Assembly (NCBI GenBank): GCA_020349965.1
Contig: CP070705.1
Span: 1,340,778-1,388,987 of the forward strand
From: Caldifarciminota bacterium
GTDB taxonomy: Bacteria; Hydrothermota; Tepidihabitantia; SM23-42
DNA length: 48,210 nt
Direction: 5' to 3'
Shown here: one piece after another, positions 1 through 48,210 of the stretch
Layout: the number at the start of each line of letters is the position of its first letter
Numbering within the stretch: position 1 is the stretch's first letter
The notes under the pieces: model-generated
What the model was told of the DNA's origin: nothing
Database searches by the model: none
The model's input: the letters and a program-made list of their open reading frames with translations, nothing else
Position numbers and translations under genes: made by a program

Positions 1-584
1 GTTTGTGTCTTTATTGCATGTGTGCAATTGACACATTCTATGTACCTTTCCTAACCGAGCGTGATTTGACTATTCGCTCGCGCTGCTTTCATTGTCGGGC
101 CGAGCTCGAAATAAGCATAAAAGAATGTAAGATTGTTGACGCGAAGCCATCGCGTTCAATTACTATTTGGAAGAGCGCAGCTGAATATGACTGCCCAATG
201 ACAAATTTCTTCTGCTCCAAAGAGCATCTAACGGAGTGGTGGAAAAAGGCGTCCAAAGAACCTGGTCAGCCCTGCAATCCTGTTGAGGCACTAGCTCATG
301 GTAGAAAAACTGTAGAATCCATGTATAAATCAAAGGCAGGGTTGAACGAGATTCTCTGGGCAAAAGCAGATGAGCTTGTATGTTATTGCCGGGAAGTGCC
401 TAAAGCAACGATCATTGCGGCTATCAAGAGAGGTGCATCCAGCGTGGAGGAAATTGCGGGGACCACTACCGCGTGCACTGGCGGTTGGTGCAAAGAGACG
501 AATCCAAAAAAAAGATGCTGTTGTGTTGATCTTGAGGCTCTACTTGAGGCTTATCGCCCAATACCGCGAAATCGTATCTCTTGA
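1..584 (+). CDS. MerB-like organomercurial lyase fused to a C-terminal [2Fe-2S] domain (5' partial)
   Basis: The reading frame is open at the window edge, so the N-terminus is missing. The visible 5' half matches the MerB catalytic core: a C-A-I-D-T motif (Cys7, Asp10 of the visible part), R-C-F-H-C (Cys28) and D-C-P-M-T-N-F-F (Cys64). These correspond to the MerB active-site set Cys96, Asp99, Cys117 and Cys159, so C-Hg (or another carbon-metal) bond cleavage is plausible. The last ~65 residues resemble a BFD/CopZ-type [2Fe-2S] domain: V-C-Y-C near residue 126 and a C-T-G-G-W-C...C-C-C cluster near 158-174. No merA, merR or transporter is visible, so the true substrate is uncertain. Fold assignment is good; function is inferred. 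Confidence 0.75.
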   Translation, partial: LCLYCMCAIDTFYVPFLTERDLTIRSRCFHCRAELEISIKECKIVDAKPSRSITIWKSAAEYDCPMTNFFCSKEHLTEWWKKASKEPGQPCNPVEALAHGRKTVESMYKSKAGLNEILWAKADELVCYCREVPKATIIAAIKRGASSVEEIAGTTTACTGGWCKETNPKKRCCCVDLEALLEAYRPIPRNRIS

Positions 585-814
585 AGCGCAAGCCACCCCG
601 CCAGGACGTTATAGACAAAAAACAAGTAGAATCAAACAGCAAGCATCTCCAAATCGACGGATGGTAATTCTTCCGAAGCTATACTACAATACTACAAAAT
701 CACGATATTTCGATAATTTGATAGTTGTTTTTCCTTACAGTTGTTATTCTAAGCAATGCAATGGCTTAGGTGGAATCGGACTTGACAGACAAGATCATCA
801 CACAGCGTTTAGGA

Positions 815-1702
815 TTAAAAATTTGCTCTGAGCCATTCAAGAATTGTCTTAGACACTTCCGTTTCTTTGCCTAGATAATTGTGAGGTGCTCCATCAATAA
901 TTCTCGTGTCGACTCTTGAACTTGACTTTGCTTTGGATCTGATAAGCTCCAATGTTTCGCTAATATTTCCTAAGACATATTCACCATTGTTACCGAAAAG
1001 GATCAACATAGGCGTTTGTATTGATGATAATTCTCTGAAGCTTCGCCTTCTGTTTCTATATGGGAAGATATCCAGTGGTGTTTTATCACTATAGGAATTT
1101 AAGTAGGTATTCGCACTCATAGGACAGAAAACTGCCCACGTTGGCATAAGGGTGTGCCCCCTATTTGCTTTAACCAAATTCGATGCTCGGTGGATAGCCT
1201 TCTTGAATCTATTTTTCCCTAACCTACTCTGTAGTATACCAATATCATCACATGGTGACAGAAGAACGATGGCCTTAACTTTCTTGATCTTCTTACGATA
1301 TTGATAATAAGCAACTTTATTTGCGCCTGTACTGTGTCCTTGAAGGCAAATTGCATCTATCCCCGCGGTCTTCAAATATTCAATCGCTGCATCTATGTCA
1401 TATATGCAATCAGAGAATATTTCGTATGCACCGCCTCCGTCAATATAGGAAATGTCCTTTCCGCTTGTTTTCATAAGATCCGTAAAATAGTCATGTCCCC
1501 TATTGTTGAAAACAAAGAAAGAATAGCCGAATCGTGTCAATTCCCTAGCTAATGAGTCAATAAAATGATTTTCATAGAAATTGCCCGATAAACCGTGAAT
1601 ATGTATTACTGCTTTCGAGTTATCGTTGGCTTCCGGTTTGAAGAACAGCCCCTGCAATTCAATATTATCGATTGTGTGAAATCTAAGGAATTCACTTTTC
1701 AT
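815..1702 (-). CDS. alpha/beta hydrolase (DUF1749-like)
   Basis: 295 residues of a complete alpha/beta-hydrolase fold. An oxyanion-type motif H-I-H-G-L-S-G lies near residues 34-40. The nucleophile elbow G-H-S-T-G gives Ser near residue 133. A late H near residue 272 (G-A-P-H-N-Y) fits the catalytic His. There is no signal peptide, so the protein is probably cytoplasmic. The start is an ATG preceded by AAGGAG at a slightly long distance. Substrate cannot be deduced; DUF1749 relatives include siderophore- and ester-cleaving enzymes. The gene is more AT-rich than most of the window and sits beside a decayed gene, which hints that this end is accessory DNA. It converges with the MerB-like gene. 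Confidence 0.75.
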   Translation of the reverse strand: MKSEFLRFHTIDNIELQGLFFKPEANDNSKAVIHIHGLSGNFYENHFIDSLARELTRFGYSFFVFNNRGHDYFTDLMKTSGKDISYIDGGGAYEIFSDCIYDIDAAIEYLKTAGIDAICLQGHSTGANKVAYYQYRKKIKKVKAIVLLSPCDDIGILQSRLGKNRFKKAIHRASNLVKANRGHTLMPTWAVFCPMSANTYLNSYSDKTPLDIFPYRNRRRSFRELSSIQTPMLILFGNNGEYVLGNISETLELIRSKAKSSSRVDTRIIDGAPHNYLGKETEVSKTILEWLRANF

Positions 1703-1857
1703 TTCTTGCCTCTCCTTTCTTAAAGTTTTGGGTGTATCTGACTTCTTAGATACTGCCTTGCTTCAACACCATTTCTTTTTGTGCGTTTGTATTTCCCTAA
1801 AAATTCCAGACAGGTCTGTTTTAATAGATTCACTCTTGATTTTTTGACGAAATCATG

Positions 1858-2121
1858 TCACTCCGAGTCTGCTGTGTGAAATACAACTGAATCGTCCATT
1901 ATTAGGAAATCTAGGATATATGATTCCTTTATGTTACTCTTCTCAGTTACGTAAACACCAATGCCATTGCGAATTTGGTCTTCCAGGATTGTCCTAATTT
2001 CTCTCGCCTCTGTTTGTTTCGGTCTAGTATAAACACCCTCTCTATTCTGACTTTCTTATCTGTTGCTTCTATGTTTGAATTAAGTAATTCCCTGCCGAAT
2101 TTGGTATGCCAAAATCGCCTT
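1858..2121 (-). pseudogene. frameshifted remnant of an unidentified gene
   Basis: Between the hydrolase and the TonB-fusion gene the minus strand codes for a plausible protein fragment in two frames. The first begins around W-H-T-K-F-G-R-E-L-L-N and continues through R-I-E-R-V-F-I-L-D-R. The second continues as A-R-E-I-R-T-I-L-E-D-Q-I-R-N-G-I-G-V and ends at a TGA at 1858. Joining them needs a one-base loss near position 2015. The combined text resembles regulatory domains with an 'R-R-I-F-I-L-D...I-L-E-E-Q-I-x-x-G-I-x-V' pattern, whose family I cannot name. The N-terminal part is missing: the remnant starts right where the neighbouring gene ends, as if cut by a recombination junction. Confidence 0.45.
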
Positions 2122-4167
2122 TTATTGCGGTGTGAATGTGAAGGGAATCGATACCCTCTGTTCAAAGGGCGTGCCATCCTTTGTGGCAGGTGTGAATTCC
2201 CAACGACGTGCTGCATCAAGTGCTGCCTGTTCACATGCGGGATTGCCAAAGCTATTCAGTATCGTAGCTTCTTTTACACGACCATCCGTTCCCACAAGAA
2301 CCCTGACAACAACAGTTCCCGATGCCTGAAATTCCAGAGCCGCTGCCGGGTACTTTGGCTGAACACGGCTTACCGGTTCGGCACGGGTAATGATTGACGG
2401 CTTGGGCGGAGGAGGAACAGATAGCGCAACCGTAGTGATCGTATCACTCACAGCAGTATCGCTTTGCGCAGCTGCTTCAAGAATCATCTCCGGCTCCACC
2501 GAAGGCGGTTCCTCACTTTCCGTGGCGATCTCCTCCGTAGCAAGTCCAGTCGGAGCACTCCTGCCCGCGCTTGCAGCCGATGATTCCAAAGCAGGAGAAA
2601 GAGCGGCAATACCTACGCGACGTTCGGCTTCAGGTATCCAGTAGGATTGAGCATTCACTAACTTAACTTCATTTTCAAAACCTTTGACACGCTTGTACGT
2701 CGCTGCGATTTGGTCAGGCACGACGAGGAATGCGTAGGGCTGATCCTCATAAACGGCTTTTTGAAATTCGTTCCAGATGCTTCTTGCCTTTTTGCGGTCA
2801 AGCATGGCCACTCCCAAATCGATCAGAGAATCGACGAATGGGTTCGTGTAGGATACAAAATTGTACCGACCTTTTGAATGCCAGTAAACACCGGGGTCGA
2901 TCTTCTCCCCGACACGCCACCCCATGATATAACCGTCGAACTGCTGATCAACCAACGCGGTTACGAATGTATTGGCGTCAAGAGTCTGTGATATTACTCT
3001 CACACCGATTTTCTGCAAATCCTCGCTAATGTATCGCAATATTGCGACTCGATCAGGATTCTCTGAGTTGGTGATAATCCTGACCGTGAAATCTGTACGA
3101 TTCAAATCGATCGTGCGGTTACGATTATAATCTCCGAAACCTTTGCTCTGGAGTATTGAACGTGCACCGTCAACATCGTATGGAATTGCGTTAAACGTTC
3201 CGTCATAACCCCAAGAAGACGGTGGCAAAGGACCGAGGCAAAGTTCGCCCATCCCTGCATAGATATCTCTCAATATGCGTTGCCGGTCTATTGCCATAGC
3301 AAGAGCCCTCCGCACCTCTCTATCCTGAAGAAATGGATGATTCAAATTCCAGGCGACATACAAATACGAATTGCCCGGTTCAGAAATGATGCTGATGTTA
3401 TCATTACCGCTCAGTTCATTGGCAGCGGTCGGCGCAATATTGAATATTAAATCCACAACGCCATTTTGAAAATCATCGATCATCCGCCTCGTACTGGAGT
3501 AGTATTTTATGATTATCTCATCGAGGGGCGGTCGTCCTCTGTAATATTCTTCGTTCGCGCTCAGTACCATTCCCGAACCTTGTACCCACTCAGATATTTT
3601 GTAGGGGCCGTTTCCAACCGGTTCAGCGCCAAAACCGACCCCCGTCTGTACATACACGTGTTTTGGCACAGGCATGATGTCGGAATCGGTGAGGATATCG
3701 GAATACACTTTTTCAAACGTGAACTTGATAGTGTGATCATTGAGCACCAGCACATCAGTGATGAACCGTAACGAATTAACATTAGGATAATTTTTCGAGG
3801 GGTCCTTCATCTGCTGATAGGTATACAGCACGTCATGGGCAGTCACAGGCTGGCCGTCCCACCACGTGACATTCTTTCTCAGAAAATATGTAACAGATCT
3901 TAGATCTTCGGAGAATTCCCACGATTCAGCGAGCATGGGTTTCATTTTGCCGGTCTCTTTATCAATACCGTGTAAACGCAGGAAGAGTAACTCCATTATC
4001 TCGCCAGATGAAAAGACCGAAGGTTCAAGTGGGTCTATCCTTGCGGGTAATTCCATCGTGCCGATCACAAGCTTGCCGCCTTGTTCGCCGACAAACCTAT
4101 CTTCCTCCTCTGCGCAGGAGACGAATCCTATAGATAATATGATCAAAAAAACAAGCAGACATCGCAT
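2122..4167 (-). CDS. peptide/nickel-type ABC substrate-binding lipoprotein fused to a TonB C-terminal domain
   Basis: 681 residues. A lipoprotein signal ends at F-V-S-C (Cys near residue 19). Residues ~30-520 are an SBP_bac_5 (OppA/DppA-like) domain, with G-G-K-L-V-I-G-T at its start, the L-A-E-S-W-E-F-S motif and the typical W-D-G-Q-P-V-T-A-H-D-V segment. A low-complexity Ser/Glu/Pro linker (~520-600, including P-P-P-P) leads to a TonB_C domain with Q-P-K-Y-P-A-A-A, V-G-T-D-G-R-V and A-A-R-R-W-E-F-T-P-A. No permease or ATPase genes of an Opp system are adjacent. A lipid-anchored binding protein carrying a TonB C-terminus may pass substrate between outer-membrane and inner-membrane systems, but that is inference. 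SD GAGAGG lies 5 nt before ATG. Confidence 0.88.
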   Translation of the reverse strand: MRCLLVFLIILSIGFVSCAEEEDRFVGEQGGKLVIGTMELPARIDPLEPSVFSSGEIMELLFLRLHGIDKETGKMKPMLAESWEFSEDLRSVTYFLRKNVTWWDGQPVTAHDVLYTYQQMKDPSKNYPNVNSLRFITDVLVLNDHTIKFTFEKVYSDILTDSDIMPVPKHVYVQTGVGFGAEPVGNGPYKISEWVQGSGMVLSANEEYYRGRPPLDEIIIKYYSSTRRMIDDFQNGVVDLIFNIAPTAANELSGNDNISIISEPGNSYLYVAWNLNHPFLQDREVRRALAMAIDRQRILRDIYAGMGELCLGPLPPSSWGYDGTFNAIPYDVDGARSILQSKGFGDYNRNRTIDLNRTDFTVRIITNSENPDRVAILRYISEDLQKIGVRVISQTLDANTFVTALVDQQFDGYIMGWRVGEKIDPGVYWHSKGRYNFVSYTNPFVDSLIDLGVAMLDRKKARSIWNEFQKAVYEDQPYAFLVVPDQIAATYKRVKGFENEVKLVNAQSYWIPEAERRVGIAALSPALESSAASAGRSAPTGLATEEIATESEEPPSVEPEMILEAAAQSDTAVSDTITTVALSVPPPPKPSIITRAEPVSRVQPKYPAAALEFQASGTVVVRVLVGTDGRVKEATILNSFGNPACEQAALDAARRWEFTPATKDGTPFEQRVSIPFTFTPQ

Positions 4168-4223
4168 ACTAGCCTCTCATAACTAATCGAATTATAGTGC
4201 CGATCGCAAATTTGTCAATAGAC

Positions 4224-5063
4224 TTAATTCTCAGATGCGGAATTACCAAAATAAACCTTCATATGAGGCCATGGTATTTCAATGCCTTCGCGATCAAACT
4301 CATTCTTGATGCGTTTTCGCAACTCACCCATGACTTCCCACTGCATACTTGGCCTTGTATCGCCGAGAATCTTGATATCGATGCCTGAATCTCCCAAAGC
4401 ATCCACCCTCAGTACTTGCGGCGCCTTTAGTATCTTGTCTCTCCAATTCTTCTCTTCCACCATCTCCGCGCACACACGGTTGATCACTCCGATAACGCGG
4501 TCAAGGTCCTCGTTGTAGCTGACCGAAATATTCATATTCACACGAGAGTACTCCTTGGTGAAATTGCTCGCAACCCCAATCTCACTATTGGGTATGTGGT
4601 GGACGATTCCATCCAGATCTCTGAGAACTGTCCGCCGCAGGTTGACATCCTCCACCAAACCACTTATCCCCGCCACCCTCACGACATCACCTATGCCGTA
4701 TTGGTCCTCCATGAGTATGAAGAGCCCGTTTATCAAATCTTTTATCAGAGTTTGTGCACCAAAACTGACTGCAAGCCCAAGTATACCCAAGCTGGCTAAT
4801 GCTGGACCGATGTTAACGCCGATTTGCCCGAGTATCGTGAAAAGAACGATTATTCCCAGCAATATGCCTATTGTGTTCGTAATGACGTGAGAGATAGTCT
4901 TACTACGCTTTTTAATGATGAAATCCGATTTGTCCCTCATTCGCAACAAGATCGTCTTTTTGATGACGCGGGGGACCAAACGTTGAGCAATCAAGAAGGC
5001 TACGCCACCAAGAATAATAATTATGGCAATCTTGATGCCATGAACCTGTAACCATTCAATCAT
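4224..5063 (-). CDS. MscS-family small-conductance mechanosensitive channel
   Basis: 279 residues. One N-terminal transmembrane helix (I-A-I-I-I-I-L-G-G-V-A-F) and a second hydrophobic stretch precede the pore-lining helix, which has the Gly/Ala-rich pattern A-L-A-S-L-G-I-L-G-L-A-V-S-F-G-A-Q. The MscS beta-domain follows (Q-Y-G-I-G-D-V-V, then V-E-D-V-N-L-R-R-T). The C-terminal domain ends with G-I-E-I-P-W-P, typical of the family. The start at 5063 is chosen over an upstream ATG because AGGAGG sits exactly 4 nt before it. Expected role: release of solutes on hypo-osmotic shock at the inner membrane. It follows the UDP-glucose dehydrogenase gene after about 50 nt and is probably cotranscribed. 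Confidence 0.92.
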   Translation of the reverse strand: MIEWLQVHGIKIAIIIILGGVAFLIAQRLVPRVIKKTILLRMRDKSDFIIKKRSKTISHVITNTIGILLGIIVLFTILGQIGVNIGPALASLGILGLAVSFGAQTLIKDLINGLFILMEDQYGIGDVVRVAGISGLVEDVNLRRTVLRDLDGIVHHIPNSEIGVASNFTKEYSRVNMNISVSYNEDLDRVIGVINRVCAEMVEEKNWRDKILKAPQVLRVDALGDSGIDIKILGDTRPSMQWEVMGELRKRIKNEFDREGIEIPWPHMKVYFGNSASEN

Positions 5064-5116
5064 CTTTCCTCCTGTTTGGATCAATCAAAGAGAAGCATTG
5101 CGATTCCGCTGCCATC

Positions 5117-6406
5117 CTACCGACCTATTCCACAATATATAAACCCCAGATCTTTCATCTTTTTGGGTTCGAACACGTTACGTCCGTCGATGAACACCGG
5201 TTTGCGCATAGTCCGTCTGACCCTCTCTAAATCCATCTGTTTGAACTCGTCCCACTCGGTGACAAGAATAATAGCATCGACCCCGTCCGCGGTCTCGTAT
5301 AGATCCCGGCAATAATCAATACCCTTCATCATCTTCTTGGCACGCTCGATCGCGGCAGGATCGTAAGCCTTGACCACGGCTCCAGCCTTCTGCAGAGCCT
5401 TTATCACCGTAATTGACGGTGCGTCTCTCATATCGTCGGTATTGGGTTTGAATGCCAGACCAAGAATACCGATCGTCCTGCCTCGCAGATACTGGAGTGA
5501 TTCCTCGGCCTTCTTAACCACTCGGAGCATCTGGTCCTCATTTATCCGCTCCACTTCTTTCAATAACCTGAAATCATATCCGAGTTCTGAGGACATACTA
5601 ATGAATGCCTTCAAATCTTTGGGAAAGCAGGAACCTCCATACCCGACACCAGCATTGAGAAAGGCACGACCAATCCTTTTATCCATTCCCATACCTTCGG
5701 CCACTTTGACTATGTCAGCACCGGTCTTTTCGCACAGCACCGAAACGGCATTGATGAAAGATATCTTCGTCGAAAGAAAAGCATTCGAAGTAAGTTTTAT
5801 CAATTCAGCACTCGCAATATCCGTCACTATCTTAGGTGCATTGATCGGTTTGTATAGCTCTAGCAATCTCTGCTCGGCCTTCTTACTCTCAACACCCAAA
5901 ACGATCCTATCAGGGCAGAGGAATTCATTGACAGCGGCCCCCTCCCTTAGGAACTCCGGGTTTGAGGCAACATCGAATTCAATGTCACGCGTACACGATT
6001 TCTCGATCATAGTCCGCAACCTCCTCCCCGTCAGCACCGGGACTGTACTCTTCTCGACGATGATCCTATATTCAACCATGGCTGTGCCTATCTCGGTTGC
6101 GACATGTTCAATACCCGAAAGGTCCGCTTCTCCGCTTGCCTTTGGAGGCGTACCGACGGCAATGAAGATAAAAAGTGACTGTTCGATCCCCTTCCGGATA
6201 TCGGTCGTGAACGACAGCCTACCGGCACGAACATTCTTCTTGACCATCTCTCCAAGACCGGGTTCGAAAATAGGAATTTCTCCTTTATTCAACATATTAA
6301 TTTTCTGCGTATCATTGTCTACGCAAACTACTTCGTGCCCGATCTCGGCAAAGCACGCCCCGGAGACAAGTCCGATGTAACCTGTACCGACCATGCACAC
6401 TTTCAT
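5117..6406 (-). CDS. ugd: UDP-glucose 6-dehydrogenase
   Basis: 429 residues, full length. The N-terminal Rossmann fold has G-T-G-Y-I-G-L-V-S-G (about 7-16). The catalytic motif G-G-S-C-F-P-K-D (Cys near 258) and the C-terminal domain signature G-L-A-F-K-P-N-T-D-D-M-R are present. The enzyme makes UDP-glucuronate from UDP-glucose with two NAD+, feeding acidic polysaccharide or lipid sugars. AGGAGG lies 4 nt before ATG. It is downstream of a GT2 glycosyltransferase and a flippase-like membrane protein in one minus-strand operon, which supports a surface glycan or glycolipid role. Confidence 0.95.
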   Translation of the reverse strand: MKVCMVGTGYIGLVSGACFAEIGHEVVCVDNDTQKINMLNKGEIPIFEPGLGEMVKKNVRAGRLSFTTDIRKGIEQSLFIFIAVGTPPKASGEADLSGIEHVATEIGTAMVEYRIIVEKSTVPVLTGRRLRTMIEKSCTRDIEFDVASNPEFLREGAAVNEFLCPDRIVLGVESKKAEQRLLELYKPINAPKIVTDIASAELIKLTSNAFLSTKISFINAVSVLCEKTGADIVKVAEGMGMDKRIGRAFLNAGVGYGGSCFPKDLKAFISMSSELGYDFRLLKEVERINEDQMLRVVKKAEESLQYLRGRTIGILGLAFKPNTDDMRDAPSITVIKALQKAGAVVKAYDPAAIERAKKMMKGIDYCRDLYETADGVDAIILVTEWDEFKQMDLERVRRTMRKPVFIDGRNVFEPKKMKDLGFIYCGIGR

Positions 6407-6437
6407 TTAACCTCCTCATACCATCGGTCATTCGATT

Positions 6438-7397
6438 TCATAGATATGTCTGGTAACGTTTCGTGAAAGCAAAGTATATGCCGCCCAAGAGTGAGTAGGC
6501 AAAAATAATGAAAAAAGACAGCAAGGACATGGCCAAGGCCAATTCACCACTGAGTCCGACGCGGGCAAAGAGCATGACGTATGTATTCTCTCTCACCCCG
6601 AGACCGTTCAATGAAACCGGTATCATCGAAATAACGTTTATGATCGGAATGTAGATGAAGAAAGGGAGCAAACCCACTTCTGAATATCCCATGCCCCTCA
6701 ATACAAAGAAGGGCGCGACGGAAAGCGCCGCCTGAATGATAAGAGAATGCGCGATACAGAAAATAATCGGCCTCCAGGCACCGCCAAAATCGGTCCCTGC
6801 CTCGTGCAAGCGGTTTATCCTCTCTCCCAATCTCATGAAACGCAGCCTCCCGATGATAGGCGAAAATACCCGGAATGCTTTCCGTGAAAAGAAAACGAAG
6901 GTTATCGCCACAATTACGCTCAAACCTATCACCATGAAGGGGAGAAACTCTGTTTCACTCCGCAGCACTAATAAATAGACGACGGCGATCAAAGCAAGTA
7001 TGAATAATCCAACAAATCCCAGAATCCGATCCACAAGGACCGTTGCCAGGGAATCAGCACGGCGGCCTCTCATGGTATATACGACACGCATCATGTCACC
7101 ACCCACTGTGGTCGGCAGGAGATTGTTGAAGAACAATGAAATGAAATAGATTCTCAGCGTCTGCGTAAACGGAACGCGAAACTTCTTGAAATCGAGCAGC
7201 ACCTGCCAGCGCCAGGCAGATACGATGATGAACACAAAATATATGACGGCAGCGTAAACAAGATAGTCTGAGCGCATTTGTCGGATGTGATCGAAGATCT
7301 CCTGTATGTCGAGTGTCCAGAGTAGGAAAATAACAAGACCGACACCGACAACGACCCTGGCCGTAGTGAGTAATACCTTACGCTTCCCGCTTCTCAA
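6438..7397 (-). CDS. lysylphosphatidylglycerol synthase-type (UPF0104) integral membrane protein
   Basis: 319 residues with about eight hydrophobic helices. The signature L-L-P-T-T-V-G-G-D (about 95-103) and the later S-L-N-G-L-G-V-R-E motif are typical of the 'flippase-like domain' family related to the MprF transmembrane part. There is no aminoacyl-transfer domain. The start appears to be a TTG inside the end of the upstream glycosyltransferase gene (20-nt overlap), so translation is likely coupled. The linkage to glycosyltransferase and ugd suggests lipid or glycolipid translocation across the inner membrane. Confidence 0.82.
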   Translation of the reverse strand: MRSGKRKVLLTTARVVVGVGLVIFLLWTLDIQEIFDHIRQMRSDYLVYAAVIYFVFIIVSAWRWQVLLDFKKFRVPFTQTLRIYFISLFFNNLLPTTVGGDMMRVVYTMRGRRADSLATVLVDRILGFVGLFILALIAVVYLLVLRSETEFLPFMVIGLSVIVAITFVFFSRKAFRVFSPIIGRLRFMRLGERINRLHEAGTDFGGAWRPIIFCIAHSLIIQAALSVAPFFVLRGMGYSEVGLLPFFIYIPIINVISMIPVSLNGLGVRENTYVMLFARVGLSGELALAMSLLSFFIIFAYSLLGGIYFAFTKRYQTYL

Positions 7398-8262
7398 GAT
7401 GGTCCAATATGGCTCGTATTGATTCTCCTATCAAAGCGAGAGAGAAAAACAGGATACCCGATATGATGAGCAGAATGACCAGGTAGAGCAATGGTCGGAA
7501 ACCTAGCCCGAAAATCCTCAAGATTATCGACAACACACCTATGGCAATTCCAGTAATCACTGAGAAGAGGCCGATCGTACCGAAATAAAGGAGGGGCTTC
7601 TTCATAAAAGATAACTGAAATTTCACAGCAAGCAAATCAAAAAAGCCTATGAGAATACGCGATTTCTGCTGGTACTTGGGCGCGCCAAATCTGCGCGGCC
7701 GTATGCTTACCTTGGTCTCCCCGATCTTAAAACCCGCCTCCTTGGCAAGCGGCACTACATAACGATGCCAATCCTTGCGCATTAATATTTCATTCAACAC
7801 TTCCTTCCTCACGGCTTTGACCGCGTTCATATCGTGCACCTGCAGCCCGAACAATTTCCGCGCCCAGCAGTTATAGACGTTAGAGACGAATCTCTTGTCG
7901 TACTTCCCTTGTTTCCATCCTGTGGCAACATCGTACCCGCTTTCGAGCAAAGCGACAAGTTTCGGTATGTCGTTCGGATCGTACTGCATATCAGCATCAA
8001 AGATGACAATTGCTCCACCACGGGCGGCTTTCGCTCCGGATATGATTGCCTGAGTCTTCCCCATATTACGTTTGTGCCTGATGTATTTCATATACCGCCG
8101 CTTATGTTTCCGGACGATATCGGATGTCCCGTCATCTGAACCATCGTCTACTATTATGATCTCGTAGTTCTTATTCTTCTTGATGAATTTGTCGAATTCT
8201 TCTATCAGGAGAGGCATGCTGGCCGCCTCGTTATAGGCAGGTACGACTACTGATATTTTCAT
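7378..8262 (-). CDS. GT2-family glycosyltransferase, dolichol-phosphate-mannose-synthase-like
   Basis: 294 residues. The GT-A domain opens with V-V-V-P-A-Y-N-E, followed by I-V-D-D-G-S-D-D-G-T and the metal-binding D-A-D-M-Q (about 91-95). Two hydrophobic helices at ~225-285 make a C-terminal membrane anchor. It probably transfers a nucleotide-activated sugar to a polyprenyl-phosphate or membrane lipid at the cytoplasmic face. It is the first gene of the operon with the flippase-like protein and ugd. The start codon lies only 6 nt after a TATAAT box, so the message should be leaderless; no SD is present. Confidence 0.88.
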   Translation of the reverse strand: MKISVVVPAYNEAASMPLLIEEFDKFIKKNKNYEIIIVDDGSDDGTSDIVRKHKRRYMKYIRHKRNMGKTQAIISGAKAARGGAIVIFDADMQYDPNDIPKLVALLESGYDVATGWKQGKYDKRFVSNVYNCWARKLFGLQVHDMNAVKAVRKEVLNEILMRKDWHRYVVPLAKEAGFKIGETKVSIRPRRFGAPKYQQKSRILIGFFDLLAVKFQLSFMKKPLLYFGTIGLFSVITGIAIGVLSIILRIFGLGFRPLLYLVILLIISGILFFSLALIGESIRAILDHLEKREA

Positions 8263-8268
8263 GATTTG

Positions 8269-8296
8269 ATTATACGAAATCTTTCTCCCGAGTCAA
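8269..8296 (-). promoter_or_regulatory. sigma-70-type promoter, leaderless start of the GT2 operon
   Basis: On the minus strand, TTGACT (8296-8291), a 16-nt spacer and TATAAT (8274-8269) are followed by 6 nt and then the ATG of the glycosyltransferase gene. Transcription would start at or next to the A of ATG. Confidence 0.75.
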
Positions 8297-8326
8297 TAGC
8301 AGAACCGATCAGGTCAGCGTATTACA

Positions 8327-8923
8327 CTAAACCGCTGGCAATGCATCAACTTGTTTCAAGATGGTTAGCTGACAGACTGCCTTCATCGTTTCAAAAACAC
8401 CGATCCCTCTGATCGCAACGCTTTCATAATACTGATAGCTCGCGGGATTGAGTTGAGCCTGAAGGTCCCTGATCTCCATAATATTGGGGAGGTCACGCTT
8501 ATTGTATTGTATAATCGTTGGAACGTCCTCCGGACTCAGATCGTATGCACTCAGGTTATCACGGAGGTTATACATGCTCTCGATGTTCTCCTCGAGCCGC
8601 TCCTGCTGGGAATCTACAACAAAAACCAAACCGTCGACACTCCTCAGTACCAATCGACGGGAAGCGTTGTAATAAACCTGGCCCGGTACGGTATAGAGAT
8701 GATACCGTAACTTCCAACCTTTTACCTCACCGACGTCAACCGGTAGGAAGTCGAAGAATATCGTCTGATCAAGGTCGGTCGCCAAACTCATCATCTGTCC
8801 TTTCCGATCATTCCCCATTCTGGCGTAGATAGAACGAAGGTTGGTCGTCTTGCCGCCTAAACTCGTACCGTAATAAACGATCTTCAGATTGATCTCTTTC
8901 TTTGCGTAATTCAGATTCGCCAT
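8327..8923 (-). CDS. MglA-like small Ras-family GTPase
   Basis: 198 residues. Walker A is G-T-S-L-G-G-K-T-T (19-27). The switch-II region has V-P-G-Q, in place of D-x-x-G, as is usual for bacterial MglA proteins. N-K-R-D gives guanine specificity. MglA proteins set cell polarity or motility, usually with an MglB roadblock partner, but no mglB is seen here. The gene begins 3 nt after the recJ stop codon and in the same reading frame, so the two are probably cotranscribed. Confidence 0.9.
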   Translation of the reverse strand: MANLNYAKKEINLKIVYYGTSLGGKTTNLRSIYARMGNDRKGQMMSLATDLDQTIFFDFLPVDVGEVKGWKLRYHLYTVPGQVYYNASRRLVLRSVDGLVFVVDSQQERLEENIESMYNLRDNLSAYDLSPEDVPTIIQYNKRDLPNIMEIRDLQAQLNPASYQYYESVAIRGIGVFETMKAVCQLTILKQVDALPAV

Positions 8924-8926
8924 CGA

Positions 8927-10414
8927 TCAGCCCTTATCGATAAGGTTGAGCGAATTGTCAACGGTAAAAGCGCTCACACCGTCGGTCAACACCGGCGCCG
9001 GATTACCCTCACCAAATGGCATTAGCATCTTGAGCATACCTACATCGGAACGACGCACAAGAGCCTCCGGTTCGCATATTTGCGGTTCACACCCATTTGC
9101 TATGTCCGGTTGCCTATTCTGCAAGTGATCTTTCACTTCATCCAAGAACGCCTCGAGGTTATTCTTGCCCATCGAAAAACCGGCCGCTTTCTGGTGTCCG
9201 CCGAAATCGAGAAAGAATCTGCGCATACCGTACAGCAATTTGTAGAGGTCGATGTCACAGCTTCTCAACTCTCCGATGCACTTATCATCCCGAATGCCGA
9301 TGATGAGGGAATTGCGCTTGAAATAGTCGCGTAACCGTGCGGCGATGGACCCAAGGTAATGCTGTTTGGAGAGAGGAACGAGTGACAATACAAATCTCGA
9401 ATTCACTTCGGCATTTGTCACCACCTCACTGAACAGCGTATCAATCTCCTCGCGGCGTTTCTGATCGGTCTGTTTCAGTTCTTTGTAGCACTCCCTGACG
9501 CGGGCAAGATTCTTTTGGACAAAGAATTCGATTCCCAACGCGGGATCGTTGTATGCTGCAGAACCGATCGTCGGTACCACTTCTCTTATCAACCGGTTGA
9601 CATCGACCGCACCATCCTCATGCAGACAAAGAGCCCACGCATCTTCGATCTTGTTCATAAGTTCCATACCATGAGCACAGAAGATCCTGTTCTCGTTTCG
9701 TAATACGACCCGGTCCGCAATAGTACCGACACAGACGATCGGGAAGAAATTCTTCTTGAGACTATAGAATTCGTGTGCGTTCATCCTGAAAAACTCACTG
9801 TACAAGAATTGGGCGAGTTTGAAAGCAACGCCCACCCCTGCCAGTTCCCGGAATGGATACTCGGAATCTCTGCGTTTTGGATCGACTGACGGCACCGTGA
9901 ACTTCGTCAGACGGGTTTCGTGATGGTCGCAGATGACAACCCTCATTCCCTCTTGAGCCGCGATGCGCGGATTCTCTTCATTACTGATGCCAAAATCGAC
10001 GGTCAGAAGCAATTTCACGCCTTTTTCATGATAATTCCTCAGAATCCGGGGGTTGAGAATATACCCATCCTTCTCGCGAACGATCGGGTAGACATGGACC
10101 GTTCCGCTACCGCGGGTGATGTCGGTCAGCGCCTTATATACGACTGCCGCAGCTGTATAGCCATCAACATCATCGTGGGTGTAAATGAGTATACCTTCAC
10201 CTTTTTTAATCGTACCGATGATCTCGTGCGCGGCTACGGTGATGTCGGGTATAGTACGGGGATCATGCAGGTGATCGATGCTCGGAAAGAGGAACCGCCG
10301 GGCCTCGCTGTACTCAGGGAAACGCCTGAAGATGATCTCGGCAAGCTCCCGCGGGATCGAGAAATCGGATGCATACTTCTCAACGAGAACCTTGTCGGCG
10401 TCGAGAACTGGCAT
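8927..10414 (-). CDS. recJ: single-stranded-DNA exonuclease RecJ (short form)
   Basis: 495 residues from the chosen ATG at 10414, which overlaps the preceding stop (TAACATG). DHH-family motifs are visible: T-H-D-D-V-D-G-Y-T-A (motif I), D-F-G-I-S, D-H-H-E-T, and the DHHA1 part with D-F-G-G-H-Q-K-A-A-G-F-S. The protein ends shortly after P-F-G-E-G-N-P-A-P-V, whereas typical RecJ continues for ~80-100 residues as an OB fold. The C-terminal domain is therefore absent or replaced. Expected function: 5'-3' degradation of single-stranded DNA in repair. Confidence 0.87.
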   Translation of the reverse strand: MPVLDADKVLVEKYASDFSIPRELAEIIFRRFPEYSEARRFLFPSIDHLHDPRTIPDITVAAHEIIGTIKKGEGILIYTHDDVDGYTAAAVVYKALTDITRGSGTVHVYPIVREKDGYILNPRILRNYHEKGVKLLLTVDFGISNEENPRIAAQEGMRVVICDHHETRLTKFTVPSVDPKRRDSEYPFRELAGVGVAFKLAQFLYSEFFRMNAHEFYSLKKNFFPIVCVGTIADRVVLRNENRIFCAHGMELMNKIEDAWALCLHEDGAVDVNRLIREVVPTIGSAAYNDPALGIEFFVQKNLARVRECYKELKQTDQKRREEIDTLFSEVVTNAEVNSRFVLSLVPLSKQHYLGSIAARLRDYFKRNSLIIGIRDDKCIGELRSCDIDLYKLLYGMRRFFLDFGGHQKAAGFSMGKNNLEAFLDEVKDHLQNRQPDIANGCEPQICEPEALVRRSDVGMLKMLMPFGEGNPAPVLTDGVSAFTVDNSLNLIDKG

Positions 10415-10415
10415 G

Positions 10416-10841
10416 TTACTTTTCTTCGGGCTTTGCCGACTGTGACGCATCAACCTTCTCGATGCGGCCCTTCAACATATCCAAGACCTCTTTCCGATCT
10501 TCAGGTAGTAGGAGGAAGACGCCGCGGAATTGGTTGAGGACTGTCTTACGGCGGAAAGGACTCAAAAGTACACCGTTCTTTCCAGGGTAGATTCGCCTGA
10601 ATTCCGACATCTTTCTCTTCTGTGTCATGAAGATGTTCTTGATTATGACCTCTTCATCAGTGATCTCGTAGGCAGTGGGGAAAAAATATGAATGTACCGA
10701 AACCAGAAGCACGACAAAACCGAAGATGCTCCAGAATATGCCATAGAATACACCAACAATGACAAGAAAGAGTGCAATGAAGACACCACTAGTTATCGTC
10801 TTGGTCAAATCCCTCGTTGCGGGATGCACAGTCCATTTCAT
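10416..10841 (-). CDS. small membrane protein with PH-like domain
   Basis: About 141 residues. Two adjacent hydrophobic helices (about 15-55, F-I-A-L-F-L-V-I-V-G and F-G-F-V-V-L-L-V) are followed by a soluble segment of PH-like (bPH2/YcxB) type: Y-E-I-T-D-E-E-V-I-I-K-N, then F-R-R-I-Y-P-G-K-N-G-V-L-L-S-P. The start is ambiguous between GTG at 10850 and ATG at 10841; the latter has GGGTGG upstream. It overlaps the recJ start, so the two are coupled. Function unknown. Confidence 0.65.
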   Translation of the reverse strand: MKWTVHPATRDLTKTITSGVFIALFLVIVGVFYGIFWSIFGFVVLLVSVHSYFFPTAYEITDEEVIIKNIFMTQKRKMSEFRRIYPGKNGVLLSPFRRKTVLNQFRGVFLLLPEDRKEVLDMLKGRIEKVDASQSAKPEEK

Positions 10842-11057
10842 AGCGACCACCCGGTATGATTCTCTGCAAGACTAACTAAATACACTTGAAATTGTAAACC
10901 TCCACCCTTTTTCTTTTCTGTTCAGCCAATTATTTGTAAATCGACAAATCTGGTGCCACTCAATTCTTCTGTAATGATATACGAATTTTGGCCAAAGTCA
11001 AGATACCCCTGGCCCTATTAGCATTTAGGACGTAGTGCTTATGGTTTATCTGTACGA

Positions 11058-11131
11058 TGGGCCCGGAGGGACTCGAACCCCCGACCCGCTGATTATGAGT
11101 CAGCTGCTCTAACCAACTGAGCTACAGGCCC
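11058..11131 (-). tRNA. tRNA with CAU anticodon, probably elongator tRNA-Met
   Basis: A 74-nt cloverleaf on the minus strand. The acceptor GGGCCTG pairs with CGGGCCC (one G-U) and the discriminator is A. The D-arm reads TAGCTCAGTTGGTTAGAGC, the anticodon loop CTCATAA, and the T-arm GGGGG-TTCGAGT-CCCTC. CCA is not encoded. The anticodon could also belong to tRNA-Ile2 (lysidine-modified), but the body is closer to elongator Met. Confidence 0.93.
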
Positions 11132-11185
11132 CACTGACGAACAATTCCAGCAGATTATAGCCATCAGAGGATACTTGTCAATCGT

Positions 11186-11322
11186 CAAATCCCAAATTCA
11201 AAAGCCAAAGCACAAAACCACAAATGACATATAACTGCTAAATATCAAAAAACCAAATGCGCAGAATTGAGGCTTGAGTTTTGGGAGTTATTTGTGATTT
11301 TATGCTTGAAGGTTGGGATTTG
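11186..11322. repeat. imperfect inverted repeat, AT-rich intergenic element
   Basis: The arms begin CAAATCCCAA (11186-11195) and end TTGGGATTTG (11313-11322), with further partial pairing inside (CACAAA with TTTGTG). It contains no ORF. It lies between the tRNA and the promoter of the radical SAM gene and may be a small non-autonomous element. Confidence 0.5.
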
Positions 11323-11368
11323 CTTTGGCCGGCCTTTGCATTCGACTGATACATCAACCAATCGATCA

Positions 11369-11396
11369 TTGACTTACACTCCCCTGTTCATATAAT
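11369..11396 (+). promoter_or_regulatory. sigma-70-type promoter of the radical SAM gene
   Basis: TTGACT (11369-11374), a 16-nt spacer and TATAAT (11391-11396). The start codon is 18 nt downstream of the -10 box. Confidence 0.7.
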
Positions 11397-11414
11397 ACGA
11401 CCTCTGCCAAAGCA

Positions 11415-12230
11415 ATGATAATCAACGAAGTCAAGTGCAAGTCAATACTCAACAAATCAGGCATATCGGTCATTGACTATTCAATTAACCCCTATTATGG
11501 ATGCGCTCACAAGTGCCAGTACTGCTATGCCGTTTTCATGAAGAGATTCACCGGCCATACCGAACCCTGGGGCGATTTTGTCGATGTTAAGATCAACGCA
11601 GCAGAGGTTCTAGCTCGACAGCTACCAAGAGTAAGAAAGAGGAGCCGGATCTCCTTCGGTACGGTCTGCGACCCGTATCAGCCGCTTGAACTGAAATATC
11701 AAGTAACCAGAAAATGTCTCGAAATATTGAAACCTTATCGCCATCGCGTATCCATTTTGACAAAATCGACAATTGTCATTCGCGATGCCGACATTCTGCG
11801 CAAGCTTCACAAAGTGAGAGTAAGTTTCACGATAACATCGATGGATGAAAAAGTGAGAAAAATCTTTGAGCCTGGCGCACCTCCAGCTGAAAAGAGATTC
11901 AAGGCCATCAGAACGCTTGCCCAAGATGGCATCCGCACCAGCGTCTTTGTCGCTCCGGTGATTCCATATATTTCTGATTCTTCCGCCACGATCACAGATA
12001 TCCTCAGGGCTGCTAAGAATGCCGGCGCCGAGTACGTAATGTTTGACACTCTTAACCCGTATCCAAAAGTGTGGCGCAACACACAACGGCTCATAGAAAA
12101 ACATTTCCCTGATAAATTAGCCTCATTCAACACCTACTATACAAATCGCAAAACATACAGCATCCATCTGCGGGAAAGAATCCGTATTCTCGGAGAGAAG
12201 TATGGTATCGAGTACAAATATGCCTTCTGA
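11415..12230 (+). CDS. radical SAM protein of the SplB/Rv2578c type
   Basis: 271 residues. The cluster-binding motif C-A-H-K-C-Q-Y-C-Y (CxxxCxxC) begins at about residue 31. Further motifs resemble the spore-photoproduct-lyase-like/Rv2578c family: S-F-G-T-V-C-D-P-Y-Q-P-L-E, then S-I-L-T-K-S and A-P-V-I-P-Y-I-S-D. The reaction is unknown: Rv2578c-type proteins are not proven photoproduct lyases. It is monocistronic, with its own promoter and a palindromic element immediately after the stop. Confidence 0.88.
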   Translation: MIINEVKCKSILNKSGISVIDYSINPYYGCAHKCQYCYAVFMKRFTGHTEPWGDFVDVKINAAEVLARQLPRVRKRSRISFGTVCDPYQPLELKYQVTRKCLEILKPYRHRVSILTKSTIVIRDADILRKLHKVRVSFTITSMDEKVRKIFEPGAPPAEKRFKAIRTLAQDGIRTSVFVAPVIPYISDSSATITDILRAAKNAGAEYVMFDTLNPYPKVWRNTQRLIEKHFPDKLASFNTYYTNRKTYSIHLRERIRILGEKYGIEYKYAF

Positions 12231-12233
12231 CGA

Positions 12234-12325
12234 TGGGGTCAAATCTCTACATTGAACGTTGTCGCGCGGCAGCGATCCGATTACGTGTTTATTGTGGAAA
12301 TGTTCAATGTAGAGATTTGACCCCA
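12234..12325. repeat. REP-like palindromic element with 24-bp perfect arms
   Basis: TGGGGTCAAATC... (12234-12257) is repeated as its exact reverse complement at 12302-12325, around a 44-nt loop. It sits between two convergent genes. The 'GGGGTCAAATC' head resembles palindromes linked to Y1/RAYT transposases in many bacteria; none is encoded here. It could also serve as a bidirectional transcription barrier. Confidence 0.75.
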
Positions 12326-12328
12326 GAA

Positions 12329-13168
12329 CTAATAGGAAAGGAGTTTTTTGATCGGGTAGTGCTTCCCGTCCTCAGCGGCTAATACCGTAATGCCGGTTCT
12401 TTCTTTGAGTTGACGTGCAACGTTCCACGGTCCGGTCCTGATCATCGTCATGCCGAAGTGCGTGATGATTGCAACCTTCGGCTTTATGCCGGAAATAATC
12501 TCTGCACAATCGTCGACGGATAGATGGTCGATCTCCGAGGGACCGAGCTTTATCAGATTCATTATCACAATATCCGACTTGTAGGCTTGTATGAGGCCTT
12601 TGAAGAACTTCGTGTCGGTTATGTACGATAGCGTTATACCTTTGCACGATAGCTTGAAACCATACGTTTCGACGCGGTGTTCGTGTTTGATCGGAAAGTG
12701 GAAATTCAAGTTCCCGAGAGCAAAATCACTTCCTGCCCTGATGGTGATAGCGCGATCGATGAATTCAAGCACGTACTTGTACACCACACCGTATTCGCCA
12801 AACGCATCTCCGGGAGCCAATAACGTTCCCCGCTTGTCCAAACCTCCTCTGGTCATCACGTCGAGATAGACGTTCACATCCGCGCTGTGATCGATGTGTT
12901 TATGGGTGAGAATGATTGCATCTATCTTCTCGGGTGGAAGATAGGGAACATACGCATGTAACCGATACAGGGATTCCGGTCCCGGGTCCACGAGAACATG
13001 CTTACCGTCCATGCGAAACAGCATCCCTCCAGTCGCCCTCAATTGCTTTGCTATCACATACCGAGCGCCGCCCGTGCCGAGGAATACGATTTCGTTTTCA
13101 ACATCGTGCATCCTTCTTTCTTCATCGGAAAGACAGGATGGTTTCTTCTTGCGCCGCGATCTATTCAT
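12329..13168 (-). CDS. MBL-fold metal-dependent hydrolase
   Basis: 279 residues. The N-terminal beta strand has I-V-F-L-G-T-G-G-A-R, and the metal-binding motif is T-H-K-H-I-D-H-S-A-D (HxHxDH). Later metal ligands include Y-I-T-D-T-K and I-I-T-H-F-G-M. This resembles the RNase Z/PhnP-like hydrolases, with unknown substrate. It is the last gene of the lysS-lol-mcs operon, about 60 nt after mcsB. The chosen ATG at 13168 gives a basic N-terminal tail; M21 is an alternative start. Confidence 0.82.
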   Translation of the reverse strand: MNRSRRKKKPSCLSDEERRMHDVENEIVFLGTGGARYVIAKQLRATGGMLFRMDGKHVLVDPGPESLYRLHAYVPYLPPEKIDAIILTHKHIDHSADVNVYLDVMTRGGLDKRGTLLAPGDAFGEYGVVYKYVLEFIDRAITIRAGSDFALGNLNFHFPIKHEHRVETYGFKLSCKGITLSYITDTKFFKGLIQAYKSDIVIMNLIKLGPSEIDHLSVDDCAEIISGIKPKVAIITHFGMTMIRTGPWNVARQLKERTGITVLAAEDGKHYPIKKLLSY

Positions 13169-13226
13169 ATCTACGAACCTTCAAAAGGAAAAGAATGGGG
13201 TAATTCTGCCTAAAGCAACAATCGAC

Positions 13227-14273
13227 TCAATTAACACCGAGTTTTTGCCTGATGTATTCTGCCCTTTTTATGTCACGCTCCTGCTCTTCAAGCAATTCAC
13301 CAAAGAAGAGCTGGATGTTTGCGGGTCTTGACACAACCAGTATCTCATTGAGCGTAGCAAGCGTGATCTCCTTGACAATCCCGACGCCGATACCGAATCT
13401 GACGGCAGACAAAAGATTCAAGACCTCTCCACTGCTTATCGTACGCGCCGAACGCAGAATCGCGAGGCTGCGGAATATCTTGTCCTCGAATTCATTACGC
13501 GCTTTGGTCAGGATGACATCACGTGCCTTCTTCTCGATATCGATTATCATCTTCGCTAATTTAGTTGTCCTTTCGAGAAGATCTTCCTCCCTGAAACCGA
13601 TCGTATGTTGATTCGATATCTGAAAGAGGCTCCCTCTGATCTCGCTACCTTCACCGTAAATGCCTCTGACCGCCATTCCGATTTGCAGCGCACCCTTCAG
13701 GACTTTCTCGACTTCGTTGGTAAAAACCAGTCCAGGCAGGTGCATAAATACTGACGCCCTCATCCCTGTTCCGATATTCGTTGGACAGGAAGTAAGATAG
13801 CCGTAGTCATCGTTGAATGCATAATCGACATTGTTACCGATCATCTCTTCAACCTCGAATACGGCACTCGATAGGTTCACGAGATTCAGCCCGCAACTGA
13901 TGCCCTGATAGCGCAGGTGATCTTCCTCATTGACCATCACAGATACATTTCCGCCTTCTTTTATGAAAACGCTCGCAGGTTTGTCTTTCCTGATGAATCC
14001 TGGTGACACTAAATGGCATTCTAGCAGCGATTCCTTTTCCAATGGTTTCATGTCCTTGAGGTTCAAGAATTCACCGGCCAACCTATCATCGATTATCGAT
14101 TTCACCAATCCGATCAGATATTCCGCATCGGCAGCTTTCATCTTCACTTCGAACGGGATGCTGCTCAAATTCCTGGCCACCCTGATCCGAGATGATACGA
14201 CGATCTCGCTCTCTTCACCACAAGGGAGTGTTTTTTTTGATGACGGAATGAGCCATCGGATGTTGTCAAACAT
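13227..14273 (-). CDS. mcsB: protein arginine kinase McsB
   Basis: 348 residues from the ATG at 14273, which overlaps the mcsA stop by 8 nt; an upstream ATG at 14285 is less likely. It has the ATP:guanido phosphotransferase fold, with V-V-S-S-R-I-R-V-A-R-N (substrate/ATP-binding Arg), N-E-E-D-H-L-R (catalytic Glu region) and Y-L-T-S-C-P-T-N-I-G-T-G-M-R-A-S. McsB phosphorylates arginine on proteins and marks them for ClpC-ClpP. The C-terminus has a short R-x-x-R-A-E-Y-I-R-Q-K-L-G tail as in relatives. The neighbouring mcsA supports the call; ctsR and clpC are not in the window. Confidence 0.93.
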   Translation of the reverse strand: MFDNIRWLIPSSKKTLPCGEESEIVVSSRIRVARNLSSIPFEVKMKAADAEYLIGLVKSIIDDRLAGEFLNLKDMKPLEKESLLECHLVSPGFIRKDKPASVFIKEGGNVSVMVNEEDHLRYQGISCGLNLVNLSSAVFEVEEMIGNNVDYAFNDDYGYLTSCPTNIGTGMRASVFMHLPGLVFTNEVEKVLKGALQIGMAVRGIYGEGSEIRGSLFQISNQHTIGFREEDLLERTTKLAKMIIDIEKKARDVILTKARNEFEDKIFRSLAILRSARTISSGEVLNLLSAVRFGIGVGIVKEITLATLNEILVVSRPANIQLFFGELLEEQERDIKRAEYIRQKLGVN

Positions 14274-14739
14274 CTTTGATGCCATATTCCCGCAGTTGGT
14301 CCCGTATTTTCGCCGCGTCCTCGTACGATTCGCTTTCAAGCGCCTTTTTCAATTCTTCGCGTAGACGGTACACTTCTAATCCCTGTTTAGTACCGGGAGC
14401 GGCCTTTCGCCCGATATGGCGGTCACTTTGATGGATCTGCTTGATGAGATGTTGAATGTGACTGGTAAATGTCGTGAGACAATCGCTACAACCGAACCGG
14501 CCTATTCTCTTGAACTCAGCGAGGGACAGGTAGCAGCGTGGACAGATCACTTTTTCATCCTGTTCACTTCTTTGCCGCAGTAATTTCTGGAGAATTTCTA
14601 CCGGGGATAGTTTCCGAGTAACAAGGAGTCCTCGCTTCGACGCGCATTCGTCACATAGATTGAGTTCGATCGTCTTGTCGGGCAGCACTTCCTTGAAAGA
14701 AATCGAGGCAGGTTTCTTCTTGCAATCATCACACAGCAT
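14266..14739 (-). CDS. mcsA: McsA-like UvrB/UvrC-motif zinc protein, activator of McsB
   Basis: 157 residues. Pairs of CxxC motifs (C-D-D-C at 3-6, C-D-E-C at 28-31, C-P-R-C and C-S-D-C further on) form zinc sites. A C-terminal UVR motif has L-R-E-E-L-K-K-A-L-E-S-E-S-Y-E-D-A-A-K-I-R-D. McsA activates the McsB arginine kinase. The gene overlaps the lolD-like gene by 11 nt and mcsB by 8 nt, so expression is coupled. Confidence 0.92.
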   Translation of the reverse strand: MLCDDCKKKPASISFKEVLPDKTIELNLCDECASKRGLLVTRKLSPVEILQKLLRQRSEQDEKVICPRCYLSLAEFKRIGRFGCSDCLTTFTSHIQHLIKQIHQSDRHIGRKAAPGTKQGLEVYRLREELKKALESESYEDAAKIRDQLREYGIKDV

Positions 14740-15406
14740 ATAACCTCCTCTCTTTCAGTTTATAAACGTCGCTCCCGACCCTTGCGATGTCGAGCGAGTG
14801 GGTAACGAGCACAAGCGTCCTTCCTTCATCCTTTAGACTGCCAAAAACATCGAGGAGTTTATTAGTGTTACCCTCATCAAGATTGCCCGTCGGTTCGTCG
14901 GCGAATATTATCAGCGGATCGTTGATCATCGCACGTGCAATGGCGACACGCTGCCGTTCACCGCCCGATATCTCGTCGGGCAGCCTATTCCTCTTGTCTC
15001 CGACACTGAACTTCTCAAGCAAATCCTGCGCCTTATCGTACGCCGCCTGGGGTGCAATACCATTGACGAGTGCGGGCAGAGCCACGTTCTCGAGGCAAGA
15101 AAACTCGGCAAGCAAATGATGGAATTGAAAGACAAACCCCATTTTCTTGTTTCTAATCTCCGATAACCGGTTATCATCATGCTTGGTAATGTCCGTAGAG
15201 TCGAATACAACCTTGCCAGCCGTCGGATTGTCGAGCCCACTGATAATGTGCAGCAAAGTCGATTTACCACTACCAGAAGGCCCGAGTATCACAACAAAGC
15301 CGCCCCTCCTCACCTCTAAATCAACACCCTCGAGGACATCGATCGTCTCATTTTGAAGATAATAAGTTTTGCCCAGGCCGACGGCACTCAGAATACTATC
15401 ATTCAT
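14729..15406 (-). CDS. lolD: ABC transporter ATP-binding protein, LolD-like
   Basis: 225 residues from the ATG at 15406. Walker A is G-P-S-G-S-G-K-S-T, the Q-loop F-V-F-Q-F-H-H-L, the signature S-G-G-E-R-Q-R-V-A, and Walker B L-I-I-F-A-D-E-P-T-G-N-L-D. This is the MacB/LolD class. With the adjacent permease it should extract lipoproteins from the inner membrane in organisms with an outer membrane. Its start overlaps the permease stop by 8 nt. Confidence 0.9.
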   Translation of the reverse strand: MNDSILSAVGLGKTYYLQNETIDVLEGVDLEVRRGGFVVILGPSGSGKSTLLHIISGLDNPTAGKVVFDSTDITKHDDNRLSEIRNKKMGFVFQFHHLLAEFSCLENVALPALVNGIAPQAAYDKAQDLLEKFSVGDKRNRLPDEISGGERQRVAIARAMINDPLIIFADEPTGNLDEGNTNKLLDVFGSLKDEGRTLVLVTHSLDIARVGSDVYKLKERRLYAV

Positions 15407-16595
15407 TACGCAAAGCCTCCACGGTGGTAAGCTCGGTCGCCCGCCTGGCCGGATATATGGTTGCAGCAAAGGTAATGAGGATCGCCGCGACTGCGGTTAC
15501 TACGAAATCATTGATATCCATCTCAACAGGCAGCGTCTCGATGAAATAGATATCACCGGGTAATGACACCTGATACGTGTCGAGCACCAGACAAGCCACG
15601 AACGCAAAGAGCAGTCCCAGCACAGTGCCGATGATACCGATGACGGTACCGTGATAAATGAATATCTTCATGATCTGGCGCGCCGTGAATCCATATGACC
15701 GCATGATCCCGATCTCTTTGGTCTTTTTCTTCACCATGTTTATCAACGTACCCACGATGTTGAACCCGGCTACAATGATGATAAGGATGAGCACAATAAA
15801 GGTAATGATCTTCTCGATCCTCAAAGCGGCGAACACCGAGCGGTTCGACTCGATCCAGTCCTGGGCACGGTAGGGATAACCGAGATCTTCCTCAATGCGC
15901 CGGGCGTATTTGGGGGCCTCGTAGATATCGCCGATCTTGACGGCAATACCGCTGATGCTCTGCCCCATATCGAATAAGGTCTGCACATCATCGATATCCA
16001 TGTAGATGAGTGTAGCATTGTAGTCGTAGTATCCAAAATCGAAGATACCGTTTACAGAGACACGCTTTGCACGGGGCATCAAGCCCAACTGGTTGCCGAA
16101 AGGAAGAGCGACAACGAGGGAATCACCAACGCCAATGCCCATGCTGTGAGCCAGTTCCACGCCGATCACACAACCTCCATCCAACTCGAAGATCCCGCTA
16201 ATCATCTTCTTGCCGATCTCGGTGATGTTCTTCTCGAGTTTATCATCCACACCTTTTATTACTACGCCATCGAGCTGCCGCTTGTACTTAATGACCGACT
16301 TCTGATACACAAAAGGCGCGAAGGCCTGAATGAACTCATATTCTTTCAGTTTCTCCGCGACACCCTGGTAACCTCTTAGCGGTTCGTTGAAATACTTACG
16401 TACTATAATATGAGGCGTGCCGCCGAGTATTCGGCGACGAAGTTCGTTCTGGAAGCCATTCATCATTGAGAGGGTGATCAACAGTGCCGCCACACCGACG
16501 AAGACGCCGCCAATGCCGATCACGGTGGAGAATGAAAGGAATTTCCGATGACGGGAGAGAAGATAGCGGCGGGCGATGAAGAATTCAGTGTTCAT
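15399..16595 (-). CDS. LolC/LolE-type ABC transporter permease
   Basis: 398 residues. One N-terminal helix (F-L-S-F-S-T-V-I-G-I-G-G-V-F-V-G-V-A-A-L) is followed by a periplasmic MacB-PCD domain. The C-terminal FtsX domain has three helices (I-T-F-I-V-L-I-L-I-I-I-V-A-G-F-N, G-T-V-L-G-L-L-F-A-F, F-V-V-T-A-V-A-A-I-L). I-A-R-R-Y-L near the N-terminus is typical of LolC/E. The start at 16595 (M-N-T-E-F-F-I-A-R-R) is chosen over upstream codons. Only one permease gene is present, so it may act as a homodimer. Confidence 0.88.
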   Translation of the reverse strand: MNTEFFIARRYLLSRHRKFLSFSTVIGIGGVFVGVAALLITLSMMNGFQNELRRRILGGTPHIIVRKYFNEPLRGYQGVAEKLKEYEFIQAFAPFVYQKSVIKYKRQLDGVVIKGVDDKLEKNITEIGKKMISGIFELDGGCVIGVELAHSMGIGVGDSLVVALPFGNQLGLMPRAKRVSVNGIFDFGYYDYNATLIYMDIDDVQTLFDMGQSISGIAVKIGDIYEAPKYARRIEEDLGYPYRAQDWIESNRSVFAALRIEKIITFIVLILIIIVAGFNIVGTLINMVKKKTKEIGIMRSYGFTARQIMKIFIYHGTVIGIIGTVLGLLFAFVACLVLDTYQVSLPGDIYFIETLPVEMDINDFVVTAVAAILITFAATIYPARRATELTTVEALRNE

Positions 16596-16646
16596 GGATC
16601 TAAATATAGAGGGCTCCAGTAAGCACAAGACGGCGGGAGAGGGCGA

Positions 16647-18086
16647 TCAATGGTTGTCCGTGATTTCTTTGCGCAGTTGTGGGAAAAGAATAACGTCACG
16701 GATCGAAGGTTGATTGAGTAAAACCATGCACAGACGGTCGAGGCCGATACCCACTCCCCCGGCCGGCGGCATCCCGTGTTCGAGTGCAGTAATGAAATCC
16801 TCATCAATTTGACGAATACCCTCTTCCTTGTGCGCTATCTGACTTTCGAAACGTCTTCTTTGTTCCGCCGGATCATTCAATTCCGAGAACGCATTGGCGA
16901 TCTCCATACCGAACATGATGAGTTCGAAACGCTCGACCAAACGTTCATCATCGCGATGTGTTTTGGCGAGCGGGGAAATGATCTTTGGATAGTCAAGCAC
17001 AAAAGTCGGCTCGATAATTTCTTTCTGTACTAATTCGCTAAAAAGCTTGTCGATCTTCGATCCAATTGATAACTTCCTATAATCGATGCCATGACGCTCG
17101 CATTCCTTGTCTATTTGGGTTTCTTTCGCATCGAGAACATCCAGACCTAACTTTTCTTTCAGACTCTCTGTGTATCTGATGCGACGGAAAGGTATTGTGA
17201 ATCCCACCTCTTTATCCAAGAAGGTCAATTTCTTTTGGAGGCCTATCTGATCGACAAGAAATTCTATCAGCTGCTCGACCGTTCTCATGATGTCGGTGTA
17301 GTCCGCGTATGACTCGTAAAATTCGAGCATGGTGAATTCCGGGTTGTGTAAGCGGCTAATGCCTTCGTTCCTGAAATCACGACAAACCTCATAGACCTTC
17401 TCGAATCCGCCGACGATCAACCGCTTTAGATATAGCTCATCGGCGATCCTCAAATACATATCCTGCTCAAGTGCACTATAAAAGGTTTTGAACGGATTGG
17501 CTGCAGCACCTCCATAGATCGCCTGGAGTACTGGAGTCTCCACCTCAAGGAAACCCCTGTTGTCGAGAAAAGTACGTATTGAATTGGTTATTTGTGTCCT
17601 CTTTCTAAATATTCCCCGGACCTCGGTATTGGCGATGAGGTCAAGATAACGTTGACGGTAGCGGATCTCGACGTCGCGCAGGCCATGCCATTTCTCAGGC
17701 AGAGGACGTAAGGATTTTGACAGCAGCATGTATTCACTCACGAGCACGGTTATCTCTCCTGTTTTTGTCTTGAATACCGTACCCTTCACTCCAATGAAAT
17801 CACCTACATCGAAGTACTGAAACAGGTCGAATTGGTTCCCGAGTTCATCCTTCCTTAGATAGATCTGCATCCGATCCCTCTCGTCGGAAAGAGTTGCGAA
17901 GAGCGTCTTTCCGTGTCCCCGGACCGTCAGTAAACGGCCACACGTGGTCACTTTTTCCGCAGATTCACTGAGTGTGCCAAATTTCTCCTTGATATGTTGA
18001 AAATTGTGCGAACGCTCGAACCGATACGGGTATGGATTTACCCCTAATTCTTTCAGTTTCTGGAGTTTTTTCAGCCGTTCTTCCAT
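16647..18086 (-). CDS. lysS: lysyl-tRNA synthetase, class II
   Basis: 479 residues. The N-terminal OB fold contains V-R-G-H-G-K and D-F-I-G-V-K-G. Class II motif 2 is seen in F-R-N-E-G-I-S-R-L-H-N-P-E-F-T, and motif 3 in G-V-G-I-G-L-D-R-L-C-M. It charges tRNA-Lys. The ATG at 18086 is preferred over an upstream in-frame one because it lies 6 nt after a TATCAT -10 box, giving a leaderless message. It is the first gene of the operon that continues with the Lol-like transporter, mcsA and mcsB. Confidence 0.96.
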   Translation of the reverse strand: MEERLKKLQKLKELGVNPYPYRFERSHNFQHIKEKFGTLSESAEKVTTCGRLLTVRGHGKTLFATLSDERDRMQIYLRKDELGNQFDLFQYFDVGDFIGVKGTVFKTKTGEITVLVSEYMLLSKSLRPLPEKWHGLRDVEIRYRQRYLDLIANTEVRGIFRKRTQITNSIRTFLDNRGFLEVETPVLQAIYGGAAANPFKTFYSALEQDMYLRIADELYLKRLIVGGFEKVYEVCRDFRNEGISRLHNPEFTMLEFYESYADYTDIMRTVEQLIEFLVDQIGLQKKLTFLDKEVGFTIPFRRIRYTESLKEKLGLDVLDAKETQIDKECERHGIDYRKLSIGSKIDKLFSELVQKEIIEPTFVLDYPKIISPLAKTHRDDERLVERFELIMFGMEIANAFSELNDPAEQRRRFESQIAHKEEGIRQIDEDFITALEHGMPPAGGVGIGLDRLCMVLLNQPSIRDVILFPQLRKEITDNH

Positions 18087-18092
18087 TCCACA

Positions 18093-18120
18093 ATGATACA
18101 TTAATTGACACGAAAGTCAA
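18093..18120 (-). promoter_or_regulatory. promoter of the lysS operon, leaderless
   Basis: On the minus strand: TTGACT (18120-18115), a 16-nt spacer and TATCAT (18098-18093), then 6 nt to ATG. Confidence 0.7.
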
Positions 18121-18166
18121 TACGAAAACGTTCGTTGTGTTATTGTGCTCCCAGAGAACCACCAGC

Positions 18167-18309
18167 CCATTGTCATTACGAGGAGCCGAGCATCGCGAAG
18201 GCGATGCGGCAATCTCCGAACGTTAGCACGCCGCACTGAAACCCCAAGTTCCTGTGAATCCATTAAAGACTGAGATTGCTTAGGTCCATTGCCCTTCGCA
18301 ATGACAGTG
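18167..18309. repeat. inverted-repeat intergenic element of the GTCATT-CGAGGAG type
   Basis: The left arm carries TGTCATTACGAGGAG and later CGGCAATCTC. The right arm carries GAGATTGC and ends CGCAATGACA. The ends are therefore imperfect inverted repeats about 140 nt apart, with an internal GCGAAGGCGATGC near-palindrome. This resembles a very widespread family of intergenic repeats in many bacterial phyla. It contains no gene and lies between the divergent lysS and winged-helix genes. Confidence 0.65.
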
Positions 18310-18436
18310 GGTTGCGCAGTATTTCCGTCGGATTGGTCCACAGTATCTAGCCTCTCAAAATCTAATCTTCTGTCTTCTAGCTATGTATCAAGTTCTATAC
18401 TTCAACGGAAAGTATGTTTAGTTGCAAGTTTTTCTC

Positions 18437-18464
18437 TTGACTGCGAGGTTCTTGTCCGTACAAT
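18437..18464 (+). promoter_or_regulatory. promoter of the winged-helix gene, leaderless
   Basis: TTGACT (18437-18442), a 16-nt spacer and TACAAT (18459-18464), then 5 nt to the ATG at 18470. Confidence 0.65.
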
Positions 18465-18469
18465 CTTCC

Positions 18470-19039
18470 ATGACGAACGCGGCGATACGGCGTAAGATGC
18501 TCCAATTATTGTACGAGAGTTTCATGGAGCACCCGTACAATAGAATGACGCCGAAGGAATTAAGAGAACCATTGGGTATCGGTTTGAAAGAATTGCATTT
18601 CAACATAATATACCTTGAAGAGAAGGGATATGTCGAGCTTTCAAAGCCACTCGAAGGCAGTATTTTCGTCGGTGCCCGCATCACACCTCGCGGCGTGGAT
18701 CTCATTGAAGATGAATATGAATTCAATGTACTCTTCCCTGAGCAGACTTCTGCCAGCAGTGTCCCCAACGAAGTACTGGAGCAGTTCGACGTTCTAACCA
18801 AGCAGACAAGTGAAATACCGGACTTGAGTGATGATTCTAAAGAATTGATAATCGAAGAATTGAAATCAATTCAGGCTGAACTGAATAAGAAGGAACCCCT
18901 ATATTCGGAGATCAAGAAGAACGTCGACCATATAAAGGACCGAAATCCCGACATCTGGAGAAAATTGATGGAGATTATCCGTGAACCGGCGATCGCAAGG
19001 ATCCTCAGCCACGCAGCAAGGAACGAACTCGGAATATAG
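18470..19039 (+). CDS. winged-helix DNA-binding protein with C-terminal helical domain
   Basis: 189 residues from the ATG at 18470, chosen because it follows the -10 box by 5 nt; the frame is open further upstream. Residues ~5-75 form a winged helix: M-L-Q-L-L-Y-E-S-F, P-K-E-L-R-E-P-L-G-I-G-L-K-E-L-H-F-N-I-I-Y-L-E-E-K-G-Y (recognition helix), and R-I-T-P-R-G-V-D-L-I-E (wing). The rest is a charged helical region with E-L-I-I-E-E-L-K-S-I-Q-A-E-L. It is probably a transcription regulator; its targets are unknown. It is monocistronic and converges with the anti-sigma gene. Confidence 0.72.
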   Translation: MTNAAIRRKMLQLLYESFMEHPYNRMTPKELREPLGIGLKELHFNIIYLEEKGYVELSKPLEGSIFVGARITPRGVDLIEDEYEFNVLFPEQTSASSVPNEVLEQFDVLTKQTSEIPDLSDDSKELIIEELKSIQAELNKKEPLYSEIKKNVDHIKDRNPDIWRKLMEIIREPAIARILSHAARNELGI

Positions 19040-19065
19040 ACACTATACAACCGCAGACCGATCGA

Positions 19066-19509
19066 TCATATCCTCGCCAGATTGCGCGCCGGTGCTGCAT
19101 AGAATTCAACCGTATCAGAATAAGGCACTTCTCTAAGTTTTTCCTCCCTTACCTCGATCTGCACTGGCTGTTTGCTCCCCCTCACAGATATATTATCTAT
19201 CGATCTTGTCATGATAACACCCACAAGGAAAGCCCCGAAAGCATAAACCAGACTCTTTGGAACGCCAAAAAGTCGCGCGCTTCCAGGCTTCTTCAAAGGC
19301 ACTTGCTCCCTGACCCTAGCGAAGATCTCGGGGGAAGGATTGAATGTGACTGAGTTCTTGAAGGCAGAGACCGTCGTCTCTATTCTCGCGGATTCCGCGC
19401 GGCATTTTGCACATGTCGATAGGTGTTCATTAATCTGTATCTGAAGTTCGGGTGGTAATTCTTCAAGAATATGGTCAGGCAAATGTTTTTCTATTTCTGA
19501 ACATTTCAT
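19066..19509 (-). CDS. anti-sigma factor with zinc-finger (zf-HC2) domain
   Basis: 147 residues. The cytoplasmic N-terminal domain has the ZAS pattern H-L-S-T-C-A-K-C-R, with His near 29, Cys near 33 and Cys near 36. A single transmembrane helix follows (L-V-Y-A-F-G-A-F-L-V-G-V-I, about 86-100) and then a short extracytoplasmic tail. It should sequester the ECF sigma factor encoded about 50 nt upstream. SD AGGAG lies 6 nt before ATG. It is the last gene of the minus-strand operon. Confidence 0.85.
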   Translation of the reverse strand: MKCSEIEKHLPDHILEELPPELQIQINEHLSTCAKCRAESARIETTVSAFKNSVTFNPSPEIFARVREQVPLKKPGSARLFGVPKSLVYAFGAFLVGVIMTRSIDNISVRGSKQPVQIEVREEKLREVPYSDTVEFYAAPARNLARI

Positions 19510-19558
19510 GGAGTTCTCCTATCCTGATTCTTTCCTACTGCACTGATCATTAACGTTT

Positions 19559-20080
19559 CTACCTTTCCATCAAATGTCTCAATTTCTTAAGACCGTTATG
19601 TATCCTTGACTTCACTGTTCCTACCGGACAACATAACACTTCGGCTATTTCGTTGTAAGTCATGCGTTCGTAAAATTTCAAAACAACCATAACTCGTTGA
19701 TACTCGGGTAACGTGCTGATAATCTTCTGGATCCTTAATTCTTCTGCGATATCATGCCCCGGATTTGACAATATACGCTGCAGCTGCTCTTGAATACATT
19801 TGGATTCTGTTCTTTTCTTTCTGAAATGACTGTAGCAGTCGTTCGTTGCAACACGATACAACCATGCTTTAATATTTCCATGTTCATCCAGGTCAGAATG
19901 GGCGAGCTTGGTGAAGGTATCTACTAAGATGTCCTCAGCATAATGCCAGTCACCAAGTAACCTGAAGCAATAGTTGAACAGACCTCCGCTCAATCTCCGG
20001 TACAGCTGTTCGAAGGCCTCCCCGTCACCATCCTTGAACCTTCTGTATAACCTGAAAAGGACCGCTGGGGCGTGGTCTAT
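19559..20080 (-). CDS. ECF-type RNA polymerase sigma factor, probable ATA start
   Basis: 173 residues if translation begins at ATA 20080-20078. Region 2 reads F-E-Q-L-Y-R-R-L...Y-C-F-R-L-L-G-D-W-H-Y-A-E-D-I and continues to W-L-Y-R-V-A-T-N-D. Region 4 has L-P-E-Y-Q-R-V-M-V-V-L-K-F-Y-E and C-P-V-G-T-V-K-S-R-I. The only conventional start (TTG, 19993) would delete the first half of region 2 (D-G-D-G-E-A-F-E-Q-L-Y). AGGAGG sits 4 nt before the ATA, and the upstream stop overlaps it as TAATA, just like the usual TAATG coupling. Sigma-factor identity is secure; the start codon is inferred. Confidence 0.85.
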   Translation of the reverse strand: MDHAPAVLFRLYRRFKDGDGEAFEQLYRRLSGGLFNYCFRLLGDWHYAEDILVDTFTKLAHSDLDEHGNIKAWLYRVATNDCYSHFRKKRTESKCIQEQLQRILSNPGHDIAEELRIQKIISTLPEYQRVMVVLKFYERMTYNEIAEVLCCPVGTVKSRIHNGLKKLRHLMER

Positions 20081-22218
20081 TATTCCTCCTGGTACTTTCT
20101 TATAAGATCGGTCAACTCCCTATCCTCTGGGTTTTCCTCCAGCGCGGATGCCAATAGCGATACTGCTTTTTGCCTCATATCATTCTCATGATACAACCTT
20201 GCCACTTCCTTCACTAACTTGATATCTCCTATCTCGAGCACCAATAATTCCTCGAGCACACCAGCGGCCTTTTCCTTTTTGCCCATCTTGAAATACAGCT
20301 TTGCCTCGTCGTACAAGAACATTGGTTCCAGACTAAAACGGCCTGCATACTCAAGCATTTCTATAGCCTGCGCATATTCCCCTGAATCCTCAAGTGCAGC
20401 GGCAAGTTGATACGCTATGGCCGCATAGTTTCTTATCATGTTCTGTAGATTGACATCCAAGGAATCCATCGACCGCGAAAACAGTTTCTCAAATGTAAAC
20501 TGTTTAAGCAATAGATTTTTCGTACGCACGATGTCGATATCAGATTCCAACAATTCATACACTAACCCTGACAATTTCAGTGGATATCCATACTTCTCCG
20601 GAAGATAAATAGTTGTCGAGAATACGACCGGCCTGGTCTTTTGTCTCAAGAGGACTTGCATCAGTTGGTCGGAAATGGTTATCAACCTACCATCTTCCTT
20701 TTTATGGTCTATCGTGTCCAATTCCTCATCGGATAAGTCGAGCGGCAGACCTATTCGCATCAGGTAGCGTGCGTAATCCCTGATATTCAGAAGGCTGCGG
20801 TTCACGATCATTACATCACTCCGTATACCCCTCGCCTGTTGATACCATGCGGGATAGGTATCGTAATCACCGTTGGTGACAAGAACCGCATTCTGTGGTG
20901 CAGAAATCAGCATATTCGCGTTGAATTCGAGCAGAACATCGAAATCAGTATCATCACGAAAATGGAGTCTCACTTCTCTTTCCCAGGTATCATTGATCTT
21001 AGAATATGATTCCCGGCCGCTCCATACTGCCGAGAACAGCATCGGCCAACTATAGCCGCGGTACAGCTTGACAAACTCAGTAGCAATCTTATGAACATTC
21101 CCATTCTCAATTAAATCAAAGTGGTCAAGTTCGAAAAGAGCAGGTTCAATTGCTGTCAACATCGCCGACCTCGTTGATACCAAACCGTCGCCCGAAACCT
21201 CTTCATCGAATTCACCGCGCATGCTCTTGTGACCACGCAATGCAACAAAGTTCTTGTTCTCCGTCGGATCATCATAATAATGGAAGCCAGGCAGGTGTTT
21301 TTTCTCCAGCACTCGAGAAATGAACTCCGAGCCGGGCATCAAAACAGCTGCGTCATCACCCATACCATCGAGGAAGAAGAATCGGAACGGACTGGTTCCT
21401 TTCAGTGCATTGTCCAGGTCGGCAAAATTCGATCCGAAGAACGGCGTGCCAATCGCAATGACCGCGGATGAAATGTCTCTCTGATAGTATGATGTATCGG
21501 TAAGATAACGATGCGTGACCAGACCACCAATCCCAAAACTGACGATGTCCATACGGAATTCACCATACGCACCATGCAGATTCCTCAGCTCCGTGGCGAG
21601 CAACACCGCGTTCGCCTCAATCGATTTTCTGTGGTCGTACTGAAATGTCCAAATTGGCAGGTCATATCCGTTTTGCTTCAATACCTTCTTGAAGTTCTCA
21701 ACATAATCGCCAACATAAACATCACCAACGATGATCAAGCCTTCTTCAGTTCTCTTGTGTCCAATTATTCCATATTTGGGAGGATTCTGCACCAAAAGAT
21801 ATTCACCACCATGCCACAATCGAGCGGTCAAAGTGCCGTCCTCACTCTTAGCATTAGCCAGCGGTACAAAACCCATGGCGATTCTTGAGGCCAAACCTGC
21901 GGTTCCGTTCTTTACAGCACAAACAACTTCGATCGGTTTCTGGAATACAAGCGTCTCCGGTTCGATCACATATGATTCCCCGACAAAAGCATAGCCCTGC
22001 ATTTGGCCCCGCCTTTTGGAAACATGCTTCCCGATCCTCACCAGTGTCGAATCGGCCACACTATTCGCAGGGATCTCAAACCTTGCACCATTGAGTTCAA
22101 TTACTGCACCCTGGTTCGTTACAACCTTCTCGATATACGTCTTCTCGATGAGCCCAGGCGAACAACTCAGAACACTGATAACAACCCAAATAATAACACA
22201 AATGCCGAGCCTTTGCAT
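20080..22218 (-). CDS. large lipoprotein with a pseudo-lipase (alpha/beta hydrolase) domain and TPR tail
   Basis: 712 residues. A lipobox (V-L-S-C) lies near residue 19. After a beta-rich N-terminal part (~25-150) comes a lipase-like domain with the pattern I-I-V-G-D-V-Y-V-G-D...M-D-I-V-S-F-G-I-G-G-L-V. In true lipases the last motif is G-H-S-x-G-G; here the nucleophile Ser is Gly (about residue 228), so catalysis by that residue is not expected. A later segment (N-G-D-Y-D-T-Y-P-A-W-Y-Q, then D-V-M-I-V-N-R-S-L-L-N) resembles the C-terminal part of DUF2723-type proteins. The last ~130 residues look like TPRs. GGAGG lies 4 nt before ATG at 22218. It is coupled to the ECF sigma gene and may act in envelope sensing. 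Confidence 0.7.
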   Translation of the reverse strand: MQRLGICVIIWVVISVLSCSPGLIEKTYIEKVVTNQGAVIELNGARFEIPANSVADSTLVRIGKHVSKRRGQMQGYAFVGESYVIEPETLVFQKPIEVVCAVKNGTAGLASRIAMGFVPLANAKSEDGTLTARLWHGGEYLLVQNPPKYGIIGHKRTEEGLIIVGDVYVGDYVENFKKVLKQNGYDLPIWTFQYDHRKSIEANAVLLATELRNLHGAYGEFRMDIVSFGIGGLVTHRYLTDTSYYQRDISSAVIAIGTPFFGSNFADLDNALKGTSPFRFFFLDGMGDDAAVLMPGSEFISRVLEKKHLPGFHYYDDPTENKNFVALRGHKSMRGEFDEEVSGDGLVSTRSAMLTAIEPALFELDHFDLIENGNVHKIATEFVKLYRGYSWPMLFSAVWSGRESYSKINDTWEREVRLHFRDDTDFDVLLEFNANMLISAPQNAVLVTNGDYDTYPAWYQQARGIRSDVMIVNRSLLNIRDYARYLMRIGLPLDLSDEELDTIDHKKEDGRLITISDQLMQVLLRQKTRPVVFSTTIYLPEKYGYPLKLSGLVYELLESDIDIVRTKNLLLKQFTFEKLFSRSMDSLDVNLQNMIRNYAAIAYQLAAALEDSGEYAQAIEMLEYAGRFSLEPMFLYDEAKLYFKMGKKEKAAGVLEELLVLEIGDIKLVKEVARLYHENDMRQKAVSLLASALEENPEDRELTDLIRKYQEE

Positions 22219-22272
22219 GCTACCTCCCATAATGATAACGTACCAGGAGGCTGAAAGGTTCAAAATACGCAC

Positions 22273-22611
22273 CTATTGCTCGTCGAGTTTGCGCAAATCC
22301 GCTTCACTGAAGCCGAAGTAGTGACCTATCTCGTGGACGAGCACCTTGTGCACCCATTCCCTGATCTCATCATCGGTCCCGCTGATACGTTCGATATTCC
22401 TCTTGAACAGAGTTATCCGGTCAGGCAAAACGTTTCCGTACCATACCCCGCGGTGCTTGAACGGTACGCCTTGGTAAAGCCCAAGTAAGCCGTTTTGTGC
22501 TATAGGCTCATCTTCAACCACGACTTGAATATTGCTGATTTTCTTACTAAATATTTTGGGTAAACCATCGAGTGCTTCACGTACTAGTTCAGCAAATTTT
22601 TCTCGTTCCAT
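22273..22611 (-). CDS. small zincin-type metallopeptidase family protein
   Basis: 112 residues, the usual size for this family (DUF1025/Zincin_1). The zinc motif V-H-E-I-G-H-Y-F-G-F-S-E-A-D-L fits HExxHxxGxxxxDL. A conserved P-D-R-I-T-L-F-K precedes it. No signal peptide is present, so it is cytoplasmic. The physiological substrate is not known for the family. It lies 12 nt after the glycosyltransferase gene. Confidence 0.88.
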   Translation of the reverse strand: MEREKFAELVREALDGLPKIFSKKISNIQVVVEDEPIAQNGLLGLYQGVPFKHRGVWYGNVLPDRITLFKRNIERISGTDDEIREWVHKVLVHEIGHYFGFSEADLRKLDEQ

Positions 22612-22623
22612 AAACGGGATGGG

Positions 22624-23721
22624 CTACTTCTTCTGTGAACTATTCAATATGGTCTTGGCGATATTTAGTGCTGTCTTCCTCTTACCGATACATTGCAGAT
22701 TTTTGCGCATCTGGGCCATAATCTTACGGTCAGCCAGCAACTCACCCATGACCTGCTTGGCGTTATTCTTGTCGACTACGCGTGCCGCGCCTTGTTTAAC
22801 GAAGAACTCCTCGTTCTTATCTTCAAGCCCGACGATCGAATTGGCGAAAAGCAATGCGGGCGCCGCCTGAGCAGCCTCGGTACTGGTAATACCGCCCGCC
22901 TTGGTGATCAGAACGTCGGTCGTCCCGATCAGTTCATGAATGCGTTCCACCATACCCAGAACCGTCACGTTGGCGCGACCTTTCAGTTTTCCTATCTTAT
23001 CGGCGGCTTCTTCGTTCTCACCGCACAACACCAGAAGATCGTAGTCAAAATCCACCAATTCCCTTGTTACTTCATACCACTCTCCCCCAAATACCCTGCT
23101 GCCCATTATCGTCGCCGAAACCCGCTTACTCGACAGACCAAACCTCTTGCGGGCGGCAACCTTATCGACACCGGCTTCTAATTCAAGCCCGATGGGAATA
23201 CCGAACGGAAACACCTGTTCCTTGCGTGCGCTATATCCCGTAATCTGGTCAGTTAAACACTCGTGAGGTATGAAATAGTTGTCCATTTCTTTATTGACCC
23301 AGTGAGGATGGACATAATAATCGGTTATGACAATGCCCATTCTGTATCCGAAATCCTTCTTGAATAGTGCGGCAAAATACCCGGGAGAAAAATGCGTACA
23401 CAGTATGTAATCTGGCCGGTATTCTTTAAGCAGCGAAGAGAATCTATGGGCGAGCACTCTGTGATATTTGTACATGAATTGAGAAGAGCCAGATCGTACG
23501 CCGACACCGCCGTAAAAGAATTTAATCAGACCTAAAGCATTCTTCTGTGCATAGTCGTAGATCATGGCATATGCCTTTCCATATAATGGATATACCCAGT
23601 CAAAGCAATTCTCGAAACGCAATACAGTATCGGGTGAGATCTTGCTGACCGCCTGCATGATGGCTTTTGCAGCTTTCATGTGACCCGCGCCGATAGGTAC
23701 GGCCAACACCAAGATCTTCAT
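22624..23721 (-). CDS. diacylglycerol glycosyltransferase, MGDG synthase/UgtP-like
   Basis: 365 residues. The N-terminal MGDG-synthase signature P-I-G-A-G-H-M-K-A-A-K-A-I is followed by F-D-W-V-Y-P. The central T-D-Y-Y-V-H-P-H-W motif fits the family pattern around the catalytic region. The GT28 C-terminal domain has G-E-N-E-E-A, then T-K-A-G-G-I-T-S-T-E-A. It transfers a sugar from a UDP-sugar to diacylglycerol at the inner membrane. First gene of a five-gene minus-strand operon. The ATG is 9 nt after a TATAAT box. Confidence 0.88.
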   Translation of the reverse strand: MKILVLAVPIGAGHMKAAKAIMQAVSKISPDTVLRFENCFDWVYPLYGKAYAMIYDYAQKNALGLIKFFYGGVGVRSGSSQFMYKYHRVLAHRFSSLLKEYRPDYILCTHFSPGYFAALFKKDFGYRMGIVITDYYVHPHWVNKEMDNYFIPHECLTDQITGYSARKEQVFPFGIPIGLELEAGVDKVAARKRFGLSSKRVSATIMGSRVFGGEWYEVTRELVDFDYDLLVLCGENEEAADKIGKLKGRANVTVLGMVERIHELIGTTDVLITKAGGITSTEAAQAAPALLFANSIVGLEDKNEEFFVKQGAARVVDKNNAKQVMGELLADRKIMAQMRKNLQCIGKRKTALNIAKTILNSSQKK

Positions 23722-23730
23722 AACAGTCTG

Positions 23731-23758
23731 ATTATACGCAAGCGGCTTGACTTTGCAA
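23731..23758 (-). promoter_or_regulatory. promoter of the diacylglycerol glycosyltransferase operon
   Basis: Minus strand: TTGCAA (23758-23753), a 16-nt spacer and TATAAT (23736-23731). It overlaps the opposing promoter at 23747-23774. Confidence 0.6.
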
Positions 23759-23774
23759 GTGCAATATCTATAAT
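23747..23774 (+). promoter_or_regulatory. promoter of the lipoprotein-MFS pair
   Basis: TTGACT (23747-23752), a 16-nt spacer and TATAAT (23769-23774). GGAGG lies shortly before the ATG at 23790. It is back-to-back with and overlaps the minus-strand promoter. Confidence 0.65.
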
Positions 23775-23789
23775 AAGACGGAGGCGCGA

Positions 23790-24209
23790 ATGAAAAAAAT
23801 CTTGATTCTTTTCATGCCGCTTGTCTTCCTGGCGACTTTTCACTGTGGTGGGGAAGAAGAACCCTTTTTCAGCCATGTATACGGCAATACGCAGCGCATC
23901 AGAGTCATAAATGATAGCATTCCAATATACGATACTTTATCCGGCGTCAACGGTATGGTTCTCAGAATATATGATATAGACCCCTACAATCTATCAACCT
24001 TCAGATTGCGCTACGATACGACTGAGAACCGTGACACGATCCCGGGTTGCTTTGAAATGGACAGCGTCTGCTATGGAACGACAAGGAACCAAGGCAATAT
24101 TGTATCGATCGCTATCGACTCAACTGAGAATCCTGGATGGACTACTCAATACCACTCTCCCTTCATTTCTGGCGACGTCGATACAATTACTGTGTACTTT
24201 TTTGAGTGA
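23790..24209 (+). CDS. small predicted lipoprotein of unknown function
   Basis: 139 residues. A signal of the lipoprotein type ends at T-F-H-C (Cys near 19), followed by G-G-E-E-E. The mature part is beta-rich with D-T-L-S-G-V-N-G-M-V-L-R-I-Y-D. No family is recognised. Its TGA stop overlaps the GTG start of the MFS gene (GTGA), so the two are co-expressed. Confidence 0.7.
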   Translation: MKKILILFMPLVFLATFHCGGEEEPFFSHVYGNTQRIRVINDSIPIYDTLSGVNGMVLRIYDIDPYNLSTFRLRYDTTENRDTIPGCFEMDSVCYGTTRNQGNIVSIAIDSTENPGWTTQYHSPFISGDVDTITVYFFE

Positions 24210-25417
24210 GCACGAAACCGGCAAATAAACTCAAGTGGCTGAGCAGCAATATACTTTGCCTCGGTCTCGTTAGTCTCTTCACCGACCTCTCGACCGAGAT
24301 GGCTTACCCGATCATCCCGGTCTTTCTCAAAGAGGTACTCAAGGTTCAACCATTATTCATCGGCCTCATCGAAGCGATCGCTGAATCGACAGCCAGCATT
24401 CTGAAGACCTTTTCAGGCTATATCTCAGACCGCCTTAAGAAGAGGAAACTGTTCATCTTCCTCGGCTACAGCCTATCCGCCCTTGCCAAACCCCTACTCG
24501 CCTTCGCCGCTCAAGGATGGCATGTACTCATGGTTCGTTTCTCTGACCGAGTCGGTAAGGGAATAAGAACCGCACCGCGCGACGCACTCATTGCCGATTC
24601 TGCCAAAGATGCATACTTTGGACGTACCTACGGTTTTCACCGGGCACTGGATACCCTCGGCGCAATGCTCGGACCGCTGACTGCATTCTTCGTTCTCGCC
24701 CTCTCCCAGAATAATTACAGATTGCTTTTTGGGCTCGCTGTAGTACCGGGCATAATAGCGATCGTAATAATTCTACTGGGCGTCCGCGAAATCGTTCCAG
24801 AAGTGACACGTGCCTTTAGATTTTCATTTAGACAGATCAGCCCGCGTCTCAAGTTATTCCTGATAATCATGATCATTTTCACGCTCGGTAATTCTTCCGA
24901 TGCCTTTCTCATCTTGCGTGCAAGGAATATCGGTGTCTCGGCAACGATGATACCCTTGCTCTGGCTCGTCTTCAACATTTCCTATTTCCTCTGGGCATAT
25001 CCAGCAGGCATGCTCTCCGATCGTATCGGGAGGCGGAAAACGATCTTTCTAGGTTTCATGATATTCTCCCTGTGTTATGCGGCATTCTCGCTCAATCACA
25101 GCGCGATTGTTATATGGTTCATATTCATCATATACGGCCTGTATTACGGCTTCACCGAAGGAAACCTACGGGCATACGTTGCCGACCTAACGACCTCTGA
25201 TATCCGAGCAACTGTGTTCGGAATCTATCATACCGTCGTAGGCATTACGCTGCTGCCCGCCAATCTCCTCATGGGCTATCTATGGCAGAGATTCGGTTTC
25301 CAGACAGCGCTTCTACTCGGTGCTTCGCTTTCCCTCATATCTGGCATTGCGCTCATTGCTTCAGGAAAATTTCTCGCCGGGGAAAGAGTAGGGCTATCAA
25401 GTGGCGCTATTAGTTAG
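24206..25417 (+). CDS. MFS transporter
   Basis: 403 residues with about 12 hydrophobic helices. A major-facilitator motif-A-like loop is seen as S-D-R-V-G-K-G-I-R-T-A-P-R-D, and again after the central loop as L-S-D-R-I-G-R-R-K-T. S-T-E-M-A-Y-P-I-I-P near the N-terminus is typical of a subgroup of putative drug/metabolite exporters. Substrate unknown. Starts with GTG. Confidence 0.87.
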   Translation: MSTKPANKLKWLSSNILCLGLVSLFTDLSTEMAYPIIPVFLKEVLKVQPLFIGLIEAIAESTASILKTFSGYISDRLKKRKLFIFLGYSLSALAKPLLAFAAQGWHVLMVRFSDRVGKGIRTAPRDALIADSAKDAYFGRTYGFHRALDTLGAMLGPLTAFFVLALSQNNYRLLFGLAVVPGIIAIVIILLGVREIVPEVTRAFRFSFRQISPRLKLFLIIMIIFTLGNSSDAFLILRARNIGVSATMIPLLWLVFNISYFLWAYPAGMLSDRIGRRKTIFLGFMIFSLCYAAFSLNHSAIVIWFIFIIYGLYYGFTEGNLRAYVADLTTSDIRATVFGIYHTVVGITLLPANLLMGYLWQRFGFQTALLLGASLSLISGIALIASGKFLAGERVGLSSGAIS

Positions 25418-25488
25418 CAGAACTACAAGATCGGCGTATCGACATCGGCACAACCTTTACCGGTTGATACGCTCAACAAGGGGGTAAT

Positions 25489-27309
25489 ATGAAAAAGATA
25501 CTCATTCTATGCCTATTGTTGACGGCTGTAGTATACAGCAGCCAACGCACTGTTGTGGTTGAGGAATTCACAGCCACGGCTTGACCATACTGTCCTGGTA
25601 CGGCAAGAGGTCTTGCCGAAATATATCCACGGGCATACGATACACTGACGGTCATTTCGTATCATATTTGGTCCAGTGATCCTTTCAACACACCAGAAGC
25701 TGAGGCGCGTGAAGCCTACTACAATGTGACCGGAACACCCACGACATGGTTCGACGGTACGATCTCGGAAGTGGGTGGTCTCAACGCGGGTACCATGTAT
25801 CCGTTTTTCCGGCATCACGTCACAACGCGTGCAGCCGTTGATAGTCCATTGGAAATCACCCTTGCCTGCGATTACGATTCAACAACGAACGAGGGTAGTG
25901 TTGAGGCAACGGTAACGAATACGAGTGGTAGCGCTGTCAGTGGCAACATACACTTCGTCCTGGTGGAAGATGATATTCCCTACAACTGGAGCGGCGGCAG
26001 TGAGCTCGATCAAGTCATGCGCGATATGATCCCCGATGCAAATGGTCAAGCAGTTACAATACCTGCTTCAGATACTATTATACGAACGAGGGACTTTACC
26101 GTCGACGCAGCCTGGAATGAACAGAATTGTCGCATAATTGTTTTTGTCCAGGCAACAAACCGTTCGATATATCAGGGCGCAGAAGTATCCATCCTACCCG
26201 AATCTCACATGGTATACTACGGAATGACAGTCACAGAGCTTACCGGCAATGCCAACGGTTACGGAGAACCAGGGGAAGAGATCGAGGTCACGGCCTATGC
26301 CAAGAATATGGGAAGCAGCGTCTACACGCTTCCGGCTACGGTCGAATGCACTGATCCGCATATCACCGTCTTGTCTTCTATTGTCGATACCTTCGAAATC
26401 CAACCGGGCGATGTCGATGACGTGATAACCTGGGCGTTTGATATCAGTGCGTCTTGTCCTGACCCGCACCTTGCAGAATTCAATCTCACCTTCGGCGATG
26501 GCAATGAATCTCCTGTCCCCTTCCTCGTTACGACACGCTCCGGCTTTGCTGACGACATGGAATCCGGAGTTGGTGAATGGACCCACTCCGGCATCAATGA
26601 TAACTGGCATCTAACAGAGCACAAGAGTAGCACGCCGACGCATTCGTGGTATTGTGGCCTTGAAAATCTCTGGTACTACACCAATCAAAATGATGCCTCA
26701 CTCGTGTCGCCGTATTTTATTGCATCGCCGGAGAGTACACTCAACTTTTACCATCAATACGATCTGGAAGTAGGCTGGGATTATTCATACGTAGAGATCG
26801 ACAACGGTTCTGGATGGTGGCGCACGTTCGACGAGTACAATGGAAACCAAGCCACGTGGATCGGGGAATCGTACCCGCTCAGTGAATACAGTGGACAAAC
26901 AGTCCGCCTGCGTTTCAGATTTGTCAGCGATTACAGCGAATATGAGGAAGGATGGTATATAGATGACGTCCTTGTCCCGATGCTGGGTGTACAGGAATCG
27001 GGTACGCCCGAGAACCTGAGAGCGGTATCCCTGAATGTCTCTCCGAATCCATTCACGAAACAAACACAAATACGATACACGATTCAAGATGCAGGAGACA
27101 TGATACGAGAACCGAAGATGAATATCTACGATGCCACAGGCAGATTGGTGAAGTCCTTCGACCTTGAATCCTCGATCACAGATCGTGCATCGTCGGTCAT
27201 CTGGGATGGTACAGATCAGTTGGACCGAAAATTGCCGGGCGGTGTGTATTTCATAACGCTGCATAATTCCGACAGCAAGATCGTGAAGAAAGCGATTCTT
27301 CTTAAATAG
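25489..27309 (+). CDS. secreted selenoprotein: thioredoxin-fold/Omp28-like, MAM-like domain and C-terminal sorting domain, UGA = Sec at residue 32
   Basis: 606 residues when TGA at 25582-25584 is read as Sec. After a signal peptide (1-~18) comes V-E-E-F-T-A-T-A-U-P-Y-C-P-G, a thioredoxin-like redox motif in which the first Cys of CxxC is Sec32 and the second is Cys35. The fold continues to T-G-T-P-T-T-W-F-D-G, the cis-proline region typical of Omp28/thioredoxin relatives. Next come beta-sandwich segments, an immunoglobulin/MAM-like region (D-D-M-E-S-G, about 354-505) and a C-terminal sorting-type domain (S-P-N-P-F ... L-P-G-G-V-Y-F, about 514-606). AGGGGG lies 4 nt before ATG. A SECIS-like hairpin follows the TGA by 16 nt. 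The reading frame is open on both sides and selABCD genes are nearby, so stop or pseudogene is unlikely. Confidence 0.87.
25601..25618 (+). promoter_or_regulatory. bacterial-SECIS-like hairpin for the secreted selenoprotein
   Basis: CGGCAAG pairs with CTTGCCG around the 4-nt loop AGGT. It begins 16 nt after the UGA. The GG-U apical loop matches the SelB-contact feature of the E. coli fdhF element. Confidence 0.75.
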
Positions 27310-27325
27310 AATACCACAAAGACAG

Positions 27326-27360
27326 AAGGGCAGTGCGTTCTACCGTACTGCCCTTTTTTT
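27326..27360 (+). terminator. rho-independent terminator after the selenoprotein gene
   Basis: AGGGCAGT (27327-27334) pairs with ACTGCCCT (27347-27354), followed by a run of T to 27360. Confidence 0.85.
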
Positions 27361-27371
27361 ACCCGTATCAG

Positions 27372-27399
27372 TTGACACGTTGCCACCCATGACTATAAT
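27372..27399 (+). promoter_or_regulatory. selD promoter, leaderless
   Basis: TTGACA (27372-27377), a 16-nt spacer and TATAAT (27394-27399), both perfect consensus. The selD ATG begins 6 nt after the -10 box and there is no SD. Confidence 0.82.
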
Positions 27400-27405
27400 T
27401 GACTC

Positions 27406-28440
27406 ATGATCGAGAACAAGAAAAAAGGCATACTCGCCACCGTCAAATGCGCGGGCTGAGCTTCTAAACTTTCTGCCGCGCAGTTAGCGCAGGCACTGGC
27501 TTATTTGCCACCGGTTGAGGACCCTAACCTGCTGGTCGGAACCAATACAGCGGACGACGCGGGCGTCTACCGTCTGAACGACGATCTGGCATTAGTAAAA
27601 ACGATCGACATCCTCACACCGGTCGTCGAGGACGCGTACACCTTCGGAATGATCGCGGCGGCAAATTGCATATCAGATATTTATGCCATGGGTGGTGATC
27701 CACAACTCGCGCTCAACATCGTCGGTTATCCTGGCATTGGTGATGCCAAAAACCTCGGTGAAATACTGAAAGGCGGCAGTGACAAGGCAAAGGAAGCTGG
27801 TGTTACCACAATCGGCGGCCACACATTTGCCTCACCTGAAGTGATGTACGGTCTGTCAGTTCTGGGCTATATCCATCCCAAGAAGATCATCACAAACGCA
27901 GGTGTCAAACCGGATGATGTGATCATCCTGACCAAACCGGTTGGTGTTGGAACGATAATCCAGGCAATGTTGTTAGGTAAGGATGAAGGAATAGATATGA
28001 CACCGGTTATTTCTGCCATGACAACATTGAATAAAGATGCATCACTGGCGATGCGGAATGCCGAGGCACATGGAGCCACCGACGTCACCGGCTATGGTCT
28101 TATCGGCCACCTCGTTGAGATGAGCGAAGCGAGCAGAGTAGGCATAGAGATCTCACTACAGAAAATTCCAACCCACAAGGGGGCTGTGGAAATCCTGGAC
28201 CAAGGTATCTTTGAGCCGGGTATTACAATGAATCTAAATTCCTTTAATAACCGGGTTGACAAGGGCAGCAGCGATTCGAATCTTGTCAATCTGATATTTG
28301 GCTCGGAAACTTCAGGCGGTCTCATTATTACATTGCCTGAAGAACGGACCGAAGTATTCAAGAAAAACTACGGCAAGGATTTTACCATCATCGGCCGCGC
28401 AACGGCCGAGAATCCCGGTCGCGTGACACTAACTCCCTAA
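27406..28440 (+). CDS. selD: selenide, water dikinase (selenophosphate synthase), itself a selenoprotein
   Basis: 344 residues with TGA 27457-27459 read as Sec18 in K-C-A-G-U-A-S-K. This is the catalytic position occupied by Cys17 in E. coli SelD and by Sec in many selenoprotein SelDs. The downstream body has D-D-A-G-V-Y-R-L (metal-binding Asp), D-I-L-T-P-V-V-E-D, I-S-D-I-Y-A-M-G-G and G-G-H-T-F. It makes selenophosphate from selenide and ATP. Reading the frame from after the TGA would remove the catalytic region. A hairpin with a bulged A follows the UGA by 14 nt. The mRNA seems leaderless. Requirement of Sec for selenophosphate supply creates a feedback loop. Confidence 0.96.
27474..27495 (+). 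promoter_or_regulatory. SECIS-like hairpin in selD
   Basis: TGCC-GCGC pairs with GCGC-(A bulge)-GGCA around the loop AGTTA. It starts 14 nt after the UGA. The loop lacks the usual GG, so the fold should be tested. Confidence 0.6.
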
Positions 28441-28665
28441 CGGCACAAATCTCAATTCTACAACGCTGGTTCCGATCCCGACAAATTAAAACGACCCCAA
28501 AGAACTATTCTCCGGGTAATTTTATTATCGTTGACGTAACCGTAACTTTTGTATATGAAGTGGGCTTCGTTACCTTTCCATAATATATTATCTCCATTTT
28601 CTATTTTGTGTCAAATCTTATACGCTGAAGTGGACTTCTCTCACAGATGAATATGCATCTAGGCC

Positions 28666-28693
28666 TTGACATCTCCGTAACATATGTTATATT
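28666..28693 (+). promoter_or_regulatory. promoter of the small DUF4242-like selenoprotein
   Basis: TTGACA (28666-28671), a 16-nt spacer and TATATT (28688-28693). AGGAGG at 28699-28704 precedes the ATG by 5 nt. The stretch from 28441 to here holds no gene that I can see. Confidence 0.7.
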
Positions 28694-28709
28694 TTATCAG
28701 GAGGTGGTT

Positions 28710-28949
28710 ATGCCAAAATATCTCATCACGCTTCCTAAGATGCCCAAGGACGAGATTATTTCGTCGTGAAAGGCTGTCATCACTGCCTCTGGAGGAGGCA
28801 GTCTATGCATGGACAAAGCATATATCGATGAAGAAAACAGCCAAGCAATATGCTGCTGGGACGCGCCGGATAGGAAAAGCCTTGAAGAGTTATTTACTAA
28901 CGCGCAAGTCCGCGTGGAATCAATAAGGAGCGTTGTCGAATACAAATAG
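28710..28949 (+). CDS. small selenoprotein, DUF4242-like, UGA = Sec at residue 20
   Basis: 79 residues with TGA 28767-28769 read as Sec20 (I-I-S-S-U-K-A-V). The second half reads A-Y-I-D-E-E-N-S-Q-A-I-C-C-W-D-A-P-D-R-K-S-L-E-E-L and ends V-R-V-E-S-I-R-S-V-V-E-Y-K. This matches the DUF4242 pattern (acidic strand, C-x-x-D/E-A-P helix, final strand) of SCO4226-type nickel-binding ferredoxin-fold proteins. Cys33, Cys48 and Cys49 could be partners of Sec20. Sec falls where relatives have a His or other ligand, so a metal or redox role is possible but inferred. It has a strong SD and its own promoter and terminator. A perfect 8-bp hairpin follows the UGA by 12 nt. No standard ORF caller would report it. 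Confidence 0.85.
28782..28802 (+). promoter_or_regulatory. SECIS-like hairpin in the DUF4242-like selenoprotein gene
   Basis: ACTGCCTC pairs perfectly with GAGGCAGT around the loop TGGAG. It begins 12 nt after the UGA, and the apical GG is present. Confidence 0.85.
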
Positions 28950-28971
28950 TAGGCGTTTCATCCAATATTAT

Positions 28972-28997
28972 GGGGCGGCGTATGCTGCCCCTTTTTG
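28972..28997 (+). terminator. rho-independent terminator after the small selenoprotein gene
   Basis: GGGGCGGC pairs with GCTGCCCC (one G-U) around GTAT, followed by TTTTT. Confidence 0.85.
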
Positions 28998-29042
28998 TTT
29001 GTGTGAGACCCGACACTTACTCCGCGCACTCGACCAAATGGC

Positions 29043-29068
29043 GGTATTCTGGTAATTACCAGAATACC
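29043..29068. promoter_or_regulatory. perfect 26-nt palindrome, candidate operator
   Basis: GGTATTCTGGTAA is followed directly by its exact reverse complement. The core CTGGTAATTACCAG resembles operators of FadR-type GntR regulators (TGGT-N-ACCA). It lies 50 nt upstream of the next -35 box and has no T-run, so it is more likely a protein-binding site than a terminator. Confidence 0.6.
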
Positions 29069-29117
29069 AGAGCGTGGCTTATATGATTTGAATTCCAACG
29101 TACGAATTAATTAGCAC

Positions 29118-29145
29118 TTGACATCGCTCTTCATGTGGATAATCT
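29118..29145 (+). promoter_or_regulatory. promoter of the leader ORFs and FTR/DCCP operon
   Basis: TTGACA (29118-29123), a 16-nt spacer and TAATCT (29140-29145). An ATG begins 7 nt after the -10 box at 29153. Confidence 0.6.
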
Positions 29146-29152
29146 ATTTGGA

Positions 29153-29254
29153 ATGCAGTCATACATTCTTTACCACAACGGAGGCAAGATATGAGGTTCA
29201 GAATACCGCAACCCGGTCGGGTGCGAGATCATATCACCCTCCATTGGATCATAA
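29153..29254 (+). CDS. candidate leaderless mini-selenoprotein/leader ORF 1 with in-frame UGA
   Basis: Reading TGA 29192-29194 as Sec gives 33 residues (Sec14, Cys24). The peptide begins M-Q-S-Y-I-L-Y-H-N-G-G-K-I-U-G-S and ends at TAA 29252. The ATG sits at the expected +1 of the promoter. A hairpin follows the TGA by 12 nt, the same geometry as the proven-looking selenoprotein genes. No family is recognised. It may be a leader peptide coupling Sec supply to the downstream operon, or a decayed selenoprotein gene. Confidence 0.4.
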
Positions 29255-29382
29255 CCCCATCACATAACACGCTTCAACTTAGCCTTAATGCAGCACGTCA
29301 CCGTCAGGGTGGTAGAAAGTGACTCTGGACAACACCGGACTCGGTCGAGTCCAAACAGAACTGCCCTGCAAAATTAATGTAG
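29191..29382 (+). CDS. candidate leader ORF 2 with in-frame UGA
   Basis: The ATG overlaps the UGA of leader ORF 1 (ATGA) and has GGAGG 6 nt upstream. The ORF encodes 43 residues to TGA 29320-29322; if that is Sec it extends to 63 residues ending at TAG 29380. The peptide is basic (H-R-Q-G-G-R-K before the UGA) and has no recognised domain. A hairpin with the same GGTC loop lies 14 nt after the UGA. It could equally be a simple leader peptide or noncoding structured RNA. Confidence 0.35.
29207..29225 (+). promoter_or_regulatory. SECIS-like hairpin 1 in the leader
   Basis: CGC-(A bulge)-ACCC pairs with GGGT-GCG around the loop GGTC. Confidence 0.55.
29337..29352 (+). promoter_or_regulatory. 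SECIS-like hairpin 2 in the leader
   Basis: GGACTC pairs perfectly with GAGTCC around the loop GGTC. The loop is identical to that of the hairpin at 29207. Confidence 0.55.
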
Positions 29383-29451
29383 CAAATCCATTCAAAAGCA
29401 AACACTACGTAGCACCCACACGAAATAAACAACAAAAACAGAGGACAATCA

Positions 29452-29763
29452 ATGGGAAATAAATGGGATCCGGTAGTAGGTACTAATGAATACAAGAAAA
29501 ATCTGAGAAGAATAAGAAAAATAGCAGAAGAGAATGGCTACGCAATCAATTCCGATCAAAAGCGGCCCAGAAAAATAGTCGGCCTCATGACGATGAACAA
29601 GATCGAATTCGGCAAGTATTACTGCCCCTGCAAGCAAAGCCACCTGCTGGATATACAGAAAGACGTTCCATGCCCATGCCCTGAGATGAAGGATGAAATT
29701 GTCAAGGACAATCATTGCTTCTGCAAACTTTTTTACCAAAAAAACGCGGGAGGGAGATCATGA
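29452..29763 (+). CDS. ferredoxin-thioredoxin reductase catalytic-subunit-like protein
   Basis: 103 residues. Three Cys-pair motifs, C-P-C (58-60), C-P-C (74-76) and C-F-C (89-91), match the FTR catalytic chain (C-P-C / C-P-C / C-H-C), which holds a [4Fe-4S] cluster next to an active-site disulfide. The spacings differ slightly from the plant-type enzyme. It should pass ferredoxin electrons to a protein disulfide. The stop codon overlaps the start of the next gene (ATGA), so its partner may be the double-cubane reductase system rather than a thioredoxin. Confidence 0.85.
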   Translation: MGNKWDPVVGTNEYKKNLRRIRKIAEENGYAINSDQKRPRKIVGLMTMNKIEFGKYYCPCKQSHLLDIQKDVPCPCPEMKDEIVKDNHCFCKLFYQKNAGGRS

Positions 29764-31016
29764 CTAATCATGAGCAAATGTGGGAGGAGTTGGGTCTCGA
29801 TGTCGATTTGCATAAGGAGTTAATAAAATCGATCGACCATACGTTCAATCAAACAGTCGGCGCACAGAATGAGCGCCCAGCTTCGATGGCATATTTCGAT
29901 CGTGTATTACACGAATCACATGGAGGTAGAGTCGCTGAACTCATCGAAGCCAGAAAGAACGGCAAGAAATTCGTAGGGACGTTCTGCATTTACGTACCTG
30001 ATGAGATCGCTATGGCTGCCGACGCCATTCCTGTTGCCCTCTGCGGCGGAACGCAGTTCTCAATACCGTACGGCGAGAAAATGTTTCCGAGGAACATATG
30101 TCCGCTTGTAAAATCAACCTTCGGCATGGCGCTGTCGAAGACCTGCCCTTATGGTCCGATCAAGGACCTCGGCGTAGGTGAAACTACTTGCGACGCAAAG
30201 AAGAAAGCATGGGATGTAGTGAACTTTTACGTTATGGAGGTTCCTCAGAAAAAGAGCGATCTTGACCTTAAGTTATGGCGTCAGGCCGTTGCGGATTTCA
30301 AAAGCAGGATCGAAGAACTCACGGGAATGAAGGTGACTGCGCACAGGCTTACGCAAACGATAGATATAATGAATGACAAAAGACGGGCGCTGCAGAAATT
30401 GAACGAGTTCCGGAAATTAGACCCGCCGCCGATCAGCGGTCTCGACGCGCTCGTCATAATGCAGGCGGCATTCAATGACGAACCCACGCGTTTTACCGAA
30501 CATCTCACAGAACTCAATAATGAGCTCGACGACCGTGTGAAAAAGGGCATCTCCCCGTTCAAGAAGGGTACCAAGCGTATCATGATCTCCGGTTGTCCCT
30601 CTGTTATGGGAAATTGGAAAGTGCATTCGCTCATAGAAAAATCAGATGCTGCCATTGTGGTCGATGAAACGTGCACTGGAACACGCTATTTCAGCAATTT
30701 GGTTGAAGACGGCGTCGCTGATCTTGAGAAACAGCTCGATGCGCTGGCCGAGCGGTACATGAAGATAGACTGTGCCTGCTTTTCGCCTAACAACGAACGT
30801 ATGGAGACGATCGAGAAAATCGTCGATGATCATACTGTCGACGGTGTGGTGCAATACATTCTGCAATATTGTCACGGTTATAATGTCGAGGCAATCCGGG
30901 TAGCACGTATTTTGAACAAAAGAAAAATACCCAATATCAAGTTAGAAACAGATTATAGCGAGGAAGATATGGGACAACTCCGCACACGCATCGACGCCTT
31001 CCTCGAGCAATTATAG
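29760..31016 (+). CDS. double-cubane-cluster-containing anaerobic reductase (HgdB/BcrC family)
   Basis: 418 residues from the ATG at 29760, with GGGAGG-type SD. The 2-hydroxyacyl-CoA-dehydratase D-component fold shows the Cys pattern of the double-cubane subfamily: G-T-F-C-I-Y-V-P-D-E, A-L-C-G-G-T, R-N-I-C-P-L-V-K-S, T-C-P-Y-G-P-I, and G-E-T-T-C-D-A-K-K-K. These proteins use electrons boosted by an ATP-driven activase to reduce difficult substrates. The natural substrate is unknown (acetylene is reduced by a characterised relative). The activase gene follows 12 nt after the stop. Confidence 0.88.
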   Translation: MTNHEQMWEELGLDVDLHKELIKSIDHTFNQTVGAQNERPASMAYFDRVLHESHGGRVAELIEARKNGKKFVGTFCIYVPDEIAMAADAIPVALCGGTQFSIPYGEKMFPRNICPLVKSTFGMALSKTCPYGPIKDLGVGETTCDAKKKAWDVVNFYVMEVPQKKSDLDLKLWRQAVADFKSRIEELTGMKVTAHRLTQTIDIMNDKRRALQKLNEFRKLDPPPISGLDALVIMQAAFNDEPTRFTEHLTELNNELDDRVKKGISPFKKGTKRIMISGCPSVMGNWKVHSLIEKSDAAIVVDETCTGTRYFSNLVEDGVADLEKQLDALAERYMKIDCACFSPNNERMETIEKIVDDHTVDGVVQYILQYCHGYNVEAIRVARILNKRKIPNIKLETDYSEEDMGQLRTRIDAFLEQL

Positions 31017-31028
31017 TAAGGAGGAACA

Positions 31029-31820
31029 ATAATAACGGCAGGCATTGACATCGGATCGCGTACGATAAAGAAAGTCCTGATGGATGACAGTGGCGTCATA
31101 GATTATGTAATAACCGACACTGGTGTCGATCCCCTGTCCAATGTGTTGAAAATGCTTAAGCATCAAGAGCATGATAACATTGTGGCAACAGGATACGGGC
31201 GTTACCTGGCTCAGATGCATCTTCAGTGCCCGATCATCACAGAGATCAAAGCCTATGCCATAGGTGCGAATTTCCTCTTTCCGGATTGTCGTACGGTACT
31301 TGATATCGGCGGACAAGACAGCAAGATCATTCGCGTCAGAAACGGCAAGGTGGAAGATTTCGAGATGAACGATAAATGCGCTGCAGGAACGGGCAAATTC
31401 CTTGAGGTCATGGCGACAACACTCGGCTTCACTCTTGATGAATTCGGCAATATCTCCTCACGGGCAGACCAGGCCGTGCCGATCAGTTCAATGTGCACAG
31501 TGTTTGCTGAATCGGAGATCGTCTCACTGATATCAAGCGGTGCCGACCGAAAAAACATCTCCCTTGGTCTGCACCAATCGATCCTCAATCGTATCATCGC
31601 TTTGATGGGCAGGACAGGCTTTGAGGAACCGATAGTTTTCGCAGGAGGAGTGGCAAAGAACGAATGTATTGCCAAGCTTCTGAGAAGCAAACTGAAAATG
31701 AAAATCTTGTTGCCCCCAGAGCCCCAAATTGTCGGTGCCATTGGATCAGCATTGGTGGCAAAGCAAGAAATCACAAGTGATTATACAGGCAGAAAAAATC
31801 AAAAACCGAAAGGAGTGTAA
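31029..31820 (+). CDS. ATP-dependent activase/reductase of the double-cubane protein (BcrAD/BadFG/HgdC family), ATA start
   Basis: 263 residues from ATA 31029. The ASKHA phosphate-1 motif G-I-D-I-G-S-R-T-I-K-K immediately follows. The cluster-binding part has D-I-G-G-Q-D-S-K and N-D-K-C-A-A-G-T-G-K-F, and the second Cys is in S-S-M-C-T-V-F-A-E-S. The homodimer holds one [4Fe-4S] cluster. An in-frame TAA at 31017-31019 and the absence of ATG/GTG/TTG before the motif leave ATA as the only reasonable start. AAGGAGG sits 4 nt before it. Starting at the first ATG (31080) would delete the nucleotide-binding loop. Confidence 0.93.
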   Translation: MITAGIDIGSRTIKKVLMDDSGVIDYVITDTGVDPLSNVLKMLKHQEHDNIVATGYGRYLAQMHLQCPIITEIKAYAIGANFLFPDCRTVLDIGGQDSKIIRVRNGKVEDFEMNDKCAAGTGKFLEVMATTLGFTLDEFGNISSRADQAVPISSMCTVFAESEIVSLISSGADRKNISLGLHQSILNRIIALMGRTGFEEPIVFAGGVAKNECIAKLLRSKLKMKILLPPEPQIVGAIGSALVAKQEITSDYTGRKNQKPKGV

Positions 31821-31821
31821 T

Positions 31822-32613
31822 ATGACGTACATGAAGGACTTCACAATAAAGGACGTGCAGGACGTGTATGATGGTCCGGGAGGACTATTATGGGAAGCAG
31901 TAATGGGTGAACAAATCCACTCCGGCGGTCCGGAAGCGACCGACGCACTTGCGCAAAAGGTCGGACTCAAAAAAGGTATGATCGTATGTGACATTTGCAG
32001 TGCTCTCGGTGCGCCAGCACGCCACCTCGCTTCCAAATACGGTGTGACGGTCAAGGGTGTCGATGCTACCAAGACAATGCTTGAAAAAGCACGCCAGCGC
32101 ACAAAGGAAGCGAAACTTGAAGACTTCATAGAATACTATGAAGGCAATGCCATGGATCTTCCGTTCAAGAAAGATACCTTTGACGTGGTTTGGGGGCAGG
32201 AAGCATGGTGTTATGTCACAGACAAGAACCGGCTCATCCAGGAAGCACGCCGCGTGCTCAAACCGGGAGGCAAGATCGCATTTACCGACTGGATAATCAC
32301 TGGCGACATACCGGAGAAAGAACTCGACCCGTTACTCGAAACCATGGCCTTTCCGTACATGGAATCCTTCCAAGGCTATCAGGGCCTCTTAAAACAGAAT
32401 GGTTTCAAACTCATTGAAGCGCTCGACCAGACCGAAGAGTATGCCAAATGCTTCGATGAGTACTATGAGAAAGTGCATGTGGATCTGAAACCTACGATCC
32501 TCGATAATTTCGGGAAAGACCTCTTCGATTTTGCGTCAAATCTGGTGACAATCTGGCAAAAGGCCGCGCACGAACACAAAGTCGGCCGAGGTCTTTTTAT
32601 CGGGCAAAAATAA
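31822..32613 (+). CDS. class I SAM-dependent methyltransferase
   Basis: 263 residues. AAAGGAG precedes the ATG at 31822. Motif I is C-D-I-C-S-A-L-G-A-P-A-R-H-L-A, and post-I acidic residue G-V-D-A-T. Motif IV is D-V-V-W-G-Q-E-A-W, and R-V-L-K-P-G-G-K-I-A-F-T-D-W is present. The arrangement resembles glycine/sarcosine or dimethylglycine N-methyltransferases, which would supply or use methylamines. The substrate is not established. It is in the same operon as the double-cubane pair, with only one nt after the activase stop. Confidence 0.82.
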   Translation: MTYMKDFTIKDVQDVYDGPGGLLWEAVMGEQIHSGGPEATDALAQKVGLKKGMIVCDICSALGAPARHLASKYGVTVKGVDATKTMLEKARQRTKEAKLEDFIEYYEGNAMDLPFKKDTFDVVWGQEAWCYVTDKNRLIQEARRVLKPGGKIAFTDWIITGDIPEKELDPLLETMAFPYMESFQGYQGLLKQNGFKLIEALDQTEEYAKCFDEYYEKVHVDLKPTILDNFGKDLFDFASNLVTIWQKAAHEHKVGRGLFIGQK

Positions 32614-32620
32614 CAAAAAC

Positions 32621-32651
32621 AGGGTGCTTTTGAACATACGAGAGGCACCCT
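32621..32651 (+). terminator. possible terminator after the methyltransferase gene
   Basis: AGGGTGC pairs with GCACCCT around a 17-nt loop, with a weak T-stretch (CGGTTT) after it. Confidence 0.5.
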
Positions 32652-32694
32652 CGGTTTCGAACTACATGGATCAAAAAGGCAGCAAGACAAATAC

Positions 32695-32723
32695 TTGACT
32701 GATGACTGACGTATCGTTATCAT
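32695..32723 (+). promoter_or_regulatory. promoter of the corrinoid operon
   Basis: TTGACT (32695-32700), a 17-nt spacer and TATCAT (32718-32723). GGAGG at 32737-32741 and a TTG start at 32746 (4-nt spacing) follow. Confidence 0.65.
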
Positions 32724-32745
32724 ACGCACATGTTCTGGAGGTTCA

Positions 32746-33375
32746 TTGATTGAATCAATAAGAAAAGCAGTCATTGATATGGATGATGAGAAAGCGATCG
32801 AGCTCGTATCCATTGCCCTGAAGGAGGAAATCGATCCGGTCGACATACTGGAAAAAGGGTTGATCTCAGGAATGCAGGAGGTTGCAGCGCTATTCGCACG
32901 CAAGGAATACTACGTGCCGGAAGTGCTATTGTGTTCCGAAGCATTCTACGCCGGATTTGATATCATAAAACCTCTCATCGGAAAGTCATCCCAACGATCA
33001 AAGGCAAAAGTCGTTCTTGGTGTAGTAGAAGGCGACATACACGACATTGGCAAGAATATCGTTAAGGTCATGATGGAAGCAGAAGGCTACGAAGTTATCG
33101 ACCTCGGCAGGGACGTGCCAATTGCGAAATTCATCGAGGCCGCAGAAACAGAAAAACCCGACATACTTGCGATATCGAGCCTCATGACGACGACTATGAC
33201 ACATATGATTAGCATCATCAGTGAACTCGAGCACCGGAAGCTGCGTGATACCGTAAAAGTTATCGTCGGCGGGGCACCGGTGAACGAAGAATTCGCGGCA
33301 AGGATCAAAGCCGACGGTTATAGCCCTGACGGACCATCGGCAGTGAAGTTACTGGAAAAACTCATCGGTGGATAA
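32746..33375 (+). CDS. methyltransferase cognate corrinoid protein (MtbC/MttC-like)
   Basis: 209 residues. A four-helix cap (about 1-85) is followed by the B12-binding Rossmann domain with G-D-I-H-D-I-G-K-N-I-V (DxHxxG, His lower ligand), S-S-L-M-T-T-T-M and V-I-V-G-G-A-P-V-N-E-E-F. It shuttles methyl groups between a methyltransferase pair. TTG start, with GGAGG 4 nt upstream. It overlaps the next gene by 8 nt and opens a six-gene operon. Confidence 0.94.
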   Translation: MIESIRKAVIDMDDEKAIELVSIALKEEIDPVDILEKGLISGMQEVAALFARKEYYVPEVLLCSEAFYAGFDIIKPLIGKSSQRSKAKVVLGVVEGDIHDIGKNIVKVMMEAEGYEVIDLGRDVPIAKFIEAAETEKPDILAISSLMTTTMTHMISIISELEHRKLRDTVKVIVGGAPVNEEFAARIKADGYSPDGPSAVKLLEKLIGG

Positions 33376-34300
33376 AATCTCAGAGGTCATAAACCATAGA
33401 AGACATTTCGCTGTATTTCCCATGGTCTGTGCTGATCACGGCGCACTACTCATGAATATGACGCTCACGGAAGTTGCCGAAGATGGAGAGAGAATCGCCC
33501 GCGCATTGCGATACTGTTATGACCTCTATGACTATGACATGGTACTCGTTTTTACGGATCCCTATGTCGAAGCGCAAGCATTGGGATGTCCGGTGACACT
33601 TGACCCTTACCCCACCCTCCGCGGACCGGCGTCCGACCATTCTGTGGACCGGACGGAGGAAATCATAAAGGCCGCAGAAATCTTGAAATCCGAAATCCCG
33701 GTTCCAGTGTTCGTTTCGATAAAAGGTCCGTTTACACTTGCGGCGTTCCTTGGCGGCGTTGAGCATTATCTTAAAGCGACGATGAAAAACGAAGCCGAAG
33801 CCACTCACATACTCCAGGAGGCGTTGCACCATCAACTCGTTTACCTGCGGAAACTATTGTCGCTGGGCGTAGACATAATGATCGGTGACCCGCTCGCATC
33901 TTCGAGCGTCATATCACCCAGAGCCTTCTGCAAATATGCATTACCAGGACTGCAGACCCTGGTCGATATGGCAAAAGCAGGAAATGTGCGCGTCGGCGTG
34001 CATATCTGTGGTGAGGTCGCCCCGATATTGGAACATCTCGATAACCTCAGCGTGGATATACTGAGCATTGAAAACATCGACGTCCAGACAGAAACCGTGA
34101 GAATGGGAGGCGTGGGGACCGATACGATATTGAACGGAGACGTTGAGCGCATAAAATCCGAGGTGAATACTGCGCTCGGGAATAGACCAATTATCCTGTC
34201 CACAGCATGTGATGTTCCGCCACAAACAGATCCGACCAGCATCAAAACCATGCTCAACACCGCCCGCAAAATTGACCCGGACATTGGAGTACAAGTATGA
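33368..34300 (+). CDS. uroporphyrinogen-decarboxylase-family corrinoid methyltransferase (MtaA/MtbA-like), copy 1
   Basis: 310 residues, GTG start inside the end of the corrinoid gene. It is a TIM barrel of the UroD/MtaA family. The likely zinc ligands are His and Cys in V-H-I-C-G-E-V and a Cys in S-T-A-C-D-V-P near the C-terminus, as in zinc-thiolate methyltransferases. The conserved D-P-L-A-S-S-S-V-I-S-P is shared with copy 2. It should move a methyl group between corrinoid and an unknown thiol or other acceptor. True UroD function is unlikely because of the zinc motif and operon. Confidence 0.9.
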   Translation: MDKISEVINHRRHFAVFPMVCADHGALLMNMTLTEVAEDGERIARALRYCYDLYDYDMVLVFTDPYVEAQALGCPVTLDPYPTLRGPASDHSVDRTEEIIKAAEILKSEIPVPVFVSIKGPFTLAAFLGGVEHYLKATMKNEAEATHILQEALHHQLVYLRKLLSLGVDIMIGDPLASSSVISPRAFCKYALPGLQTLVDMAKAGNVRVGVHICGEVAPILEHLDNLSVDILSIENIDVQTETVRMGGVGTDTILNGDVERIKSEVNTALGNRPIILSTACDVPPQTDPTSIKTMLNTARKIDPDIGVQV

Positions 34301-35283
34301 ATTTGATCGGCTACGCATGTTCCTACATCCCGGTCGAAATACTCTCCGCCACTGGATTGAATCCCTACCGACTTCTCCATGGCGACATTGACCTTTCGAA
34401 AAAGGGAGAACGATTCGTACGGGTAGATGCCTGCCCCATGGTCAAATCAAATCTCGCTTATGTCATCGAGAATCAAGAGAAATTCGCTGCGCTGATCGGT
34501 TCCACCGGCTGCGACATGTCCCGTAGAATGTTCGATATCCTCAGCGAACATACTAAAATCCCGGTTTATGTCGTTAATGTCCCAAGAACGGACAACCCCG
34601 CGATCTACAACGATGAAATTGACTGGTTCGTGAAACAACTAGAACACTTCACACACAGAAAGTTCTTCGACGAAACGGTCAAAAACGAGATCAGTAAATG
34701 GGAAGCGATGCGGACAAAATTGCGGTGCACTGACAAAAAGCGAGCAGACCACCCATCACTAATATCGACCGCCGATTTCCACAAATTAATGACCAGCTAT
34801 CATAAGGGCGCTCTCACCGATGAGATAATCCAAAACCAGGACCCAACGGACAAACCACGAGTATACTTGCTGGGCAGTGCGATCACTTACGAAGCCAATC
34901 ATATCCTGCAATTGATAGAAGAAAAACTCCGCATCGTTGGCGATTTCAATTGCGGGCTTTCCAGGCCTCTTGGTATCAGCATTCAAGAACAGAGTATCGA
35001 CGGCATAAAGAAGGCATATTACGATCAACCGCCGTGCGTCTACAAGAGACCTCACCAGAGGTATTACGACTTCATAAGAGGGGAAACTATCAGGTTAGGT
35101 TGCGTCGGAATCATTGCGTGGACGCTCGATTACTGCGATGTCCATGAGTTTGAACTTCAGAAAATCGAAAATGTGTTCAACCTCCCCGTATTGAGGATAC
35201 GGAGTGATTTCTCCTTTCAGGGCCTTAGCCAGTTGAAGACAAGGATAGAGGCATTCGCGGAGATGCTATGTACCAGGATCTGA
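34297..35283 (+). CDS. 2-hydroxyacyl-CoA-dehydratase/benzoyl-CoA-reductase family subunit (HgdB-like), smaller
   Basis: 328 residues. Start ATG overlaps the preceding stop (ATGA). Cys residues in Y-A-C-S-Y-I-P-V-E-I, D-A-C-P-M-V-K-S and S-T-G-C-D-M-S-R-R fit the [4Fe-4S] ligands of HgdB/BcrC subunits. The C-terminal part, including W-T-L-D-Y-C-D-V-H, is typical. It probably pairs with the next, larger subunit. No CoA ligase, CoA transferase or acyl-CoA gene is in the operon, so a classical acyl-CoA substrate is doubtful. Confidence 0.88.
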   Translation: MNLIGYACSYIPVEILSATGLNPYRLLHGDIDLSKKGERFVRVDACPMVKSNLAYVIENQEKFAALIGSTGCDMSRRMFDILSEHTKIPVYVVNVPRTDNPAIYNDEIDWFVKQLEHFTHRKFFDETVKNEISKWEAMRTKLRCTDKKRADHPSLISTADFHKLMTSYHKGALTDEIIQNQDPTDKPRVYLLGSAITYEANHILQLIEEKLRIVGDFNCGLSRPLGISIQEQSIDGIKKAYYDQPPCVYKRPHQRYYDFIRGETIRLGCVGIIAWTLDYCDVHEFELQKIENVFNLPVLRIRSDFSFQGLSQLKTRIEAFAEMLCTRI

Positions 35284-36659
35284 CCCCTGAGAAGATTGGG
35301 CTGAAAGAATGGAGTAAACAATTCCGCATGGTTGGTGATTCAGAAATAAAAGAATTCAAGTACTATAATAACGACGAATGGGGCATCTACCTCTCACCGC
35401 CGGCAACGTTCATGGTCTACGGAACCAGACAATTGAAGAAGTTAAAATTCGATAATTCGCTGGCAGCGCTCAGGCTCTGGGGATTCACCTTCAATGAGTC
35501 TGAAAGGCTTTTCCGGGCGCGCCAGAGCGGCAAACGTATTATTGCAGCCATGGGCGATCTCGGCACAGTACCTGTCATTGCCATGGCTTTTCCTGATTGT
35601 ATACCTTTCTACCCGGATTGCACGTGGTGGACGCCATTCTTCAACGAATCAACTGTGCTGCTCGACAAGGCGAGTGAGCTCGGCACACCTGAAGCAAGCT
35701 GTTTTGTCCGGTCAACACTTGCCGCCTTCCACAAGATGGCTTATTTCCCGAAGCCCGATATCATGTTCGCATCGACCGGTGCATCATGTGATGACTACTC
35801 GTGTATCATGCAGATGGCCGAAGAAATGGGTTACGAACTGAACTGGCTTGAAATCCCTTTCCGCAGGCAACATCGATCATTTCACATGTCTGAAGAACAT
35901 GCAGTGACAGACAGCGGATTCAAATACCCGAAACGCTTTGAAACATACTTGGTCAATGAGTACAAAAGGGTATGGCGAAAAATGGAGGCACTTACCGGCA
36001 CTGGTGATCTCAAGAAACTAAATGCAAGCATCGAGAAGAACAACAGAGTTCGCAGGTTGGTGAATGATATAAAAGACCTAACTCAAACCGCGGACGTCGC
36101 ACCATTCCCCGCTCTTGAGATGATGGTCATAGAATTCGGTAACCTCTACGGCTACGCCGATATCGATGAATGGTTGGATATCCTTAAGATGATCAAGGAC
36201 ACGGTCGCCGACCGCGTCGAGAAGGGAATCGGTATACTCCCTTCGGATGCGGTACCTCTTGCGTGGGTCACACCCACCGCAGACCCGTTGCTACTAAATA
36301 TTGTCGAAGATCTTGGAGGGCGTGTCGTGGCAACCGAGTACGTCATCAATCAGGCACTCACGATAATTGAAGAAGATATAGAACCATTCCAAGCCCTTGC
36401 CAGGTCTTTTATGAATGCCTCACTGATTGGTTCTACAGAAGAACGGGTCCGTCAGATTGCTGGAAGCGTTGACTCAGGTAAGATCGCAGGAGTCATCATT
36501 ACAAATATGCTGGGTTGTTCCCATTGCGCAATGGAAACAAGGTTAATAGAAGAGAAATTGAAAAATGTGCCTGTGCTCGCGATCGACGTCCCCGCTCCCT
36601 TGGGCATAACCGAACAACTGAAGACAAGAATCACCGCTTTCATCGAGATGCTGAGATGA
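35268..36659 (+). CDS. 2-hydroxyacyl-CoA-dehydratase family subunit, larger
   Basis: 463 residues, starting within the previous gene (16-nt overlap). It shares the HgdA/B fold: Cys in F-P-D-C-I-P-F, then S-C-D-D-Y-S-C, and N-M-L-G-C-S-H-C-A-M near the end. Paired with the 328-residue subunit, it would form an electron-accepting component activated by the downstream ATPase. Function inferred only from the family and neighbours. Confidence 0.85.
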   Translation: MYQDLTPEKIGLKEWSKQFRMVGDSEIKEFKYYNNDEWGIYLSPPATFMVYGTRQLKKLKFDNSLAALRLWGFTFNESERLFRARQSGKRIIAAMGDLGTVPVIAMAFPDCIPFYPDCTWWTPFFNESTVLLDKASELGTPEASCFVRSTLAAFHKMAYFPKPDIMFASTGASCDDYSCIMQMAEEMGYELNWLEIPFRRQHRSFHMSEEHAVTDSGFKYPKRFETYLVNEYKRVWRKMEALTGTGDLKKLNASIEKNNRVRRLVNDIKDLTQTADVAPFPALEMMVIEFGNLYGYADIDEWLDILKMIKDTVADRVEKGIGILPSDAVPLAWVTPTADPLLLNIVEDLGGRVVATEYVINQALTIIEEDIEPFQALARSFMNASLIGSTEERVRQIAGSVDSGKIAGVIITNMLGCSHCAMETRLIEEKLKNVPVLAIDVPAPLGITEQLKTRITAFIEMLR

Positions 36660-37687
36660 ACGATATTCTGACCTCCCGCGAAAGATTTGGGTTATTGGTA
36701 ATCGACGAGAAACCTGATCGCTGCAATATCATGCCGTTAATAACCTCCCACGCAGCAACCGTCAAAGGCATGAAGGTAAGAGATTACTACACAAACGGTG
36801 AGAACATGGCACGCGCGCAGATCGCTGCGATCGATAAATACGAACACGACGCGATCTCGATCTTCTCTGAAGTTGGTATCATTGCCGAAGCCATGGGTTC
36901 GGAATTCGAATACCCGGAGAATGATCTTCCGATACAAAGAACACCTGCCCTGGAAAAAAAGGATATCGAAGAGATCAAAATACCTTCGCCCACTTGTGAC
37001 GCACGACTCCCCGTCTATCTCGAGGCAATTGAATATGCGTACGATGCACTTGGAGACAGAGTTCCCATTCTTACCTACATTCCCGCCCCATTCACAACTG
37101 CAATGATGCTATCCGACCCGAATAAATTCCTCATACAGACGATCAAAGAATCTTCTCGTGTCGAGAGCATCGTCGATAGGTCCCTGGCTGCAGCAATCGA
37201 ACTATGCTACCACGTTATCGATGCCGGCGGCTTGCCCATCATCGTTGACCCGCTCGCATCGTCGAGCGTCGTGAGCCCCAAGACATATAGGCAATACGCA
37301 TTGCCTTCCGAAAGAAAGCTCGTCGATTTTCTACATCGGTACGATCTCGATGTCATCTTACACATTTGCGGTGATACTTCGCCAATACTTGACGTGCTCC
37401 CCCAGACGCACGCCGACCTCATCAGCATCGACCGCGTCAACATGCAGCAGGCAATCGACAAGCTGTCCTCTGCCGTACGGATAATCGGCAACTACGACAC
37501 ATCGAGGCTTGCATTCTCGACCCCGGATGATATAAAAGCAGAAGTACGAAATATGGTGGAAGGAGCATTGCACGCAAAACAAGGGTATATTGCTGCAACT
37601 GGCTGCGAAGTCCCTATCAAGGCACCTGAAGAGAACGTCATGGCATTCGTAGATAGCGTGAAGGAGGTTGGATGGTACTGGGTATAG
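36656..37687 (+). CDS. uroporphyrinogen-decarboxylase-family corrinoid methyltransferase, copy 2
   Basis: 343 residues. ATGA overlap with the previous gene. Zinc-type motif L-H-I-C-G-D-T and C-terminal A-T-G-C-E-V-P are as in copy 1, as is D-P-L-A-S-S-S-V-V-S-P. Two paralogues next to one corrinoid protein suggest one loads the corrinoid and the other unloads it, or that they serve different substrates. Confidence 0.9.
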   Translation: MNDILTSRERFGLLVIDEKPDRCNIMPLITSHAATVKGMKVRDYYTNGENMARAQIAAIDKYEHDAISIFSEVGIIAEAMGSEFEYPENDLPIQRTPALEKKDIEEIKIPSPTCDARLPVYLEAIEYAYDALGDRVPILTYIPAPFTTAMMLSDPNKFLIQTIKESSRVESIVDRSLAAAIELCYHVIDAGGLPIIVDPLASSSVVSPKTYRQYALPSERKLVDFLHRYDLDVILHICGDTSPILDVLPQTHADLISIDRVNMQQAIDKLSSAVRIIGNYDTSRLAFSTPDDIKAEVRNMVEGALHAKQGYIAATGCEVPIKAPEENVMAFVDSVKEVGWYWV

Positions 37688-38394
37688 ATGTTGGTTCGAG
37701 TTACACCAAAGGTGTACTCTTTGATAGCGGTATTAGGCAGAAGGCTGTCGTCAAAACCTCTTTCAAACCGAAACAGGCAATCGAGGAAGCGCAAAACCAA
37801 CTCAAGGGATACGATAGAATAGTCGCCACAGGTTATGGCCGGGAACTGGTTGCTGGTGCCGATAAGACCATCACCGAGATCACCGCTTTCGCGCGGGGTG
37901 CCGGTTATTTTGAACCGTCCGTTAGAACGATCATCGATATCGGCGGACAGGATAGTAAGATAATCAAAGTAAGAGACGGACGAGTGGACCGTTTCATAAT
38001 GAACGATCGGTGCGCTGCAGGGACAGGCAATTTCATCGAGAAGATCGCCCAGGCTCTCGACCTCTCACTGGCCGAGTTCGGTGATCTCGCTGTCAAGGCA
38101 GACCGGGCAGAAACCATCGATTCTCTATGCGTCGTAATGGCAGAGACCGAGATTCTGAGTCTCGTTGGCGAAGGCAAAAGGCTTGAAGATATTGTTGCCG
38201 GAGTGTGCGATGCTCTCGTACGGAGAATTGACGGAATCGGCAGCCAGATCGGGATTGAGAACCCGATCCTATACTGTGGGGGCGCGGCTCTTAACCCCGG
38301 ATTGGTAAAATCAATGGAACGCATATTTGGTAAGATCATGATTCCTGAAGATCCGCAATTTATTGGCGCGGTGGGCGCCGCACTATCACAATGA
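37672..38394 (+). CDS. CoA-dehydratase/BcrAD-type ATPase activase, second copy
   Basis: 240 residues. AAGGAGG lies 4 nt before ATG. G-I-D-V-G-S-S-Y-T-K-G is the ATP phosphate loop, D-I-G-G-Q-D-S-K and N-D-R-C-A-A-G-T-G-N-F hold the bridging [4Fe-4S] Cys, and D-S-L-C-V-V-M-A-E-T the second. It should drive ATP-dependent electron transfer to the HgdB-like pair. It is the last gene of the operon. Confidence 0.93.
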   Translation: MVLGIDVGSSYTKGVLFDSGIRQKAVVKTSFKPKQAIEEAQNQLKGYDRIVATGYGRELVAGADKTITEITAFARGAGYFEPSVRTIIDIGGQDSKIIKVRDGRVDRFIMNDRCAAGTGNFIEKIAQALDLSLAEFGDLAVKADRAETIDSLCVVMAETEILSLVGEGKRLEDIVAGVCDALVRRIDGIGSQIGIENPILYCGGAALNPGLVKSMERIFGKIMIPEDPQFIGAVGAALSQ

Positions 38395-38450
38395 CCACTA
38401 ACCTAACACGATTCAATTGCGTCATAAGGCACATCCGGAACTCCCTTCAC

Positions 38451-38478
38451 TTGACATGAAGATGCATATCACTATAAT
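38451..38478 (+). promoter_or_regulatory. selA promoter
   Basis: TTGACA (38451-38456), a 16-nt spacer and TATAAT (38473-38478). The GTG start is 17 nt after, so the leader is about 10 nt with no SD. Confidence 0.8.
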
Positions 38479-38495
38479 TCTGTCCGGAATACCAC

Positions 38496-39887
38496 GTGAA
38501 AAATAAAGAAATTCTCAGGAACATCCCATCGGTCGATAAGGTCCTTAATTGGAATGAGGTAAAGGAATCACTGGACATCCTTGACCATGCGCATGTAACG
38601 ACGATCGTTCGCGACAATATCGATCTTTTCCGCAAACGTCTGCAGGCCGGCGACGCTCTAACACTCGACGACCTGAAGAAAACCCTTCTGGACGAGATCA
38701 AGGAACTCATCAGCCCCTATTTTCGCTATGCAGTAAACGCATCCGGTATCGTACTACATACTGGACTGGGCCGTGCACCATTCAATCGGCGCATTGCAGA
38801 CATAGTCCACGACGCATCACTGGGCTACTCGCGCCTGCAGATCGACGACGAGGGTAAACGTGCCGACCGCTACAAAAAGATCAGCCGGCTACTCGAGATA
38901 CTGACCGGCGCAGAGGCGGGAATCATCGTTAACAACAATGCTGCGGCCACGATGCTCGTTCTCAATGCAATGGCAAAGGGCAAAGAGGTAGTCGTATCCC
39001 GCGGGCAGTTGATAGAGATCGGCGGAGCGTTCCGTATTCCCGATATCATGGCACAGAGTGGAGCGATCATGCGTGAAGTAGGCACGACCAACCGCACCCA
39101 CTTGAGAGACTATGAGGGCGCGATCAACGAACTCACCGGTGCGCTGCTGCGGGTACACCAGTCCAACTATCGCATCATCGGTTTCACCAAAGAGGTCTCG
39201 CTCGAAGAACTCGTTGCCCTGGGAAAGAAACACAAGATACCGGTCATCGATGATCTCGGCAGTGGCGCCCTAATCGATCTGTCCAAATTCGGATTACCCA
39301 AGGAACCAATGGTACAGGAAAGTATTGCTGCAGGCGCTGATCTCGCCTGCTTCAGTGGCGACAAGCTCATAGGCGGTCCTCAATGCGGCATAATTGTCGG
39401 AAGGAAAAACCACATTGACTCCATACGGAAGAATCCCCTGACCAGGGCTCTAAGATGCGATAAACTCACCAATGCCGTGCTGGAGGCAACCCTCCAGTTA
39501 TTCCTTATGAAAGAAGAATTTTTAGTACAAAATCACAGCGTCTTTCGTATTTTACTTAAACCGTTGGATGAAGTTAAGAAGGCCGCAAATAGATGCGCCC
39601 GCGTCCTCAGAAAGTCCTATGGCAAGGATCTCCAGATTGACGTGAAACCTGACATGAGCGAGGTCGGTGGCGGGTCACTGAGCACAGAGCAGCTACCGAC
39701 GTACGTAGTTACGATAAGATCCAGATCCGTAAACGCCCAGGAACTGGCAAAGGCGCTGCGACGTTACGAAAGACCGATATTCGGAAGGGTTGCCGAAGGT
39801 ACGCTCCTTCTTGATTTTCGCACTGTATTCAAGGACGAGGAAAAGATCATCCTCCAAGCATTCAAGACGATAATGAAAGCAACTTGA
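38496..39887 (+). CDS. selA: L-seryl-tRNA(Sec) selenium transferase
   Basis: 463 residues, full length. An N-terminal helical domain (I-P-S-V-D-K-V-L) binds tRNA-Sec. The PLP domain has N-A-S-G-I-V-L-H-T-G-L-G-R-A-P and the PLP-lysine motif F-S-G-D-K-L-I-G-G-P-Q-C-G. It converts Ser-tRNA-Sec to Sec-tRNA-Sec with selenophosphate from SelD. GTG start. It is followed by selB after 66 nt. Confidence 0.97.
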   Translation: MKNKEILRNIPSVDKVLNWNEVKESLDILDHAHVTTIVRDNIDLFRKRLQAGDALTLDDLKKTLLDEIKELISPYFRYAVNASGIVLHTGLGRAPFNRRIADIVHDASLGYSRLQIDDEGKRADRYKKISRLLEILTGAEAGIIVNNNAAATMLVLNAMAKGKEVVVSRGQLIEIGGAFRIPDIMAQSGAIMREVGTTNRTHLRDYEGAINELTGALLRVHQSNYRIIGFTKEVSLEELVALGKKHKIPVIDDLGSGALIDLSKFGLPKEPMVQESIAAGADLACFSGDKLIGGPQCGIIVGRKNHIDSIRKNPLTRALRCDKLTNAVLEATLQLFLMKEEFLVQNHSVFRILLKPLDEVKKAANRCARVLRKSYGKDLQIDVKPDMSEVGGGSLSTEQLPTYVVTIRSRSVNAQELAKALRRYERPIFGRVAEGTLLLDFRTVFKDEEKIILQAFKTIMKAT

Positions 39888-39953
39888 CCTCGTCTCATGT
39901 ACAACAAATACCCTAACATACTCATCAACATCGCTAAAACTTAACTGCCGACT

Positions 39954-41876
39954 ATGACCAGTGTTTCGAAGAAGCACATCGTGATCGGTACAGCCGGTCA
40001 TATTGACCATGGCAAGAGCGCCTTAGTGAAGGCGCTGACCGGCGTCGATCCTGATCGATTAAAAGAAGAAAAAGAACGAGGCATGACAACCGACCTTGGA
40101 TTCGTCTTCTACAACCCTGATGTGACGATCATTGATGTTCCTGGCCATGAGAAATTCGTACGTCATATGGTTGCTGGCGCTTCTACAATTGATTTTGTAA
40201 TCTTCGTTGTCGCTGCCGACGATGGCGTGATGCCGCAGACATATGAACACCTTGAGATCCTCAAGTTACTGGGAATTCAAAAGGGTCTTGTAGTCATAAC
40301 AAAGAAGGATCTGGTGGAAGAGGAAATGCTCGAGGTGGTCAAAGAGGACGTCAAGACCATCCTACAGAATTCATTTCTGGAAGATGCGCCGATAATGGCC
40401 GTTTCCAATGTCACAAAGGACGGGATAGAGACGCTCAGAAAAAACCTGGATGAACTGATCGCCCAGACCAAACCGAAGACTGATCGCGGTATCTTCCGCA
40501 TGCCCATAGACCGGCGTTTCGTGATAAAGGGATTCGGGACTGTCGTAGCAGGCACCGTACTCTCGGGGAGGGTCGCGGTCGGTGGGACTCTGGAGCTACT
40601 ACCCGAGAAGAAGAGTGTGAAGGTGCGCGGCATCGAAGTCCATAACGAGAAGGTCGAAGATGTCACGACAGGTTTCCGGGCCGCAATCAATCTGGTCGGT
40701 GCCGAAAAGGAAGAGATCGACCGGGGTGACGTTCTTGCACAACCAGGATATTTCGAACCGTCCGAATACCTCAATGCTTCCCTTTACCTCCTCAAGTCGG
40801 CAGGCAAACCGCTCAAGAATTTTACGCGGCTGCGCATCCACGTCGGTACAAGCGAGATATTCGGCCGGGTCGTATTTCTCGATAGGAAGGTTCTGAGCCC
40901 TGGCGAAAAGGCAATGGCGCAATTCAGGCTCGAAGCTCCGGCCGTTTGTGATATAAACGACAATTACGTAATAAGGACTTACTCCCCTCAGATGACGATT
41001 GGCGGCGGCGTCATCATCGAGCCCAAGGCAACCAAAGCAAAGGGATTCGACGAGGATCTGATAAGCCATCTACACCGCATGGAGATCGGTGAACCGATCG
41101 CCATCGTCGAGGAAGATCTACTTTCGAATTTTGATCTTCCACGAAAGATTGAAGAGATCAGCCATGATGCCAATTTGCCGCCTGAGGAAGTGAGGAAGCA
41201 GATCCAGATGCTGACCCAGACCGAAAAAGCTATATGTCTCGATGATAAACGGGGATTGTACTACCACCGTGCAAACCATGACAAACTGCAGCAGAGCATC
41301 CTCGAACAACTGAAGATCTATCACAAAAGCAACCCGACAGGAATCGGTGTTCCGAATCTCGAATTATTGAAGAAGATCAGCCGCGGATTGGACAAGATAC
41401 TCCTCGACAAGACCCTCACCAACATGCAACGGGAAGGAACCGTACGTGTGTCACCGGACGGAAAGATCAGCCTATCCGAACATAAAGTCATTGTCGATGA
41501 TGAATTGGATGCAACGATCAAGAAAATAGAACATCTATTCCTCGATGCGGCATACAAACCACCCGGCTACGAAACAATCCTCGCTCAGAAAATAGAACAA
41601 GAAAGCATAGTCAAGAAAGCATATCGGTACATGCTCGATACTGGCACGCTCGTCAACGTCGGCGAAGGCATAGTGATACACGAAAGGTACATTAAGGAGG
41701 CGCAATCGAAGTTGATCGAACACCTCAAGCAAAATAAGGAAATACGGGTTTCTCAATTCCGCGATCTGTTAGGCGCCAGTCGAAAGTTTGTATTACCTCT
41801 ATTGATATACTTCGATACACGTGGAGTAACGATAAAGCGCGGCGATGTTCGCGTGCTTGGACAAAAATACAAATAA
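39954..41876 (+). CDS. selB: selenocysteine-specific elongation factor
   Basis: 640 residues. The GTPase part has [13 protein letters not shown] (P-loop), D-V-P-G-H-E and T-K-K-D. EF-Tu-like domains 2-3 follow, and the C-terminal ~270 residues are winged-helix repeats that bind SECIS RNA. It delivers Sec-tRNA to UGA codons followed by a SECIS hairpin. Confidence 0.97.
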
Positions 41877-41908
41877 AACCCCGATTTCGTATTTCGAAAT
41901 TCGCAGTA

Positions 41909-41937
41909 TTGATTTTTCCATGCCGTTGCTGTATAAT
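41909..41937 (+). promoter_or_regulatory. promoter of the M48 protease gene, leaderless
   Basis: TTGATT (41909-41914), a 17-nt spacer and TATAAT (41932-41937), then 6 nt to ATG. The promoter lies mostly downstream of the selB stop. Confidence 0.7.
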
Positions 41938-41943
41938 TCAATT

Positions 41944-42732
41944 ATGAAGAAACTATTGATCGTACCTATATTATTGGTGTTTCTGGTGGCGTGTGTCACT
42001 ACCGGACCAGGTGGCAAGAAAAGTCTCATACTAATTCCAACCGACACCGAAGTCGAACTCGGCAAAGAGGTCGTACGGGAAGTAGAGTCGACTGAGAGAG
42101 TACTAAGTAATACTCACGTTCAGAATTACGTGAGCACTGTTGGCCGCAAAGTAGCAAGAGTCTGTGACCGTAAGGACGTTACGTACACATTCAAAGTCCT
42201 CGATAGCGATGAAATTAATGCGTTCGCCTGCCCGGGCGGATTTATCTATATCTATAAGGGACTCATGAAGAAGATGGACAATGAAGCACAATTGGCGGCA
42301 GTCCTCGCTCATGAAGTCGGCCACATCGTTGCCCGCCACTCGGTGAAGAGGCTACAGGCAATCTACGGATACAGTATTGTAATGGAAGTGGCCTTGGGCG
42401 ACAAGATGGGCAAAACCGCCAGGCAGATGGTGGACGCAGCGACCGGCGTCATCCTGCTGGGCTATGGTCGCGAGAACGAATATGAAGCCGATGATTATGG
42501 TATTCTATACGCCAAGAAAGCCAATTATAATCCCAGGGGAATGGTCCAGGTTTTTCAGAAATTCAAGGAGATGGAAGGAAGGCCGCCAAGCACGTTTGAG
42601 AAACTACTCATGTCTCATCCGCCAGCTGGCGACCGGATAAACAACGGCAACGAAGAAATTAGTAAAGTGGGCGGTGTGAATTTGCCGTATTACGAGAGCG
42701 AATACGCCGCTGTAAAATCACTGCTGGAGTGA
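41944..42732 (+). CDS. M48-family metalloprotease lipoprotein
   Basis: 262 residues. The lipobox L-V-A-C ends a short signal peptide (Cys near 16). The zinc motif is A-H-E-V-G-H-I-V-A-R-H and the third ligand is E in E-N-E-Y-E-A-D. It resembles BepA/LoiP-type envelope quality-control proteases. The start is set by the -10 box 6 nt upstream. Confidence 0.93.
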   Translation: MKKLLIVPILLVFLVACVTTGPGGKKSLILIPTDTEVELGKEVVREVESTERVLSNTHVQNYVSTVGRKVARVCDRKDVTYTFKVLDSDEINAFACPGGFIYIYKGLMKKMDNEAQLAAVLAHEVGHIVARHSVKRLQAIYGYSIVMEVALGDKMGKTARQMVDAATGVILLGYGRENEYEADDYGILYAKKANYNPRGMVQVFQKFKEMEGRPPSTFEKLLMSHPPAGDRINNGNEEISKVGGVNLPYYESEYAAVKSLLE

Positions 42733-42795
42733 AGAAAATACGTGAGCAGAAGCTGAATAGGCAAAAGCAATAAGGCAAATCTAAGGAGTCTTCGG

Positions 42796-43260
42796 TCAAT
42801 CCCGGAACAGACGACGATTAAGAAAGGGCACATGAGGGAGTGATGGACTCGTCATAACAGGCGGTGTGGTCTGGTCAGCCTTCTTCTCAAGTTTCCTTAT
42901 CATAGAACCCAGCATCTTCTGCAGCGCAGCTGTCGCCTCAAACCACGGTTCGACTTCTGATTTTTCAAACAATACACAGTCGACTACTTTGTAAAGCCAG
43001 TTCTCAGTCTCGGCGGCATTGCAGTGTGCGACATCGAGGCAGGAAATGTAATGTTTCTTCCCCCGTGAACTGAACCCTTCCGCGATATTCGCGCTGATAC
43101 TTCCCGAACACCGCAGTAATTGGTCTACAACGATCGTTGCGGCCACATCACGTGACAGTTTGTCCGCCGCCTTGTGTATCGAAACAAAGAGCTCGTGGGC
43201 CTTCTGCCACACCCGCAGGTCGGTGAAATGTCTTATTTCACCAGTCTCAGTTTTTTCCAT
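42796..43260 (-). CDS. four-helix bundle protein (S23/23S-intervening-sequence family)
   Basis: 154 residues. Family motifs are visible: L-R-V-W-Q-K-A-H-E-L, the middle S-G-S-I-S-A-N-I-A-E-G-F-S-S-R-G, and T-E-N-W-L-Y. These proteins are widespread in bacteria but functionally undefined. AGAGGAGG is present 4 nt before ATG. It is downstream of tRNA-Sec on the same strand. Confidence 0.87.
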   Translation of the reverse strand: MEKTETGEIRHFTDLRVWQKAHELFVSIHKAADKLSRDVAATIVVDQLLRCSGSISANIAEGFSSRGKKHYISCLDVAHCNAAETENWLYKVVDCVLFEKSEVEPWFEATAALQKMLGSMIRKLEKKADQTTPPVMTSPSLPHVPFLNRRLFRD

Positions 43261-43387
43261 GTTGCCTCCTCTACATTAATACAAGTTACGCGCATGTTTT
43301 TACAACTCCTTACCTTAAGAGGAGGCAATATGAATTCATTTCACTGCATTTGGGTATTACCGATTGAATTTCGATACCTGTATGATA

Positions 43388-43481
43388 TGGCGGAGGCGTG
43401 TAGGAATCGAACCTACCGTCCCCCTTTCGAAGGACATCCGGGTTTGAAGCCCGTCAGGCACACCAGCACCCATCCGCCTCC
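43388..43481 (-). tRNA. selC: tRNA-Sec (anticodon UCA)
   Basis: Minus strand. Acceptor GGAGGCG pairs with CGCCTCC, discriminator G, and encoded CCA. The anticodon loop is CTTCAAA (UCA). The long variable arm begins GTCCTT and pairs with GGGGGAC. The T-arm is GTAGG-TTCGATT-CCTAC. Length is 94 nt including CCA, as expected for bacterial selC. It decodes UGA with SelB. Confidence 0.95.
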
Positions 43482-43483
43482 AC

Positions 43484-43519
43484 AAAATTCGCCCAAATCT
43501 TGATTTGGTTGCGAATTTT
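43484..43519. terminator. long hairpin next to the 5' end of tRNA-Sec
   Basis: AAAATTCGCCCAAATC pairs with GATTTGG-(TT bulge)-GCGAATTTT, a 16-bp stem with a 2-nt loop and short T/A runs on both sides. It could be a bidirectional terminator that isolates selC. Its effect on selC transcription is not known. Confidence 0.5.
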
Positions 43520-43523
43520 AGTG

Positions 43524-43633
43524 GCCTCGTTCCAAGTCCTTCCTGGAATGAGGCATCAATGTTTTCAATATCACAAATCTACGATTAACCACAAGTTTTC
43601 GCGGACTCATTCAGATCTTTTCTGGAATGAGTC
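43524..43633. repeat. two related hairpin repeats upstream of selC
   Basis: The first (43524-43554) begins GCCTCGTTCCA and ends TGGAATGAGGC. The second (43604-43633) begins GACTCATTC and ends GAATGAGTC. Both share the loop text AGxTCxTTxCTGGAATGAG. The stretch 43482-43904 otherwise holds only the cold-shock promoter and leader. Confidence 0.5.
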
Positions 43634-43789
43634 TTCTTTGATTTCGCATCTCCAACCATATCTTGATTTGGCTAGAAAATTCAGCGTCCCTTACTTCTGT
43701 AAAGAAGTGTGGGGCCGTTACCCACCCAATTCTAACTATAATCCGATTAAAGTCAAGGATAGCCGTTAAGCTGCAAGCGTTCGTCCTTG

Positions 43790-43817
43790 TTGACAAGAAT
43801 TACCTTTTATGTATAAT
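43790..43817 (+). promoter_or_regulatory. cold-shock gene promoter
   Basis: TTGACA (43790-43795), a 16-nt spacer and TATAAT (43812-43817). The ~80-nt 5' leader to the ATG at 43905 is long for this window and typical of csp genes. Confidence 0.8.
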
Positions 43818-43904
43818 CCTCCAACATAAGCTTTATCGTTTGTCGGAGGATGGAATGATCATATTCTCAATCCAAGAAACAAATGTAGGCTTGAAAGGAG
43901 AAAT

Positions 43905-44108
43905 ATGCCATACGGTAAAGTAAAGTGGTTTGATAGTAGGAAAGGTTTCGGCTTCATCGAAAAAGAAGACGGCACCGGTGATGTATTCGCTCACTTTCAG
44001 GAAATCGTTGGCGAAGGCTACCGCACCTTGAATGAAGGTGATAGGGTCAAGTTTGAGATAACCACAACGCCAAAAGGTGAGAAAGCCACTAAAATCGAAC
44101 GTGCATGA
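43905..44108 (+). CDS. cold-shock/CSD RNA-binding protein
   Basis: 67 residues. RNP1 K-G-F-G-F-I and RNP2 V-F-A-H-F are intact, starting with G-K-V-K-W-F-D-S. AAAGGAG precedes the ATG by 4 nt. It binds single-stranded nucleic acids. A strong terminator follows. Confidence 0.96.
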   Translation: MPYGKVKWFDSRKGFGFIEKEDGTGDVFAHFQEIVGEGYRTLNEGDRVKFEITTTPKGEKATKIERA

Positions 44109-44120
44109 ACATATACGCGA

Positions 44121-44146
44121 AAAGCCCCCTTAAGGGGGCTTTTTTA
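44121..44146. terminator. bidirectional rho-independent terminator
   Basis: AAAGCCCCCT and AGGGGGCTTT form a near-perfect stem with T-runs after it and A-runs before it. It ends csp and probably also the convergent gene. Confidence 0.92.
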
Positions 44147-45301
44147 TTTACCCCAAGCCATGCCGAGAGGTACGTAGTAAACACCTACGCCAATTATCCA
44201 TTCCTTACTACCCGAAACAAAAAATCCCGGACTCAAGGGTCCAACTCTGATCACACCGGGATACACGTTCAACCGCAACCGATACTCGGGCACCGTAGAG
44301 ACCATTAATGAAGCCAAGAGTGAGTTATTACGATCGTAGAAGATCCCCGCGCGCCATGTCAGCACGGCTGTAAGGACCCTGCCGGTATCCTGCTCCGCCG
44401 TTCTGACGAGTTCTTCCACAAGGAAACCACCAGTCAAGGATAGAGAGCTGCCGCCTTTCCATCGATACCCTAAACCTGCCATTCCATGCAGACCGAAGTG
44501 CACCATCAAGTACCAGTCCTTGGCGCTCGAAACAGGATAGCGGGCTACGTAGAATTGACCCATATTTTCAAGGTTGCCATTTCTAATGTTGACGGCCGGT
44601 TGCATTGACCATTCGGACAGATTGAGGGTCTGCGAGAAAAACCGGCAGACTTTGTCGCTGGAAAAAAGTAGCATGCCGGCCGGATCGAAGATGAGAAGAT
44701 CGGCGAGATGATCCACGGTGAGCTCTTCGTTTCCTCTATTTTCCACGATCTCGGATAGAACGTGATATGCAGCCATCACACCGATCGACCAGAGTCGCGG
44801 TAAACCAAAGCCATGGTAACGGAACCACTCCTCTGTTGCACGAAATTGCATGCCGGCGCCGATGCCGTGCAGGAAATAGTTCGGTACCCACTGATTACCC
44901 CTTTCCTTTAGAGATAGGGGAATAACTTCGGTTGATATAAAGCGCCACCAGCCGAACTCACTGATCGTGTGCATGGGGTGGCCAACGGTTTCCCACACAT
45001 TTCCCCACCACTCACCATACGGGAACCTAAAGATCTTCCTTTCGTAATCGTCACTTTCACTGTATCCGGCGATTTGGAGAATGCCGTAGCCGCCGTTGAT
45101 GATAACATTCATCGGATTATACGTCAACTGGCTGCCGTAGGGTAGTGCGTGATAGAAATAATACCCTAATGTGTCATCGACTGTGGCCGAGGTTCCCCGG
45201 TCTATTTCATCACTGTCGGCCTGAACCGTCGCCGCGGCAGAAAGGAGAATTATCAACGGCAGCAAGAACAATGGGCTCGGAAATCTCGATGTAATCTTTA
45301 T
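44144..45301 (-). CDS. predicted outer-membrane-type protein (ATA start), unknown family
   Basis: 385 residues from ATA 45301. A normal signal peptide (K-I-T-S-R then F-L-L-P-L-I-I-L-L, cleavage after T-V-Q-A) is present only if translation starts at this ATA. The first conventional start (TTG, 45271) would lose the basic n-region, and TAG lies two codons upstream. A TACAAT -10 box ends 5 nt before the ATA. The mature part has many aromatic beta-strand patterns and may form a beta-barrel; no known family is recognised with confidence. Confidence 0.72.
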   Translation of the reverse strand: MKITSRFPSPLFLLPLIILLSAAATVQADSDEIDRGTSATVDDTLGYYFYHALPYGSQLTYNPMNVIINGGYGILQIAGYSESDDYERKIFRFPYGEWWGNVWETVGHPMHTISEFGWWRFISTEVIPLSLKERGNQWVPNYFLHGIGAGMQFRATEEWFRYHGFGLPRLWSIGVMAAYHVLSEIVENRGNEELTVDHLADLLIFDPAGMLLFSSDKVCRFFSQTLNLSEWSMQPAVNIRNGNLENMGQFYVARYPVSSAKDWYLMVHFGLHGMAGLGYRWKGGSSLSLTGGFLVEELVRTAEQDTGRVLTAVLTWRAGIFYDRNNSLLASLMVSTVPEYRLRLNVYPGVIRVGPLSPGFFVSGSKEWIIGVGVYYVPLGMAWGK

Positions 45302-45306
45302 TGCCT

Positions 45307-45334
45307 ATTGTATCCTGTTTCGACGTTAGGTCAA
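45307..45334 (-). promoter_or_regulatory. promoter of the predicted outer-membrane protein, leaderless
   Basis: Minus strand: TTGACC (45334-45329), a 16-nt spacer and TACAAT (45312-45307), then 5 nt to ATA. Confidence 0.65.
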
Positions 45335-45425
45335 GAACGCCTGCGTCCTGCTCGGTTTCATGCAGAGAATCATCAAGTGTCCTCCAATGTTTCCAATTTC
45401 ACTGAACTTCATCTAAGAATCTGAA

Positions 45426-45454
45426 TTGACAAGCGAGCGCGCGCCGATTATAGT
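45426..45454 (+). promoter_or_regulatory. promoter of the M6 protease gene
   Basis: TTGACA (45426-45431), a 17-nt spacer and TATAGT (45449-45454). GGAGG lies 5 nt before the ATG at 45490. Confidence 0.7.
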
Positions 45455-45489
45455 ATACAACGAAATGGAGAAACAAATCGGAGGATAAC

Positions 45490-47118
45490 ATGTTTAGAAC
45501 CATCAGATTTCTCATTCTTACATTGCCAGTGGCGGTCTCATCGATGCCGCCCCGAATGATCAACGGCACTCCGCATTCATGCATCATCGGCAGACCACTC
45601 GCGACCCCGAAAGTGTTGCGTGACAGCACGATAGAAACCTGCGCAATTCTTGTCCAATTCAGCGACAATCTCGCAAACACGACTGCCCACACGCCGGCGC
45701 GTTACGACAGCATGTTCTATTCAACCGGTGTATACCATGGACAGTATCGCGCCGGAAGTCTCAATGATTTCTTTATCGAGAATTCCTACGGGACGACCGA
45801 CGTTGTAGGGGGTATTGCCGGAAACCAGTGGTATATGTCAAACTATACATATAGCCACTATTATGACGGCCACTATTTGTTAAGCAGCGGATACGAACTT
45901 GTCGTTGACGCTCTCATGTTGGTCGATGCAACGGTGGATTTTCAGCAGTTCGATTCAAACAGCGACGGGCACATCGATGGCGCCTTCATAATTCACGCCG
46001 GGCCAGGTGCTGAAGATACGGGTGATACCAATCATTGCTGGTCACATGCGATTCCCTGGCTCAATTATATGACGAACGATGGCGTCGTCATTGATGGCGC
46101 AACAAACGTTCCCGAATATAACCTGGTCACATCAACCCTCGACACAACTCTTTGTTGTATTGGCGTGATGTGCCATGAACTGGGGCATATTGTCGGCCTG
46201 CCTGACCTCTACGACGGCTCGCGCAATACGTGGGGTGTCGGATATTGGAGCCTCATGGGTTACGGTGCCTGGGGTGCCGGCGGCAACACACCTTGGAGTC
46301 CCTCCCACGCCGACGCCTGGTGTAAGGCCCAAACGAACTGGTTGACACCGATCGATATCAGCACGAACACCTTCAATCTTGAAATACTCGATGCAGAGAC
46401 ACATCCGGTGGCATATCGGGTCTGGCGAAATGGGATGGCGAACGATACCTTTTTCATCCTTGAGAACCGACAGAACAAGGGATTCGATTCACCTTTGCCC
46501 GGAAGCGGGCTGCTCATCTGGCATATCGACCCACACTACTCTGCTTATCACAACCGGGTCGATCTTGAGGAAGCGGATGGTTGTGATGACCTCGACAATG
46601 GCTGGGGATACCGGCCGAATCCACATTACTACCACCATGAACTCGGCGATTCGGGTGACCCATATCCTGGAGACAGCAACAATACCGTTTTCGACTCATT
46701 GAGCTATCCTGCAAGCACTGATTATTGGGGCAATTCAACTCATGTGTCGATAGGGAATATCGTGGTCGCGGGGGATACCGTCATCTGCGATATAATCATC
46801 GACCCGCTCGCGATTGCTGAGCACGACGAAAAACCGATAACGTGCGGGCTATCGATAAGCCCGAATCCGTTCACGACACTGACAAACATCAGCTTCAGCA
46901 TAGAGCAAAGCGCAGAGCGCATAGAGTTGCGCATATATGACGCCTTAGGCCGCCTGGTAACGCAATTGTATGACGCTATGCCCCATGCCCCATGCGCTCT
47001 GCAGATCAATTGGTGCGGCGATGACGACGCCGGCCGGAAATTGCAAAGCGGTGTCTATTTTGCCACAGTGTCGGTCCGTGATCATACAGAATCGCAAAAA
47101 CTACTGCTCCTTCGATAA
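45490..47118 (+). CDS. secreted M6-family (immune inhibitor A-like) metalloprotease with C-terminal sorting domain
   Basis: 542 residues. Signal peptide at 1-~20. The zinc motif H-E-L-G-H-I-V-G-L-P-D-L-Y-D (His229, Glu230, His233) is in a typical M6 context (S-L-M-G-Y-G-A-W and C-C-I-G-V-M-C before it). The N-terminal part reads I-L-V-Q-F-S-D-N, and N-S-Y-G-T-T-D-V is also family-like. The last ~85 residues are a sorting-type domain (S-P-N-P-F ... L-Q-S-G-V-Y-F), related to that of the Sec-containing protein at 25489. It is probably an extracellular protease. Confidence 0.93.
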   Translation: MFRTIRFLILTLPVAVSSMPPRMINGTPHSCIIGRPLATPKVLRDSTIETCAILVQFSDNLANTTAHTPARYDSMFYSTGVYHGQYRAGSLNDFFIENSYGTTDVVGGIAGNQWYMSNYTYSHYYDGHYLLSSGYELVVDALMLVDATVDFQQFDSNSDGHIDGAFIIHAGPGAEDTGDTNHCWSHAIPWLNYMTNDGVVIDGATNVPEYNLVTSTLDTTLCCIGVMCHELGHIVGLPDLYDGSRNTWGVGYWSLMGYGAWGAGGNTPWSPSHADAWCKAQTNWLTPIDISTNTFNLEILDAETHPVAYRVWRNGMANDTFFILENRQNKGFDSPLPGSGLLIWHIDPHYSAYHNRVDLEEADGCDDLDNGWGYRPNPHYYHHELGDSGDPYPGDSNNTVFDSLSYPASTDYWGNSTHVSIGNIVVAGDTVICDIIIDPLAIAEHDEKPITCGLSISPNPFTTLTNISFSIEQSAERIELRIYDALGRLVTQLYDAMPHAPCALQINWCGDDDAGRKLQSGVYFATVSVRDHTESQKLLLLR

Positions 47119-47233
47119 AGGGGACAGGCTACTTTTTAGAACTCCTGACAGACGTATGCCATTGTCCCATCTTCTGACGTATAGAAAGCAGAACAGCCTG
47201 CAATCACACATGAAAAAGTAGCCTATCCCCTTT
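47117..47233. repeat. REP-like palindromic element at the end of the M6 protease gene
   Basis: AAAGGGGACAGGCTAC (left arm to 47137) is repeated inverted at 47213-47233 with one mismatch. It is similar in style to the element at 12234-12325 (GGGG-core heads at gene ends). Confidence 0.7.
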
Positions 47234-47309
47234 TACTGCTAGAATCTCTGTGAGAACACTGTAAGCCGCTCGATTATGCTTATATAATACCAAGAAGGAG
47301 GGAACTATC

Positions 47310-48210
47310 ATGAAAAATCCTAAGGTATTCATGCAAACACTCATATGTTTGACAGCTTTTCTCATTCTCAATCCAGGCATAGCTGCAGAGATCCACGATG
47401 TTTCTCAACAGGGAGATATCGACAGTGTCAAGACACTTGTGCAACAGAACCCTGAAATGGTCAATCTTGCAGACGAAACGGGCAACACTCCACTACATTA
47501 TGCAATTGCAGGCGGGCAGACAGAGATCTGCCACTTCCTTATCTCCAGGGAGGCTGACGTTAACGCATTGAACACTGTGAACCAAAGCGTCCTGCTGTTT
47601 GCAGCATACTTTGGCAATGCTGAGATCGCTAAGGCACTCATCGCAAAAGGCGCTACGCTAAATGATCAAGATGTCTTCGGAAGAAGTCCGCTCCATTACG
47701 CGGCAAGACAACGCAATTTGGATGCACTGATGGTGCTCATCGGGAAAAAGGCGGAACTCGACATCCGGGATAGCATCGGTGAAACGCCTCTACATTTCGC
47801 CATTCGCTGGGGTTATGACAACATCGCTGAAATGCTCATCGATGCCGGTGCCGACTTGAAGGTAACCACCGAAGACGGCAAGTCATACTTGCACATGGCA
47901 AGCATGAAAGGGTATGTAGACGTTGCCGACTTGTTGATCAATCGAGGCATGCAAGCTAATGCTCTGGACAACAATGGCAGGACTCCATTATATTATGCGG
48001 CAAAACACGGCAACAAGAAAGTTGCCGACATACTATCGGCACACGGTGCGAAAGCAAAGGACATTGAAGAGAACTTCGGCTCCTCTCCCCTGCTACAGAA
48101 AACGCTGAAAAAGGGTGAAGCAGTATTGTGGTATCTCGGACACAGCGGCTGCGCAGTTAAAACCACTAAACACCTGTTGATATTTGACTATTGGAACTAT
48201 GGACAGCATC
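47310..48210 (+). CDS. secreted ankyrin-repeat protein, probably with a C-terminal MBL-fold domain (3' partial)
   Basis: About 300 residues are visible and the frame is open to the window end. A signal peptide (about 1-27, ends G-I-A-A) is followed by at least six ankyrin repeats (for example G-N-T-P-L-H-Y-A, G-R-S-P-L-H-Y-A-A, G-E-T-P-L-H-F-A, G-R-T-P-L-Y-Y-A). After them L-W-Y-L-G-H-S-G-C-A-V-K-T-T and H-L-L-I-F-D-Y resemble the first strands of a metallo-beta-lactamase-type fold. The metal motif would lie beyond the window. GGAGG lies 7 nt before ATG (AAGGAGGG). Confidence 0.8.
   Translation, partial: MKNPKVFMQTLICLTAFLILNPGIAAEIHDVSQQGDIDSVKTLVQQNPEMVNLADETGNTPLHYAIAGGQTEICHFLISREADVNALNTVNQSVLLFAAYFGNAEIAKALIAKGATLNDQDVFGRSPLHYAARQRNLDALMVLIGKKAELDIRDSIGETPLHFAIRWGYDNIAEMLIDAGADLKVTTEDGKSYLHMASMKGYVDVADLLINRGMQANALDNNGRTPLYYAAKHGNKKVADILSAHGAKAKDIEENFGSSPLLQKTLKKGEAVLWYLGHSGCAVKTTKHLLIFDYWNYGQH

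Follow-up and report, generated by a model that had tools for sequence, protein, structure and literature searches.

The family PF14026 (SCO4226-like), the former DUF4242, has as its characterised member SCO4226 of Streptomyces coelicolor (NF033706, PDB 4oi3/4oi6), a nickel-binding protein with a ferredoxin-like fold. Among its ligands, His23 belongs to the site Ni-2 (PMC4186839). A 2026 inventory of prokaryotic selenoproteins counts 119 families, and its Table 1 contains neither PF14026 nor DUF4242 nor SCO4226 (PMC13188914). The use of methylated selenium compounds has been described in the type 1 mlp gene clusters (MGC), which encode corrinoid proteins and UroD-type methyltransferases, in many cases with a dicubane cluster protein and in some with sel genes; they act on methyl-selenium, and one member enzyme transfers methyl groups to selenide (PMC10418091). 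SdmABC, their Methanococcus counterpart, is required for the use of dimethylselenide (PMC11097638).

Here we analyse a stretch of 48,210 nucleotides (the window) from contig CP070705.1 of a Caldifarciminota bacterium, whose genome of 2.3 Mb is assembled as a single contig and whose nearest named relatives are metagenome-assembled genomes (MAGs) of candidate division WOR-3/Stahlbacteria. Between selD and a set of corrinoid and double-cubane genes, the window contains a short gene interrupted by an in-frame TGA. Table 1 compiles the features of this region.

Table 1. Features of the window around the TGA-interrupted gene, numbered from the first nucleotide of the window.
Feature	Position	Strand	Evidence
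selD, itself Sec (CAGU, TGA 27457-27459)	27406..28440	+	TIGR00476 320 bits on read-through; hairpin after TGA
Promoter-like site TTGACA-16-TATATT	28666..28693	+	11/12 consensus, TG before second hexamer; consensus match only
Ribosome-binding site AGGAGG	28699..28704	+	Sequence; 5 nt before ATG 28710
Selenoprotein gene, PF14026/SCO4226-like	28710..28949	+	Translation, homologues across TGA, Pfam, predicted fold
Sec codon TGA (U20)	28767..28769	+	28 aligned sequences: 26 TGA (Sec), 2 TGC (Cys)
Bacterial SECIS hairpin	28782..28802	+	12 nt after TGA; 19-sequence pair count, frozen codons, absent in Cys forms
Intrinsic terminator-like hairpin, then TTTTT	28972..28991	+	Sequence, folding z -3.4
Ferredoxin:thioredoxin reductase beta-chain-like (FTR-beta)	29452..29763	+	PF02943 51 bits; next gene downstream
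Double-cubane-cluster anaerobic reductase	29760..31016	+	NF040772 460 bits, cut-off 350
Activase adjoining double-cubane gene	31080..31820	+	TIGR00241 234 bits
SAM methyltransferase, sarcosine/dimethylglycine- and ArsM-like	31819..32613	+	All matches below equivalog cut-offs
Methyltransferase-type corrinoid protein	32746..33375	+	TIGR02370 208 bits, cut-off 215
MtaA/UroD-type corrinoid methyltransferase 1	33368..34300	+
Two HGD-D (double-cubane-like) proteins	34297..35283, 35268..36659	+
MtaA/UroD-type corrinoid methyltransferase 2	36515..37687	+	Start probably near 36650
Second activase	37672..38394	+	TIGR00241 248 bits
selA	38496..39887	+	TIGR00474 554 bits
selB	39954..41876	+	TIGR00475 353 bits, cut-off 242
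selC, tRNA-Sec	43392..43481	-	RF01852 75 bits, cut-off 47

A TGA-interrupted gene beside the selenium genes

The gene has 79 codons, one of them for Sec: from the ATG, 19 codons lead to the TGA, 59 more codons follow in the same frame, and the stop is TAG. A reading of the sequence alone (the sequence-only reading) had listed a promoter, an AGGAGG, the ATG, the 19 codons, the TGA, a hairpin, the 59 codons and a terminator, and all of these elements are found in their places. AGGAGG-like sites also lie upstream of almost all homologues of the gene. A gene this short, with a TGA inside it, is likely to be overlooked or cut off early by gene finders. The overlapping open reading frames at 28684-28926 (+) and 28697-28945 (-) were rejected as genes, since the alternative frames gain stops in relatives; the one on the forward strand has no Pfam match.

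All four of selA, selB, selC and selD lie within the window. Of the 20 genomes in the phylum that carry the gene, 18 also have SelB; the other two are 66% and 88% complete. TGA serves as an ordinary stop in neighbouring genes (MtaA1, HgdB2, HgdC and selA end in it), so TGA is not recoded genome-wide.

Further observations concern TGA and tRNA-Sec elsewhere in this genome. For selD, the plain ORF call misses the first 99 bases and begins at TTG 27505, and the Sec of this protein is at the SelD catalytic site. A second tRNA-Sec-like match (G000:C1:2296971-2297056, reverse strand, L068) scores 50.7 bits, just above the gathering score, and is probably another tRNA. An Omp28-like secreted protein encoded at 25489-27309 (+) has an in-frame TGA at 25582 that would give the motif UPYC (UxxC) and is followed by a hairpin; it is related to the Omp28-related selenoprotein NF045500 (78 bits, cut-off 200), and a Cys homologue carries WCTYC (L075, 3300-5036).

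Homologues and selection across the TGA

The sequence-only reading had suggested a search for Cys or Sec homologues aligning across the TGA, and such homologues are numerous. We found 25 further homologues, with identities of about 25 to 92%, that have a TGA at the identical ungapped column: 11 from the same family, obtained by protein search, 7 more from the phylum and 7 from Planctomycetota. The Sec forms thus occur in two phyla, in WOR-3/Stahlbacteria-type genomes and in Planctomycetota; the plasmid search returned no homologue. In the ungapped alignment of 28 sequences, codon 20 is TGA in 26 and TGC in 2, with no other codon and never TAA or TAG. The Cys forms come from G117, of the same phylum (L042), and from the Planctomycetia MAG fen_1346 (L033), while G118, a genus-mate of the Cys-bearing G117, has Sec.

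In the tree, the two Cys forms make up one clade (100/100) nested in the Sec forms and joined to L035 (98/90), a placement that suggests one Sec-to-Cys change, the protein being short and the tree modest. Many of the genomes compared are MAGs, and the Planctomycetia Cys record may conceivably come from a mis-binned contig; its double-cubane module and its codons agree with those of G117.

Within the window's genus, substitutions at the first, second and third codon positions number 46/10/143 before the TGA and 94/40/372 after it, and the part after the TGA has dN of 0.07-0.11 with dS above 1 or saturated. Third positions dominate the changes on both sides, which indicates one protein under selection across the TGA.

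The hairpin after the TGA

The hairpin has 9 pairs, 8 of them Watson-Crick and one U-G, around a GGA loop. Its folding energy in the window does not exceed that of dinucleotide shuffles (z about -1), so the evidence from a single sequence is weak and the comparative evidence decides. Among 19 Sec sequences, 94% of the hairpin cells are paired and three of the seven pairs have compensatory changes, a covariation signal that is abolished when the pairing partner is slid. The stretch encodes the residues A26-S27-x-G29-S30, and the codons used for two of them are nearly fixed: of the 26 Sec forms, 25 use GCT for Ala26 and 24 use GGA for Gly29, whereas at the other Ala and Gly positions of these genes GCT makes up 27 of 180 codons (15%) and GGA 3 of 38. 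In the Cys forms the hairpin has been lost, and the two codons are GCG and GGT, respectively, in both. As judged from the aligned codons, this freezing is selection on the RNA, gone when the Sec codon is gone. The switch from Sec to Cys with simultaneous loss of the hairpin amounts to a clean natural experiment.

These comparisons bear on two other accounts of the TGA. One is that a chance ORF of 19 codons happens to stand before a frame unrelated to it and an accidental hairpin, as might be thought from the unexceptional folding energy and from a Pfam score of the window protein that lies under the cut-off. It is refuted by the recurrence of the same TGA in 26 sequences of two phyla, by the Cys forms, by the purifying selection that a single frame shows before and after the TGA and by the frozen hairpin codons, and we give it practically no weight. 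The other is that some residue other than Sec, such as Trp, is inserted at the TGA, or that ribosomes simply read through it. Nothing specific speaks for it, apart from an unrelated PF14026 gene (L044, G033, 1501-1728; 67 bits) in which a TGA stands at the usual Trp position (KYLKYUYNE); this TGA was rejected as a Sec codon and may reflect a sequencing error, a pseudogene or another recoding. Against such a reading, the homologues without TGA carry Cys in its place rather than Trp, only the TGA forms have the hairpin, the sel genes are present and TGA is a normal stop in the neighbouring genes, which makes it highly improbable. According to this comparative analysis, the UGA at codon 20 very probably encodes selenocysteine (a probability of roughly 0.97), making the product a selenoprotein.

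Family, fold and conserved residues

The sequence-only reading had placed the protein in DUF4242. The window protein by itself matches PF14026 with 23.4 bits over residues 36-75, under the cut-off of 28.5 bits, and has no match in the NCBIfam scan, including NF033706 at E 0.1-1. Across the family the assignment holds: PF14026 is the sole Pfam family matched by the 21 members scanned, all of which match it, and 10 Sec forms exceed its cut-off. NF033706 weakly matches 17 of these 21 members (best E 9.5e-7). The AlphaFold model, built from 21 sequences (pLDDT 91.6, pTM 0.78), has the order beta-alpha-beta-beta-alpha-beta, and its best match in the PDB is nickel-bound SCO4226 (4oi6; E 2e-4, TM 0.79). 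It is highly likely that the 79-residue selenoprotein has the PF14026/SCO4226 ferredoxin-like fold.

Profile alignment with SCO4226 needs no gaps but is weak (E 0.44). It places Sec20 on His23, Cys48 on Cys51 and Cys49 on Leu52, and the SCO4226 ligands His23, Asp43, Ser46, Glu74 and His76 correspond to U20, D40, N43, S71 and R73 of the window protein. The earlier suggestion that Sec occupies a possible metal-ligand position thus gains slight support from this alignment, whereas that of nickel binding is not supported: the window protein contains no His at all and has Asn43, Ser71 and Arg73 at the positions of Ser46, Glu74 and His76. Seven positions are invariant in the 28 sequences (U/C20, A26, C48, W50, A52, P53 and V75), position 40, the equivalent of Asp43 in the Ni-1 site, is Asp or Asn in all 28, and C49 is present in 22.

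C33 and C48-C49 had also been named as residues that might form a selenenyl-sulfide or metal site. C33 is rejected as a redox partner because Cys at this position is confined to the window's genus. The selenoprotein has no UxxC or CxxU motif. In the predicted structure, the first helix carries Sec20 and the third strand the invariant Cys48. Since Cys49 falls on Leu52, a dimer-core residue of SCO4226, the alternation of the strand should turn the side chain of Cys48 to the side of Sec20's helix.

A metal-binding role, in which Sec20 is a softer ligand in place of SCO4226 His23 and the dimer acts as a sink for nickel or some other soft metal, has to be weighed against these residues. It would agree with the best fold match, with the alignment of Sec20 on a Ni-2 ligand (PMC4186839), with the Asp/Asn at position 40 and with the weak NF033706 matches. 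However, the window protein lacks His, the other ligand positions have changed as described above and His20 of SCO4226 is replaced by Ile17, the Sec20-His23 alignment is itself weak, and no nickel genes were seen adjoining the selenoprotein gene. We consider this role unlikely, and somewhat favour redox or selenium handling over nickel.

Gene neighbourhood

The selenoprotein gene follows the Sec-containing selD and is itself followed by the FTR-beta-like gene, the double-cubane reductase, its activase, the SAM methyltransferase, the corrinoid protein, an MtaA-type protein, two HGD-D proteins, a second MtaA-type protein, a second activase, selA, selB and, on the opposite strand, tRNA-Sec. The FTR-beta gene keeps its place in the genus (L012, L021-L024), and three members (L021-L023) retain it together with the methyltransferase, the double-cubane gene and its activase being absent. 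An order-level relative with Sec (L077) has selD, the selenoprotein gene, the double-cubane gene, activase, a symporter, methyltransferase, corrinoid protein and MtaA. In both genomes with Cys, G117 (L075) and the Planctomycetia MAG (L033), the methyltransferase and double-cubane genes come directly after, with an activase. In all, two Sec-bearing and two Cys-bearing lineages have a gene of the selenoprotein family next to double-cubane, methyltransferase and activase genes, and selD is immediately upstream in the window's genus and in L077.

The gene stands apart from the selenium/double-cubane module in 11 other WOR-3-type genomes examined, some of them on short contigs, and in all seven Sec-bearing Planctomycetota, so its function cannot depend on the cluster neighbourhood. 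Within the class, the methyltransferase occurs in 18 of 20 carriers against 20 of 45 other genomes and the double-cubane protein in 12 of 20 against 7 of 45 (p about 5e-4 for each, kinship ignored); when the SelB-bearing genomes of the class are taken alone, the association is much weaker (p 0.05 and 0.03, respectively, kinship again ignored).

Two observations concern the surroundings of the gene. The 26-bp perfect palindrome GGTATTCTGGTAATTACCAGAATACC lies at 29043-29068, between the selenoprotein and FTR-beta genes; it is exact in L021 and L024 and degenerate in L023, and is a possible operator. The genome has a single copy of the palindrome, which leaves no basis for a regulon. In two distant genomes, a flavodoxin/WrbA-like gene is found on the other strand near a solo selenoprotein gene (L031 6514-6987, L034 3665-4138), an arrangement that is not general.

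Proposed function

For a selenol protein encoded between selD and a cluster resembling those for methyl-selenide, the simplest part is selenium or thiol redox handling, and a selenol/thiol redox or selenium-handling role is the most likely one. SelB and tRNA-Sec, directed by the hairpin that follows, would read the UGA at codon 20 as selenocysteine. The protein is probably a dimer, as SCO4226 is, and the selenolate of Sec20 would be its working group: it would bond reversibly, in the simplest case through Se-S to Cys48, while reducing or carrying a thiol-, selenium- or soft-metal-bound substrate. A thiol system would re-reduce it, in the window's genus perhaps the adjoining FTR-beta-like protein. 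Encoded in the window between selD and a cluster like those for methyl-selenide demethylation and double-cubane proteins, the protein may have its place in the cell's selenium economy. As the gene is often solo, its product is likelier to have a selenol redox or ligand function of a general kind, on which the cluster also draws, than a role fixed to the cluster. We regard this explanation as a whole, with Sec20 as the working group, the Cys48 bond and the selenium economy, as reasonably probable.

A narrower proposal would make the protein a dedicated selenium carrier: Sec20 would bind selenide, or selenium released from methylated selenium compounds, in the form of a perselenide and deliver it to SelD. 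The position of selD immediately upstream in the window's genus and in L077 and the resemblance of the cluster to methyl-selenide clusters would fit it, and a 2026 review deems the physiological selenium donor of SelD an open matter (PMC13188914). But most other genomes have the gene at a distance from selD, the Cys forms (L033, L075) have double-cubane genes and no selD beside them, and many SelB-bearing genomes of the class are without the gene, so that we find this proposal quite unlikely. A related and still more doubtful version sees in the protein a missing selenium carrier or sensor, whose Sec would receive the selenium that the corrinoid/double-cubane cluster releases from methylated selenium and then supply SelD with it; if it is true, a selenoprotein feeds selenium into selenoprotein synthesis. 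The location of the gene by selD and the double-cubane/corrinoid genes gives a direct handle on the role of the double-cubane protein in selenium metabolism and on how selenium reaches SelD.

Comparison with known families and clusters

Our literature search, whose scope left most subscription papers outside, found no paper that names DUF4242 and selenoprotein together and none that joins selenoprotein with WOR-3, and NCBIfam has no selenoprotein model for a PF14026-type protein. Its absence from these sources and from the 119-family table makes the PF14026 selenoprotein, as far as they show, a new selenoprotein family on a known fold. It would add a family to the roughly 119 of prokaryotes (PMC13188914) and place Sec on the ferredoxin-like fold known from nickel-binding SCO4226.

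Like SCO4226 (82 residues, against 79 here), the selenoprotein has the ferredoxin-like fold, a Cys at the equivalent positions C51/C48 and an Asp at D43/D40; unlike it, Sec or Cys replaces His23, the other His ligands are gone, and the gene has an in-frame TGA and a SECIS, the identity in the structural alignment being about 11%. Known methyltransferase-domain selenoproteins (for example ArsM/DUF2284 and the UXPK-star double selenoproteins) likewise combine Sec chemistry with SAM methyltransferases of the same broad family, but they are fusions with other folds and motifs, whereas here the selenoprotein is a separate gene. The double-cubane-cluster anaerobic reductase, which passes the curated cut-off of NF040772, is a neighbour and not the selenoprotein itself.

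As in the type 1 mlp clusters and SdmABC, the window brings together a corrinoid protein, UroD/MtaA-type methyltransferases, a double-cubane protein and sel genes; of the type 1 set, which comprises methyltransferases of the Mlp2 and Mlp3 lineages, a corrinoid protein and a RACE protein, it has two MtaA-type proteins and a corrinoid protein, the likeness being one of gene content. No RACE protein was found among the window genes examined, and at its place, unlike in the type 1 clusters, the window has an acyl-CoA-dehydratase-type activase and the HGD-D pair. These adjoin the corrinoid/MtaA genes at 34297-38394 and may be a different corrinoid re-activation system. To the content of the type 1 mlp-like clusters, the window adds the SAM methyltransferase, FTR-beta and the PF14026 selenoprotein.
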